From the NCBI GenBank assembly GCA_963920705.1, contig OY987232.1:19222442-19286441 (forward strand): a stretch of 64,000 nt of DNA. The letters run 5' to 3'. The position numbers were made by a program, and so were the translations under genes. Of this stretch, positions 1 through 64,000 are shown piece after piece. This DNA is from Odiellus spinosus. Its lineage: Eukaryota > Arthropoda > Arachnida > Opiliones > Phalangiidae. The notes below the pieces were generated by a model. The model had not been told where the DNA came from. It worked only from the letters and a program-made list of their open reading frames with translations, and did not search any database. Numbering within the stretch: the stretch's first letter is position 1; each line of letters starts with the position of its first letter.

Positions 1-1365
1 TAAAATTTTCATTTAAAAACTATAATTATATCATAATTATGTCCTTACATCTAGGTGTTTAAGTTCCCCCAGACCTCCGCGACATTATAAGGTATCTTTA
101 CTGTTAGCCGCCTACCTCGTCAACGGTGTGTTCCGATTTCGCCCAAATATTTCGCCCAAAATTATCTATTCCCATTTCGCCCAATTGTTAGGTTAGGTAG
201 GGTTAGGTTAGATTATTTGAGATTGGGCGAAATGGGAATTGGGTCAAATGTTTTGGGCGAAATGGGGGTAAACCTCGTCAACTACCCCCGCGAAACGCAA
301 ACACAATAACATCGGTAAGCCTCGGCCCCTCCCCCGTACATCGGCGAAGTCAAATATCATCAATAAAGCACACATAACTTACCCCAAAAAAATTAAATTT
401 TCTAAACTCACCGAATTTGGGGGGACCAAAAGAGTTTACATCCTAAATTCCATATAGTTTAGACATCCTTCGCTCACGTATTACAAGGATTAACGATATT
501 TTAAACGCGAATTAAACCGAATTTAATTTTACTAAACCATCAGCGTACCGTTACTGTCAAGGCGCCATATTATTCTCTAGACGGGGAAGAAGGGGGAGGC
601 CCTAGGAGGGGCGTAACGAGAGGGCATGACTGGAAATAAGCAAAAATAATCTAGAGTTGTATTATGGGCGTATATTCGTAATTAAAAATTAATAAATACG
701 AATAATTAAAACATTTTGAAGTGTTTTAAAGCTAAACTAAGGTTTAAAATAATTATAATTGTTTTAAAATTTATCCTGACACGCGTTAATTGTTATAAAA
801 TGTTTCAAAATTGATAAAAATTGAAAACGTATATTAAACAAATAATTTGGGTATATCCATGGAGTAATAACACTAATAGCTATAGGAGTTGAAGGTATAA
901 AAAGTTGTTATGTTTAATTTAAATTAATTATAAGTAAAACCAGGTTATTTTTGTACTTTTTAAAGTGAGATTAATAACAGATACTCTTTGGATTCGAGGC
1001 TAGACGCTTAATATCAGTAACTGATAAACCTAACACTCATGTTACAAACAATTCAAAAATAAAATATCTGAAATAAATATTAAAAACCAAAGATAATGAT
1101 TATCTTATTTCAAACACTAAATATTTCTTAACTATTTTTTTTTTAACTAAATCCTGATATCTTTGACATGGAACAGTGCATGATTTCTCGCGTGTGACCT
1201 GAACATTGGTCACTATCAAGAGTCGTGTTGGGAATTTAATATCTATCATATATATTACACGTAGACAATCTTAGATGACAGTGTAAAAGAAACTTCGAGA
1301 CAATGTCACTACTATGAGATATCGACCACGTTTCAAGTCAACTGAGATTGACTTTTTTATATCTA
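1..1365. other. Intergenic AT-rich DNA
   Basis: No gene is recognisable. The stretch holds the palindromic mini-element listed separately (about 135-266) and otherwise unique AT-rich sequence. I see no significant open frame, RNA gene or clear transposon end up to the family A element. Confidence 0.6.
135..266. mobile_element. Palindromic mini-element (fold-back MITE)
   Basis: Two arms of roughly 45 bp are inverted copies of each other. Each carries the word TTCGCCCAA or its complement TTGGGCGAA more than once (left arm about 136-183, right arm about 221-264). The loop (188-215) is a run of GTTAGG/GGTTAG units. This looks like a very short non-autonomous fold-back element. No target duplication is clear and there is no coding capacity. 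Confidence 0.6.
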
Positions 1366-1947
1366 AAGTGAAACTATTACTAATTTTTCAGGGGTTTAAA
1401 AATAGAGCTTGGAATCGGATAATGAATAACTTATCCATTGATAACTAGGCTTGTTTTCGGATAATTATTTAAACAGAATCGTATTCAAATGCTCGATACG
1501 AATTAGACCCGGAGATAAAATTTCAATTAATAAACGAATTATCCATCAATTTATTCGAACTTGGATAACGGGCCGAGATAAAAATACGACGTTTCTCGAA
1601 ATCCCTAATATAGAATGAAATATAATAATTCCATTTTGTTCGTCTAAATCGAAAGGAACGGTTCTAGCTTCGAGATCTCAATTTTGGGTTAAAATAGACG
1701 AAGAAACTCTTTGGTTTCAAATTGTCGTTATCGGCGAATGAATAACTTTATAACTCGTATCAATTTCCCAATTTAACAATGAGTAGGAATCGCGTTAGTT
1801 TTCCGTTACATTCGGATATCCGTTAATACCTCGAATAAGAAATGGATATTTTAATATCCGATTGACATTCACAGATGCTCTTATTCAATTAAACAATAAA
1901 ATTATACGAATTTCGAGGAATTTGAAAAAATTATTATAGTTTCACTT
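1366..1947 (+). mobile_element. Family A TIR element, copy 1
   Basis: A 582 bp non-autonomous element. It starts AAGTGAAACTATTACTAAT and ends with the inverted counterpart (TTATTATAGTTTCACTT), with a TA dinucleotide immediately outside both ends (1364-1365 and 1948-1949). This is consistent with a TA target duplication of the Tc1/mariner type, though the superfamily is not proven. The interior (about 1397-1915) recurs near 24669-25190 and 26717-27236 (inverted), 32266-32600 and 48318-48845 (direct). There is no coding capacity. Confidence 0.7.
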
Positions 1948-1949
1948 TA

Positions 1950-3082
1950 AAATTGGGGGACTTGCTTTGGGGTCTGGTTTCGGAGCTAGGGCAATTTAAG
2001 TTTTTATTTTTTTTTTCTTCTAAACAACTACGGCAAAACGTTTTTCGTGAAGGAGTGTGGGTTGAACATCGTGAGGTGGCTCAAATTCGTCTTCCCAAAA
2101 ATATAATTTTCCAAGATGAAATAATTGGTGGTTTAAGATAAAAAAAATGGCGAGAAATTACACAGGCATTTCCATTTTTTTTTTATTTTACTTTTAGATC
2201 CAAAAAGCTGGTTTATATCCTATTAGAATTAAATGCTTTTAAAATATATGAATTACTAAATAAATTAACCTCCTATTGCATAAACTAACTTGTAAGATTA
2301 TTAAAATTATTTTTCAGATTATTTATTTTCAGATAAATTGTTTCGGATAAAAATTGGATTGGCTTAATAATTTTCAAAATATACGAGTATTATTCAAAGA
2401 TGTGATGGTCCGATCTACTTTAATTCTACGAGGTCTAACATGTCGTATCACTTCGCCATAACGTTTTTAATTATGCCGACTAATTTCGTACACCTTCGTA
2501 TATTTGGTCTTTCAATCAATATTTATAAAAACATTCATCTAAATGATTATTTGATTGCAAACCTAATCCCAAATATATTACGCACGCAGTGCTAGTAATG
2601 CTACCGTTCGCTTCGGGCCATCTTAGTTTCGAGTCTCTTCCTATTTATCAGTCTCTTTCGTAACGGACTGATATGTAAGTAAAATACAAATTAAATTTCT
2701 TTCCCCATTTAAAGTGATAGTGACACTTAGTATAAGGAATACTGGATCTCCATGGATCAATTACATTGGTCGGAACCTAAAGGGGAGTTCACGTGATCTC
2801 CATGAATCCAGCTAAGCCTATTTTTAGTTTTAAATTTATTTTTAGACGCGTTGTTAGGTTGCATAACCACTTTAAATATAATCATATATTTGTTAAATGC
2901 AATATTGGTGAATTTTCCATACGAATAAGGTTGCTATAGCAACGAGTCTATTTTCCGCTTCAGTAATATTCTTCGACTTGGTTTCAGCCTAATTGACTCT
3001 TCGTGAGCAGCCGACGCTCTTGATCGGTACAGGATTATTTCTAATTACAGTGAGGCGAAAAAAAAGGTTCGCTAGGGGATAC
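1950..3082. other. Intergenic DNA
   Basis: AT-rich sequence without a recognisable gene. Around 2708 there is a copy of the recurrent word AAAGTGATAGTGACACT, which resembles the TIR ends of the family A/D elements, but I could not pair it with a second end. The short open frames have no family signature. Confidence 0.5.
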
Positions 3083-3089
3083 TCTATAC

Positions 3090-3396
3090 CAGAAGCCGAT
3101 GAAAGCCTCCTTCGAAGTCTATTACTCCCGGGTCTCGTCTACCCCTCTCTGTATGGGTTAGTTTCAAAAAGCGCGATTCGTACGCCTCCTAACGGTAGAT
3201 ATTTTCGGAGCGGGAGTTCGTCCAGCGAATATCTCTAGCAGTCTCGGAGTTCGTCAAAAAAACGTCGTCGTATGTGGAGAGAGAGAATTTCCAATTTTCC
3301 GTAGACAGGGGGGACACCTCCGGTCTCGTAAAATTGGGAATTTTACCCATACAGAGAGGAGTAGTAGACTTCAAAGGAGGGTTTCATCTACTTCTG
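3090..3396 (+). mobile_element. MITE with 7-bp TSD, copy 1
   Basis: Inverted ends CAGAAGCCGATGAAA and its near-complement (ending CATCTACTTCTG), followed inward by CCTCCTTYGAAGTCTA in both arms. It is flanked by a perfect 7 bp direct repeat TCTATAC (3083-3089 and 3397-3403). Two more copies are at 21374-21711 and 42609-42945, each also with an exact 7 bp duplication. This copy lacks about 30 bp found inside the left arm of the others. Small open frames across it are chance frames. Confidence 0.85.
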
Positions 3397-3403
3397 TCTA
3401 TAC

Positions 3404-4434
3404 CTATACCGCTTCTTCGTTTCAAACCCGAAATCGCACAAATAAACCACTGAAATAAAATTGGAAGTCTGACTTCATCTAATCATGACTTGTAAGTTAA
3501 TATTTACAAGTGGAAATCGTTATTATTAATTGTAAATTTAACTGGAAATGGAAATTGAGTCATATTTTCGAGTTGATCGTTAAAAAACGATTCAAAATAT
3601 ATATACATATGTAGAAATAGAACCAAATTAACAGTAAAAATACTTATTTTATATTTACCCATTTCCGAAATTTTTAAAATTAAAATTCATTGCAATCTAC
3701 GTCATATGGTTGCGTAATTTCGCTATTAATAGAGCATACAGTTAATTATTGTGTTAGTAATAATGTCGGTTTCGCGTAGTCTCTTTCGTATAAGTACTTA
3801 ATCCATACATTTCGTATGAATTTAATTAATGCTAATTAATCCAGAAATATTGTGTAAAAAATCGCCTATTTATTTTAGTAATTTTAAATGATGTTTTAAA
3901 ATATGATTAAATTAAAAATATAACTCATAGACATTCCAACAGAATGTGACGTCATTAGGATACCATCAAAATTAACTATTTTACGAGATATTTTACTATA
4001 AAGCTTCAAGTTATGATTAAAAAGTGATAATTATGAAAATTAATAAATAATAATAGGTATACAGTGCAATGAACCTTGATATTACTAGAATTGGAACTGG
4101 TCGTGAGAATATTTTAAGACAGATATAGGAAGGATAAAAACACTATAATCTAGATAGTAATCTTTCAAAACCACGTCAACAGAGGGTCCATCCCTTACGA
4201 GACGAATACGCTAGCTTTCTATCCGTGGCCAAATACACAAACCTCCCGGGTCCTACATTGCGAATAAAACCAAGCTGTAAGTATGGGTTAGTACCACAAA
4301 GAATTATTACTTTAAAGGGGTAACGAAGCCACGCAGATTTCTCACGAAATCAATACGTAAATTGAATAAAATTAAAATTACTAAAGTACCAGGAGTATTT
4401 GAGTAACAATGAGAAAATTAAGCCTTACGCTTAA
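3404..4434. other. Intergenic DNA with family D repeat
   Basis: Positions about 3540-3860 hold a family D copy. Its signatures are the word around 3580 that contains CGTTAAAAAACGATTC followed by an ATATATACATATGTAG tract, and the downstream GCAATCTACGTCAT. Both words recur near 25700-26000, 60760 and 63230-63320. The remainder (3860-4434) is unassigned AT-rich sequence. Confidence 0.55.
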
Positions 4435-6003
4435 TCAACTAAAAACTAACTAAAAACCCCTTTCTAGAAATGGGTGCCTTGCAATAATTGTTGCAGATGT
4501 GGTTAGGTTAATTCTAGCAATGTAGAAACCATTTTCCAATCCCCACAATTGAAAAACAGACACAAATTACTTGGAATCAACCAAAAACTAACTAAAAACT
4601 CCTTTCTAGAAATGGGTGCCTTGCAATAATTGTTGCAGATGTGGTTAGGTTAATTCTAGCAATGTAAAAACCATTTTCCAATCCCCACAATTGAAAAACA
4701 GCCAATGATTACTTGGAATCAACCAAAACTAACTAAAAACCCCTTTCTAGAAATGGGTGCTTTGCAATAATTGTTGCAGATGTGGTTCGGTTAATTCTAG
4801 CAATGTAAAAACTATTTTTCAATCCCCACAATTGAAAAACAGCCAATGATTACTTGGAATCAAATAAACACCAACTAAAAAGCCCTTTCTAGAAATGGGT
4901 GCCTTGCAATAATTGTTGCAGATGTGGTTATGTTAATTCTAGCAATGTAGAAACCATTTTCCAATCCCCACAATTGAAAAACAGCCACAAATTACTTGGA
5001 ATCAACCAAAAAATCACTAAAAACCCATTTCTAGAAATGGGTGCCTTGCAATAATTGTTGCAGATGCGGTTCGGTAAAAAACTAGCATGTAAAAACCATT
5101 TTTCAATCCCCACAATTGAAAAACAGCCAATGATTACTTGGAATCAACTAAAAACTAACTAAAAACCCCTTTCTAGAAATGGGTGCCTTGCAATAATTGT
5201 TGCAGATGTGGTTAGGTTAATTCTAGCAATATAAAAACCATTTTCCAATCCCCACAATTGAAAAACAGCCAATGATTACTTGGAATCAACCAAAAACTAC
5301 TAAAAACCCCTTTCTAGAAATGGGTGCCTTGCAATAATTGTTGCAGATGTGGTTAGGTTAATTCTAGCAATGTAGAAACCATTTTCCAATCCCCACAATT
5401 GAAAAACAGCCATAAATTACTTGGAATCAACCAAAAACTAACTAAAAACTCCTTTCTAGAAATGGGTGCTTTGCAATAATTGTTGCAGATGTGGTTAGGT
5501 TAATTCTAGCAATGTAGAAACCATTTTCCAATCCCCACAATTGAAAAACGGCCACAAATTACTTGGAATCAACCAAAATCTAACTAAAAGCCCTTTCTAG
5601 AAATGGGTGCGTTGCAATAATTGTTGCAGATGTGGTTCGGTTAATTCTAGCAATGTAGAAACCATTTTCCAATCCCCACAATTGAAAAACAGCCACAAAT
5701 TACTTGAAATCAACCAAAAAATAACTAAAAACCCATTTCTAGAAATGGGTGCCTTGCAATAATTGTTGCAGATGTGGTTAGGTTAATTCTAGCAATGTAG
5801 AAACCATTTTCCAATCCCCACAATTGAAAAACAGCCACAAATTACTTGGAATCAACTAAAAACTAACTAAAAACCCCTTTCTAGAAATGGGTGCGTTGCA
5901 ATAATTGTTGCAGATGTCGTTAGGTTAATTCTAGCAATGTAGAAACCATTTTCCAATCCCCACAATTGAAAAACAGCCACAAATTACTTGGAATCAACCA
6001 AAC
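4435..6003. repeat. Tandem satellite, about 142 bp unit, 11 copies
   Basis: About eleven head-to-tail copies of a 140-144 bp unit. Each contains the perfect palindrome TTTCTAGAAA, the near-palindrome TGCAATAATTGTTGCA, the block GGTTAGGTTAATTCTAG and the block CCAATCCCCACAATTG. Copies differ by scattered substitutions and 1-4 bp indels. The unit is close to nucleosome-core length. No coding function is apparent; the short minus-strand frame here is a repeat artefact. Confidence 0.9.
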
Positions 6004-6611
6004 ACATCCGCATTACCGCTTTAGTCTATGATTATTAACAATTGACACCTGGCTTCATAAGCGTACTCTAACGGCAAACAATGACAGAAGTAATAAAGAA
6101 CAAAACGTGAGAGACTGCTATGGAGAATTAACAGACGCCCACGGACATTTGTTAGTTACTACTTCTCCCACTGTTTGCCACTAGAGGACCCTTATGAACC
6201 CTAGGTTTGGTTATTAATCTTCGTCTAATAAAGATAAAAATGCCTTTTTTTTAATTAAAAGAGAGGTTAATGAATAACATAATCCCTTAATTGGCTAATC
6301 ATTTGAAAACTCTTTCAATTGGATATATGACCTCCCAGTTTAGCTATCTAATGCGCAAAATTTCGATTTGAATAGAGCCTTTTTTGCACTGTTAAAAAAG
6401 CAAAACCCCTTTTTCTTCAAATGACGGCAGGATTTTCCACTCCTATTTCATTTTGAAACTTCTTTTCAAGCTGTAAACTTTGAATAGAAAATTTTTCTTT
6501 CGAAGCTTTAAAGCGGGAGCGTTACAATAAACTGGCAAATGTCTGTTCAAGTGCAAGAATCACCAAGTTTAAGAAAAAACAGTTCTTTGACACGTACCAA
6601 AATATTTATTT
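6004..6611. other. Intergenic DNA
   Basis: AT-rich unique sequence between two tandem arrays. I see no gene or element end that I can support. Confidence 0.5.
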
Positions 6612-7112
6612 TCTCTGACCATTTGGGCAATTTTCAAATTCCCTGACTTTTCCCTGACCTTTGGGGCCACTTTCCAAATTCCCTGACTTTTCTGACTTTT
6701 TGGGCTAATTTCCAAATTCCCTGACTTTTCCCTGACCTTTGGGGCCACTTTCCAAATTCCCTGAGTTTTCCCTGACCTATTGGAGTAATTTCCAAATTCC
6801 CTGACTTTTCCCTGACCTTTGGGGCCACATTCCAAATTCCCTGACCTTTCGGGCTAATTTCCAAATTCCCTGACTTTTCCCTGACCTTTGGGGCCACGTA
6901 CTTTCCAAATTCCCTGACTTTTCTGACTTTTTGGGCTAATTTCCAAATTCCCTGACTTATCCCTGACCTTTGGGGCCACTTTCCAAATTCCCTGGGTTTT
7001 CCCTGACCTATTGGAGTAATTTTCCAAATTCCCTGACCTATGGGGCCACTTTCCAAATTCCCTAACTTTTCTCTGACTTTTTGGGCTAATTTCCAAATTC
7101 CCCGAGTTTTCC
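6612..7112. repeat. Minisatellite, about 36-40 bp unit
   Basis: About 13 units built from TTTCCAAATTCCCTGAC plus alternating linkers (CCTGACCTTTGGGGCCAC or TTTTTGGGCTAA). The alternation makes a higher-order repeat of about 75 bp. The array is followed by CCAGGTCGTGTACGAACCC, which resembles the end of a hAT-type element, so the array may be the expanded interior of one. Open minus-strand frames in several phases arise because the unit has few stop codons and are not genes. Confidence 0.85.
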
Positions 7113-7865
7113 AGGTCGTGTACGAACCCTTCAATATTTTTATTACAATTACATCAGGGGTTTTATTTCTGAATTTATTCCTAACAAATTCTAATTTAAA
7201 TTTGTTTTATATCTTCATATACCATCCCTTGAAACGTCTTTGACTCATTGTCGCTGTAGACCATTGAAAACAGTCTTAAAAGACCATTATAATTCACTTC
7301 TAGTAATATCAAGTTTCAATGAACATGTTTTATAGAATCTGTCGCCTTAAATAGCACAAAAGATTTCAGTGTTAGTCGCTTTCTTGTCACCTGCAGGTAT
7401 AAGAAGAGCTTTTCTTTCCAACAGTGTCTTACAGTTTAAATTCTTCGAAGCAATGAGTTTAAATCTAATCTGTACGAAACATATCCCTTAGATTTAATGC
7501 GGTTTCATAGAACATTATAACATTAACTCTAATAAAACAAACAAAGACTTCTATGAAATAGAATAGGGTCCTTTTTTTTTCTCTTTGACGAAGTTCCGAC
7601 GCCGACTAAGAAATTCTTATAGGACACATTAAAACCTGATTTTTTTTTATTATTATTTCTATACCCTGAGATTCCTCGCTTTCAAAGAATTCGGCAAAAA
7701 ATACCGTTTTTTCTGGAGTTTATCCAAATAATGAATTTCTGAGGAAATTAAAGTTAAGCTTTCACGTATTTTTAATTACTTCAATATAGTTCTAAAGCGC
7801 TTAATTACCAGGGTAATCGTAATTCTTTAAGATGTGGTAAATTAAATTATCAAAAATTACTTTTA
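7113..7865. other. Intergenic DNA
   Basis: AT-rich sequence. No gene, RNA or mobile element is recognised. Confidence 0.5.
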
Positions 7866-8206
7866 TGAAAAAGACAGCGCGAGAATTAACTGTAGGATCT
7901 ATAATGTCGAAATCACGTGAGCATAATGATGACGTATATTGCGGGGAATTTTTATTTTAAAAATTTCAAAAATAGTCTAATATATGGTTTTAACGTAATG
8001 GGTTGGTTTTATAATTATATTCTTCGACAGTTCGTTAGATAACATTAATATTAAACCATTAAAATTTTAAATATGATGTAATTATAACAACTTTCGTTAA
8101 TAATCAAAATATTCGTTGGAAATACTCTCAAATCAACGATCTTTACGAAAATATGACTCAATTTCCATTTAAAGTTCATGAAAAAGTCATGACAGTGTCA
8201 TTTTAA
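7866..8206 (-). mobile_element. Family D element, inverted copy
   Basis: This region reads, in reverse, as the same sequence as 63160-63505. Shared blocks include CTTCGACAGTTCGTTAGAT, AACTTTCGTTAATAATCAAA and GATTTCG/CGAAATCACG. It ends near 8206 with GACAGTGTCATTTTAA, the counterpart of the AAAGTGACGCTGTCAC start of the 63 kb copy. It is non-coding, and the exact left end is uncertain. Confidence 0.6.
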
Positions 8207-8920
8207 TAAACTATAAGGTATTTTTAATGTAGGTTCCCTAGATATTTCATAATGGCATCGGATAAACTAAAACAAATGACTATAAGAAAATCAAAATTAA
8301 CTTAATTTCGAAGTTAACTAAATCTAAACACGAAAGAAACATTCCCTCAAGAAACAAAGGGTATTTTTAGTTAATCTTTTTAGGTGGAAACAAGTGCTAC
8401 ACACGATGCCTGAAGAAAATTCGCTGAAAACCAAAAAAAAACTCGTGTGTTGAGAAGCGAATAAGAAGAAAAAAAAAAAAAAAAAAAAGAAAACTAGGCT
8501 TAGGGTTATTTCCAAGAAGCGTGTAATTTGGCTAGAGCCTTAGAGGATATATAACCTAAAATTTATTTGGTTTAGGAGGGCTAGAAGGGCCGCGAATACA
8601 CCACGCGCTATATAATTTAGTAGATTTTTCAGCGCACTGGACTGTGGAGGGCCGACCCTACTAGCCCATGGAATGCAATTGTTACGCAATCCGAAGAAAA
8701 CAAGAATGAAAAGAAATCTTCGTGTAATTGTAGACGCATGCTATTTAGATTTTAATTCAAAGGGAGAGTGCAACCTAACAACAAGTGATTCTTTTATGGA
8801 TTCCTTATCGTTTAAATAGGATTAATCCAATGATAAACAAAATTGCAAACATATATTAACACTAGAAATAAATTAGGCTTAGTTAGATTCATGGATATCT
8901 CATTGAGATCTCGTCTTAAC
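8207..8920. other. Intergenic DNA with poly(A) tract
   Basis: Unassigned sequence. It includes a poly(A) run of about 20 bases near 8469-8489. I see no gene, and the minus-strand frame across the poly(A) run is an artefact. Confidence 0.5.
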
Positions 8921-9201
8921 CAAGCAGGATCAGAGAAGGAGAGGAAATGTGGGGCTGCGTTGAGTTAGAGAGAGAAGAGCCAACCTCCCACTCGGGTGGA
9001 AAGGGGGGATAGGAAATTCTCGAGGTAAACTGTCGTCACGTGGTCGCTAGCTAGCGCGTCTCATAAAGGATTCGTTTTACCCACGCGACAACATTTTACC
9101 ACGAAACGTCTCTACCCCCGTTCTCCCAGAGTGGGAGTTTAGGCCGAAGCAGTAGGAACCGCGCCGTCCCCACATTTCCTCTCCTTCTCTGATCCTCCTT
9201 G
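8921..9201. mobile_element. hAT-like MITE (281 bp)
   Basis: The ends form an inverted repeat of about 35 bp. The left starts CAAGCAGGATCAGAGAAGG; the right ends CTCTGATCCTCCTTG. TCTTAAC is duplicated directly outside both ends (8914-8920 and 9202-9208), possibly 8 bp as GTCTTAAC because the boundary G is shared. The CAAG-type ends and 7-8 bp duplication suggest the hAT superfamily. There is no coding capacity. Confidence 0.75.
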
Positions 9202-9884
9202 TCTTAACTAATGGTCTATTGTCATTGGTCGCTGATAATTCAATGCTAGGAAATTCAGGATATCCGTGAAGCCTATTTTTCTGGCGAAAGCTCTGACGAT
9301 AAAACTTTCAGAGCCACGTACCAATCATAATAATTGTAAACTTGAACCTAACTGCAGTCTGAAGCCAAGCACTTCGGTACAACATGCGCACGAACTATAG
9401 ATCCATAACATGACGTTACGCGTACAGTACCACTTAAAATGCTTTTACCAGCGGCTTTGGCCGATAGGGTATAAATACGTTAGCGGTTTACGCAAAGGGG
9501 TGTGTACGAAGATGAACAAAGGCCTGAGCTAGGGCTGGTTCTGATTCTAGGTAGAGTAAAAAAAGGGCCTGATTACCCCCTATATTTTATCTCGATTTCG
9601 GTTTTTCTGTAATAATAGTTGAAGGAATTTTTTTTTTCTAGCCAGAGCGGGCTAGATAATAAGGAGAATGGTTCACCGTAATATATATTTTAGTCTGGAA
9701 TAATTTTCCAACATCTTTTGATTTTTTTTTTCTTATTTTTTTATCTTTGAGATGGAGTTAGAAGAAGCCAGGCCCGCCCGCGTCACGACAAGCTTTTACT
9801 ATCGTACGATGTACCCAAAATTTCAGACAAGATGGTTAAAACGAAAGTTGAATTAACAACTCAAGAGTTATATATTTGGACAAA
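9202..9884. other. Intergenic DNA
   Basis: Mixed-composition sequence with some T-rich tracts (near 9630 and 9725). No gene or element is recognised. Confidence 0.5.
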
Positions 9885-10708
9885 CTATTCGATCAAATGA
9901 CCATTCGATCAAACGCGCGTACTTTTAGATTGATTGCCTTTCGTTCAAATGACCATTCGATCAAACGCGCATACTTTACGATTGATTGCCTTTCGATCCA
10001 ATGACCATTCGATAAAACGCGCACACTGTTCGATCGATTGATATCCTTTCGATCAAATGACCATTCGATCAAACGCGCACACTGTTCGATCGAATGATAT
10101 CCTTTCGATCAAATGACCATTCGATCAAACGCGTACACTTTTAGATTGATTACCTTTCGACCAAATGTCCATTCGATCAAACGCGCGTACTTTACGATTG
10201 ATTGCCTTTCGATCCAATGACCATTCGATCAAACGCGCACACTGTTCGATCGAATGATATCCTTTCGATCAAATGACCATTCGATCAAACGCGTACACTT
10301 TTAGATTGATTACCTTTCGACCAAATGTACATTCGATCAAACGGGCACACTGTTCGATTGATTGCCTTTCGACCAACGTCCATTCAATTAAACGAAACAC
10401 CACACCACCGTTCGATCAATTGACCGTTCGATCAATTGACCATTCGATCAATTGACCATTCGATCAATTGACCATTCGATCAATTGACCATTCGATCAAT
10501 TGACCATTCGATCAAATGACCATTCGATCAAATGACCATTCGATCAAACGTGCACATCGTTCGATCAATTGACCATTCGATCAAACGTGCACATCGTTCG
10601 ATCAATTGACCATTCGACCAAATGACCATTCGATCAAATTGTGCACATCGTTCGATCAAATTGTGCACATCGTTCGATCAATTGACCATTCGATCAAACG
10701 ACCCTATG
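9885..10708. repeat. TTCGATCAA minisatellite
   Basis: An irregular array built from the words ATTCGATCAA and TTCGATCGAA with TGACC linkers. A higher-order unit of roughly 60-120 bp (with the CGCGCACACTG linker) lies at 9885-10370. A simple 16 bp unit (TTCGATCAATTGACCA) lies at about 10410-10520, then a mixed tail with GTGCACATCG. The palindromes TTCGATCGAA and TCAATTGA recur throughout. Open frames here are artefacts. Confidence 0.9.
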
Positions 10709-11290
10709 ACATCTAAGATTATTATTCTACCTTTCTTTGGTTAGCAAACAATTCTAAAAGCAAAATTGCGAGTGTGACAAACGCATTAGTTCTTCTTAAA
10801 GGTATATGCGCGGGTGAAACTAAAATCTGGGAGGGAAAAAGGGATAGGTAGGGTGGTTGTGGAGATGAGGATGGCCATTTCTTTTGGTCATGTTGTGATT
10901 ATAATAACGCTGGGGTTTTTATAATGATGGTGTTTGGTCGTGGCACGGATGCAACGGAGGCCTTACACGTTTTCCCCAAAGTGAACCCACCGCTACAGCG
11001 CCAATGGACCTTCGTTTCCCATTGGCCATTACAAGTTTCTACCCCTTAAAGGATGGCTCAAAAGGAATATCTATTAATTGGACGCTCTTATAATACTATT
11101 ATATATTTCTAAGAAACTATCAAGCTTAAAAACTACTTGACTATTCATTCTATGAAACTATCCAATTTAAATATTACATCACTATTCTATGAAACTATTT
11201 AATAGAAAATTAGATGACCTATTAATTCCATGAAACTATAAAAAAAATATAAATTATATAAAAAAACTGACCATACCAATTTGCAAGAAA
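10709..11290. other. Intergenic DNA, degenerate array edge
   Basis: The first part (10709-11050) is unique sequence with no recognised gene. From about 11084 onward, degenerate relatives of the 40 bp unit (CTATTCTATGAAACTAT) appear and lead into the regular array. Confidence 0.5.
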
Positions 11291-12345
11291 TCGGACTACT
11301 CTAAGAAATTATCCAATAAATATATTTATAATGAAACTATTCTATGAAATATCCAATAAATATATTTATAATCTAACTATTCTATGAAAGATCCAATAAA
11401 TATATTTATAATCTAACTATTCTATGAAATATCCAATAAATATATTTATAATCTAACTATTCTATGAAATTATCCAATAAATATATTTATACTGAAACTA
11501 TTCTATGAAATATCCAATAAATATATTTATAATCTAACTATTCTATGAAATTATCCAATAAATATATTTATACTGAAACTATTCTATGAAATATCCAATA
11601 AATATATTTATAATCTAACTATTCTATGAAATATCCAATAAATATATTTATAATCTAACTATTCTATGAAATATCCAATAAATATATTTATAATCTAACT
11701 ATTCTATGAAATTATCCAATAAATATATTTATACTGAAACTATTCTATGAAATATCCAATAAATATATTTATAATCTAACTATTCTATGAAATATCCAAT
11801 AAATATATTTATAATCTAACTATTCTATGAAAGATCCAATAAATATATTTATAATCTAACTATTCTATGAAATATCCAATAAATATATTTATAATCTAAC
11901 TATTCTATGAAATTATCCAATAAATATATTTATAATGAAACTATTCTATGAAATATCCAATAAATATATTTATAATCTAACTATTCTATGAAATATCCAA
12001 TAAATATATTTATAATCTAACTATTCTATGAAATATCCAATAAATATATTTATAATCTAACTATTCTATGAAATTATCCAATAAATATATTTATACTGAA
12101 ACTATTCTATGAAATATCCAATAAATATATTTATAATCTAACTATTCTATGAAATATCCAATAAATATATTTATAATCTAACTATTCTATAAAATATCCA
12201 ATAAATATATTTATAATCTAACTATTCTATGAAATATCCAATAAATATATTTATAATCTAACTATTCTATGAAATATCCAATAAATATATTTATAATGAA
12301 ACTATTCTATGAAATTATCCTATAAATATATTTATAATCTAACTA
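11291..12345. repeat. AT-rich tandem repeat, 40 bp unit, about 26 copies
   Basis: Unit CTATTCTATGAAATATCCAA followed by TAAATATATTTATAATCTAA. A 41-42 bp variant (AAATTATCC..., ACTGAA) is interspersed at intervals and gives a higher-order pattern. The edges decay on both sides. It is non-coding. Confidence 0.93.
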
Positions 12346-15300
12346 TTCTATGAGATTTCCAACCAAATACTTTATAATCGTACTATTCTATGAAATTATT
12401 GAATAAAAAAATTCTATTAAATTTTCTCTACAAGTTCAATCTCCCTTTGATGATATGGGGGTGACATTAGATAGAAAAGGGGGTCGGAAATCCGTGAGAC
12501 AGGCAAACCCTTTATTATCGAAGTCATTTTCTAAGATATTTTTCTTTGGAACTATTTTCTACTATAGCGGACAATAACTGCTGGAATGGGAATAGGTTTT
12601 TCTAGATTTTATTATAACCCAAAATTTCGAGTAGATCCGTGAAGCTACCTCCAAAGACCCAATATTATTATTATATCAAGGTATTAATATCTATTTTTTA
12701 TATATTTCCAGTTCTAACCCCTATTATTATACCTGGCTTAAGTTTCGTAAAGATTCAGTCGAGTAGGTTTGGATTTTTTTTTTTTCTTTCCCTTACCCTT
12801 GGGGTACAATTTTCTAACAAAAGTGACAACTAGGAGAACTAAGACTCGAAGTAACCACGTTGGGATACCCTGGAGTTGTATTCTATCTATTTGATGAAAC
12901 AGCCCCATTTAGATCAAATATGAACAAACCTTAAATTTCCCTAAGCCTAAATTTCACTATTATTTTTAAATTTCCTTGAAATTATAACCCGTAATTATTT
13001 TCCAAGAAATTTCCAGGTTTGTATGAAACCCTAACAATATAGTTAAAATTCTAATTCAATGACCTTGAGTTATAAATTAAACAGGTAGAGGTCATCGCTT
13101 AATATCTATGACGCCTTGCTGTTACCCAATAAACAATAATCAAATGTAAAATATATCGTAGAAAGTGAAAACAGAGGGATAAACACGCTTAAAACTTGAT
13201 TGCCATGGAGTTAATACTAAAATAAATATAAATAGATTATGATAAGGACCCTAAAGTAGCTTATTCAAAAATAATACAGCCTAAGACAGTAGCATGCCAT
13301 CCTAATATATTAATTTTAGGACAAATTTTCATTTTAAACTTAGCTCATAAAGACTAATAATAATAATACAAATTTTGGTACAAATACCAATAATTAAAAA
13401 ATATCTATATCTCCTAAGAATAATTGGGAAAACTCACCATTTAGATGTGTAATATCCGTAGGATATTTGACTTCGCGACATCACCGGCATAATCCACCCA
13501 TTCCACCCATTATCAAACGGCACTAGATAATAGTAACGGTAGCCCAAGGCTGAGGCGCAATGACCATGCAAAATTCGTTTTCACTGATTGCAGTTAAATT
13601 TCAATAGCCACGTGGAAATTTTTGTTCAAATTAGATAATATACAACTTAAATTAACTATTACCGGTAAATCTGGATAATTATCATCAAATATTTCGACAA
13701 GTTCAATGGAAATAATCTCCGCACTGACCGGCACTGACGCTACGTGTTTTTCGCGACTCTCCTAATGAGGAATCCGATCTGGGAGATTTATAAGCTAGAC
13801 CTACGACGCGTTATAGAGGTATGGACTACTTCAGACATATCTAAAATAGCCAACTAACGAATGTATTGGGTAAAATTGATGAAAATATTTGAAACTTAAT
13901 AATAAATTATAATTAGACGAACTCTTATTTGATGGTTTCTATAAAGTATTTAGCTAATTTTTGATATGAATTCATATAATGCCATTGAAACCACATTTTT
14001 ACGTAGAAAAACTTACATTTAAACTTAATTTGATTATTTAAATAATTTTCCAAAAGCAAATGCATTGTCTTACCGTTTCAATTTCACAAATATGGAATAA
14101 CACTTCTTGAAATAGTAATTAAAATGAGTCTTACCTGCAATGAAATAAAATAAAAAAATATTAATTAGGTTAATTTTAAATATAATTAAATTTAATTCCA
14201 CAATGGTTTGAAACTATTTTTGTTGGAACGTTAAAATGAAATCATATGGGTCTTATTGTTAAAAATATTTAACAGTCAAGGTCCCAATTTGACCCAAATT
14301 GTATGGTTCAATGTGCCACAATTTGACCCAAATTATTAAATCAAATATTTGCTAAAATTTTAAACCAGACTTCTAAACGTGTAATAAAAGTATGTCCCGG
14401 AACCGGAAATACAAATATCTTAAAAATCCAAGATGGCAGCGAAAATATTTCCAAATAAACAAACAATGATTCTTAAATTCTTGTTCCGGCTTTTAAAATT
14501 ATAATAAGGCTATAAATATATTTTACCAATTAATCTTTAAAAAAATTATCAAAAATTAAGAGGGCCAAGTCAATTCACGAGGCCCGTCATCATATATGGA
14601 AAAAACAAAACCACTTCGACATTTTACGCGTAATAAAATAATACCTGTAGAGAATCGCTTCGTTTCAAATGAACCAAACCCGAAAATATATGGTTTCAAA
14701 TTTGCTTTCAACTTAAACTGTCGTTTCAAAACTTAAGTTTAAAGTGATAGTGAAATGATATATCAAAAAACATCCTATTGTTTTATAACAATAAATCATT
14801 ATACATTAATTAATTAATTAATGGATATTAATAAGGGACTGACCCTTGCCCTTGTGTTCTGAAATTCTTGAATAAGTTTTGAGATTTAATTGTTTAAGAT
14901 CTCATTGCAATTTTTATTTGAGATTCATAGCCTGTTTAATTGTGAACGTTTCAAATTCCAAAAGTTACTTAATTACAAGAGATGGGAGAGTTTTCATAGC
15001 AATTCTTCTACCTATTTCAAATACGACAAATTAACTCCCACATAATATCCTCATAGAATCTAAATGAAAATGATTTTTGGTAAATTTCAAATAATTTTGG
15101 TACACCTTTAAACGTCATTGTCTGTAAATACGTAAAGCAGGGAGCCAAGAATGGTGGAATCGCGAGGCGGTAAGCCTTAGGCGTAATTAAGAGAAGCCAC
15201 TATACCGCTACCGAAATTTCGCCCATAAAATCATATTTCCCAGTCTCACCTTGCAGCGAGCTCAAAGGCTGATATCACCTTAATAATTCCCTACCGCGAG

Positions 15301-15974
15301 TGAACTCTAATAAATACGAATCAATATAGGAGCGTGGCCTTGTCGCGTTTTAATTTCCACATTCCATTTTAATTCATTTTCCCTCCATATGCCCGTCTTA
15401 AAGATAATATGCCACATATAAAACCATTTGGAAAATTAACAAAATTACTCCTATATCAAAATGGCCGTAACTTTTCTCTGTGATCTCCTAGACATAAACC
15501 GATTGCGTCATTAGAAAGTAGACATTCCCTAGAAATATTTGCCAATAATAGAACAAAATTCCCAAAAAAATGACCCTTATATTAAAATAGCCGTAATATT
15601 TCTCTACGATCTCCAACAAAGCCTGTTTCAGTAACTTGCTTACTTTTAATCAAAAAGTTTCGAATTATAAATTACCATTTAAATTTAATTACCAATTACC
15701 AGGGTAAATTACTTATGTCTTCTATTGTTTTTCAAAAACGCGAGTTATCTCGCAAGTGGGCTTTAAAGGCGACGTTTGACGCGGACGAAGTTTTGGGATT
15801 GAGTGAAGGACACTTGATATCTCTTGGCCAAGCCCATTTCCCTTCTGGCTGCAGGTATTGGTGTACTATTTCGATCAGATCTGCTTACGTCACTTAATTA
15901 GCCTAATTGCTATCTAACAACGCCAGGGCTCGATTCCATTATTTTTCATTATTTATTGTTTTATATTAATTATA
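12346..15974. other. Intergenic DNA
   Basis: No gene is recognised in about 3.6 kb. Visible repeats: near 13010 the word TTTCCAGGTTTGTATGAAACC, which resembles a hAT-type element end; near 14133 TCTTACCTGCAATGAAATAA, which recurs near 62105 and, less exactly, 30700; near 15449 and 15575 two copies of a segment with GGCCGTAAC/AGCCGTAAT and a CGATCTCC-like word, which recurs at 59442. None carries a coding signature. Confidence 0.5.
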
Positions 15975-16320
15975 TTAAAGTGATAGTAACAGCATTTTTT
16001 CGACTGAATATCATAAATATAATTTAATTCAAATTAAAATGTTCCGTTTAATTATATTTAAAATAATTTTAATTTAGATTAAAATGGTCCGTTTAATTAT
16101 ATTTAAAATAAATTTAATTTAATTTTAAATGGTATGTTTAATTATATTAATAAAATAATTTAAATATAGATTAAAATGATCTGTTTAACTATATTTAAAA
16201 TAATTTTAATTTAGATTAAAATGGTCTATTTAATTATATTAATATTATAATATAATTTAAATTAGTTTAATTAATGATATTTAAGATAAATTAATTTGAA
16301 TTCAAATATTCTGTATTAAT
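15975..16320. repeat. AT-rich degenerate tandem repeat, about 46 bp unit
   Basis: About five degenerate copies of a unit with GTCCGTTTAATTATATTTAA and AATTTAGATTAAAATG. The array begins after a copy of the AAAGTGATAGTAACA word that resembles family A/D element ends. Confidence 0.6.
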
Positions 16321-17690
16321 TAAAAATATTAATAAGTTAGTTTAAAAGCTTAAATCAGGGATTAAATTGAAATCGTAAACTTCACCGTAAAATAAATCAT
16401 TAACTAAAAATTTTACTTCAAAGTTCGAGCGAACTATTTTCATTTTAACGAGAAATTAACATTCTGTAACCATACGCCTAGAGTTTCCGTATATTAACTA
16501 ACGTATTACAACTAGTAATTTATCAAAAAAATGAAATAAAAAGGGAATCTTCGTTTAAATTGATAATCCGAAGAAACTGAATAGTATTAATTCAAATTGA
16601 GTTTGAATGTACTATTTACTTTCTCTATGAGGTTTAACATTAGGTATTAATACGCCACATCATCCCCAATTACGCAAACTTATCTTGAACAGAATTTTAA
16701 AAGATCGAAGATTTATTTCAAAATCATCAATTTCGCTCATTCGTGAAACGCGAATGGAATCAATAGAATTAAAGGGAAAATAAGTTAGGTATATTTTACT
16801 TTCAATGTATTCAGATTTCTTCCATGGACAAACACTCCGAACCAATCACGGAAGTTATTACAAATTTAATTCGCAAATAAAAAAAAAATGATTTAGAATA
16901 TAAAGGAACACTGGAAAAAAATTGGATTTAAAGTTTATTTTTAAATTAAAACTAATTTATCAAATTAAAAGGTCAGATAATGTTTTAAAAATAAATTTAA
17001 AGGTCAGATAATGTTTCAAATTAAATCTAAAGGTCATATAATTTAACCAATTAAACAAGAGGGCGAGAAAAAATTAACCAATTAAACACGAAGGTGAGAA
17101 AAAATCGCCAATTAAACACGAGGGTGAGAAAATTCAACCAAGATCGCATTTCATAGAAAAATAATATTTTTCTGTCAGTACAACTTTAACCTGCAAAATA
17201 TTAAATTTCTACAAATAAAAAAAATTGGATTTATATTATTTACCAATTTTTAGCCAATGAAATAATGTTGGGGGAAGGAGAAAAATACGGTAATCTTTTA
17301 GAATAGATAAAAACACCCATCAGCAACTTCGCTTCGTATTAATTAAATAAATCTAACGTAAGATAGAAGACAAAAAAAATCGACGGCTCAAGAAAATCTT
17401 AGGCATCGAATAAAAAATAATTTCATCATGGTTAATTCATATTTTTGTCAATATAAGGGGTATACTTTATTTAATGTGTATTCAAAATACACGGAAGCCG
17501 CCTTTGAACCTTACTATAGACTTAAGTTGACTAGTAACAAAACCTAGAATTGGACGAATAAGACAGCGGAGTCTCCTCCAATTTCCGCATTTTTTATGAA
17601 CAAAGGTTAAAGGTTATGTATGTAAAATTAAAAACAATTAATAGGTGAATAATTTAATTTTACTAGTAAAGAGTCATTGTTCATCAAAAT
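16321..17690. other. Intergenic DNA
   Basis: AT-rich. A short tandem repeat of about 25-30 bp (CCAATTAAACACGAGGGTGAG, three copies) lies at about 17045-17130. I see no gene. Confidence 0.5.
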
Positions 17691-18075
17691 AACAATGTCT
17701 GTCTGTCTGTCACTAACGCTAAATTTTAAAGGCGACGTTAGCGTCAATCTAAAGAACTAAAATTAATTTTCCTGTACGTAACTGGGTACGTATTTAGCAT
17801 TACCAAAGGCGAAATCAGTTACATTATCGGTGTATGAGAAAAAAAAAAAATGGTGTTGAAAATTTCCACAAAAATTATAACAGAATTACTTTAAAAATTT
17901 CACGTGTCTGTAACTTTCTCTGTAATTAATTTATGGCGTAATTTAGAACGTAATTAGCATTACCAAAGGCTGTAATCAGTTAAAATAATCGATATATATA
18001 AATAAGAAAAAAAAAATTAAAGTTTAAATAATTTATAAAAAAATTGTAACGGAATGACTTTAAAAAATACGAAGT
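17691..18075. repeat. Two-copy tandem duplication (about 160 bp)
   Basis: Two diverged direct copies share TTAGCATTACCAAAGGC (at 17795 and 17955), a downstream poly(A) tract, and AATTRTAACRGAATKACTTT. A (TCTG)n run at 17697-17712 precedes them. It is non-coding. Confidence 0.6.
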
Positions 18076-18161
18076 ATCCAATTTAATCAAGAGGTTTTTA
18101 GTCTAACATTTTGAGAGTTCTTTTACGATATGATTCAATGTGACAGCTATATAGAGAGAGA

Positions 18162-18183
18162 GAAATAGCCTTCGGGCTATTTT
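18162..18183 (+). other. C(UUCG)G-capped hairpin
   Basis: A short perfect inverted repeat with an 8 bp Watson-Crick stem (AAATAGCC / GGCTATTT) closes on a TTCG loop in C-G context, the very stable cUUCGg tetraloop. It is followed by a short T run. In bacteria this would suggest a terminator; here no transcript is evident, so its role is unknown. Confidence 0.4.
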
Positions 18184-19615
18184 GCGACTCGAAAGATTCA
18201 GAGTTTCATATATGAGGACCATTCGTAGGGCGTTTCCGGCCTTGGAAATTTACCAAAACTAAGAATACTATATCTCCTAATAATAAGGCAAATATTACAT
18301 AATATACACATACCAGTCGCGCGTTGAAGCTAGCAACTAAATCGTCATATTTTATATATTTTATTACAATAAAAAATAATTTAAAACCATTTTAAAATTA
18401 AAATTAGAAAATTTTAAAATGTAGCTAAATTAAGCTACGGGGCGTTGTTTACTTTTTTGGAATGAAGTTACATACTTTTGATATATTGTATTCCATTTAT
18501 AATTTAATATGTAATCGGATAGCGCCATCAAAAATGGTTAAGATAGTTTTCAATTTAATTTAGCATATACATATATTAGAAATTTTTAACAGCTAAAAAA
18601 ACATAATTAAATTTTTTTGATAAGACATACGACTTTTTTAAACTCAACAAATCATATAAAGGAGGGGAATTGAATAATAGGGGAAGATTAAAATCAAATT
18701 CGTAGAAAAAATGACACGGTTTTTGGAAAATTAAAGAGATACTGAATGAAATTAAATTTTATATTTATTTTATTGGATTTTTTAATTTTTTTAAAATGGA
18801 ATATAATATGGATATTAAAGTTCTGACTCGGTAATTCTAGTAATTTTGGAAGGTAATTACTAGGGTTATCGTAATTTACGCTTTACTATAGTAAAATAAA
18901 CTTTTAAGCTTAAATTTCAATTGTTTAGTCAGAAATAATTATAATTTTGTGAAAACTTAACTATCCTGAGACGAGAAATTACCGCGTAATTTAACTATTT
19001 TCTAAAATTAACGTGAGACTATAAATTACCGCGTAATTTAGTATTTTCTAAAATTATCAAGAGAGATTAATTACCGCGTAATTTACTTTCTAAATTACCC
19101 TAACTTTAGAAACTATTCAAAAATCGACTTCCAATATCTATTTTTCAATATTTTAATTGAAATTTAATTATATACATAATGTAATAAAATGAATTATTTT
19201 TATATTTCAGTTTCTCTTTAAGATTAGGGGAGCTAATTTATCGGGTGGCGGGAAATATTCCGTTTATAAAAAAATGGTAACTTCAGTAGCTAGATGTATT
19301 TGGGGCTACTGTTCGGCTACGTCTATGCTAGGAGTTTGGCCCAGGGCAAACCTAATGACTTTACTCCCCGGATTTTGATGGTTTGGTTTCCAAGGCAAAA
19401 AAAAAACCCCGAAGACTGACAATGTTTCACTCTCGTTAGAAGAGCAGACCTCCCGATTATTCGACACCCGAATTAACCAAGATCTTTGCATCATTTATTG
19501 GAAGACTAATTTTTTTTTTTTTTTTTTGAAGTTTAAAGATATCTGGATTTTTTTTATAATTTGATAAAGAAATTTAAAAGGTTTTGATTTGATATTTACG
19601 ATTTAATTAAATTTT
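18184..19615. other. Intergenic DNA
   Basis: AT-rich sequence. A short tandem run with TTACCGCGTAATTTA (three copies, about 18970-19090) is the only structure visible. No gene is supported. Confidence 0.5.
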
Positions 19616-20502
19616 AATTAAGATATTGTTTGAATATTAATCAATTTATAATTAAGATATTGTTTGAATATTAATCAATTTATAATTAAGATATTGTTTG
19701 AATATTAATCAATTTATAATTAAGATATTGTTTGAATATTAATCAATTTATAATTAAGATATTGTTTGAATATTAATCAATTTATAATTAAGATATTGTT
19801 TGAATATTAATCAATTTATAATTAAGATATTGTTTGAATATTAATCAATTTATAATTAAGATATTGTTTGAATATTAATCAATTTATAATTAAGATATTG
19901 TTTGAATATTAATCAATTTATAATTAAGATATTGTTTGAATATTAATCAATTTATAATTAAGATATTGTTTGAATATTAATCAATTTATAATTAAGATAT
20001 TGTTTGAATATTAATCAATTTATAATTAAGATATTGTTTGAATATTAATCAATTTATAATTAAGATATTGTTTGAATATTAATCAATTTATAATTAAGAT
20101 ATTGTTTGAATATTAATCAATTTATAATTAAGATATTGTTTGAATATTAATCAATTTATAATTAAGATATTGTTTGAATATTAATCAATTTATAATTAAG
20201 ATATTGTTTGAATATTAATCAATTTATAATTAAGATATTGTTTGAATATTAATCAATTTATAATTAAGATATTGTTTGAATATTAATCAATTTATAATTA
20301 AGATATTGTTTGAATATTAATCAATTTATAATTAAGATATTGTTTGAATATTAATCAATTTATAATTAAGATATTGTTTGAATATTAATCAATTTATAAT
20401 TAAGATATTGTTTGAATATTAATCAATTTATAATTAAGATATTGTTTGAATATTAATCAATTTATAATTAAGATATTGTTTGAATATTAATCAATTTATA
20501 AT
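19616..20502. repeat. Homogeneous 34 bp satellite, about 26 copies
   Basis: Unit AATTAAGATATTGTTTGAAT followed by ATTAATCAATTTAT. I see no substitution between copies over nearly 900 bp. Such uniformity points to recent amplification or to assembly-level repetition. The right edge decays into AT-rich TTAATTAAT variants to about 20690. There are no spacers, so it is not a CRISPR array. Confidence 0.95.
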
Positions 20503-21373
20503 TAATTTATTAAAAATATTATTAATTAATATAATTGTATTGATTTAAAAATTATTAATAAAATAATTTTACGAATTTAATTATTAATTAATAGAAGAAT
20601 TGTATTAATTTAAAAATTATTAATTAATAGTAAAATTTCATAAATTTAAAAATTATGAATTAATAATAGAATTTCCCGAGTTATCCTAATTTGTTTTGAC
20701 TAGCAAATAAGGCTCGTTTCATCGTTTAATAATCAATATAAAATCCCTTTTCATTTCATTCTCCCTTTAAGAAATGCAGTACGTTATAGCGAAGAATGTG
20801 TGGGGAAACAGTGTGTTTTTTAATTACTAGTGTCAAACGGCAATCAGTTGACCCCTGCTTGGAGTCTCGGACCAAAAGAACTCTCCAAGAATGTCTAAAG
20901 CCGGAGGAAACCTCTTTAAGAAGGGGATAACCGAGGCTTAAGGAATGGATAGGTTATTCGAGGGTGGTTGGGAAAACTGGGGTTCGGTAATAAAATCCAG
21001 GGCATCATTCTAGCTTTATCGGGGTTCCATCTACAGCTGACGACAACTGCACGCGTCGGGCATCGCCACGTCAAATGAAAACTCCGCGCCAAAGCTTGGA
21101 AATCCCTATTCCTTATCCATACATCTTTCACCAAGACGACAAACAAGATGAGCGGGACAATTCAATATCCACATTCTCAATTTCGTATAATGCAATCTAA
21201 TTACAAGTGATTTTTTTAATTATTTTAATCTACCAGTAAAATAATTACTTATATTAAACTAGAAATATTTAAAATAGGTTGAATTTCTTCATATTAATTG
21301 GTCAGCAACCAATCGAAAGAAAGATCTCGCCTTTGTTCATTGGTTGATGACCCGTCATACGAATAAATTCAGC
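20503..21373. other. Intergenic DNA
   Basis: An AT-rich left part (satellite decay to about 20690), then more balanced unique sequence (20750-21170). The latter carries a 76-codon minus-strand frame with no recognisable motif. I do not call a gene. Confidence 0.45.
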
Positions 21374-21711
21374 CAGAAGTAGATGAAACCCTCCTTTGAA
21401 GTCTACTACTCTAATGTTCGATATAGCGCTCCTCTCTGTATGGGTAAAATTCACAATTTTACGAGATCGGAGGGGTCCTACTTCATACCCCCCTGTCTAG
21501 GGAAAAATGGAAATTCTCTCTCTCCACAAACGACGACGTTTTTTTGACGAACTCCGAGGCTGCTAGAGATATTCGCTCGACGAACTCCCGCTCCGAAAAT
21601 ATCTACCGTTAGGAGGCGTACGAATCGCGCTTTTTGAAACTAACCCATACAGAGAGGGGTAGACAAGACCCGGGAGTAATAGACTTCAAAGGAGGGTTTC
21701 ATCGGCTTCTG
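21374..21711 (-). mobile_element. MITE with 7-bp TSD, copy 2
   Basis: Inverted relative to the copy at 3090. It starts CAGAAGTAGATGAAACC and ends CATCGGCTTCTG, with ATTCAGC duplicated exactly on both sides (21367-21373 and 21712-21718). It is 338 bp long and includes the AATGTTCGATATAGCGC segment missing from copy 1. There is no coding capacity. Confidence 0.88.
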
Positions 21712-21718
21712 ATTCAGC

Positions 21719-22589
21719 TGATATTTAGGGTAAGTTTTAAATTTATTTCTAGTTTAATATTAGTTTAATTAATTTATTGATGGATTAGGCTTATTTAAAC
21801 TAATATAAGTTGATTAAAAATTCACGTATTATTAGGTTGCGTAATCTAATTAAGATAGACAGTTCCAGGCTTGACTAAATTTAGTAAATTACAATTTTTA
21901 AAGGAACCAATCGTGAAATAAATTTTAAAAAAACTAACCACCCAGCCGTGTGGTATTAAAACAAAAACTTTTCGCAATAATCATAGAAGATATAAATTAT
22001 TTCGAGCTTAAAAACGGTTCCTCGTTGTACTGGCGGGGGAGGTCCCCGGGAGCTTAGTATTTTGGAGGGTTTGAAGTCACTGAATGAAAAGTGGACTCGA
22101 CGGGGGTGAAGAACTACGAGGGGCGAGTCGGTAACGGAGAACTCGGTTGGATTCCAAAAGTCGCCCAGAACTATTCTTCGTATCAATTTCAAGTTTCAGT
22201 ACGTAAAAAACTAAACTGACCAATCTGGTCCTTTTCACGAAAGCATCGCGCTTTTGCTTGACATTCGCTGAACTTTGAAAATGATTTGGTCTTTTAGAAA
22301 AGAATTATACGACGCGTGCAGTGGTTCGTGAATGGAATAACTGACAAAAGGCGAGAAATAACACAAAAATACACCTAACTCGAGTTCTAAGAGAAGCGGG
22401 AATATAAAGTGAAGTACACACTTATCAGAAGTAGATAATATTAAAAAAGAGACAGTGAAACAAACCGAATTTTAAAAAGATTAGTGGCGTTTACCAGTTT
22501 TTTGTTAGGTCTCTCTAGTCTTGGACCTACAGAACTCGATGTTAAAAATGGACCCAAATGATTTAAAATACACTAACTTTGACCTTTAG
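21719..22589. other. Intergenic DNA
   Basis: Unique sequence. A 78-codon minus-strand frame at 21956-22192 has no motif I recognise. No gene is called. Confidence 0.45.
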
Positions 22590-22850
22590 ATACATTTTTT
22601 CAATAATCCTGATATTTTCCTGACCTTTGTCAAATTTTCAGATACCCTGACCTTGACCTTTTCAATAATCCTGATATTTTCCTGACCTTAGTTCAATTTT
22701 CAGATACCTTGACATTGACCTTTTCAATAATCATGATATTTTCTTGACCTTTGTCAAATTTACAACAACCCTGACCTTGACCTTTTCAATTATCATAATA
22801 TTTTCTTGACCTTTGTCAAATTTTAAATAACCCTGACCATTATTTGAAAT
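22590..22850. repeat. Minisatellite, about 62 bp unit, with TGACCT words
   Basis: Four clear units of TTTTCAATAATCCTGATATT, TTCCTGACCTTTGTCAAATT and TTCAGATACCCTGACCTTGACC. Degenerate versions continue to about 23110. The unit carries TGACCTTGACCT, and TGACCTTTGACCT occurs at 23055-23067. These read on the other strand as tandem AGGTCA half-sites. Confidence 0.8.
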
Positions 22851-24668
22851 TTAACTCTAATTTTCAAATAACCTTCCTGACCAATGTATGTCCAATTTAA
22901 AACCTTTTCTTGACCAATTAATTATAACCAAAATACCGACCCTTAATTGACCTTCATATAACTTTTAATTACCTTGACCTTGACCTTTAAATCGAATTTC
23001 CACACACGTTAACACTTTCTTGACAGTTTAGTCAAATTAAATTTAAAAACTCCGTGACCTTTGACCTTTTTCTTATCCAATTTAAACCTCTTGACCATTT
23101 CATTCAAAATATTTCAGATATTCAATTATAATCACGATCCGTAACGTAACCCTTCAACAAAATTAATTTTAAATGAAATCCTAATTTAAATAATAATAAT
23201 AATACCATATAAAATAAACCTAGATAATTATTAAGCTTTGAACATGAGAAGACGCGTGCCTTTCAACGGACAGCGTAAAGTTAGAGCGAAATATTCTCTG
23301 GAAATCCACACCCCATGGTGATATACTCCAAAAGTGCATTTCTAGCTCTCCAGGTGGGCGAACAAAATCCCTATCCATTCAAAAGTGCTTGTTCGTTTAC
23401 ACCCAATGAATGGAAAGAGATCAGTTGGACCAGGAAACCCCTGTTAAGTCCTTACACAAGCTAGGGGTAAATTCTAGTGATGAAACTAACCAACATATAA
23501 TATAAGATTGAACAATACAGCCCTATTGGTCGTTACCCGGCAAAAGCAGCTAGTTTAGAAACCCCAAATCTGAAGGGCTAATAAAATGTGGTTTCAGAAG
23601 AAAATAATATAAGTGTGGCATTCATTTAATCATAGAAAACTAAATCAAAATCAAGGATAAATAATTATAATTTAAACTGAAATTATAGTATTTTTAAGTA
23701 AACTAATTATATCTGATTGTAATTCAGTAGATATATGCAATTAATAAAAGTTATACAAATTCAGAGCACTATTATACGTTATGAAGAAGTTATCTGTAGA
23801 GATAAGTCCACAGATAAGTTTTTAACTATAGCTCTAAATCAAATAAATGGAATTTGGAAATTATCTACAACAGATACCTGTTTTATTTGTATCCGTCTTA
23901 AATGTTCCTTGTATCTGTCAGATAACTATGAAACGCTTCAAATGAATATTCGCTTAAAGAATTAATTATCTGTTAACACGTAAAATCAGTTAAAAACTAT
24001 TTTATCCGTTATTTGCGCAATATTTGGTAAACATCTGCTCAAAAATATTGAAGGCGTTTAGACAGATAATTCAGATAAAAAATTATAGTGAATAGATAAA
24101 TGCTCGTGCTAACAACTTATTTGCAGAATATCTGATACATGAAACGTATTCGGATAAAAGTAAAGGGTACTAATTCGAAGTAAAACAGCTATACTTCGGA
24201 TAATGTATATTATACACTTCTGGTATTATACGGAGTTGTAGAAAGTAGTATATTATATTATTGGAAGTACTCCTCTATCATCAAGGTACTTGACTTTCAC
24301 ACACAGTGTTGTTTCTGACTGATTGCGTATAATCTGTAATGTCACTGCAACTGATGTTAGTGATGGGTTTTACTCTTGGCGTATTGTCTGTGTCTGTGTC
24401 AGTATGTTGTGTTTGTGAGTAATTGCGGCATTAGAGCGATATAGAGACCTTAAACAACACTCTTATTGTTATTATGGTTTCCATATAGACATTATGTTGA
24501 GGAATTATGATACCAACGCCCCAAATAATAACTATATATAGTCTTACGAAAGAAAAAAAGGGTCAGGTCCCAAACACATGGGAAAAAATACATTCTTTTA
24601 TTAAATATGGTTAGATATTTTTGCAGGAAATAGAATACATTTTTTTATCGTTTTAGATTAAGTAATTA
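22851..24668. other. Intergenic DNA
   Basis: Decaying minisatellite to about 23110, then unique sequence. The 76-codon plus-strand frame at 23735-23965 shows no domain. No gene is called. Confidence 0.45.
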
Positions 24669-25190
24669 GAGCTTTTGTTAATTGAATAAGAGCATCTGTG
24701 AATATCAATCGGATATTAAAATATATATTTATTATTCGAGGTATTAACGGATACCCGAATGTAACGGCAAACTAACGCGATTCCTACTCATTGTTAAATT
24801 GGGAAATTGATACGAGTTATAAAGTTATTCATTCGCCGATAACGAACAATTTGAAACCAAAGAGTTTCTTCGTCTATTTTAACCCAAAATTGAGATCTCG
24901 AAGCTAGAACCGTTCCTTTCGATTTAGACGAACAAAATGCAATTATTATATTTCATTCTATATTAGGGATTTCGAGAAACGTATTTTTATCTCGGCCCGT
25001 TATCCGTTCGAATAAATTGATGGATAATTCGTTTATTAATTAAAATTTATCTCCGGGTCTAATTCGTATCCAGCATTAATGATTCTGTTTATATAGACAT
25101 AATTTGTGGATTTATTTTAACTTAATTTATCCGAGATTAAAATATAATGGATAAGTTATTAATTATCCGATTCTGAGCTTATATTTGTGA
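24669..25190 (-). mobile_element. Family A element, copy 2
   Basis: An inverted copy of the family A interior seen at 1397-1915. Signature words include CAATCGGATATTAAAATAT, GGAAATTGATACGAGTTATA and CGAAGCTAGAACCGTTCC. It has internal small deletions relative to the 26.7 kb copy. It is non-coding and the terminal repeats are not clear. Confidence 0.75.
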
Positions 25191-26716
25191 GTACACTTCT
25201 CCTGTAAATATTATTTTTAGTTAAAATGAGCATGCGTGTATTTCAAGAAAATGAAAAACCATAAAAAATTCATTCTACTTTTTTTGGGCCTTTTTATGGG
25301 AATTTTTTCGTAGCTTTTTTGGTCCTTTTTGGTTATATGGTAAGAAATACGTATTTAAAAAAAAAAACCTTTTCGTTCAGTCATTAAAAAGATTTTCGCG
25401 AACTTAAATTTGGTTCTTTTGATGTTTTTTCAACATGAAGTTTCATCTTTAGATTACAACGCGATAGGAAGCCTAACTAAATGTTAACCTAATATCATAG
25501 TTAAAACGAAGAACTTAGCTTTAAACTCGGTAAAATCTTTGCTAGATTTTGATTCAACCTTTTACGATCATATTTTTTTTCTTCTTAATTTTAATGGTTG
25601 CAATTTTAACGTCTTTTCTAAAGGGAAAGTAACACTACAAAATAAATTCATGGTGAATTGAAATCAAACTTGAAACTCCGAGTAGGATTCGAAATATATA
25701 TACATACGCGTAATTGAACGAAGTTAAAATACATATTTTATAATCGTGACGCATTTTCATACATTTTAATAAAAAATTGGTAGTATGTCTAACGAATATT
25801 TTGATTATTAACGAAAGTTGTTATATTTAAATTATATTTAAATATTCAATGGTTAAATATTAATGTTATCTAACGAACTGTCGAAGAATATTTCACGAAA
25901 TGTTTAAATTAAATATTTCACGCAATCTACGTCATTATATTGTGGCTTAATTTCGATATTATAGAGCCTACAGTTAATTCTTCGCGCGTAGAAGTACTTA
26001 ATCCAACTACATTTCGTACAAAAATTATTCTTAATTATTTTCCAGAAACAACACGTCTTATTTTCAGAGGCAGAACCAAATTTCTTTATACCATTCCTTT
26101 AAGAAATGCCTTACAACAAAAATGATTAAAAAAAGAGAAAAAATTATCTCAAAAGAATATTTCAAAGCTAAAGCTTAAATTTAATAAGATTTTCTTAAAA
26201 ATGGATCGTAAGCCAGCGTTGCATTCCATATATGTTGCGTAAAACCAAAAAACGCTTTTTGAAAGCTCTCTTTAACGCCGACCAAATGTCACTTTTAATA
26301 ATTGTTCTCAATTTGTAATTAAGGCTCAAAACAAGCCGGTTTTGTTCGCGTTACAAAATGATTACGTATAATAACAATTAAAATAAATTCCCTTTTTAAA
26401 AATATATTTTAAAAACAATGGAATTGCAAAACCTTATAAAGTTCTTTGTAAAACAATTAAGAATGAAGTGAAAGCTGTCGTTTTTTGTGAATTAATTCTA
26501 GATGGCGTTATATCGATTTTAATTGGAATTAAATCTCAGGAGTTTATATAAATTTTAGATTTACTTAATCCGTTATATAAGATAATACCGGTGCATTTAT
26601 AGACATTTAAACCCGGCCTTAAGACGGAGCTAACCGACTGGAATTTAGAGTGATTTTCGATTCTCAATACAACCTGATGCCCAAAACACAAAGCTACCTT
26701 CACAACACATATTTTA
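25191..26716. other. Intergenic DNA with family D copy
   Basis: Positions about 25620-26060 carry family D sequence: an ATATATACATACG tract, ACGAAAGTTGTTATATTTAA and GCAATCTACGTCATTATATT. The rest is AT-rich and unassigned. Confidence 0.5.
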
Positions 26717-27236
26717 GAGCTCGGAATTCGTATAACTTTTGTTTAATTGAATAAGAGTGCATCTGTGATTGTCAATCGGATATTAAAATATCCATTTCTT
26801 ATTCGAGGTATTAACGGATACCTGAATGTAACGGCAAACTAACGCGATTCCTACTCATTGTTAAATTGGGAAATTGATACGAGTTATAAAGTTATTCATT
26901 CGCCGATAACGAACAATTTGAAACCAAAGAGTTTCTTCGTCTATTTTAACCCAAAATTGAGATCTCGAAGCTAGAACCGTTCCTTTCGATTTAGACGAAC
27001 AAAATGGAATTATTATATTTCATTCTATATTACGGATTTCGAGAAACGTCGTATTTTTATCTCGGCCCGTTATCCAAGTTCGAATAAATTGATGGATAAT
27101 TCGTTTATTTAATTGAAATTTTATCTCCGGGTCTAATTCGTATCCAGCATTTGAATACGATTCTGTTTATAGAATTATCCGAGATTAAAATATCGGAAAA
27201 CAAGCCTAGTTATCAATGATTATCCGATTCCGAGGT
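26717..27236 (-). mobile_element. Family A element, copy 3
   Basis: A second inverted family A copy, 2 kb from copy 2. It starts GAGCTCGGAATTCGTATAA and ends TTATCCGATTCCGAG, followed by unrelated sequence. It closely matches the 48.3 kb copy in reverse. It is non-coding. Confidence 0.75.
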
Positions 27237-28514
27237 CTAAGGTAACAGGTAGTGTGAATGATACTTGATATTCGCGTATATGGAGATAGAAGCCGAACTC
27301 GTGACAAGTTGATGAGTGCCCAAATCGTGATTAATATATCCTCTAGCTGCAATTAGTGCGTGAGACTGCTGGAAGGGGAAGCTAAGAGATATTAGAGATG
27401 CTTTAGATTCTGGGAAACTACAGCGTACATCTCTAAAGGCATCTCATCTTCCATACAAGAACAGGGAAAAAAAAAAAAAATTGTTGGGCAAATTATACGT
27501 CAGAGCAATCATCTTTAAAATTTTCGGCCAAAACTGGAACCTCATATTTAATAATTTTAAAGCAATTGCGTAGAAATTGAAGGCGTACGCGATGAAGTAA
27601 TACGTTTATCTATATCCCTAGCCTTTAATAATATTAGTTTTATATTATTAAACAATTTAAACGACCTAGGCAAATAATTATTGTCAATTTTTTTACCCTC
27701 TTTCAACTTTCAAGCGCAATATTTTTACAGGATCGAGGCCCGAAATTTTATAAGGGGTTTTTAAAAGTAGCTAGAGAGTATCATTAATATCTTATTTTAT
27801 AGCGTCTATTGTGTTTAGTGTATTAATTTTAATTTTGTTTAAATTTAAGTTGATTAAAATTTGAATAATTAATTTATATAAATTTTAATCCTTAAATTGG
27901 CTGATTATCCTTAGATAATTTAATTTAATATTAATTAATAAATATAATTAAACTTAAATTTGTTTTTAAATTTTTGACTTATTTAGGCATCAAATACCGG
28001 CCTATTATTTTAATGTTAATTTGATTGGTCCGATGTTTACCTCCAAGTGTCCCTTAAATATTTAATTTAACAAGCCAATTGAAATTAAACTTAGTTATAC
28101 GACTTCAAATATAACATTTGGTAAGTCAATGGCCTTTAATACCAGGCCCACAGTCAAAATGAAAACGAAAAAAATTAATAAAAAAAAAACTATTATATAT
28201 ATAAAAATATGGTTTGTGCCGTTTCTAAGAAAAGAAAAAAAAATGTAATATAAAAGATTGTTGGGTAGCTATGTAGCGGCGGCCCATGTTTGTTATAAAA
28301 AGGGACCATTCAATCCAGTGGCCAGAAAAATCTCACAAGAAAACGAGTGAAAATGCATTCACGCGCGAATCAAATATTATTAGAGTCAAAAAAGCGTTAA
28401 GGTTCCATTCGAATTGGATCTATTAATGATAAAATCTTAAAGGAAAGCGTGAAGAAGCCTTACGTACGACCATTAAGTTGAGTTTTCACGGATAAATAAA
28501 ATATAAATCCCAAT
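27237..28514. other. Intergenic DNA
   Basis: AT-rich sequence with A-runs (27466, 28175). No gene or element is supported. Confidence 0.5.
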
Positions 28515-28985
28515 TTTCTTCGACACTTCGTTAGATTACATTAATATTAAACCATTAAAATTCTAAATATAAATTAAATATAACAACTTTCGTTAATAAT
28601 CAAAATATTCGTATAACATACTCCTAATTTTTTTTTATAAAAAACTGTATGAAAATGCGTCCCGATTTAAACAATTCGTGGAATATTCTTCGACCATTCG
28701 ATAGATTATATTAATATTAAACCATTAAAATTTTAAGTATAATTTAAATATAACAACTTTCGTTAATAATCAAAATATTCGTTTAACATACTCCCAATTT
28801 TTTATAAAACTGTATGAAAATGCGTCCCGATTTAAACAATTCGTGGAATATTCTTCGACCATTCGTTAGATTACTTTAATATTAAACCATTAAAATTTTA
28901 AGTATAATTTAAATATAACAACACTCGTTAATAATCAAAATATTCGTTTGACATACTCCCAAAAATGTATGAAAACGCGTCTTTA
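28515..28985. repeat. 168 bp tandem repeat, about 2.8 copies, from family D
   Basis: Three head-to-tail copies of a unit with TTCTTCGACNNTTCGNTAGAT, CATTAATATTAAACCATTAA, AACTTTCGTTAATAATCAAA and AAAATGCGTCCCGATTTAAA. Part of the same unit occurs singly in family D copies at 8.0, 25.8 and 63.4 kb. A dispersed element has therefore been tandemly expanded here. Confidence 0.85.
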
Positions 28986-29628
28986 AGATACTCTATTAAC
29001 GCATCCACCTTCGAACGGTGTTAACTCGAATACTTTGAACGATATATAAAGATTGTTCGAGAAATAGAGTCAGTGAATGTACGTTAAGGAAAGTTTTAGA
29101 ACGAAGCCAATAAAAACTCTGTACTCTTAAGCATCAAAGACATTAACTTTAACCAATAAAATACGATTGTAGCGCCAAGGTTTTTAAGGTTTTTGAAAAG
29201 ATCGCGCAGCCGAATAGAAAAGAAAGAAAAGAAAAAAAGCCTAACTATGTTGTTTCATCAATCATAATTATAAAGGGATCTCAGCCACGTTACAGACATA
29301 ATGACAATCGTATTTGACACAACGGCAAAAAGCTACAGCTACTCCCTATCCCTATGAAATTTAATTATACAAATTAAAGGTGGGAATACGTCTAACACGA
29401 ACTGAATATTCGCATTGACATTGACAGTAGAAAAAGGCCCGCCGCTGCCACTGTCAGATGTCATTGCGCGCAGGCAGGGGCCCCATTGACCATTAACAAA
29501 AATGTATAACGTACAAGATATAACTATACTTAACCAAAGATACAGCTGCTAGAAATATTAACCTATCTTAATAGATAAATAAGCGTCCTCCAACGGCAAA
29601 CAAAGCTCGCGCTTGCACGCCGCTATAG
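28986..29628. other. Intergenic DNA
   Basis: Unique sequence. No gene or element is recognised. Confidence 0.5.
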
Positions 29629-29818
29629 CAGGGTGATCAGGGAACAAAACTTGAAATTTTATAGACGATTTAAAGGAGAAAATATGATTGAAAATTTAAA
29701 ATTATAGGAAAAATTGGATAAATAGTAACAAAAACAAATAGGAAAATATAGGAATTTATAGGAAGGCAATGGAAATATAGGATAAAAAAAGAAATATATA
29801 GGAAGTCTGGTCACCCTG
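29629..29818. mobile_element. hAT-like MITE (190 bp)
   Basis: Starts CAGGGTGATCAGG and ends GTCTGGTCACCCTG, which pair as an inverted repeat of about 13 bp. Subterminal TATAGGA words repeat inside, as in the larger element at 56317. No exact target duplication is visible (flanks CGCTATAG and CTACGGAT). The ends fit hAT-type non-autonomous elements. Confidence 0.65.
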
Positions 29819-32213
29819 CTACGGATAAAGAATATCTTTTCCACCCTTGAAACGAAATTTCAGAATAAATCCCAATTTTTTCCTCAAATAAAAATACAAA
29901 AATTTACCCGATTCATCCACAAAAATTTAAATTTCGCAATATTTCACAATTACTAATAGAGCTTTCCTTAAATACAAATAAAAATCGTATTTAAATAGGG
30001 ACATAAAAACCATTAAAACTAAATTGAAAGCTCCGCGAACAAGACAAGAAATTTTGAAAATGAAGTAGTATTTGAATATCGATATTTTTGGGGAAGAAAT
30101 TATTATCAAAATCATCGGATTCAGTCAGAAATGACAATGAATACAAAGCTATCACATTATTTTACTCAATAAAGGATAGAGAGGGTTTTTAAGTAACTAC
30201 TGATGTAATTTCAAAATGAAACTTGTCATTTCATCTAAGAGATCTTCACGACTAGCAATTTAAATCATTCCACAAGATCGACGTCTTGAATTGGACAAAA
30301 AAAAAACAGTCTCCTATATTTTTTTTAAAGTGAAACTATCACGAATTTTAATGAACTCCAAATGAAAATATATTCTTTGTTCGTCTGTCTAAATCATTAC
30401 GTAAAAACTGCTCATTGGATTGGCTCTAAATTTGGTATGGGGATGAACCAATAGCCTCCATTGTCCCTTTCACCATTTTCAACGTAACCGGATTATTAGA
30501 TGGGTAATTATATCCGATTTGAATCAAGAAACCCCGAAATTTACTGTTTTCAATATAACTTAAAAACTACGGGTCAGATTGGGTTCAAATTTGGAATGGT
30601 GATGGACCAAATATCAACCATTGATAATTAGACGTTAATTTCATTAGCTTACCATTTATAGTTTCAAACCATCAGACTTATTTGAATAACCAAAAAATGA
30701 TTCTTACCTAAAATGAAACAAAAACAAATAAAACTTAATTATAATTTAAATTTTTATTATAACGTTCAAATTGTCATTGGTTTAATAATATTTAATTAAA
30801 ATTACCTTTCAAATATGAAAATATTTAATAAATTTATTAAAATTAGTAGCGCTGAAGGCTGAAATAATATGATTGGTCAGAATTTTAACACCCAAAAACG
30901 TGTCTAAAAATTCGGAAAAAATGATCAAATACGGTTTTTGACACGGTCATTACGAAAATAAATTCAAAAGCTGTTCAATTATCTTAGCTCTAAGTTTATC
31001 TTTAAATGTAACTCAATTTGTTTTAGTATAGTAAACAAAAGAAATACACGATAATTAGGAGTCTTAAGAAATATAATTATAATTTAATCCCTTATGAAAT
31101 ATTTTATAACTTTTAGATAAGGTCAACATTTTAATAAGAAATGTGGTTCCAATGCATCTAGAAATAGAGTTTTGTCCAAGCTTTAACTTCTATAGTTGAA
31201 GCTTTTAAAAGATATAGAAAACTTCAAAACTTTTAATCCAGTTTTAACAACGATGGAAAATTTTTGGGTTTAATCTTAAGCCCATTTCTCTCTTTCCTTA
31301 TAGTTTCTAAGCTTTGTTTTACTATAAATCTTTAGGATTTAATAAAATTGTCAACTGGACGAAACAAAAGTTTTTTAACCAGAACAAATAAGGCTGCGTT
31401 CGTATTATAAAATTTTACTCGTCAAACAAAGTCAGTTCGATTTGTTCTAAATTTACTGTAAATTAAAATTAGAAATTAAAATTACATAATGAAATTTAAC
31501 GGTGTTTGCAAAATATCCGAAACAAGTAATCAATGGATATCCAAAGTTATTCATTATCCAATTCCGAGTTTATTATTTTGAATAAATGATAATCAATAAA
31601 TTGACATAAAAAAACCACGTTTTCCCTAACAATATTTCACGCTTAAATTCATTTTTTTATGAATATATATAATAATAGAAAATATAATTTCAATATGATT
31701 GATTTTTGGGCTATAAACAATTTATCCAAATATGTAAAAAAATAATACGAAATGTTTACAAGTCTCCTAGCACCAAGAGTTACAACATTCTTAATCTAAG
31801 ATCAGATGATATTCGTCTAAAGTTCCCCCCTCTCTCTCTCACTCATTCTGGTCTCGGCTAAAGTTCTTTCTAGTCGGGGAGGGTATATATTTTTCGGTAA
31901 TGGACGCAAATTACACAGTGATGGTCGGCCGATGCTCGGTCTAATGATAGCCCTTCAAGATCCCAGCCTTGACGTCGATGTCTTACGGCGACCGACCGAC
32001 TACACCAAAATAACGCTTTATCCACGCAGCCATGCCAATTCTAGGTACAGTTTTTAACTTGGAAATACTATAGTTCAACCCCCCAAAAAGAAAAAAGAAA
32101 AAAATACTGGAAAAGATTTAAAACCCAAACTTTTGTAGAATTTTAGCCGTTTTTGGACAGCCAGGATTTTTACGATCTCAAAGTGGCTCTTATTTTTTTG
32201 TTTTTTTGGTTTT
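29819..32213. other. Intergenic DNA with repeat fragments
   Basis: Fragments visible: two diverged direct copies of a segment near 30400 and 30550 (AAATTTGGTATGGGGATG / AAATTTGGAATGGTGATGG); near 30855 a partial family E arm (GAAGGCTGAAATAATATGAT); near 31520 a family A fragment. Nothing codes for a recognisable protein. Confidence 0.5.
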
Positions 32214-32996
32214 TAAAGTCACAGTGACACGAGTTTTTGGTATAAATATTATTTGGATATAGTTCCGAATAACTTAATCCATTGATAATTTATTTTAATC
32301 TCGGATAAATTAAGTTAATATAAATCCATAAATTCTATAAACAGAATCGTATTCAAATGCTGGATACGAATTAGACCCCGGAGATAAAATTTTAATTAAT
32401 AAACGAATTATCCATCAATTTATTCGAACTTGGATAACGGGCCGAGATAAAAATACGACGTTTCTCGAAATCCCTAATATAGAATGAAATATAATAATTC
32501 CATTTTGTTCGTCTAAATCGAAAGGAACGGTTCTAGCTTCGAGATCTTCAATTTTGGGTTAAAATAGACGAAGAAACTCGACAGGTTTCAAACTAAAATT
32601 AATTAAAATATTTGAATTTCATCATGGTTAAGAAATTATCTGTAAAACATTAACTTAAATTCATATATTTTTTCAGATATTTTAGGATCCATTTCGATCG
32701 ATTTCTCGAAACTGCTTCGGGAACCAGTTCCCTAAACTAATTCAGCCTCAAAACCATACAGATTTAATAATAATAAATAAATTTATAGGTAAACAGGCGA
32801 AGAAGATTTCAAATAATTTAGATTGGGATACGATAATGCGAATGGATCTAATCTAATTAACTCTAAGTAATATAGAGTAGTTAATTTAATATCGCCAATT
32901 AATAAACCGGATAAAATTTATTAAATAATTTTAAATAAAATAAAATTTAATTTTCAGGAAAAACAAAATTTAAAATTGATGTCACTGTCACTTTTA
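32214..32996 (+). mobile_element. Family A element, copy 4, with TIRs
   Basis: It begins AAAGTCACAGTGACACG (about 32215) and ends GATGTCACTGTCACTTTT (about 32995), an inverted pair. The interior from about 32266 to 32590 is family A; the rest (32590-32940) differs from the other copies. Exact boundaries are ambiguous by a few bases. It is non-coding. Confidence 0.65.
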
Positions 32997-33289
32997 AGAA
33001 ATCTGGAATTGTCTTCATATATGTTCGATAAGAGAGGTTCGCAGATGTTCCCGGCTAGAATGGTCCTTAATGTATAATATTGGGGCCAAAAACTAATAAT
33101 ACAGTCGCCACTAGACTGGTCACTAAACACTATGCCGCCAAAAATGTCGTTACGAAGTAAAATATCTGGCTGAATTTATTTCACCTTTGTTGTTTTACTC
33201 AGTGGATTCAAAAATATAATGATAATAATAGATGTCTTAAAGTTAAGGGGTCATAAAGGTCATAAATATATCAACTCACAATTAAATTA

Positions 33290-33755
33290 GAGCTCGGAAT
33301 TCGTATCATTTTTATTAATTGGATAAAATCTACTAAATTCTGATTTAAAATAGACTATTTTTCATTCGAGTTAACTTATTCCAAGATAAAGTAAAAAACC
33401 GTAATCCATATCCGTTTTTATCCAAAAATGGCCGCCTTATCTTCGAATATTATCCATCGCGTTATACGCGAGGATAAAAATTTAATTCAAAATTTATTTT
33501 CCCTGAAAAATAACGAATAAAAAGATGATTTAAAATCTTATCGTTTTATTTCTATTCTTCGAATTAAAAGTCAATTTGAAATATTGTTTCTTATATTTTC
33601 GACTAATTCTGGAAACGCCAATGTTTCTTATCCATCGTTATACGTTTGAAAACGAGTAATTTGTAGATAGATAAAGCGGCGAAGGCTTATCTTCGGGTAA
33701 ACCATTTAACAATTATACGAATATACTAATTTCATTGTTTTAGACTAATTCATTG
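33290..33755 (+). mobile_element. Family B element, copy 1
   Basis: Starts GAGCTCGGAATTCGTATC, the same start word as family A. Its interior contains AAAATGGCCGCCTTATCTTC, ATCCATCGCGTTATACGCG and GGCTTATCTTCGGGTAAACC. A near-identical inverted copy is at 40078-40590 and a more diverged fragment at 43646-43870. It ends a few bases before the palindromic transposon. It is non-coding. Confidence 0.7.
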
Positions 33756-33764
33756 AATAATTAA

Positions 33765-36604
33765 AGAACAACAGCAACTCTCCATAAGAGTCTGGGTCCA
33801 CGTAATGTTAAAAATTTTCGTCTCTTTTATGATAAATTCGTATTATATTATTAAAATAGGGTAGTTGGGGGATAATTTAAAGCTAAAATTCGAGCTCACA
33901 ACTGTAAATTTTGGGAATTACAACGAATGGAAGGTTTCTTCCATAATGTAAAGAATAGGAAGAATCTATGACTTCCGTGCCGGATATGAAAGCCTTCCCC
34001 CACATGAAAATCTTGAACGGTTATTATTTTAGATTCATAATTATGTTAGGAAAATATTAGGAAAGAATTATTTTGTAACTGCCACGGGTATAGTGCTGGC
34101 GGCAAAATGAAATTCGTATATTTTTGGTCTACTATGCCTCGAAATCCTCGAAAACGCCTGTAGAAGTGTTCCACTTGTCAAGCATTCATGCAGTAGGCTT
34201 TTGCTAGCTTCACAGGGGCCGTGCAAAGACTATATAGCTTACTTGAATAGTCTTTGGTGTATAATAAACTCGAAAAATAAATAGAGAAATCATACCAATT
34301 AGAAGATACTGGAGTAGTATCTTTAATTTTTATTTCATATTAAACAAAACACACTTGTATAAAACGGACAAATTATTCATTTAACGCTAAGGTTTTCTAC
34401 GTTTAACGTATGTCTGGTAGTTCAAGCTCAGTGGCATCTTCACACACTACACGCAATTTTGACTGGTACCAACTGCCTCGATCTTCATGGCGACGATAAC
34501 CAAGATACCAGATTACGCTGCTAACGTGAACACAAGTACCTATCGTCAAACTACCACCTTTGCAATTGCAATACCAGCCTTTAATGGCATTTGCACCTGT
34601 CCCGTTCGGTACATAACGAATTAGAGCTTGGTGAACAGCTGAGGTGGAAAATTGACCAGGCACGCGTATACGAATTAAGTCATGTTCAACTTTGGACACT
34701 TCGACGCTGAAAGAGCCGGATTTCTCTATAGTCAACGCCACATAAGATTCAGCGCGTTTCGTTTTAAAGTCGCTCATTACCACCTCACGTACATCACTTT
34801 CACGAAGTACAGGGAAGTCTTGAAATTCACTATCCTCAATTCGTTGCCATTTAGACGGTTTGCGAAGCAAATTATCGCGCTCAACTACTTCCTTAAGAGG
34901 ATTTTCTTTCGTAGAGACTGCCAGCATTTTTTCGACGGAGTCTTCCCAGGAACCTTTAAGATGTAACTCCGGGTGGTAGGCGTTCAACAGCGCAGCAGCA
35001 ATTTGAAGAAGTTCCGGAACTAATGGTAACATATGCACAGGTATACGGTTTTGAAAAAAACGATACACCGTCTGCAAATGCCCATTCCTAACTTCAACCA
35101 GCCACCTGAGGTACGTTACTTGTCGGGAACGATTAACTTCTTGCGTGTTTACTTGCTTCTCGCCTTTAGACAAGAACGAAGGCATTTGTAAATCCACACC
35201 CAGTTCAGTCAGTACGCTGTTGGAGTCTCGGAAACCGCGGTCCGCCAGTACAGCATCACCAACTTGAAAGAAAGACTGGAGTTCTTCTCTTTTTTTGATA
35301 GAATGGTTTAAAATGCGCGCGTCGTTATTGCGGCCATTAGCGAAGTAAGGTCCGATTATATCTATTATGTAACCCGTAGTTGTTACCATTAACATTGGCT
35401 TGAGGATATGCTGGCCTTTGTGCACACAGAATGATTTGTGAAGAACTGTATAGTCCTTGGATCTTCCAACCTTGATATAGGTGCCATCTACAATGGTAAT
35501 AAGACAATTAGGCTTGTTGCTAGCAAAGAGTTTTACAGCTGCTTCAGATTGATGGTTTCTTATCAAATTGTCACGTGATAAGTGTTGCAGGCCAAAATGA
35601 TGTGGCACGAAACGCTCCGATAAAGCCATAATAACCGCTTTTACCGTGTTTGATACCGATCTTTCAGTTAAATGAAATATAGTTGATAACACCTTATTGG
35701 AGATACCCAATCGTAATTTCACCAATAATACTGCTAGAGCTGTCTTCGATGAACAGCATCTGATGGTATGAATAACGTCCTCAATAGAAGAATGCACCTC
35801 TAGGAACTCGTGCAGGGACAATGATGTTAATACTTTACAGTCCTCATCACTTTGTATGAAGTTGTCAAAGCTCGGCGTCCGTAGGTCGTTAACACACTTT
35901 CTGAGGTCGTTTAATAGTTTCTCAATGTCCGTGGCAGTCATAATGGTTGATCTAGCGGAAACCTGAATTCCAGCAATTATATCAGTGGGAAGCTCACCGT
36001 TAACGAGATGCGTGGAGCACATTCGGTTGTCCTGATGAATAAAGATTGCTCTTTCCACAAATATACTTGTTCGCACCTCGGCTTTTACTCTGGTTCGTGT
36101 ACTCGCACTGCAAATGAAGCAAGTCTTGGACAGGGGCCGAACACAACTGTGCTTTATGACAATGATGTTTGATGACGTAAGCTTTCGTGGTAATTGCGAC
36201 GTTGATGGTTGAGGTATTGGTGAAGCTGATAGATTAGATACTGTTGACGTTGATGATTCGGGTACTGTTGACGTTGATGGATTAGATACTTGCGTTAGTT
36301 TTCTTCGTTTTTGCGGTGAAGACGATGACGTTGAAGACCCATGATCACTACTGAAGGACGATTTGCTAGCATTTAAGAACGTTTGAAACTTTCGTGATAA
36401 CCCGGAGCATTTTAAACAAATCTTCGTTGTTTTGCTATTAATTACGAGTGGTAATAACCCTTTATTAAAACGAAGAAAACGAGCAAAACTAGCCTTTGCG
36501 TGAGTACCTATACCTCTACTTGTACTATTGGTAACTTTCCGATTGCACGCGTAACATGTATTTGGAGCCATCTCCAAATTCGAATTGACGATTACATTGA
36601 TGTT
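33765..36604 (-). repeat. Left arm of the palindrome
   Basis: Inverted partner of 36709-39572. Outer parts (UTR and the 3' third of the gene) match almost base for base, for example one difference at the AAATTATCGCG/GATAATCTGC site. The inner part next to the centre carries many substitutions. Confidence 0.9.
34403..36571 (-). CDS. DDE_Tnp_4/SWIM-type transposase, left copy
   Basis: Encodes 722 aa from an ATG at 36571 (MAPNTC; the upstream frame begins only with a TTG). Visible modules: an N-terminal C6/C9...C52/C55 zinc-finger-like set; a Ser/Pro/Thr-rich low-complexity linker; a second Cys/His cluster (CFIC...CSTH); a helix-turn-helix-like segment (ISNKVLSTIFHLTERSVS); and an RNase H-like DDE core of the IS5/PIF-Harbinger (DDE_Tnp_4) type, with VDGTY (D362), ADRGFRD (D444) and VEVRNGHL (E493). 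The C-terminus has a SWIM-type finger, CNC...CVH. It should act in the nucleus as a cut-and-paste transposase with extra zinc modules for DNA or protein contact. It is intact and intronless. A minus-strand AATAAA follows at 34329-34334. Superfamily assignment (ISL2EU- or Harbinger-related) is uncertain. Confidence 0.9.
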   Translation of the reverse strand: MAPNTCYACNRKVTNSTSRGIGTHAKASFARFLRFNKGLLPLVINSKTTKICLKCSGLSRKFQTFLNASKSSFSSDHGSSTSSSSPQKRRKLTQVSNPSTSTVPESSTSTVSNLSASPIPQPSTSQLPRKLTSSNIIVIKHSCVRPLSKTCFICSASTRTRVKAEVRTSIFVERAIFIHQDNRMCSTHLVNGELPTDIIAGIQVSARSTIMTATDIEKLLNDLRKCVNDLRTPSFDNFIQSDEDCKVLTSLSLHEFLEVHSSIEDVIHTIRCCSSKTALAVLLVKLRLGISNKVLSTIFHLTERSVSNTVKAVIMALSERFVPHHFGLQHLSRDNLIRNHQSEAAVKLFASNKPNCLITIVDGTYIKVGRSKDYTVLHKSFCVHKGQHILKPMLMVTTTGYIIDIIGPYFANGRNNDARILNHSIKKREELQSFFQVGDAVLADRGFRDSNSVLTELGVDLQMPSFLSKGEKQVNTQEVNRSRQVTYLRWLVEVRNGHLQTVYRFFQNRIPVHMLPLVPELLQIAAALLNAYHPELHLKGSWEDSVEKMLAVSTKENPLKEVVERDNLLRKPSKWQRIEDSEFQDFPVLRESDVREVVMSDFKTKRAESYVALTIEKSGSFSVEVSKVEHDLIRIRVPGQFSTSAVHQALIRYVPNGTGANAIKGWYCNCKGGSLTIGTCVHVSSVIWYLGYRRHEDRGSWYQSKLRVVCEDATELELPDIR

Positions 36605-36741
36605 TTTGACAGCCAGGTTGGCGAAAAATAATTAAACCCGTTTTTATAAACATTACAAAAAATTAATATCTGGTTTGAACCATGATCTTAAAAGCTTTCC
36701 TTATCACTAACATCAATGTGAGAGTCACTTGGAATTTGGAG
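36572..36741. promoter_or_regulatory. Shared intergenic promoter region of the divergent transposases
   Basis: Only 170 bp separate the two ATGs. The central 104 bp (36605-36708) is unpaired and the flanking 33 bp on each side are homologous. Any promoter for both genes must lie here or inside the coding regions, which implies a compact bidirectional promoter. I see no canonical TATA or initiator that I would commit to. Confidence 0.45.
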
Positions 36742-39572
36742 ATGGCTCCAAATACATGTTACGCGTGCAATCGGAAAGTTACCAATAGTACAAATAGAGG
36801 TATAGGCACTCACGTAAAGGCTGGCTTTGCTCGTTTTCTTCGTTTTAGTAAAGGGTTATTACCACTTGTAATTAATAGCAAAACAACGAAGATTTGTTTA
36901 AAGTGCTCGGGTCTGTCACGAAAGTTTCAAACGTTCTTAAATGCTAGCAAATCGTCCTTCAGTAGTGATCATGGCTCTTCAACGTCATCGTCTTCACCAC
37001 AAAAACGAAGACAAATGACGCAAGTATCTAATCCATCAACGTCAACAGTACCTGAGCCATCAACGTCCACAGTACCTGAACCAACAAAGTCCACAGTATC
37101 TAATCCATCACCGTCACCAATACCTCAGCCATCAACGTCGCAATTACCACGAAAGCGTACGTCATCAAACACTATTGCCATAAAGCACAGTTGTGTTCGG
37201 CCCCTGCCAAAGACTTGCTTCATTTGCGGTGTTAGTACACGAACCAGGGTAAAAGCCGAAGTGAGAACAAGTATATTTGTGGAAAGAGCCATATTTATTC
37301 ATCGGGACAACCGAATGTGCTCCACGCATCTCGTTAACGGAGAGCTTCCCACCGAAATAATTGCTGGAATTCAGGTTTCCGCTAGATCAACCATTATGAC
37401 TGCCACGGACATTGAGCAACTATTACAGGACCTCAGGAAATGTGTTAACGACCTACGGACGCCGAGCTTTGACAATTTCATACAAAGTGATGAAGACTGT
37501 AAAGTATTAACTTCATTGTCCCTGCACGAGTTCCTAGAGTTGCATTCGACTATTGAGGACATTATTCGTACCATCAGATGCTGTTCGTCGAAGACAGCTC
37601 TAGCAGTATTATTGGTGAAATTACGATTGGGTATCTCCAATAAGGTGTTATCAACTTTATTTCATTTAACTGAAAGATCGGTATCAAACACGGTAAAAGC
37701 GGTTATTATGGCTTTATCGGGGCATTTCGTGCCACATCATTTTGGCCTGCAACACTTATCACGTGACAATCTGATAACAAACCATCAATCTGGAGCAGCA
37801 GTAAAACTCTTCGCTAACAACAAGCCTAATTGTCTTATTACCATTGTAGATGGCACCTATATCAAGGTTGGAAGATCCAAGGACTATACCGTTCTTCACA
37901 AATCCTTCTGTGTGCACAAAGGCCAGCATATCCTCAAGCCAATGTTAATGGTAACAACTACGGGTTACATAATAGATATAATCGGACCCTACTTTGCTAA
38001 TGGCCGCAATAACGACGCGCGCATTTTAAACCATTCTATCAAAAAGAGAGAAGAACTCCAGTCTTTCTTTCAAGTTGGTGACGTTGTACTGGCAGACCGC
38101 GGTTTTCGAGACTCCAACAGCGTACTGACTGAACTGGGTGTGGATTTACAAATGCCTTCGTTCTTGTCTAAAGGCGAGAAGCAAGTAAACACGCAAGAAG
38201 TTAATCGTTCCCGACAAGTAACGTACCTCAGGTGGCCGGTTGAAGTTAGGAATGGGCATTTGCAGACGGTGTATCGTTTTTTTCAAAACCGTATACCTGT
38301 GCATATGTTACCATTAGTTCCGGAACTTCTTCAAATTGCTGCTGCGCTGTTGAACGCCTACCACCCGGAGTTACATCTTAAAGGTTCCTGGGAAGACTCC
38401 GTCGAAAAAATGCTGGCAGTCTCTACGAAAGAAAATCCTCTTAAGGAAGTAGTTGAGCGCGATAATCTGCTTCGCAAACCGTCTAAATGGCAACGAATTG
38501 AGGATAGTGAATTTCAAGACTTCCCTGTACTTCGTGAAAGTGATGTACGTGAGGTGGTAATGAGCGACTTTAAAACGAAACGCGCTGAATCTTATGTGGC
38601 GTTGACTATAGAGAAATCCGGCTCTTTCAGCGTCGAAGTGTCCAAAGTTGAACATGACTTAATTCGTATACGCGTGCCTGGTCAATTTTCCACCTCAGCT
38701 GTTCACCAAGCTCTAATTCGTTATGTACCGAACGGGACAGGTGCAAATGCCATTAAAGGCTGGTATTGCAATTGCAAAGGTGGTAGTTTGACGATAGGTA
38801 CTTGTGTTCACGTTAGCAGCGTAATCTGGTATCTTGGTTATCGTCGCCATGAAGATCGAGGCAGTTGGTACCAGTCAAAATTGCGTGTAGTGTGTGAAGA
38901 TGCCACTGAGCTTGAACTACCAGACATACGTTAAACGTAGAAAACCTTAGCGTTAAATGAATAATTTGTCCGTTTTATACAAGTGTGTTTTGTTTAATAT
39001 GAAATAAAAATTAAAGATACTACTCCAGTATCTTCTAATTGGTATGATTTCTCTATTTATTTTTCGAGTTTCTTATACACCAAAGACTATTCAAGTAAGC
39101 TATATAGTCTTTGCACGGCCCCTGTAAAGCTAGCAAAAGCCTACTGCATGAATGCTTGACAAGTGGAACACTTCTACAGGCGTTTTCGAGGATTTCGAGG
39201 CATAGTAGACCAAAAATATACGAATTTCATTTTGCCGCCAGCACTATACCCGTGGCAGTTACAAAATAATTCTTTCCTAATATTTTCCTAACATAATTAT
39301 GAATCTAAAATAATAACCGTTCAAGATTTTCGTGTGGGGGAAGGCTTTCATATCCGGCACGGAAGTCATAGATTCTTCCTATTCTTTACATTATGGAAGA
39401 AACCTTCCATTCGTTGTAATTCCCAAAATTTACAGTTGTGAGCTCGAATTTTAGCTTTAAATTATCCCCCAGCTACCCTATTTTAATAATATAATACGAA
39501 TTTATCATAAAAGAGACGAAAATTTTTAACATTACGTGGACCCAGACTCTTATGGGGAGTTGCTGTTGTTCT
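36709..39572 (+). repeat. Right arm of the palindrome
   Basis: Inverted partner of 33765-36604. It is longer by 24 bp in the Ser/Pro/Thr linker of the gene. It ends with the complement of AGAACAACAGC just before TTAA. Confidence 0.9.
36742..38934 (+). CDS. DDE_Tnp_4/SWIM-type transposase, right copy
   Basis: Encodes 730 aa from the ATG at 36742, aligned with the start of the left copy; the frame is open a further 20 codons upstream but homology stops there. It has the same architecture: C6/C9/C52/C55 cluster, linker with an 8-residue insertion (an extra STVPEP-type repeat), CFIC...CSTH cluster, D370, D452, E501, and SWIM residues C676, C678, C688 and H690. About 30 substitutions separate it from the left protein, all before residue 500. 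The last 231 residues are identical. One change, Leu to Pro at 499, lies two residues before the catalytic Glu. AATAAA follows at 39003-39008. It is intact and probably functional; whether both copies are expressed cannot be told. Confidence 0.9.
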   Translation: MAPNTCYACNRKVTNSTNRGIGTHVKAGFARFLRFSKGLLPLVINSKTTKICLKCSGLSRKFQTFLNASKSSFSSDHGSSTSSSSPQKRRQMTQVSNPSTSTVPEPSTSTVPEPTKSTVSNPSPSPIPQPSTSQLPRKRTSSNTIAIKHSCVRPLPKTCFICGVSTRTRVKAEVRTSIFVERAIFIHRDNRMCSTHLVNGELPTEIIAGIQVSARSTIMTATDIEQLLQDLRKCVNDLRTPSFDNFIQSDEDCKVLTSLSLHEFLELHSTIEDIIRTIRCCSSKTALAVLLVKLRLGISNKVLSTLFHLTERSVSNTVKAVIMALSGHFVPHHFGLQHLSRDNLITNHQSGAAVKLFANNKPNCLITIVDGTYIKVGRSKDYTVLHKSFCVHKGQHILKPMLMVTTTGYIIDIIGPYFANGRNNDARILNHSIKKREELQSFFQVGDVVLADRGFRDSNSVLTELGVDLQMPSFLSKGEKQVNTQEVNRSRQVTYLRWPVEVRNGHLQTVYRFFQNRIPVHMLPLVPELLQIAAALLNAYHPELHLKGSWEDSVEKMLAVSTKENPLKEVVERDNLLRKPSKWQRIEDSEFQDFPVLRESDVREVVMSDFKTKRAESYVALTIEKSGSFSVEVSKVEHDLIRIRVPGQFSTSAVHQALIRYVPNGTGANAIKGWYCNCKGGSLTIGTCVHVSSVIWYLGYRRHEDRGSWYQSKLRVVCEDATELELPDIR

Positions 39573-39576
39573 TTAA

Positions 39577-40077
39577 ATTTATGTCTATATTTGCTGCATT
39601 TATTTTTTTCATAACAAGTTGAATAAAATAAATTATTTTTATAATTAAAAACTAATATATAAATGAACTTTAAAAATTTCAAAGTATTCTAATCTATTTA
39701 TGACGAAAACAACATTTTCCACGCAATTATACTGTTTTTCTTCTTTTTAGTCGTGAGAAAGTCATCTCGAGGTTCAAATAAATGTTTTTTAAACCCAAAT
39801 TACTGTAGTTCCTTAGGCTTAGATAAAATACATTTAGATAAGAGTTCTACACACATACTTTCTTATCTAGATAAATACTATTTAGAAGATAATGTCTACT
39901 GATTTTTTTTAAAAAAAACAACTTTAACATAATGTGTCTTCAACTGTGACGAAATGATTTTTCAACCAATAGGAGAAGATTTCGTAATGAAACTTAAAAT
40001 GTTGTCACTAATGAAGCATTACAGCTTCTAATTTAGCGATTACGTTAATTACACGATTACCACCTCGACATAGAGCT
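39577..40077. other. Intergenic DNA
   Basis: AT-rich sequence between the palindrome and the inverted family B copy. It has no counterpart on the left side, where family B nearly abuts the palindrome. No gene. Confidence 0.5.
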
Positions 40078-40590
40078 CGGAATGGGATCGATCCATTATC
40101 TTCCGTTATTCGTATATTTTCCGATATTTTATTCAAGGATAAAATTGTAACTAAAACAATGAAATTTCTATATTCGTATAATTGTTAAATGGTTTACCCG
40201 AAGATAAGCCTTCGCCGCTTTATCTATCTACAAATTACTCGTTTTCAAACGTATAACGATGGATAAGAAACATTGGCGTTTCCAGAATTAGTCGAAAATA
40301 TAAGAAACAATATTTCAAATTGACTTTTAATTCGAAGAATAGAAATAAAACGATAAGATTTTAAATCATCTTTTTATTCCTTATTTTTCAGGGAAAATAA
40401 ATTTTGAATTCAATTTTTATCCTCGCGTATAACGCGATGGATAATATTCGAAGATAAGGCGGCCATTTTTGGATAAAAACGGATATGGATTACGTTTTTT
40501 TACTTTATCTTGGAATAAGTTAACTCGAATAGTCTATATTTAATCAGATAATATACACCAGAATTTAGTAGATTTTATCCAGAGTGTGAA
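40078..40590 (-). mobile_element. Family B element, copy 2
   Basis: An inverted copy of 33290-33755, very similar through the ATCCATCGCGTTATACGCG and GGCTTATCTTCGGG blocks. It extends further at one end with GATCGATCCATTATCTTCCG. It is non-coding. Confidence 0.7.
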
Positions 40591-41239
40591 CAAACCCTGA
40601 ATGAAAATGTAGACCCATTCTCGAAAATATTTTTTTCCCACCCTACCTAATAAAATTTCGTTCTAAAATCCGATGTAGAAATTTCTGTTGGACCCTAAAT
40701 TAAGATGGAGTATGTTCTATTCAATCCCTCATCAATTTTTTAGCGGCCAATTTTGCCAAATTCGCTCCAAGTTTGAGAAGAAAGACATACAAGGTTGAAA
40801 AGAAATAAAAATGAAAATAAAAATATTAGGTTTAGTTTAGGAGGGCTAAGCTACCTTGGATTGTATTACAAATATCATTATGATTCACGAACAAACATTA
40901 ATGTAATATTTTCTAAATATCTTAAATATCAAAAGAATTTTTAATTGGATAAGATGTATTAATTTAGTTAAAATCAGATATTAAACGTTTTGTTTAAAAT
41001 TAGATTAATGTCCATCTTCTCGTGATCAAGAGAAAAAAAAAAATCTTAAGGGTCAAACGCATTTGACCTTGTCAAATTTTGTAATGAAATAATAATGTAT
41101 TATTTTAACAATGGGAAAAATAGGCTTAACGATAAAACAAAAACCATGACATAATATTTAATATTTTGAATTTTGAAGTGTAGGGCTTAAATTACCTTTA
41201 AATTTACATTTAAAAAGAAATTAAAGTATGATAGATTTT
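40591..41239. other. Intergenic DNA
   Basis: AT-rich sequence. The word TTAGTTTAGGAGGGCTA near 40835 resembles one at 8565. No gene is recognised. Confidence 0.5.
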
Positions 41240-41890
41240 GTATAGTTTCGTAAAGTTTTGTACGTGTTTAAGAGTAGGAACTTTTGGGCCTAATTTCTCA
41301 TAATTTATAGCTAACATTATAGCCAATAAGAATACACTACAACTTCAAACCTTATGACGACATGAAATTGTTCAAAAATTCATATCTATCTTAGTTTTTG
41401 CCCGATTTAGGCCTAATTTGTCTTAAATTGTAGCTTACATTACGCTCTATAGGTATCCATTTCTATTTTCCCTTAGAAACATCCATGGGCCTTGATTAAA
41501 CGCGTTCTAAATGCGCAGGCGCGGAAAATCTTATGACGACATTAAAAATGAATAATTTTCGTAACAAGCTTAATTATTGACCGATTTCGGTGTAATTTAC
41601 ACGAAAATGTAGCTTCCATTACGCCCTACACGTATCCATTACCACTTTCCCTTAGAAACATCTACACGCTTTGATTAAACGCGTTCTAAAATGCGCAGGC
41701 GCGGGAAATCTTAGCGACGATATTAAAAATGAATAATTTTCATAACAAGCTTAATTATTGACCGATTTCCGTGTAATTGGCATCAATTTGTAGCTTACAT
41801 TACGCTCTACACGTATCCATTACCACTGTCCCTTAGAAACATCTATAGGCTGTGATAAATCGCGTTCTAAAATGCGCAGGCGCGGAGTAA
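41240..41890. repeat. 180 bp tandem repeat, about 3.5 copies
   Basis: The word CCTTAGAAACATC recurs at 41471, 41651 and 41831, an exact 180 bp period. Each full unit also carries GCGTTCTAAAATGCGCAGGC, TAGCTTACATTACGCTCTA and AAAAATGAATAATTTTC. The first copy is partial and diverged. It is non-coding. Confidence 0.85.
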
Positions 41891-42601
41891 TATATCTCAT
41901 CCAGGCTTCGTGTATATATGTGGGATGATTAAGAAAGGGGATTGTACGTCTTTGCAAGGCGCGGGGCAGTTGATCTACTGTTTATTATCGGAGAGCGCAT
42001 TGGACTAAAGACAATTGGTTTGGGGCTTGAAGATGGCACTCCGTAAGGTCTGGCTAGCCAAGGCATTTTCGTTTGATTCAGATATCCGTTCAAATTAGTC
42101 GCCTCGGTAAATCTAATGATCTGTAGCTAGCTTATAGCTTTAGCCGACTCTCGGATCGAGACCATCTGCCGAGGGATAACTCGGACATTTAGTCAATGGC
42201 CATTCTTTACCCAATTATGACATCGGATCGTTAACTTCAAACTGCTCAATTTCAGAACTATATAATGGTTATACAAATTTCGGATATGATTACTATTAAT
42301 GAAATGAAACATAATACCTATTCTAATCGAATTATATCTAAATTGATATTTAATAATAAATACAATAAAATTGGATAGAAGTGAAATTCTAGATGTGAAA
42401 ATCTTTAACACTAATTTTTCCTGATAATTAAGTCTGATAATTAAGTTTATTTAGGTAGATTTCTATATTTAACTGACTTTTCAATGATTATTTAAACAAT
42501 TTTTTAAATTCCTTGATAATTCTGATATATTTTTGAATTTCGTGATAATTTGGTATTATTTTCCCACGCTGTAATATGTACGTAATAATTGTGACAGTTG
42601 C
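41891..42601. other. Intergenic DNA
   Basis: Unique sequence. Short minus-strand frames have no motif. No gene is called. Confidence 0.5.
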
Positions 42602-42608
42602 GTGATAG

Positions 42609-42945
42609 CAGAAGCCGATGAAACCCTCCTTTTAAGTCTACTACTCCAATGTTCCATATAGCGCTCCTCTCTGTATGGGTAAAATTCCCAATTTTACGAG
42701 TTAGAAGGGGTCCTACTTCATCCCCCCTGTCTACGGAAAATTGGAAATTCTCTCTCTCCACAAACGACGACGTTTTTTGGACGAACTCCGAGGCTGCTAG
42801 AGATATTCGCTCGACGAACTCCCGCTCCGAAAACATCTACCGTTAGGAGGCGTACGAATCGCGCCTTTTGAGATTAATCCATACAGAGAGGGGTAGACAA
42901 GACCAGGGAGTAATAGACTTCAAAGGAGGGTTTCATCGGCTTCTG
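42609..42945 (-). mobile_element. MITE with 7-bp TSD, copy 3
   Basis: 337 bp, CAGAAGCCGATGAAACCC to CATCGGCTTCTG, with GTGATAG duplicated exactly at 42602-42608 and 42946-42952. It is very close to copy 2. The open frames on both strands across it are artefacts of its inverted structure. Confidence 0.9.
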
Positions 42946-42952
42946 GTGATAG

Positions 42953-43645
42953 TTTTTGTCCAATTCCGTGTTAATTGATTAACTATTTTCCAATTACGTT
43001 AAAATATATATTATATTTGATTTTCCAATTTTGTGGCTGTTCTTGACACGCGTGTAAATATTTACGTTTAAATAAATTTTACCCAAGTTCATGAGTATGT
43101 ATAAGAGATACTAAAAAATTCAGAGTACATGGCAAACAAAATTTCACTCAACTCGATCGAGTCTCAATAAATTTTAAATGAAGCTACTATTAAAATAAAC
43201 GTCAGAAACATTTATTTTACGTTTTTTCCATTTCGCAAAACCAACTTCAACTATAGTTTTTAAAGTAATTGTGTAACTATTTTTTTTATAAAGAAATATA
43301 TATATATATCTAAATTCATAGATATGGTTACAGTGTAACTTTAAATTTTATCGGAAGAGGTTGACCTTTCTAGAAGCCGAATTTGTCCAACTCAATCTTA
43401 AATTCCGTCAGCTAGTATTTTCTCTATTTCCGGTTCATGTTCGCTTAGAGAGCGTTCAGTTCTATCAACCGAAGTAACCGGTTGATACGACATATAACCA
43501 AATTGATATAAGGTCGACTTCTCGAACGCTCTATACCTCCCACCCCCATATTGATTTCAAGATTCTAAATTTCGTTTTTCCTCGAAATACACGAGGCTTA
43601 AGGAACGGAGATTTTAAAGGGAAGATGTAAAATTACAAGCTAAAA
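42953..43645. other. Intergenic DNA
   Basis: It holds an imperfect hairpin of about 90 bp (43445-43535) with TAGAGAGCGTTC paired to GAACGCTCTA and an inner TATCAACCG/CCGGTTGATA pair. No gene is recognised. Confidence 0.45.
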
Positions 43646-43870
43646 CGGATCGATCCATTATCTTCCGTTATTCGGATATTTTCAGATATTTTATTTTTAG
43701 ATAAAATTGTAACTAAAACAATGAAATTTCTATATTCATATAATTGTTAAATGGTTGACCCGAAGATAAGCCTTATCCGCTTTATCTATCTACAAATTAT
43801 CTCGTATTCAAACGTATAACGATGGATAAGAAACATTCGCGTTTCCAGAATTAGTCGAAAATAAATAGAG
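43646..43870 (-). mobile_element. Family B fragment, copy 3
   Basis: A truncated, more diverged copy of the family B segment: GATCGATCCATTATCTTCCG to TTCCAGAATTAGTCGAAAAT. It is non-coding. Confidence 0.65.
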
Positions 43871-45805
43871 TCATATTCCCTTTAAAGAAAATCCACCTCC
43901 TTACTGAGTTAAAAAATGACTCGATTGAGGTTTCAAGACCGAGTTTTTAAAACTATTAAGTGGGATTTGCCATGTCAACTCTGAACTACGATTATATCGT
44001 GACCTCTAAGCCCGGAATTGAGCCCTCTCGGTCTATGTAAGATACAACCTTAAAATGAACTTATTTCTAATAGAAAAACGTGGGTTTTATTATAGGAATT
44101 AGGTCCAAACAGAGGTAGCTACTAAAAAGAGTTCTCAAGGTAAGTGTATCGCTTGAGGTCGATATAGATAAATTTTGATCTCAACTTCTTGTAAAAAAGT
44201 AAATTGGAAAATCTTATTTCTACTGATTGAACAAAATGGCTTGAGCTTTAGTTAAAGTGAGGGTGTCACTATTTTTATCCCGATGGAACGTAATTAAAGA
44301 TAATTAAATTCATACGAAAGGTAGTTTTAATTAATCTCGATTAAGTACTTATACTCATGGTTTACGTACGCGTGAGAATCAACTGTAGGCCCTACAATAG
44401 TGAAATCACGCGACGGAATTCGTTTTGGATGATATACAGAACTAAATTATAATAAAATTAGGCCTATGGCAGAGAAATATCCTAAATTATTATTTTTAAA
44501 CAATGACGTTGCCATCACGATTCAAGTCATATGACGTAATCAATGTTTATGCTTAATACTGTCGAATAATAATTAACCTTTAACTAATATTAACCAGTAC
44601 TTTTAGTATACAAGTCTAAAGGAAAACTGACGTCAGAATAGATGTAAGCGAAGTTTATAAATTCTTTAACATTAAATTCACGTGTTTGGCGCGAGATTAA
44701 TTTACCAAGGCCCGAATTTAGTCAGTTTCCACGTGCACTTTAAATAAATATGAGGTAATAACCGATCTTAAAAGCAAGCTCTTAAGATTGTCAATATCCG
44801 ATGTTTACTCGTACAATCGAAGATATACTCAACCTTGGGTTCTCCCCTCTATGTAAACACTATTAATAGAACCCTCGCTTGGCAAATACAATTTCTTTCA
44901 TGTTTTAAACGTTGGGATTACATACATGTCTACGTAGAAGCCAAAGATTTTAGTCCGTATACATTTAGATAGCAAATAAAAAATAGTTTTGTTTTTAAAT
45001 CATCCACGAGTGTTTAATCTATATTTATCATTATGTATAAATACGCCCTGCCTTTGGCTATTGTTCGAACTATTTTTGAGAAGAATATTAGTCATGTTCG
45101 CACTTAAATTAAAAAATTTATTTAATTATAATGTTATAAGTTCTAAATTAAAAAAAAAATCATAGGTAGAGTTATTAATTTATAAATTATCTTGGTAACT
45201 TTAGAGGTAAATTACCAGGGTAATTGTAAATAATTACCAAAAATGTAAAATAAAATTTTAAATTATTTTAATTAAAATTTAAAAAACAGCTTAATTTCAA
45301 TATAGTTAAATGTTAAAAACACGCATTGAAATTCAAATCATTTTTCAAATTTCAATCCAATTAAATTAAGGTTCAATTTAAAAACTATAGTTAAATTTTA
45401 ATATCCAATCACGTTCCACAACTAAATTATGACGTAATATGTCCGGAAATTGTTTTCAAGTTGTATAATGTGAACGTAACTTAATACCGCCGAAAAAAAA
45501 GGGAATTTTGTTTTCAGATGAAATAGCATTGAAGAAAATTGGTTCCATGTCGAGGAAGAATTTGGAAAAAATAAAAAATGGTTGCCGAATTTAATCTAAT
45601 ATAAAGGAAAAAAGGAGGGCCAATAAGAAGGATAAAAATAAGTTTCGAAGCTACTTCGGTTATAATCCCTGCCGAAATTACATTGGCTAATACAAGACTC
45701 CGATCAATGACGAATAGGAAAAAAATGATAGACAAAATATAATAAGAATAATAGACCGCCTGGACAAAACAAGATGACCACTTACATAATACACATATTT
45801 AAGTG
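43871..45805. other. Intergenic DNA with family D fragment
   Basis: Around 44250-44420 there is TTAAAGTGAGGGTGTCAC followed, in reverse sense, by the family D block with TTAAGTACTTAT, ATCAACTGTAGG and GAAATCACGCG. The remainder is AT-rich with no recognised gene. Confidence 0.45.
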
Positions 45806-47850
45806 GATAATATTCAAAATTACGCGTTTGAAATAGGATAATATTCAAAATTAGGCGTTTGAAATTGGAAAATATTCAAAATTAGGCGTTTGAAATTAGA
45901 TAATATTCAAAATTAGGCGTTTGAAATTAGATAATATTCAATATTACGCTTTGAAATTGGATAATATTCAATATTACGCTTTGAAATTGGATAATATTCA
46001 ATATTACGCTTTGAAATTGGATAATATTCAATATTACGCTTTGAAATTGGATAATATTCAATATTACGCTTTGAAATTGGATAATATTCAATATTACGCT
46101 TTGAAATAGGATAATATTCAATATTACGCTTTGAAATTGGATAATATTCAATATTACGCTTTGAAATTGGATAATATTCAATATTACGCTTTGAAATTGG
46201 ATAATATTCAAAATTACGCGTTTGAAATTGGATAATATTCAAAATTACGCGTTTGAAATTGGATAATATTCAAAATTACGCGTTTGAAATTGGATAATAT
46301 TCAAAATTACAAGTTTGAAATTGTATAATATTCAAAATTACGCGTTTGAAATTGAAAAATATTCAAAATTACTCGTTTGAAATTGAAAAATATTCAAAAT
46401 TAGGCGTTTGAAATTGGATAATATTCAAAATTAGGCGTTTGAAATTGGATAATATTCAAAATTAGGCGTTTGAAATTGGATAATATTCAAAATTAGGCGT
46501 TTGAAATTGGATAATATTCAAAATTAGGCGTTTGAAATTGGATAATATTCAAAATTAGGCGTTTGAAATTGGATAATATTCAAAATTAGGCGTTTGAAAT
46601 TGGATAATATTCAAAATTAGGCGTTTGAAATTGGATAATATTCAAAATTAGGCGTTTGAAATTGGATAATATTCAAAATTAGGCGTTTGAAATTGGATAA
46701 TATTCAAAATTAGGCGTTTGAAATTGGATAATATTCAAAATTAGGCGTTTGAAATTGGATAATATTCAAAATTAGGCGTTTGAAATTGGATAATATTCAA
46801 AATTAGGCGTTTGAAATTGGATAATATTCAAAATTAGGCGTTTGAAATTGGATAATATTCAAAATTAGGCGTTTGAAATTGGATAATATTCAAAATTAGG
46901 CGTTTGAAATTGGATAATATTCAAAATTAGGCGTTTGAAATTGGATAATATTCAAAATTAGGCGTTTGAAATTGGATAATATTCAAAATTAGGCGTTTGA
47001 AATTGGATAATATTCAAAATTAGGCGTTTGAAATTGGATAATATTCAAAATTAGGCGTTTGAAATTGGATAATATTCAAAATTAGGCGTTTGAAATTGGA
47101 TAATATTCAAAATTAGGCGTTTGAAATTGGATAATATTCAAAATTAGGCGTTTGAAATTGGATAATATTCAAAATTAGGCGTTTGAAATTGGATAATATT
47201 CAAAATTAGGCGTTTGAAATTGGATAATATTCAAAATTAGGCGTTTGAAATTGGATAATATTCAAAATTAGGCGTTTGAAATTGGATAATATTCAAAATT
47301 AGGCGTTTGAAATTGGATAATATTCAAAATTAGGCGTTTGAAATTGGATAATATTCAAAATTAGGCGTTTGAAATTGGATAATATTCAAAATTAGGCGTT
47401 TGAAATTGGATAATATTCAAAATTAGGCGTTTGAAATTGGATAATATTCAAAATTAGGCGTTTGAAATTGGATAATATTCAAAATTAGGCGTTTGAAATT
47501 GGATAATATTCAAAATTAGGCGTTTGAAATTGGATAATATTCAAAATTAGGCGTTTGAAATTGGATAATATTCAAAATTAGGCGTTTGAAATTGGATAAT
47601 ATTCAAAATTAGGCGTTTGAAATTGGATAATATTCAAAATTAGGCGTTTGAAATTGGATAATATTCAAAATTACGCGTTTAAAATTGAATAATATTCAAA
47701 ATTACGAGTTTAAAATTGAATAACATTCAAAAATACACGTTTAAAATTGAAAAATATTCAAAATTAGGCGTTTGAAATTGGATAATATTCAAAAATAGGC
47801 GATTTAATTTGGAAAACATTTAAAAATACACATTAAAAATGGAAACTATT
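45806..47850. repeat. 2 kb satellite with 30 bp and 31 bp sub-arrays
   Basis: A left flank of 31 bp units is followed by nine 30 bp units (ATAATATTCAATATTACGCT + TTGAAATTGG, about 45931-46200). A mixed zone follows, then about 41 nearly identical 31 bp units (ATAATATTCAAAATTAGGCG + TTTGAAATTGG, about 46385-47655), and decaying units to 47850. The 30 bp block is a multiple of three without stops, so it gives spurious open frames on both strands. These are not genes. Confidence 0.95.
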
Positions 47851-48317
47851 CAAAATTACGCGGTTATATATTATCCAAAAACGTGGGGATAAATTTAGTA
47901 CATTCAATATTATATTAATATGAAAACGGATGAAACTAAATACTGGGGGTTGAGATTATCCGGTACTGGGTGGATGGTTGCAACGAAACTAGAAGATGAT
48001 TGCTGACTTCAATTTGCCAGATAGCGTCTGGTCACGACACAAACCAAAATTTGCCAAAAAAAGAGAAAGTACTGGAGGCTAGATTTCGCGAATCGACGGC
48101 CCTCGAATCACGACTTACGCCTGAAGCGGGCCTCCAAATACACCCTATACCACCATTCCACCAAAAAAGATTTACCAATAGGCCCGAAATTAACCTTTTC
48201 CCGTTGGGGGAAGAAAAAAAAACAACCCCTTTATAATTATGGAACTTTTTCTGAATGATGGAAAATCAATGATGGAGATGAAATTTCGAGGGTAGGACAT
48301 TAAAGATATACTTTCCT
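47851..48317. other. Intergenic DNA
   Basis: Unique sequence with a 78-codon plus-strand frame at 48000-48236 that shows no domain. No gene is called. Confidence 0.45.
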
Positions 48318-48845
48318 ATGGAATTAACTTATCCATTGATAATTAGGATATTTTAATCTCGGATAAAATTAAGTTAATATAAATCCGCAAATTATGTCTA
48401 TATAAACGGAATCATTAATGCTGGATACGAATTAGACCCGGAGATAAAATTTCAATTAATAAACGAATTATCCATCAATTTATTCGAACTTGGATAACGG
48501 GCCGAGATAAAAATACGACGTTTCTCGAAAGCCGTAATATAGAATGAAATATAATAATTCCATTTTGTTCGTCTAAATCGAAAGGAACGGTTCTAGCTTC
48601 GAGATCTCAATTTTGGGTTAAAATAGACGAAGAAACTCTTTGGTTTCAAATTGTCGTTATCGGCGAATGAATAACTTTATAACTCGTATCAATTTCCCAA
48701 TTTAACAATGAGTAGGAATCGCGTTAGTTTGCCGTTACATTCGGGTATCCGTTAATACCTCGAATAAGAAATGGATATTTTAATATCCGATTGACATTCA
48801 CAGATGCTCTTATTCAATTAATTATCAAGTCATACGAATTTCGAG
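48318..48845 (+). mobile_element. Family A element, copy 5
   Basis: A direct-orientation copy closely matching 1397-1915 and the reverse of 26717-27236. Shared words include TTCCATTTTGTTCGTCTAAA and CAATGAGTAGGAATCGCGTT. The ends are not resolved. It is non-coding. Confidence 0.75.
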
Positions 48846-49333
48846 ACTAACAATATTATATTTAAAACACAAAAAAAAAACATGAAATTCTTAATATTTG
48901 AAGCTTAATTTGCATATTATTTAGGATTGAAATTGATTATTTTCCACCTGCCTTAAAAACGTGACTTAAAATTTTCTTAACTGATTTTTTAAGGTACGGC
49001 TGAAATGGATATGTCACGAACTCAAAGTGATAGTTTTGTTATAAATCATTAACTTATTGTAGTTTCGAGATGCGAACAGATACCTCTTTTTTATCTTAGT
49101 TTTGGGGGGAAATATTAGGAAAATTGTGGCGTTATATTTTAATATTTACTAAGTTCTTTGAAATGGATTACAAATTGGAAGCTTTTCATTTGGAAAAGTA
49201 GAGAAAGAAGGAAAAAATAGAGGAGGTAAAAATAAGAAGAAAAAGCTGAAGTACTTGAGGGGTGGACAAAAAAAAAAGGTGGGTTCTTTTAAGAGAAATG
49301 GAAACTTGGATCTGTTTTCCCTAAACGTCTCGT
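48846..49333. other. Intergenic DNA left of the Kolobok element
   Basis: AT-rich sequence up to the TTAA at 49334. An AAAGTGATAGTT word near 49023 resembles family A/D ends. No gene is supported. Confidence 0.5.
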
Positions 49334-49337
49334 TTAA

Positions 49338-49913
49338 AGGGATAATGAAAGGGCGAAACAACCTATTTTTTATCGATTAAGAATGATAAAATAATGAGAA
49401 AAACATTAACAAAACTCACCAAAAAGGTTTCGTTAATTTGTAATCAATTTTCAAAGTCCCAAACTTCAAGCTGCTAAGCCTTGGTCGGTAAATGGGGCGA
49501 GCACGACCTGTATTTTTTTTTAAATGCGCGGAGGCCCAGGATCCAATCACGAGCTAGTACGCTTTTTTTATTGTCAGCCACTCAGAGCGCGCCCTGATTT
49601 TCTACTTGATTTTAGTCTGGTTCGATTGAATTCTCGCCTCTTTTTCAAGTTTACAAACTAAAGTAAGTTGTTTTATCATGTGAATTTTAATTTATTCTAT
49701 TTTATAAATCAATCTAAAATATTTACTGATATTGGGTGAAATTTCTAGGGATTATTTAGCAACTACATGAGGTGAAATGATTTAAAAGTCCAAGGCTTAC
49801 ACGCTATGCTATAGTGGCTATGCTCTATAGTCTTCAAACTTCAAAGATTAAAAGTTCAAAACTCGCGATAAGTTTAACTTCTACTTAAACTATTATTCAA
49901 GATCGGATTAGTA
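49338..49913 (+). repeat. Left terminal inverted repeat (576 bp)
   Basis: Matches 54827-55402 in reverse from AGGGATAATG through GATCGGATTAGTA with no length difference. It lies immediately upstream of the accessory gene, whose ATG is 84 bp further in, so it should contain that gene's promoter. Confidence 0.93.
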
Positions 49914-49996
49914 TTATTTTAAATGCTTTCCAAGTCCCAATTACTTAATTTCGACGGCTACGTAGACTGTAGACTCATTAGACTACTCTCTCTGAG

Positions 49997-50797
49997 ATGA
50001 GTTCGATCCAACCTTACAATTTTGAACCTTTGGTAAGGGATCAACCACTATCCCAGCCCCTACTATCAGAATCTGATTCTGAAACCGAAGACAGAAATGA
50101 GCAACAACCAATTAACGCTGAACGTGTGGGAAATATAAACTGGTGCTCGTGCAACAATTGCGAGGTAATGGATACAGAGAGAGAAAGTTTATGCTGTCGC
50201 GAGGTGCCAAAAGTTTTGGAGAAATTGCATTGTCTACCTTGCGTTTTACTTTGGCCACGGTTTATTAAAAACTGTTTAGATTTAGATGTATTGGAGCCTG
50301 CGTACGATCGTTATGTACAAGAAACGAATGACAGAAATGACTACGAGATACATATGTAAGCCCAAGATTTATTATTATATTGACTAAAGTTACATGAGGT
50401 TTGGTAATGGAAAAGTGCGCTCCGCTATAGTAATCTTAGAGCCCTTTTGTAATGGCGCTCATTAAGAATTACTATTAGCGTGCCGCTTTTAGAATTAAAA
50501 CAAGAGATGAAAGGGGTCGAGTTTATCAAACGTAAAATGGCTAGCAAATCTAACATTACGCAACTCTTCTTCATTCCTAAGAGAAGTGGGCTTTTAGCAG
50601 GCTTTCAAACCCATGTTTACAATCTTCTATTTATTTTTAGGAAATATAGATACGTTGCCTACAGGCAGTTTGTTAGCATCATTTACCGGAAATTAGGGAG
50701 AAATAGAAGAGTAATCCTTCCAAGTTGCGTGATTAGCAAAATTAGAGACACTTTTCCAAGCGAAGAATATGCGGGATTTAAATATCCCCGTTACTAA
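49997..50797 (+). CDS. P2X7 C-terminal (ballast)-like accessory protein of the transposon
   Basis: Two exons, 49997-50355 and 50641-50797, joined across a 285 bp GTAAGC...TTTTTAG intron, encode 171 aa in frame. An acidic/Ser-rich N-terminus (1-40) is followed by W49-C-x-C-xx-C-xx-M-x-T-xx-E-xxx-C-C (C50, C52, C55, C66, C67). The second exon carries YRQF...ILPSCVISKIRDTFP...YAGFKYP. This order of Cys and C-terminal PSC/IR/FP/GF motifs is what I know from the cytosolic ballast domain of P2X7 receptors, which binds zinc and guanine nucleotide. There is no membrane segment, so this is not a receptor. Its role in transposition is unknown; DNA or protein binding is an inference. An AATAAA lies at 50853-50858. 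Confidence 0.82.
50356..50640 (+). other. Intron of the ballast-like gene
   Basis: The donor is CATAT|GTAAGC; the acceptor is TATTTTTAG|GAAAT. Joining completes an ATG (Met120) and keeps the frame into exon 2. The open frame beginning inside the intron at 50480 reads into exon 2 but its upstream part shows no family similarity, so it is not taken as coding. Confidence 0.75.
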
Positions 50798-50844
50798 TTT
50801 CAAGATTTTATATATGTATATAATGATACTTAAGTTCCACACGT

Positions 50845-50858
50845 TTTATTCTAATAAA
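50845..50858. terminator. Back-to-back polyadenylation signals
   Basis: AATAAA on the minus strand (TTTATT at 50845-50850) lies 10 bp past the transposase stop. AATAAA on the plus strand (50853-50858) lies 56 bp past the accessory stop. The two convergent transcripts must therefore overlap at their 3' ends. Confidence 0.65.
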
Positions 50859-50859
50859 T

Positions 50860-53800
50860 TTATTTTAAAAATCTCTTTTTTTTCTGTGCAATCACATCAC
50901 TTTTATTGATATTTAAAGAAAGTTTATCTGATAGTTTTTCGACGTGGCAAGCTGGTGCCATTAGAGTGTAACTGGCAGATGCATTTGCAGCATTTTCGTA
51001 AGTTTTTTGCATTAGTAATTCCACATATTCTACAAAAATAAGCGTAATTATCATTACGTGATAAAGTATTGTATTTATCCAAAACAGTTCCTAATTAATC
51101 TCCTCTTCCCAAAATTACTACAGTAAAACCTTGATAAAACAATATTCCAGGGAATAATTTTATGTTCTGATTTTCAGTTAGTGCAGGTAGGGCTTGCAAA
51201 TTATAAGGCGGTAAATTTAAAAATATTTGTTCTAAGTAGGGGTGTACGAGTACCCTGTCGCGAGTCCGAGGCGAGTCGGGACTCTCAACCTGTTTCTTCT
51301 GGACTCGCGCGAGTACCCAAGTCCTCCATTAGGGCTAAAACATTACTCGAGAAGGACTCAAAAAGAGGTGTAAATACAAAAGGAGTCCAAATTTTTGGGC
51401 TAGTCCATATTTTTACAACAGTTTCTATCCTTTTAGTTAACTTACTTAACCTTTAACCACTGTACTACTAAAAAAATTCTTTATCATGGAATATTCCAAT
51501 ACAATAGTAAATAGTATAGGGTGGTGGACATCATCTTTGTTTTGGCCACAGAAATTTTGGGCTCGTCTTGGACTCGAAACCATTTCTTAAGGACTCGAGG
51601 ACTCGGCGAGTCCTGTTTTCAGAGGACTCGGACGAGTCCGGTTTTCCAGGACTCGGGACTCGACTGGAAACCCAAAAAAACAGGACTCGCACACCCCTAT
51701 TAGAAGCAATATTTTGTTTTAACGCGTTCCGTTACGATATATTAGGGAAGAGGTGATTAATTGATATAGGGCAGGAATTAAAGTATAGAGTTGTGCAAAC
51801 CAAATGTACTGTCTTCTAGTAGTTTTTTTGCACTAGCTTCTCCGCCTTTGCCTTTAGGAAATGCCAAAAAGTAAACTTCCTCGCCATGTTCATCAACGAC
51901 TTGTTCTTTGTGCCCATTTTCATTAAAATGCAACACTGCCAGAATAACTCTACAACATTACAACGTACCTTTTATTAATTTTTATGATAAAAAATATTCT
52001 TACGATAGTTTGAAAACTAACCTTGATTTCATAGAATCTGCAAAAAAATGTAACCTTTTCGGACAGAAAGAGTTCAAAACCGAGTGAAACACTTCCACCG
52101 AATAAGTTTGATAATCGTTGGATAAATTAGCGATACCAGAAAGGGTGTAAGGAGAGTTTACTATTTTTGAAATTTTGCAATATAAATCTGTACCTGTAAA
52201 ATATATTTAATTATATTAATATATTTTAAATAATATTAATAAAAGAAAAATTGCGCATTACCATGCTCAAGCCAAACTCTTATTTCGTCTTCGGGGATTT
52301 GTCCATGAGCGCAACTAGGAAATAGTTTACTGTGACCTTGATGTATGTTACACATGTGATTTAATATTGATCTCCATTTCTCAATTTTTTCTTCTTTTGT
52401 TGTTGACGAAGAGGCCAACCAGTATATATGATTAATAATTCCTTTTATCCAAAGTTTCAACTCCCCGCACCCTTTTTGATTAGCGATGCCATTTAGTTTT
52501 GTTTTGACGTCTGTAAATAATAACAAATTAGCTCCGCATTTATTCGCAATTAAATTTGACATTAGAAAGATTCCTAGTTTAGGGCAAAATTTCATCTAAG
52601 ATATATTAATTACTGGAAAATCATTGCCAAGCCTCGGCGCAGTAACGTTAATCTTACTTTAAAACTTCAACCCTTTAGATTTATCGTTGTTGATAAATAC
52701 AAATAAAGCGTTCATTTTAACGTATTATATTCTCAACAAATTCATCAAAATTGCCACGTTTAAATTGACGAACATATCAAAAATTTAATATAGAATCGCT
52801 ACTCTTCATCCAAAGGCGCCGAGCAGACTACGTTTAACGCGTAATACTAGTACGGCTTTTATACGATAGATGGCTATGGCTATACGCGTATTGGCCAACT
52901 TTATTAGAACATTGAGGTTTTGAAATAAAATACATTACTTTTTGAAACGTGCCAGTTATCAAGCTCATGGACAATATCTTCATGGTTGTCTCGAAGGAAC
53001 GCCAAGATCGACGGGTGTTTATCCGTGACAACTTTACAAATATTTAATCCAAATGACTTCAAAAAAGTAAGCCCGCGTTTTAGACCTTCCAACTCCATCG
53101 CGTTAGAACTTGATACCTCCGTTGACTATAATTTTTACGCTATTGTTAGAAATTTTAAAATTTAAATTAAATAAAATAAATTGTTACTTGAACTAGCTCA
53201 ATGTGCAATATTTTATGGGACTTGGCTTCCATAAAAGTATACGTTCCGTACTTTGCTGAGTAGCCGGGGCTATCAGCTCTGCCATCACCACATATGGTTA
53301 TTGCCTCTGACAAGGAGGCAGCCAAGAGTTTTTCTTGTTCAGAAGACCACACCTATGAGATAATAATTAAGGCTTAGTCCATAATTTCAAAATTTAGCCA
53401 ATTTTTGACTTACTCTTTCAATAACGGGGTGGAACATTCTTTGATAATTAAAGTACATTCTGACGCTAAACATTTTCATCTTGAACTGCTTCAACGCGTT
53501 GATACACTTGGTTGGAAAAAGTCCCGAAAAGTAAATTGCTGCGGCCAATAAATAATTCCCCCATGAAGTTGAACCGCCGAATCGTGGTTGACTGTCCCAT
53601 TTGAAACAACATCCATTTAAACATTCCGTAATAATGGTCAAACTTGTACCCGAAAACTTTTCTGTTGTTTTTATAACTGGACTTGTATGGCAAGCGTGGC
53701 AAATTTTAAATAGCAGGAGTAAATTAGAGGCAAATACTATGTATTTATCTTCAAGATGAGGTTCCTTTTTTGATGGGAACTCTCCCCTGTAAAAAATAAA

Positions 53801-54819
53801 GATAGTTGAAACCAAAATCTCAAATTTTAAAAGAAAAGTCATACTCATCAGACGCGGAGTCGCTGCTATCCAGTTCCTTTTCGCACTGACTTCCTGATGG
53901 ATCGAAAGAAGAATCAATATTTCCTACTTCGCTTTCAGAAGTCAACGAAAGAGGCTGTGACTGTTGTGATTCTACCATCGGCGATGACGATTCATCTAAT
54001 TGTTGGATATCTGATGACTGCGAGAAACCTGACTGGGCTGAATATGAAAAAGCTAGTGCAGCTGTATAGGAAATAGGCTTTTCATTCCATGACTTCTCCT
54101 GAGAAAACTCTGGTGATGATGAACTACTATACTGAGTTTCTTGGTCAACTCCTTCAAAAACATAATAATTAAATAGAATTTATACTATATCATTAATATA
54201 CTTACCACGGATAGTTTGAGTACATTTAGTTCTAACAGAAGATATGGTTTGCGTTGAATGTGACTTAGTTTTGATATTCTATATTTGAAGAGGAAATTAT
54301 GCAATCAATATATGTAGATCTTTGAATAAAACTTATTAGACCTAATCTTACAGTGGCTGAATATGTATGGAAAACATTGCTGGGATCGCCTACAACTCTA
54401 TCATATAACTTAGTTTCAATTTCCAAATTTTCTTCAATGTATGATTCATTAGAGGCTTCATTCGCGTTTGAAGTAGTAGGATTCATAGTTGCTTCTAACG
54501 AGCATGCCGCTTCTGTTACATTTGGTTCAGTTTTTTCATTAGTTCTGGCTATTTTAAAAACCGTAGGATCTACAATACTGGGAATCGCTGTTCGCTTAAT
54601 ACGTCGTTTCTGTGCTTTTTTTGTTCGCGGTAAAAAACATTCTGTTGTAAAATGTACTGAGCAAACTTTTATCTTTGTTGATGGTTTCCAATCTAAAGGT
54701 TTTCCTAAAGCTTCAATCCATTTGGTTCTCAGTTCTTCATCAGAGGGAAACTTAAAAAATGAAACTCCTTTGGACAATACAGTGTTATCGCAGTTGTACA
54801 CGCCACAACGAACCGACAT
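50860..54819 (-). CDS. THAP-domain Kolobok transposase, 10 exons, 770 aa
   Basis: Exons (high to low): 54819-54352, 54278-54206, 54151-53845, 53786-53414, 53352-53188, 53125-52939, 52510-52262, 52193-52022, 51949-51801, 51029-50860. All junctions are GT-AG and the frame is continuous. Residues 1-90 form a THAP zinc finger (C5, C10, C53, H56, W34) for DNA binding. A Ser-rich, acidic linker follows to about 285, then a Cys cluster (CHAC...CLNGCC). The DDE core has GDGRADSPG (D430/D434), TDKH (D497), DNWH (D518) and VEVFHS (E641). It acts in the nucleus, excising and inserting the element at TTAA. The last intron (51030-51800) contains the nested MITE; its donor (G|GTTTGC) is weak, so a shorter form ending at 51778 (721 aa) is possible. 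The ATG lies 8 bp inside the right TIR edge. Confidence 0.88.
51237..51699. mobile_element. hAT-like non-autonomous element nested in the transposase intron
   Basis: 463 bp with ends TAGGGGTGTACGAG and CTCGCACACCCCTA, which are inverted copies, and many internal ACTCG/CGAGT words (GGACTCGAGGACTCGG type). Subterminal short repeats of this kind are typical of hAT elements. Flanks TTCTAAG and TTAGAAG are not an exact duplication. It lies wholly inside the intron 51030-51800, so it need not disrupt the protein. Confidence 0.7.
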
Positions 54820-54826
54820 GTTATAC

Positions 54827-55402
54827 TACTAATCCGATCTTGAATAATAGTTTAAGTAGAAGTTAAACTTATCGCGAGTTTTGAACTTTTAATCTTTGAA
54901 GTTTGAAGACTATAGAGCATAGCCACTATAGCATAGCGTGTAAGCCTTGGACTTTTAAATCATTTCACCTCATGTAGTTGCTAAATAATCCCTAGAAATT
55001 TCACCCAATATCAGTAAATATTTTAGATTGATTTATAAAATAGAATAAATTAAAATTCACATGATAAAACAACTTACTTTAGTTTGTAAACTTGAAAAAG
55101 AGGCGAGAATTCAATCGAACCAGACTAAAATCAAGTAGAAAATCAGGGCGCGCTCTGAGTGGCTGACAATAAAAAAAGCGTACTAGCTCGTGATTGGATC
55201 CTGGGCCTCCGCGCATTTAAAAAAAAATACAGGTCGTGCTCGCCCCATTTACCGACCAAGGCTTAGCAGCTTGAAGTTTGGGACTTTGAAAATTGATTAC
55301 AAATTAACGAAACCTTTTTGGTGAGTTTTGTTAATGTTTTTCTCATTATTTTATCATTCTTAATCGATAAAAAATAGGTTGTTTCGCCCTTTCATTATCC
55401 CT
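54827..55402 (-). repeat. Right terminal inverted repeat (576 bp)
   Basis: Reverse copy of 49338-49913. Its inner edge is 8 bp upstream of the transposase ATG, so the transposase promoter and 5' UTR must lie in the repeat itself. Confidence 0.93.
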
Positions 55403-55406
55403 TTAA

Positions 55407-55630
55407 GCCATCCGAATGAGCTAGCTCCACCTCTCTCTTTCTTATTTAATCCCACATAATCCCCAGCTCGCGCCAAAACCTTTCGGGAGCTAGTCTTATC
55501 GCGAACAAGATGATCAAGACATAAAATGGTAGCAAGAAGAGGAGTAGATGGCTTGGCAAGGCAATTTGTTTTATTTCTTAAAATTGTCTCCTTACATCCG
55601 GTTCATCATCATTGGCTGGTTTTCAACCAA
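55407..55630. other. Intergenic DNA
   Basis: Short unique stretch right of the Kolobok element. No gene is recognised. Confidence 0.5.
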
Positions 55631-55632
55631 TA

Positions 55633-55912
55633 GTCCTGGTCGATTTCCAAAACCGGAAGTCTAGAGAATTTCGCGGAAATTTTGGCGGGGAAAACTTTTT
55701 GTCACGTGATCGTCCGCCATCTTTTTGTAGTGTGAAAATAGCTACAGACTAACCAACGCCTCCCATACTTTATCATATAGGAAGCGTTGGACTAACAACT
55801 TGAATTTGGTTTGTGGGAAATAAAATTAGAAATAGTCTGGCAACCTGTTACTAAAAAAAGATGGCGGCGCGGCTATGAGACAAGGGCCCATTTCCGGCAA
55901 ATCGACCAGGAC
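55633..55912. mobile_element. TIR mini-element (280 bp)
   Basis: Starts GTCCTGGTCGATTT and ends AAATCGACCAGGAC, bordered by TA on each side (55631-55632, 55913-55914); the outer AATA/TATT also pairs. It fits a TA-duplicating MITE, or a longer TIR beginning AATAGTCC. There is no coding capacity. Confidence 0.7.
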
Positions 55913-55914
55913 TA

Positions 55915-56316
55915 TTAGATTGTAGAGAATATGTCGTCCGCTTATGTTGGCGGGATAATGATAGAAAAAGTCACGCGCGTACCGGAAATTGAGCCTTCTA
56001 CTCCTATTCTTTTTACCATCTATGATCGAGACAACTTAAGACTTTTCGAAAATGAAATTATTTCATTACCGATTTGTTAATTCAGATAATATACTTAAAT
56101 GGGTGTTAGGATTATCCGAATTTGTTAAAAGTTTGAAGCTTTATCGGTAAAATGGTTACTCGTAATTAAATGATTAACATTGTATAAGAAAACTAATTAA
56201 AATTATAACAAAATAAAGATTTAATTATTATTTTTGAGGAAAATAAATTTTTAAATTTATTATTCAGACGTATTAATTTAATTGGATTTAAACTAAGTTT
56301 AAATTGTGACTGAAAT
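55915..56316. other. Intergenic DNA
   Basis: AT-rich unique sequence. Nothing is recognised. Confidence 0.5.
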
Positions 56317-56925
56317 CAGGGCTCCCATCGCATAGCCCAGAAAAAATTATAGGTATTATAGGTTTTAAAAGCCAAAAATATAGGTAATTTATAGGTCCAA
56401 AAATATCAATTTATAGGACTTTTTATAGGTTTTTAGTTTCGAAAAATAGGGGTTTTATAGGTAGGTTTCGCTGACACGTAATGCAATATAGGTTCTATAG
56501 CCTCTAGACCTGTCCCTCTGCCTTTCTTTGGCACTACTAGCTACTCACGCCCCTCTCGACAGTCTACCTAACCTCTAATAAAATAGAGTAATAATTACCA
56601 GTGACCTAGGAGAGGAAACCTTTCTGCCACAGCTTGGTTTTTTGCAATCATTTGCACTTTTTCAAGCAAAAGTATAATTTTTAAATTTTAAATAAAAAAA
56701 AATTATTTTCAATTTGTATCACGTGTATTTCTCCGTAAAACTTAACAATTAAACTATATAATTTTTATAGTTATATAGTTCATTCCTTTCGAATTTTATC
56801 ATCGAAATTGAACAAATTCCCCAAAAAATAGGTATTATAGGTTAAAAAGTGAAATTATAGGTTTTTATAGGATCACTTCAGAATTATAGGTAATTATAGG
56901 TATTATAGGTGGTCTGGGAGCCCTG
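56317..56925. mobile_element. hAT-like non-autonomous element (609 bp)
   Basis: Starts CAGGGCTCCCATCG and ends GGTCTGGGAGCCCTG. TGAAAT is repeated directly outside both ends (56311-56316 and 56926-56931); this is only 6 bp, where hAT normally gives 8. Both subterminal zones are packed with TATAGG(T) words, a common hAT transposase-binding pattern. The central part is unrelated unique sequence without an open frame. Confidence 0.75.
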
Positions 56926-56931
56926 TGAAAT

Positions 56932-57825
56932 TTAAATAGTCGAGCTTAATTCCTAGAAATCAAATATCTTCAACAAATACAATTATTTAGTTGAAGTACA
57001 GCCAGCCATGATTATCAAATAAATATTTTCCGAGTTAAAATTTCATCGAAAAGTTAAAAATGACCTATTACTCATTGGCGATAAATAAGCTTGGTTCCCT
57101 TTGCGCTAGGGTATAAATCGCTTTAAGCGCTTTTAAGTTGGTCTTTTTTATCTTAGTTTATTAATAGTTTTTTCCACTCTTTCCCTTCCGCTCTAGAGCT
57201 AGCTGTTTCTTTGAAAGAATCCTCTAATAGGAAAAGAGAAACTAAAAAAAAAAAAAAAAATCATTCCCTTTTATCAATTCAACTCTCACTGTGTGTGTTT
57301 TCAGTTAACCCTTAAGTTTGGAATCTAAGGAGAGTTGTAGTGTACTATTTTCTTATATATAACATTTAATATTAAGTATTACTACGCTTTAGTTATTTTA
57401 ATGGTGTAAATTAACTTGGGATTGAAAAGACCGATATCTAACAATTTTTAAGCTTCACCCAAAAATCATCTTGGACTGGTTGATAGTATTTCATCTATAG
57501 AGTAATTAAGAAGGTAATGGTAATTAACCTTGTGCTCTTGTATTAATTAATAAAATTGTAATTAATAACTTAATGTTTTCTATTAATAAAATAAAAATTG
57601 CTAAAATAAGAATTTTGAAGCATTGAAAATCATAGATATGCAAATACAAATAATTATATATATTAAATTGGGCTTTTAATGCAAAAAGAATGATAGAGAT
57701 CTGTTTTAAGGTGTTATAAAATCGGGTCTTTATGGGTTTCCAAAATTATTTTATGATATTTCCCTAATTTCCTCAAATAATTATCATTTTTTCCCGAGTT
57801 TTTGATACTCCAAATCATTTTCCCT
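56932..57825. other. Intergenic DNA
   Basis: AT-rich with a poly(A) run near 57245. No gene is recognised. Confidence 0.5.
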
Positions 57826-58200
57826 GATATTTTCGTCTTAAAAACATCATTTTCCCTGATATTTCCAGGAGTTTCTGGACTCCAAATCATTTTCCCCTGG
57901 TATTTCCAGGAGTTTCTGGACTCCAAATCATTTTCCCTGATATTTCCAGGAGTTTCTGGACTCCAAATCATTTTCCCTGATATTTCCAAGAGTTTCTGGA
58001 CTCCAAATCATTTCCCCTGATATTTCCAGGAGTTTCTGGACTCCAAATCATTTTCCCCTGATATTTCCAGGAGTTTCTGGACTCCAAATCATTTTCCCCT
58101 GATATTTCCAGGAGTTTCTGGACTCCAAATCATTTTCCCCTGATATTTCCAGGAGTTTCTGGACTCCAAATCATTTTCCCCTGATATTTCCATGAGTTTT
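57826..58200. repeat. Minisatellite, 40-41 bp unit, about 9 copies
   Basis: Unit TTTCCAGGAGTTTCTGGACT + CCAAATCATTTTCCCTGATA, with decayed copies out to about 57735 and 58260. It includes the imperfect inverted pair CCAGGAG/CTGGACTCC. Open frames in both directions are artefacts of the unit. Confidence 0.92.
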
Positions 58201-58260
58201 TTGACTCCGAATAATTTTCCTTGATATTTCAGATTCAAAAATAATTTTCCCTGATATCTT

Positions 58261-60040
58261 TGACTCAAAAAAATATTTTTATTTATATTTCAAGACTGTA
58301 AATATTTTAAATGATTGTACCTTATTACGGATAAACTTTCAATTAGGTAAGAACGTGGCATTCTTGTCTGAAATAACGTTCCCTCCCCCATTTTATCCCC
58401 CTCATTCTAGTATTGGGGTTGAGAAATGGTACCGTCGGGAAATCCGTTGAAACCCCTTTTCGTAAATACGATTCAACTCGCCTGCCCTACTCAGGTGCAA
58501 CCCTCGCATCTAAAGCCACGGACTTGAAGCTTCCCCCCCCCCCCAAACTAAGGGGGTATATCCCCCCTAGCAAGGTATATTACGGAATCTTCTTCCAGCA
58601 GCAAAACCCCATTTCTATTTTATTTTTATATAAATTCCCTTTTGGTTGGGGTAGAAATGGAAAGGTTTGAATCGGAGGTATAGCTTTTGGGGTTGTTTTT
58701 ACCCCCCCATTCTTTAAGGGGGGCTTACCCCCCTATTACCGTCTGAATCCAGCTTATAGATGCCCAGTAATTTATTAACGGTTCCTACCTACCTCGATTA
58801 TCTCTAGAGCTCTGTTTTCTATTCAGTTTCAGTTAAGTTTTTAACACCGTTAAAATGAAATAAGTTTCCAGGATATTTAGTTTCATTCAATTTTGCAGGA
58901 ACTTCTTATACTAGCGTAATTAACAGTTCAAAAATTACCGTAATTATGAAAAATAGTAATTATAAAATGATCTGAATTTAATTTAATTATTTTTTAAATT
59001 GCTACAAAATTCTTATTTTTGACTAAACAACTTTTAATCTAGTGAAAAATTCATTTTAGATTGGGTTAATTGTATATGTGGTTACTGTTAATTCTCCGGC
59101 TTTCTGTCACGTGATAAAATAACTTTCGCGTGGTCTTAATAACTTATTTAATTTAATGTTTAAACTTATAACTGTCCAAGATATCTTGTTGGGAATCTCC
59201 CCAAATTCTAGTTTCATTTCCAATCGATTTAACGGTTTACCCGAAAAGTGGGTTCAAATAGTTGGCCCTACACTATCCTTAGCCAAGGAGAAAATATATC
59301 TTGGAAATACCATACAGTGCTCGGAGTTATTATAATTTTTATTAATTGGATAAGATCGCCCGAATTATAATCATCCATTATCAGTTAAAATTAATATTCA
59401 TTGCCTAAAGTGGCGGCCAATACAAAGCATGCAAAAATTGACCCCTATCTTAAAATGACCGTAACTTTGCTATACGACCATCTAGCCATAAACCTATTTA
59501 TAATCAAAAGGTTTAGATAATAATTTTTAATTTTAATAGATTTCGTCATCAGCCTACACAAACTACGGGAACATGCAATTCAATCAGATGAAACATGTTA
59601 AAAATAATTGACAAATCTGGTTACAAGTTCACGTTATCGTCTCATGCATGCAGATAGAGAAAATTACTTTTCCTATTTCCTTACGCATGGCTCACCATTT
59701 ATAATCATTTCTCCATGATCTTAGCTATACTATTCTAAGTTCGGTGAATTTAATTTTTTTCCTTTTTTTTTTTATTTTCAATTTAATATGAAATCGCTTT
59801 CTAAAATTTATTGTTCATTCACCATTTGGGATTAAGGCAATTTTCCTAGTAACAATAGCGTTCAAAGAGGAGACCATGGAGATAGTATATGTCTCGCCAG
59901 GAGGAACCCGTTCGCCTCATTAAGCCCAAACGGCAACCCATCTTCCGGGGGCCCTCTCCCCAAAAAAAAGTACCATTAACACGGGAAAAATATTTAATTT
60001 GAATCTAAACTTGGAGCTAAAAATTATTTTGATTATATTT
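58261..60040. other. Intergenic DNA with C/G homopolymer tracts
   Basis: 58380-58745 holds several C runs and G runs of 6-10 bases, which can pair as inverted tracts (CCCCCCC...GGGGGG near 58700-58735). A copy of the GACCGTAACTTTGC segment lies at 59445, and a family A/B-like start (GTGCTCGGAGTTATTATAA) at 59320. No gene is supported. Confidence 0.45.
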
Positions 60041-60049
60041 TCGGAATCT

Positions 60050-60312
60050 CCGTGTCAAAAAATGTATTACATAATTTTTTCCTCAATTTTTAGACACATT
60101 TTAGGGTTTAATTTGAATTTTAGTAAATATAAAATCCGACCAATCATATTATTTCAGCCTTCAACAGTGCTTGTAACGTGTTAACATTAAAATAATAGGT
60201 CGATTTTTGACGCCTAAGACCTTCTATAAACATTACAAGAACTGTTGAAGGCTGAACTAATATGATTGGTCGAATTTTATATTTACTAAAAAACGTGTCT
60301 GAAAATTTCAAA
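60050..60312. mobile_element. Family E fold-back element
   Basis: Two arms of about 75-100 bp are inverted copies: the left arm contains GACCAATCATATTATTTCAG, the right arm AACTAATATGATTGGTCGAA. They enclose a spacer of about 60 bp. The outer ends carry TAGACACATTTT and AAACGTGTCTGAAA. A single arm occurs near 30855. It is non-coding. Confidence 0.65.
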
Positions 60313-61800
60313 ATCGGGATGTAAATGGGGCTTTAGCCTCTCTTTGATACCCCCTTGTTCGCTACAGTAATAGTAAAATAAGGCGATAAAATACCTTTAA
60401 ATTGTACGGGGGCAACTCCCCCCACTGCAATTATTCGTTTTAACGTTTAGTTCATTCTTCGATTGATTTAGCCTGGGCTATTACGCGAAAGGGGTTGTCC
60501 CCCCTCGAAGCCCCCGGTGGACATAAGGTCGTAGTAAACAACACTAATTAACTTTGAAATTTGATAAGCGGGCTATATAAGTTACCAAAGAGAGTAATTA
60601 GAAATTATGGCCATCGCGCCGTTTCTATCATAACTCTGCTCGTTTCGTAATATCATAAGTATATCTTATACAATAGATTCGTAGAAGTATGACAGTAATG
60701 ATTACGCTTATTAATTTTTATTGAACTCCAAATGAAAATTGAGTAGCATTTTCGGACAGATCGTTAAAAAACGATTCAAAATATATATACATATGTAGGA
60801 TATAGATCAAATTAACGCGGTCTGTCTGACTGTCTGTCAGTGGGAACGATAAAGATTAAGCCTATTTTCAAACGTCTTTTAAGCCTATTTTCAAACGTCA
60901 ATTAAGCCTGATTTCAAAGCATCGATTAACTGGATATCTAAATAATTACATACTTACGAATATTATAATATATATTTATGATAATACGAATAAATTGCGC
61001 CAAAATCAATATAAATTTGAAGCAGGAATAATACTGATATCTATACGATCTATAGTCCGTAAAGGATAGGCCTTGCGTGCAATACAAGGTTAAATTGATA
61101 ATTTCTATTTTGTGTAAGAGGTTAAACCCCAAATTATAAATCAAATCATTTTACCATTTGATAACTGTTATAATATGTCAAACTTGTACATATACTTAAT
61201 TGCTTGGTTGTTTCGAAACCCCTCCGGAAGTGATACAACCATTTTAGGGGGAGTCCAAATTAGAAAATTATTGTTTAAACTCCCTTTAGACCTGGTTACA
61301 ATGAATTTATATAAAGCTATTTAAGGTAAATTTCAAATGAGCCACCAAAAGTAGTTATAAAATTATTAATATTGAAATTAATGAAATTAACGAGATGTCA
61401 TTTCAAAATGTGGTTTGCTTATTTGTTTATCGCGACGCGATTAACTTAAATTATTCAGGAATCTTGTCAAAGGGAGTGTGTAAAGGAAAAGCTAATTATT
61501 TTAATTGATTACCATTAAAAATAAGGTAATTATGTAATGAAACAATTGGAGTATGTCTCTGAAGTGTACACGAATTTTTAAACCTGATTTTATAATTTAA
61601 TTTTGGAAAATCTTACTCAAATTTAATTTGGAGATCGTGAAAAATCTATTATTTAAATTAATTTTGATTAAAAATATTTATGTTAGTTATGATTTGATGT
61701 ATATTATTATATTACCAACTTATTTAAAATTTTAAATTAAACCAATTAAAGTTTAATTTAGATTTAATGGTTATTGCTATAAATTATTTAAATTTATGGT
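60313..61800. other. Intergenic DNA
   Basis: 60330-60530 has G/C-run segments like those at 58.5 kb. 60718-60800 is a family D fragment (CGTTAAAAAACGATTC and ATATATACATATGTAG). The rest is AT-rich without a recognised gene. Confidence 0.45.
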
Positions 61801-62027
61801 AGATTACTAATTACGTATTTTATGTAGGATTACTAATTACGTATTTTATGTAGGATTACTAATTACGTATTTTACGAAGGATTACTCATTACTTATTTAC
61901 GAAGAAATACTAATTACGTATTTTACGAAGGATTGCCAATTACGCATTTTATGAAGGATTACTAATTACGTATTTTATGAAGGATTCCTAATTACGTATT
62001 TTACGAAGAATTACTAATTACGTAATT
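61801..62027. repeat. 26 bp tandem repeat, about 9 copies
   Basis: Unit ATTACTAATTACGTATTTTA + TGTAGG, with ACGAAGG variants in later copies. It contains the palindromic AATTACGTAATT-like core. Confidence 0.88.
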
Positions 62028-62199
62028 TTTCTGAATTTAAAATCTTACCACGTTGACAATTTGATCGTAAATAGTTTTAAACCAATAGAATGTCGAGAAA
62101 TAACCAAAAAATAATTCTTACCTGCAATGAAATAAAATAAGAAAGTAATTAGTATTTTATAATAAATAATCAATTTAATTTATATTAGAAACAAAATAT

Positions 62200-62600
62200 T
62201 TTAACAAATTGTCAATTTCAGTAAGTCACCGAAAAATTTGAACTGTCTAATTCTAAATAAGTTATTTGACCCAAAAGTTCAAATTCCCCAATTCTGAAAA
62301 AAGTATTTGACCCAAAATTCAAATTCCCTAATTATAAAGAAGGTATTTGACCCAAAATACAAATTCTCTAATTTTAAATAAGGTATTTGACCCAAAATAC
62401 AAATTCTCTAATTTTAAATAAGGTATTTGACCCAAAAATTCGAATTTCCTAACTCTAAATAAGGTATATGACCCAAAAATTCAAAATTCCCTAACTCTAA
62501 ATAAGGTATATGACCCAAAAATTCAAATTCCCTAATTCTAAGTAAGGTATTTGACCCAAAAATTAAAATTAACTAATAATACACAAGATATTTGATCTAA
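62200..62600. repeat. 40 bp tandem repeat, about 9 copies
   Basis: Unit TATTTGACCCAAAAATTCAA + ATTCCCTAATTCTAAATAAGG, degenerate at both edges. It is related in wording to the TTTGACCCAAATT segment at 14290-14330. Confidence 0.88.
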
Positions 62601-63159
62601 AATTTCCACTTCCCTGATTATTTGACCTAAAATTTCAAATTCTTAAATTCAAACTAAGGCATTTTATGTTAATTAAAATTCCCAAATTTAAAATGATATT
62701 TCAGCTAAAAATTCAGGTTCCTCATCAATTTTTTCGACTTAAAAAAAACCCCTAATATTGATTTTCCATTTTGAACCATGACCAATGATAGACTAGTACT
62801 TTGATGACGTCACTAGGCACAATAAAAACTAATTTCCAGAACTCCCAAGTCGACACGAAATAAGTAATAACAGTGTCGTCGTGAAATTATTCCAACAATT
62901 CCAGTAATAGCAACCCAAGCCGAATATGATAAAAACAGACCCATTCTAATCTAAAAACTAATGGAGATTCCTAAAAAAAAAAAAAAAAAAAAAACTTTTT
63001 CTTTTGTATTTTCCCATGGGTCTTATAACATTGCAACTAGGGGGGGGGGCCAAGGCTTAAGGCACGCGTGGTATGTCAATTTGGCGCCATATATTTTAAC
63101 CCCATGAGAATGCGCTCCAGAGAAGAGTGTTAAACCAAATAAAACCATTATGAAGAAGC
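62601..63159. other. Intergenic DNA
   Basis: Contains a poly(A) run of about 20 (62975) and a G run of about 10 (63040). No gene is recognised. Confidence 0.5.
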
Positions 63160-63505
63160 TAAAAGTGACGCTGTCACATATTTTCAATGAATTCCAAATG
63201 GAAAATGAATCATATTTTCGGAAAGATCGTTAAAAAACGATTCAAAATATATATACATATGTAGAAATAGAACCAAATTACCAGTAAAAATACATTCCCC
63301 GCAATCTACGTCATGATTAAGGTCGCGTGATTTCGATATTGTAGAGACTACAATTGATTTGAGAGTATTTCGAACGAATATTTTGATTATTAACGAAAGT
63401 TGTTATATTTAAATCATTTTTAAAATTTTAATGGTTTAATATTAATGTTATCTAACGAACTGTCGAAGAAAATAATTATAAAACCAATCCATTACGTTAA
63501 AAAAA
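63160..63505 (+). mobile_element. Family D element, direct copy
   Basis: Starts AAAAGTGACGCTGTCACAT and continues through CGTTAAAAAACGATTC, the ATATATACATATGTAG tract, GCAATCTACGTCATGATTAA and ACGAAAGTTGTTATATTTAA. The same blocks appear in the copies at 3.5, 7.9 (inverted), 25.6 and 60.7 kb. It is non-coding. Confidence 0.65.
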
Positions 63506-64000
63506 TAATTCATTATTTGGTGAAAGCCACACTTTAAAGCTACGTAACATTGGTTGTTTCATCCGCAATAGGGACTGAGAAACGTAGTACGTTGAGCAAA
63601 CAACGAAATGGAGAAGATCTCAGCGTGTAGTCCTTGAAAAGGGTCAATAGTTCCCCCGACGACTGAACCCTAAAAGCCACCTCAAATGTTCAAGTACCAT
63701 TTACACGAGAAAACAATTAAAAGCAAAGCTTTATCAAAAGTCTATGACATTATTCCTTAAAAGTAAGCAACGCCCCGTATCAGATTTGTTTCATAGACCA
63801 TTACTTAAAAATAGACAAAAAAGTCATCACCCCTGTCTTGCTCGAGTGATTTGGACTCTTCTGCTCGATATTTTGAGTCGAGAGTTTAACAACCGATAGA
63901 TGAAGCTACGATAAATCGATTTATAACGATAATTTGCGAACACGTGACGTTTAAAACGATTCCTAACGATTTGACTTCACTGTTTCAATATAAGAAATGA
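63506..64000. other. Intergenic DNA at window end
   Basis: Unique AT-rich sequence. No gene or element is recognised. Confidence 0.5.

Follow-up and report, generated by a model that had tools for sequence, protein, structure and literature searches.

A 64,000-nucleotide stretch of the genome of the arachnid Odiellus spinosus (the window) carries an intact transposon that very probably belongs to the Kolobok superfamily, judging from its TTAA target site, its DDE-type transposase with a THAP domain and its DxxH signature, and that contains, as its second gene, the KolX typical of the Kol0 lineage. As predicted from its sequence, the KolX protein is homologous to the ballast domain of the P2X7 receptor, which coordinates zinc, and has no channel or membrane part. 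The family itself is new and well preserved; the Kolobok–KolX kind of element was already published in 2022 (PMC9587614).

According to the account given by Kojima and Bao (2022, PMC9587614), KolX is the second protein encoded by the Kol0 lineage of Kolobok, is similar to residues 476–595 of human P2X7 and adopts the cytoplasmic ballast fold; P2X7 is described there as having originated when a P2X4-like gene fused to KolX, and nanor as a likely domesticated KolX. That this domain came from transposons, as raised in a first-pass annotation of the window, is supported as a reading and is already in print in that paper. Ballast-type domains have been described across Metazoa (Rump 2020, PMC7016195).

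Table 1. Features of the Kolobok element, in window coordinates.
Feature	Position	Strand	Remarks
Whole Kolobok element	49334..55406		6073 bp including TTAA at each end; limits set by alignment with 16 other full copies, which stop at identical bases
Left terminal inverted repeat	49334..49917	+	584 bp; separated by 79 bp from the ATG of KolX
KolX exon 1	49997..50355	+	Carries six zinc cysteines (C50, C52, C55, C66, C67, C82)
KolX intron	50356..50640	+	GT-AG; predicted from reading frame, splice signals and alignment
KolX exon 2	50641..50797	+	Carries C149 (the seventh cysteine) and R155; the ballast domain finishes here
Short inverted-repeat insertion	51236..51702		Between KolX and transposase; approximate ends
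Transposase gene	51779..54819	-	8 modelled exons, 682 aa; THAP, then GDGRADSPG, VTDKHPS, DNWH, YSVEVFHS
Right terminal inverted repeat	54823..55406	-	584 bp; separated by 3 bp from the start codon of the transposase (54819)

All 17 full-length copies of the element (the window copy counted) have TTAA at both termini and are embedded in unrelated flanks. The termini read TTAA-AGGGATAATG at one end and CATTATCCCT-TTAA at the other; the bases immediately inside TTAA, AGGG...CCCT, agree with the 5'-RR/YY-3' pattern given for Kolobok (PMC9587614). The two inverted repeats are 99.83% identical, differing at one base. Over 6 kb, the copies depart from the majority sequence by 0–3 substitutions, plus a few indels: 7 bp of the left repeat are missing from the window copy and L020, 25 bp are inserted in L011, and L012 carries a single additional base. 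Another copy, L025, has undergone rearrangement and includes an extra inverted piece. Given how little the 17 full copies differ, this family appears to have moved very recently, and the sequences suggest that it was apparently active in recent times.

The short inverted-repeat sequence inserted between KolX and the transposase gene is a later guest in the window family; the diverged relatives L026 and L028 are about 500 bp shorter at its site. Set against the published description of Kol0 Kolobok (PMC9587614), with which the family has in common a DDE transposase with DxxH, TTAA sites, 5'-RR/YY-3' termini and KolX, this guest insertion, the very low divergence between copies and the 584-bp repeats, which reach both gene starts, are no more than family-level details seen in the window family.

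Elsewhere in the window, a long tandem array near the transposon (45820–47800, read by eye) is built of a unit of about 30 bases resembling TTGGATAATATTCAAAATTAGGCGTTTGAAA. Two similar open reading frames in inverted orientation, both with DDE_Tnp_4 domains (34403–36631, minus strand, 742 aa; 36679–38934, plus strand, 751 aa), are the transposase of another DNA transposon.

KolX runs from an ATG at 49997 to a stop codon at 50795–50797 and is predicted to yield a spliced product of 171 aa, as the first-pass annotation had proposed for this interval. From the donor used, 12 acceptors leave the frame open; the 171-aa version was chosen because the pyrimidine tract of its acceptor is good, as judged by eye, and because the product aligns across the P2X7 domain. 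The gene was found in all 17 full-length copies, and 16 of these encode the same protein, with one base change altering it in L024. The N-terminus of KolX varies between families: the motif [IV]QPYxFEPL (window 50006–50029) occurs in four of the 16 stretches searched (the window element and L026–L040), the other three being L026, L027 and L029, and was not seen at the start of the KolX types L030–L034, which are single-frame and some of whose N-termini are cut by stretch ends. KolX proteins of different families in the O. spinosus genome are 31–41% identical, and their cysteine core is strongly conserved in the KolX alignment.

The 171-aa protein matches the Pfam family P2RX7_C over residues 29–167 (E 4.8e-17; 62.9 bits, with a cut-off of 23.5), and no P2X channel family is among its Pfam matches at E up to 1, in keeping with the earlier reading of a protein with no channel or membrane part. 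When KolX was compared with the PDB by phmmer (E up to 10), five distinct sequences were returned, four of them P2X7 and one unrelated (E 0.14); the best match was 6u9v, in which KolX residues 46–169 align with rat P2X7 473–594 (E 2.7e-6). A profile of nine KolX sequences (that of the window and eight relatives, from the 13 KolX sequences aligned with rat P2X7) was run against the PDB, where its four hits with E no higher than 1 were P2X7 without exception (best E 1.9e-23), and P2RX7_C was matched by all nine members of this alignment. Profile comparison with P2X7 C-termini, which the first-pass annotation had put forward as a check on its P2X7 ballast-like protein inside a Kolobok transposon, thus gave significant matches with Pfam, phmmer and the nine-KolX profile alike.

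The window KolX keeps all seven zinc cysteines (C50, C52, C55, C66, C67, C82 and C149), which pair with C477, C479, C482, C498, C499, C506 and C572 of rat P2X7. In the alignment of 14 rows (13 KolX sequences and rat P2X7), five of the seven positions are invariant; the equivalent of C477 is absent in L031 and that of C499 in L030, all other rows keeping both. The cysteine-rich and PSC-containing motifs quoted in the first-pass annotation are present in the order given there, with the refinement that the conserved cysteine is C82, the equivalent of rat C506 and a cysteine in 14 of 14 rows, and not C79. As a zinc ligand, C79 was rejected, since it is not conserved (L026 has alanine there).

Besides the cysteines, KolX shares with the P2X7 ballast domain (PDB 6u9v and others) the pattern LPSC...KIR..FP....Y.GFKYP, and, from the guanosine site of the rat receptor (R546, H547, R574, R578 and K583), only R546 and R578. 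Unlike P2X7, it has neither a channel nor a palmitoylated anchor, and it lacks H547, R574 and K583, as is reported for invertebrate members of the domain family (Rump 2020, PMC7016195). We do not regard the guanosine-site residues as domain-defining, because the same paper gives the same two retained residues for other invertebrate members. In being short, in having the same cysteine domain and in having no transmembrane part, KolX resembles the ZCD or nanor-like proteins (PTHR36981); whereas no transposon link for these proteins appears in the parts of Rump 2020 (PMC7016195) consulted, the window KolX is linked to a transposon directly. According to Kojima and Bao (PMC9587614), this link of the ZCD or nanor-like proteins had previously not been pointed out.

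The transposase gene converges with KolX within the element. Its exon structure is one of many possible (1620 in-frame splice chains in one enumeration), with exon ends picked by splice-site score and by eye and with the first intron the least certain. The modelled protein has an N-terminal THAP domain (Pfam, E 1.4e-15) followed by GDGRADSPG (position 390), VTDKHPS (456), DNWH (479) and YSVEVFHS (599), its catalytic residues being assigned from motif order alone. DNWH, which by this order falls between the second D and the last E, is a form of the C/DxxH signature of Kolobok (PMC9587614). The model is open throughout in 16 of the 17 full copies; in L017, codon 667 of the 682 is a stop. The catalytic region had no Pfam match with E of 0.1 or lower, so membership in Kolobok rests on the target site, the termini, the signature and the presence of KolX as partner.

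A member of a different TTAA superfamily, for instance piggyBac, that had borrowed the KolX gene would have the same target site; we nevertheless consider this assignment very improbable and rejected it, since the AGGG...CCCT termini fit the Kolobok 5'-RR/YY-3' pattern, both the THAP domain and DxxH are present, and the window KolX keeps seven of seven cysteines, whereas piggyBac versions of the domain are said to be without most of them (PMC9587614).

With an E limit of 0.01, a P2RX7_C profile search of the genome gave 124 matches, of which 107 were used, representing 101 loci; the 17 dropped came from exon 1 of window-family copies that exon 2 already represented. A search with the transposase core gave 187 matches; 72 of the matches listed were used, representing 71 loci, and the rows omitted were further exon rows at the same places. 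Among the matches listed, 51 of the 101 KolX loci lie no more than 8 kb from a related transposase (about 0.26% would be expected per random site). By nearest match, and again among the matches listed, 50 of these 51 pairs are convergent, pairs that are not independent of each other, with 17 from the window family, 11 from the L029 family and 22 others, some of them mutual duplicates. The L029 family has one identical match score in all 11 members, with the partner at 1509 bp in 10 of them. The exception to convergence is L025, in which the nearest match is its own extra inverted piece; a convergent match is present as well, 2.6 kb downstream (C1:15090382). The elements L029 and L032 have Kolobok-like ends of their own (TTAA-AGGGTTACC with 27-bp arms, and TTAA-AGGAGTCC with 33-bp arms, respectively).

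For the other 50 KolX loci, a transposase is absent within 8 kb by coordinates, among the matches listed. When 12 stretches without a coordinate match were re-checked by tblastn, a convergent transposase was found in L026, L028, L030, L031 and L032 and, as a weak match, in L036; L033, L035, L037, L038, L039 and L040 had no accepted transposase by tblastn within the 4–9 kb read. For L033, the window transposase as query matched nothing with E of 0.01 or lower, and five pieces of three other transposases gave one weak far-end match (E 0.001) and four at chance level, none of which was accepted. The L033 contig, which has several KolX loci, carries a 274-aa open reading frame (L033:2–823) that, we presume, resembles a Maverick/Polinton capsid protein; the weak match falls in this presumed Maverick-type frame.

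On the transposase side, 19 of the 71 loci have no KolX listed within 8 kb, among the matches listed, a count to be read with the caveat that short KolX exons may escape a profile search of the genome. Because of these 19 loci, some related transposases may manage without KolX. Several transposase relatives with long open frames, among them C4:18191941 and C9:1598314 (838 and 604 aa), have no KolX listed within 8 kb; transposases of this type may belong to another lineage of Kolobok or be domesticated genes.

For estimates of selection, the window KolX was compared with that of L026, a diverged element of the same layout with both repeats and 68–89% identity in aligned stretches. Over the 114 codons compared in exon 1, dN is 0.22 and dS is 1.12; over the 47 codons compared in exon 2, the values are 0.09 and 1.21. 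On the strength of this single sequence comparison, KolX is under purifying selection; the low dN/dS is conservative, because the L026 transposase is decayed and some of the L026 changes are probably neutral.

These results bear on two other views of the gene. Host gene capture by transposons happens, and as the domain also belongs to a vertebrate host gene, KolX could be taken for a captured host fragment, a chance cargo useless to the transposon. We give this view practically no credence: purifying selection on KolX argues against it, as does the occurrence of the gene in the diverged same-layout element L026 and, at many further loci, next to related transposases, and the identification as a host fragment was rejected since KolX is present in every full copy. 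The first-pass annotation had likewise placed the gene second in an intact transposon and had called for a survey of other elements; the same gene recurs in 17 of 17 full copies and beside other related transposases in the genome, and the host fragment confined to a single copy that it had named as the contrary outcome did not turn up.

The small size of KolX, its 31–41% identity between families, its variable N-terminus and the 19 of 71 transposase loci without KolX within 8 kb, among the matches listed, would also suit a counter-defence or regulatory protein, one that blunts host silencing or tunes transposase expression instead of acting in DNA transfer. Such a function is possible but on balance improbable, as the cysteine core is highly conserved and dN is far below dS, a pattern by which arms-race proteins are often not marked.

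An accessory role of KolX in transposition, as suggested by the layout and conservation of the element, seems to us to have an even chance of being correct. Because the two genes start just inside the near-identical 584-bp repeats and face each other, KolX and the transposase are probably driven jointly by one promoter; the duplicated inverted repeat would be this promoter for both, and the two proteins would probably be expressed together. KolX would then probably be a soluble, zinc-stabilised accessory protein acting with the transposase, which could help to assemble the transposase–DNA complex or protect or repair the TTAA ends, and which selection would keep as a transposon component rather than as cargo. 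More speculative, and in our view unlikely, is the proposal that the ballast domain began as a transposition cofactor, with QPYxFEPL as its contact with the transposase.

No test of KolX function was found in the open-licence papers searched, and P2X7 offers no shortcut to that function, because even for P2X7 itself it is said to be unclear what the ballast domain does at the molecular level (PMC9859053). The near-identical and apparently intact copies in O. spinosus are a convenient place to learn the function of the ancestral protein, and the cofactor origin of the domain, if true, would be directly testable in this apparently active family.
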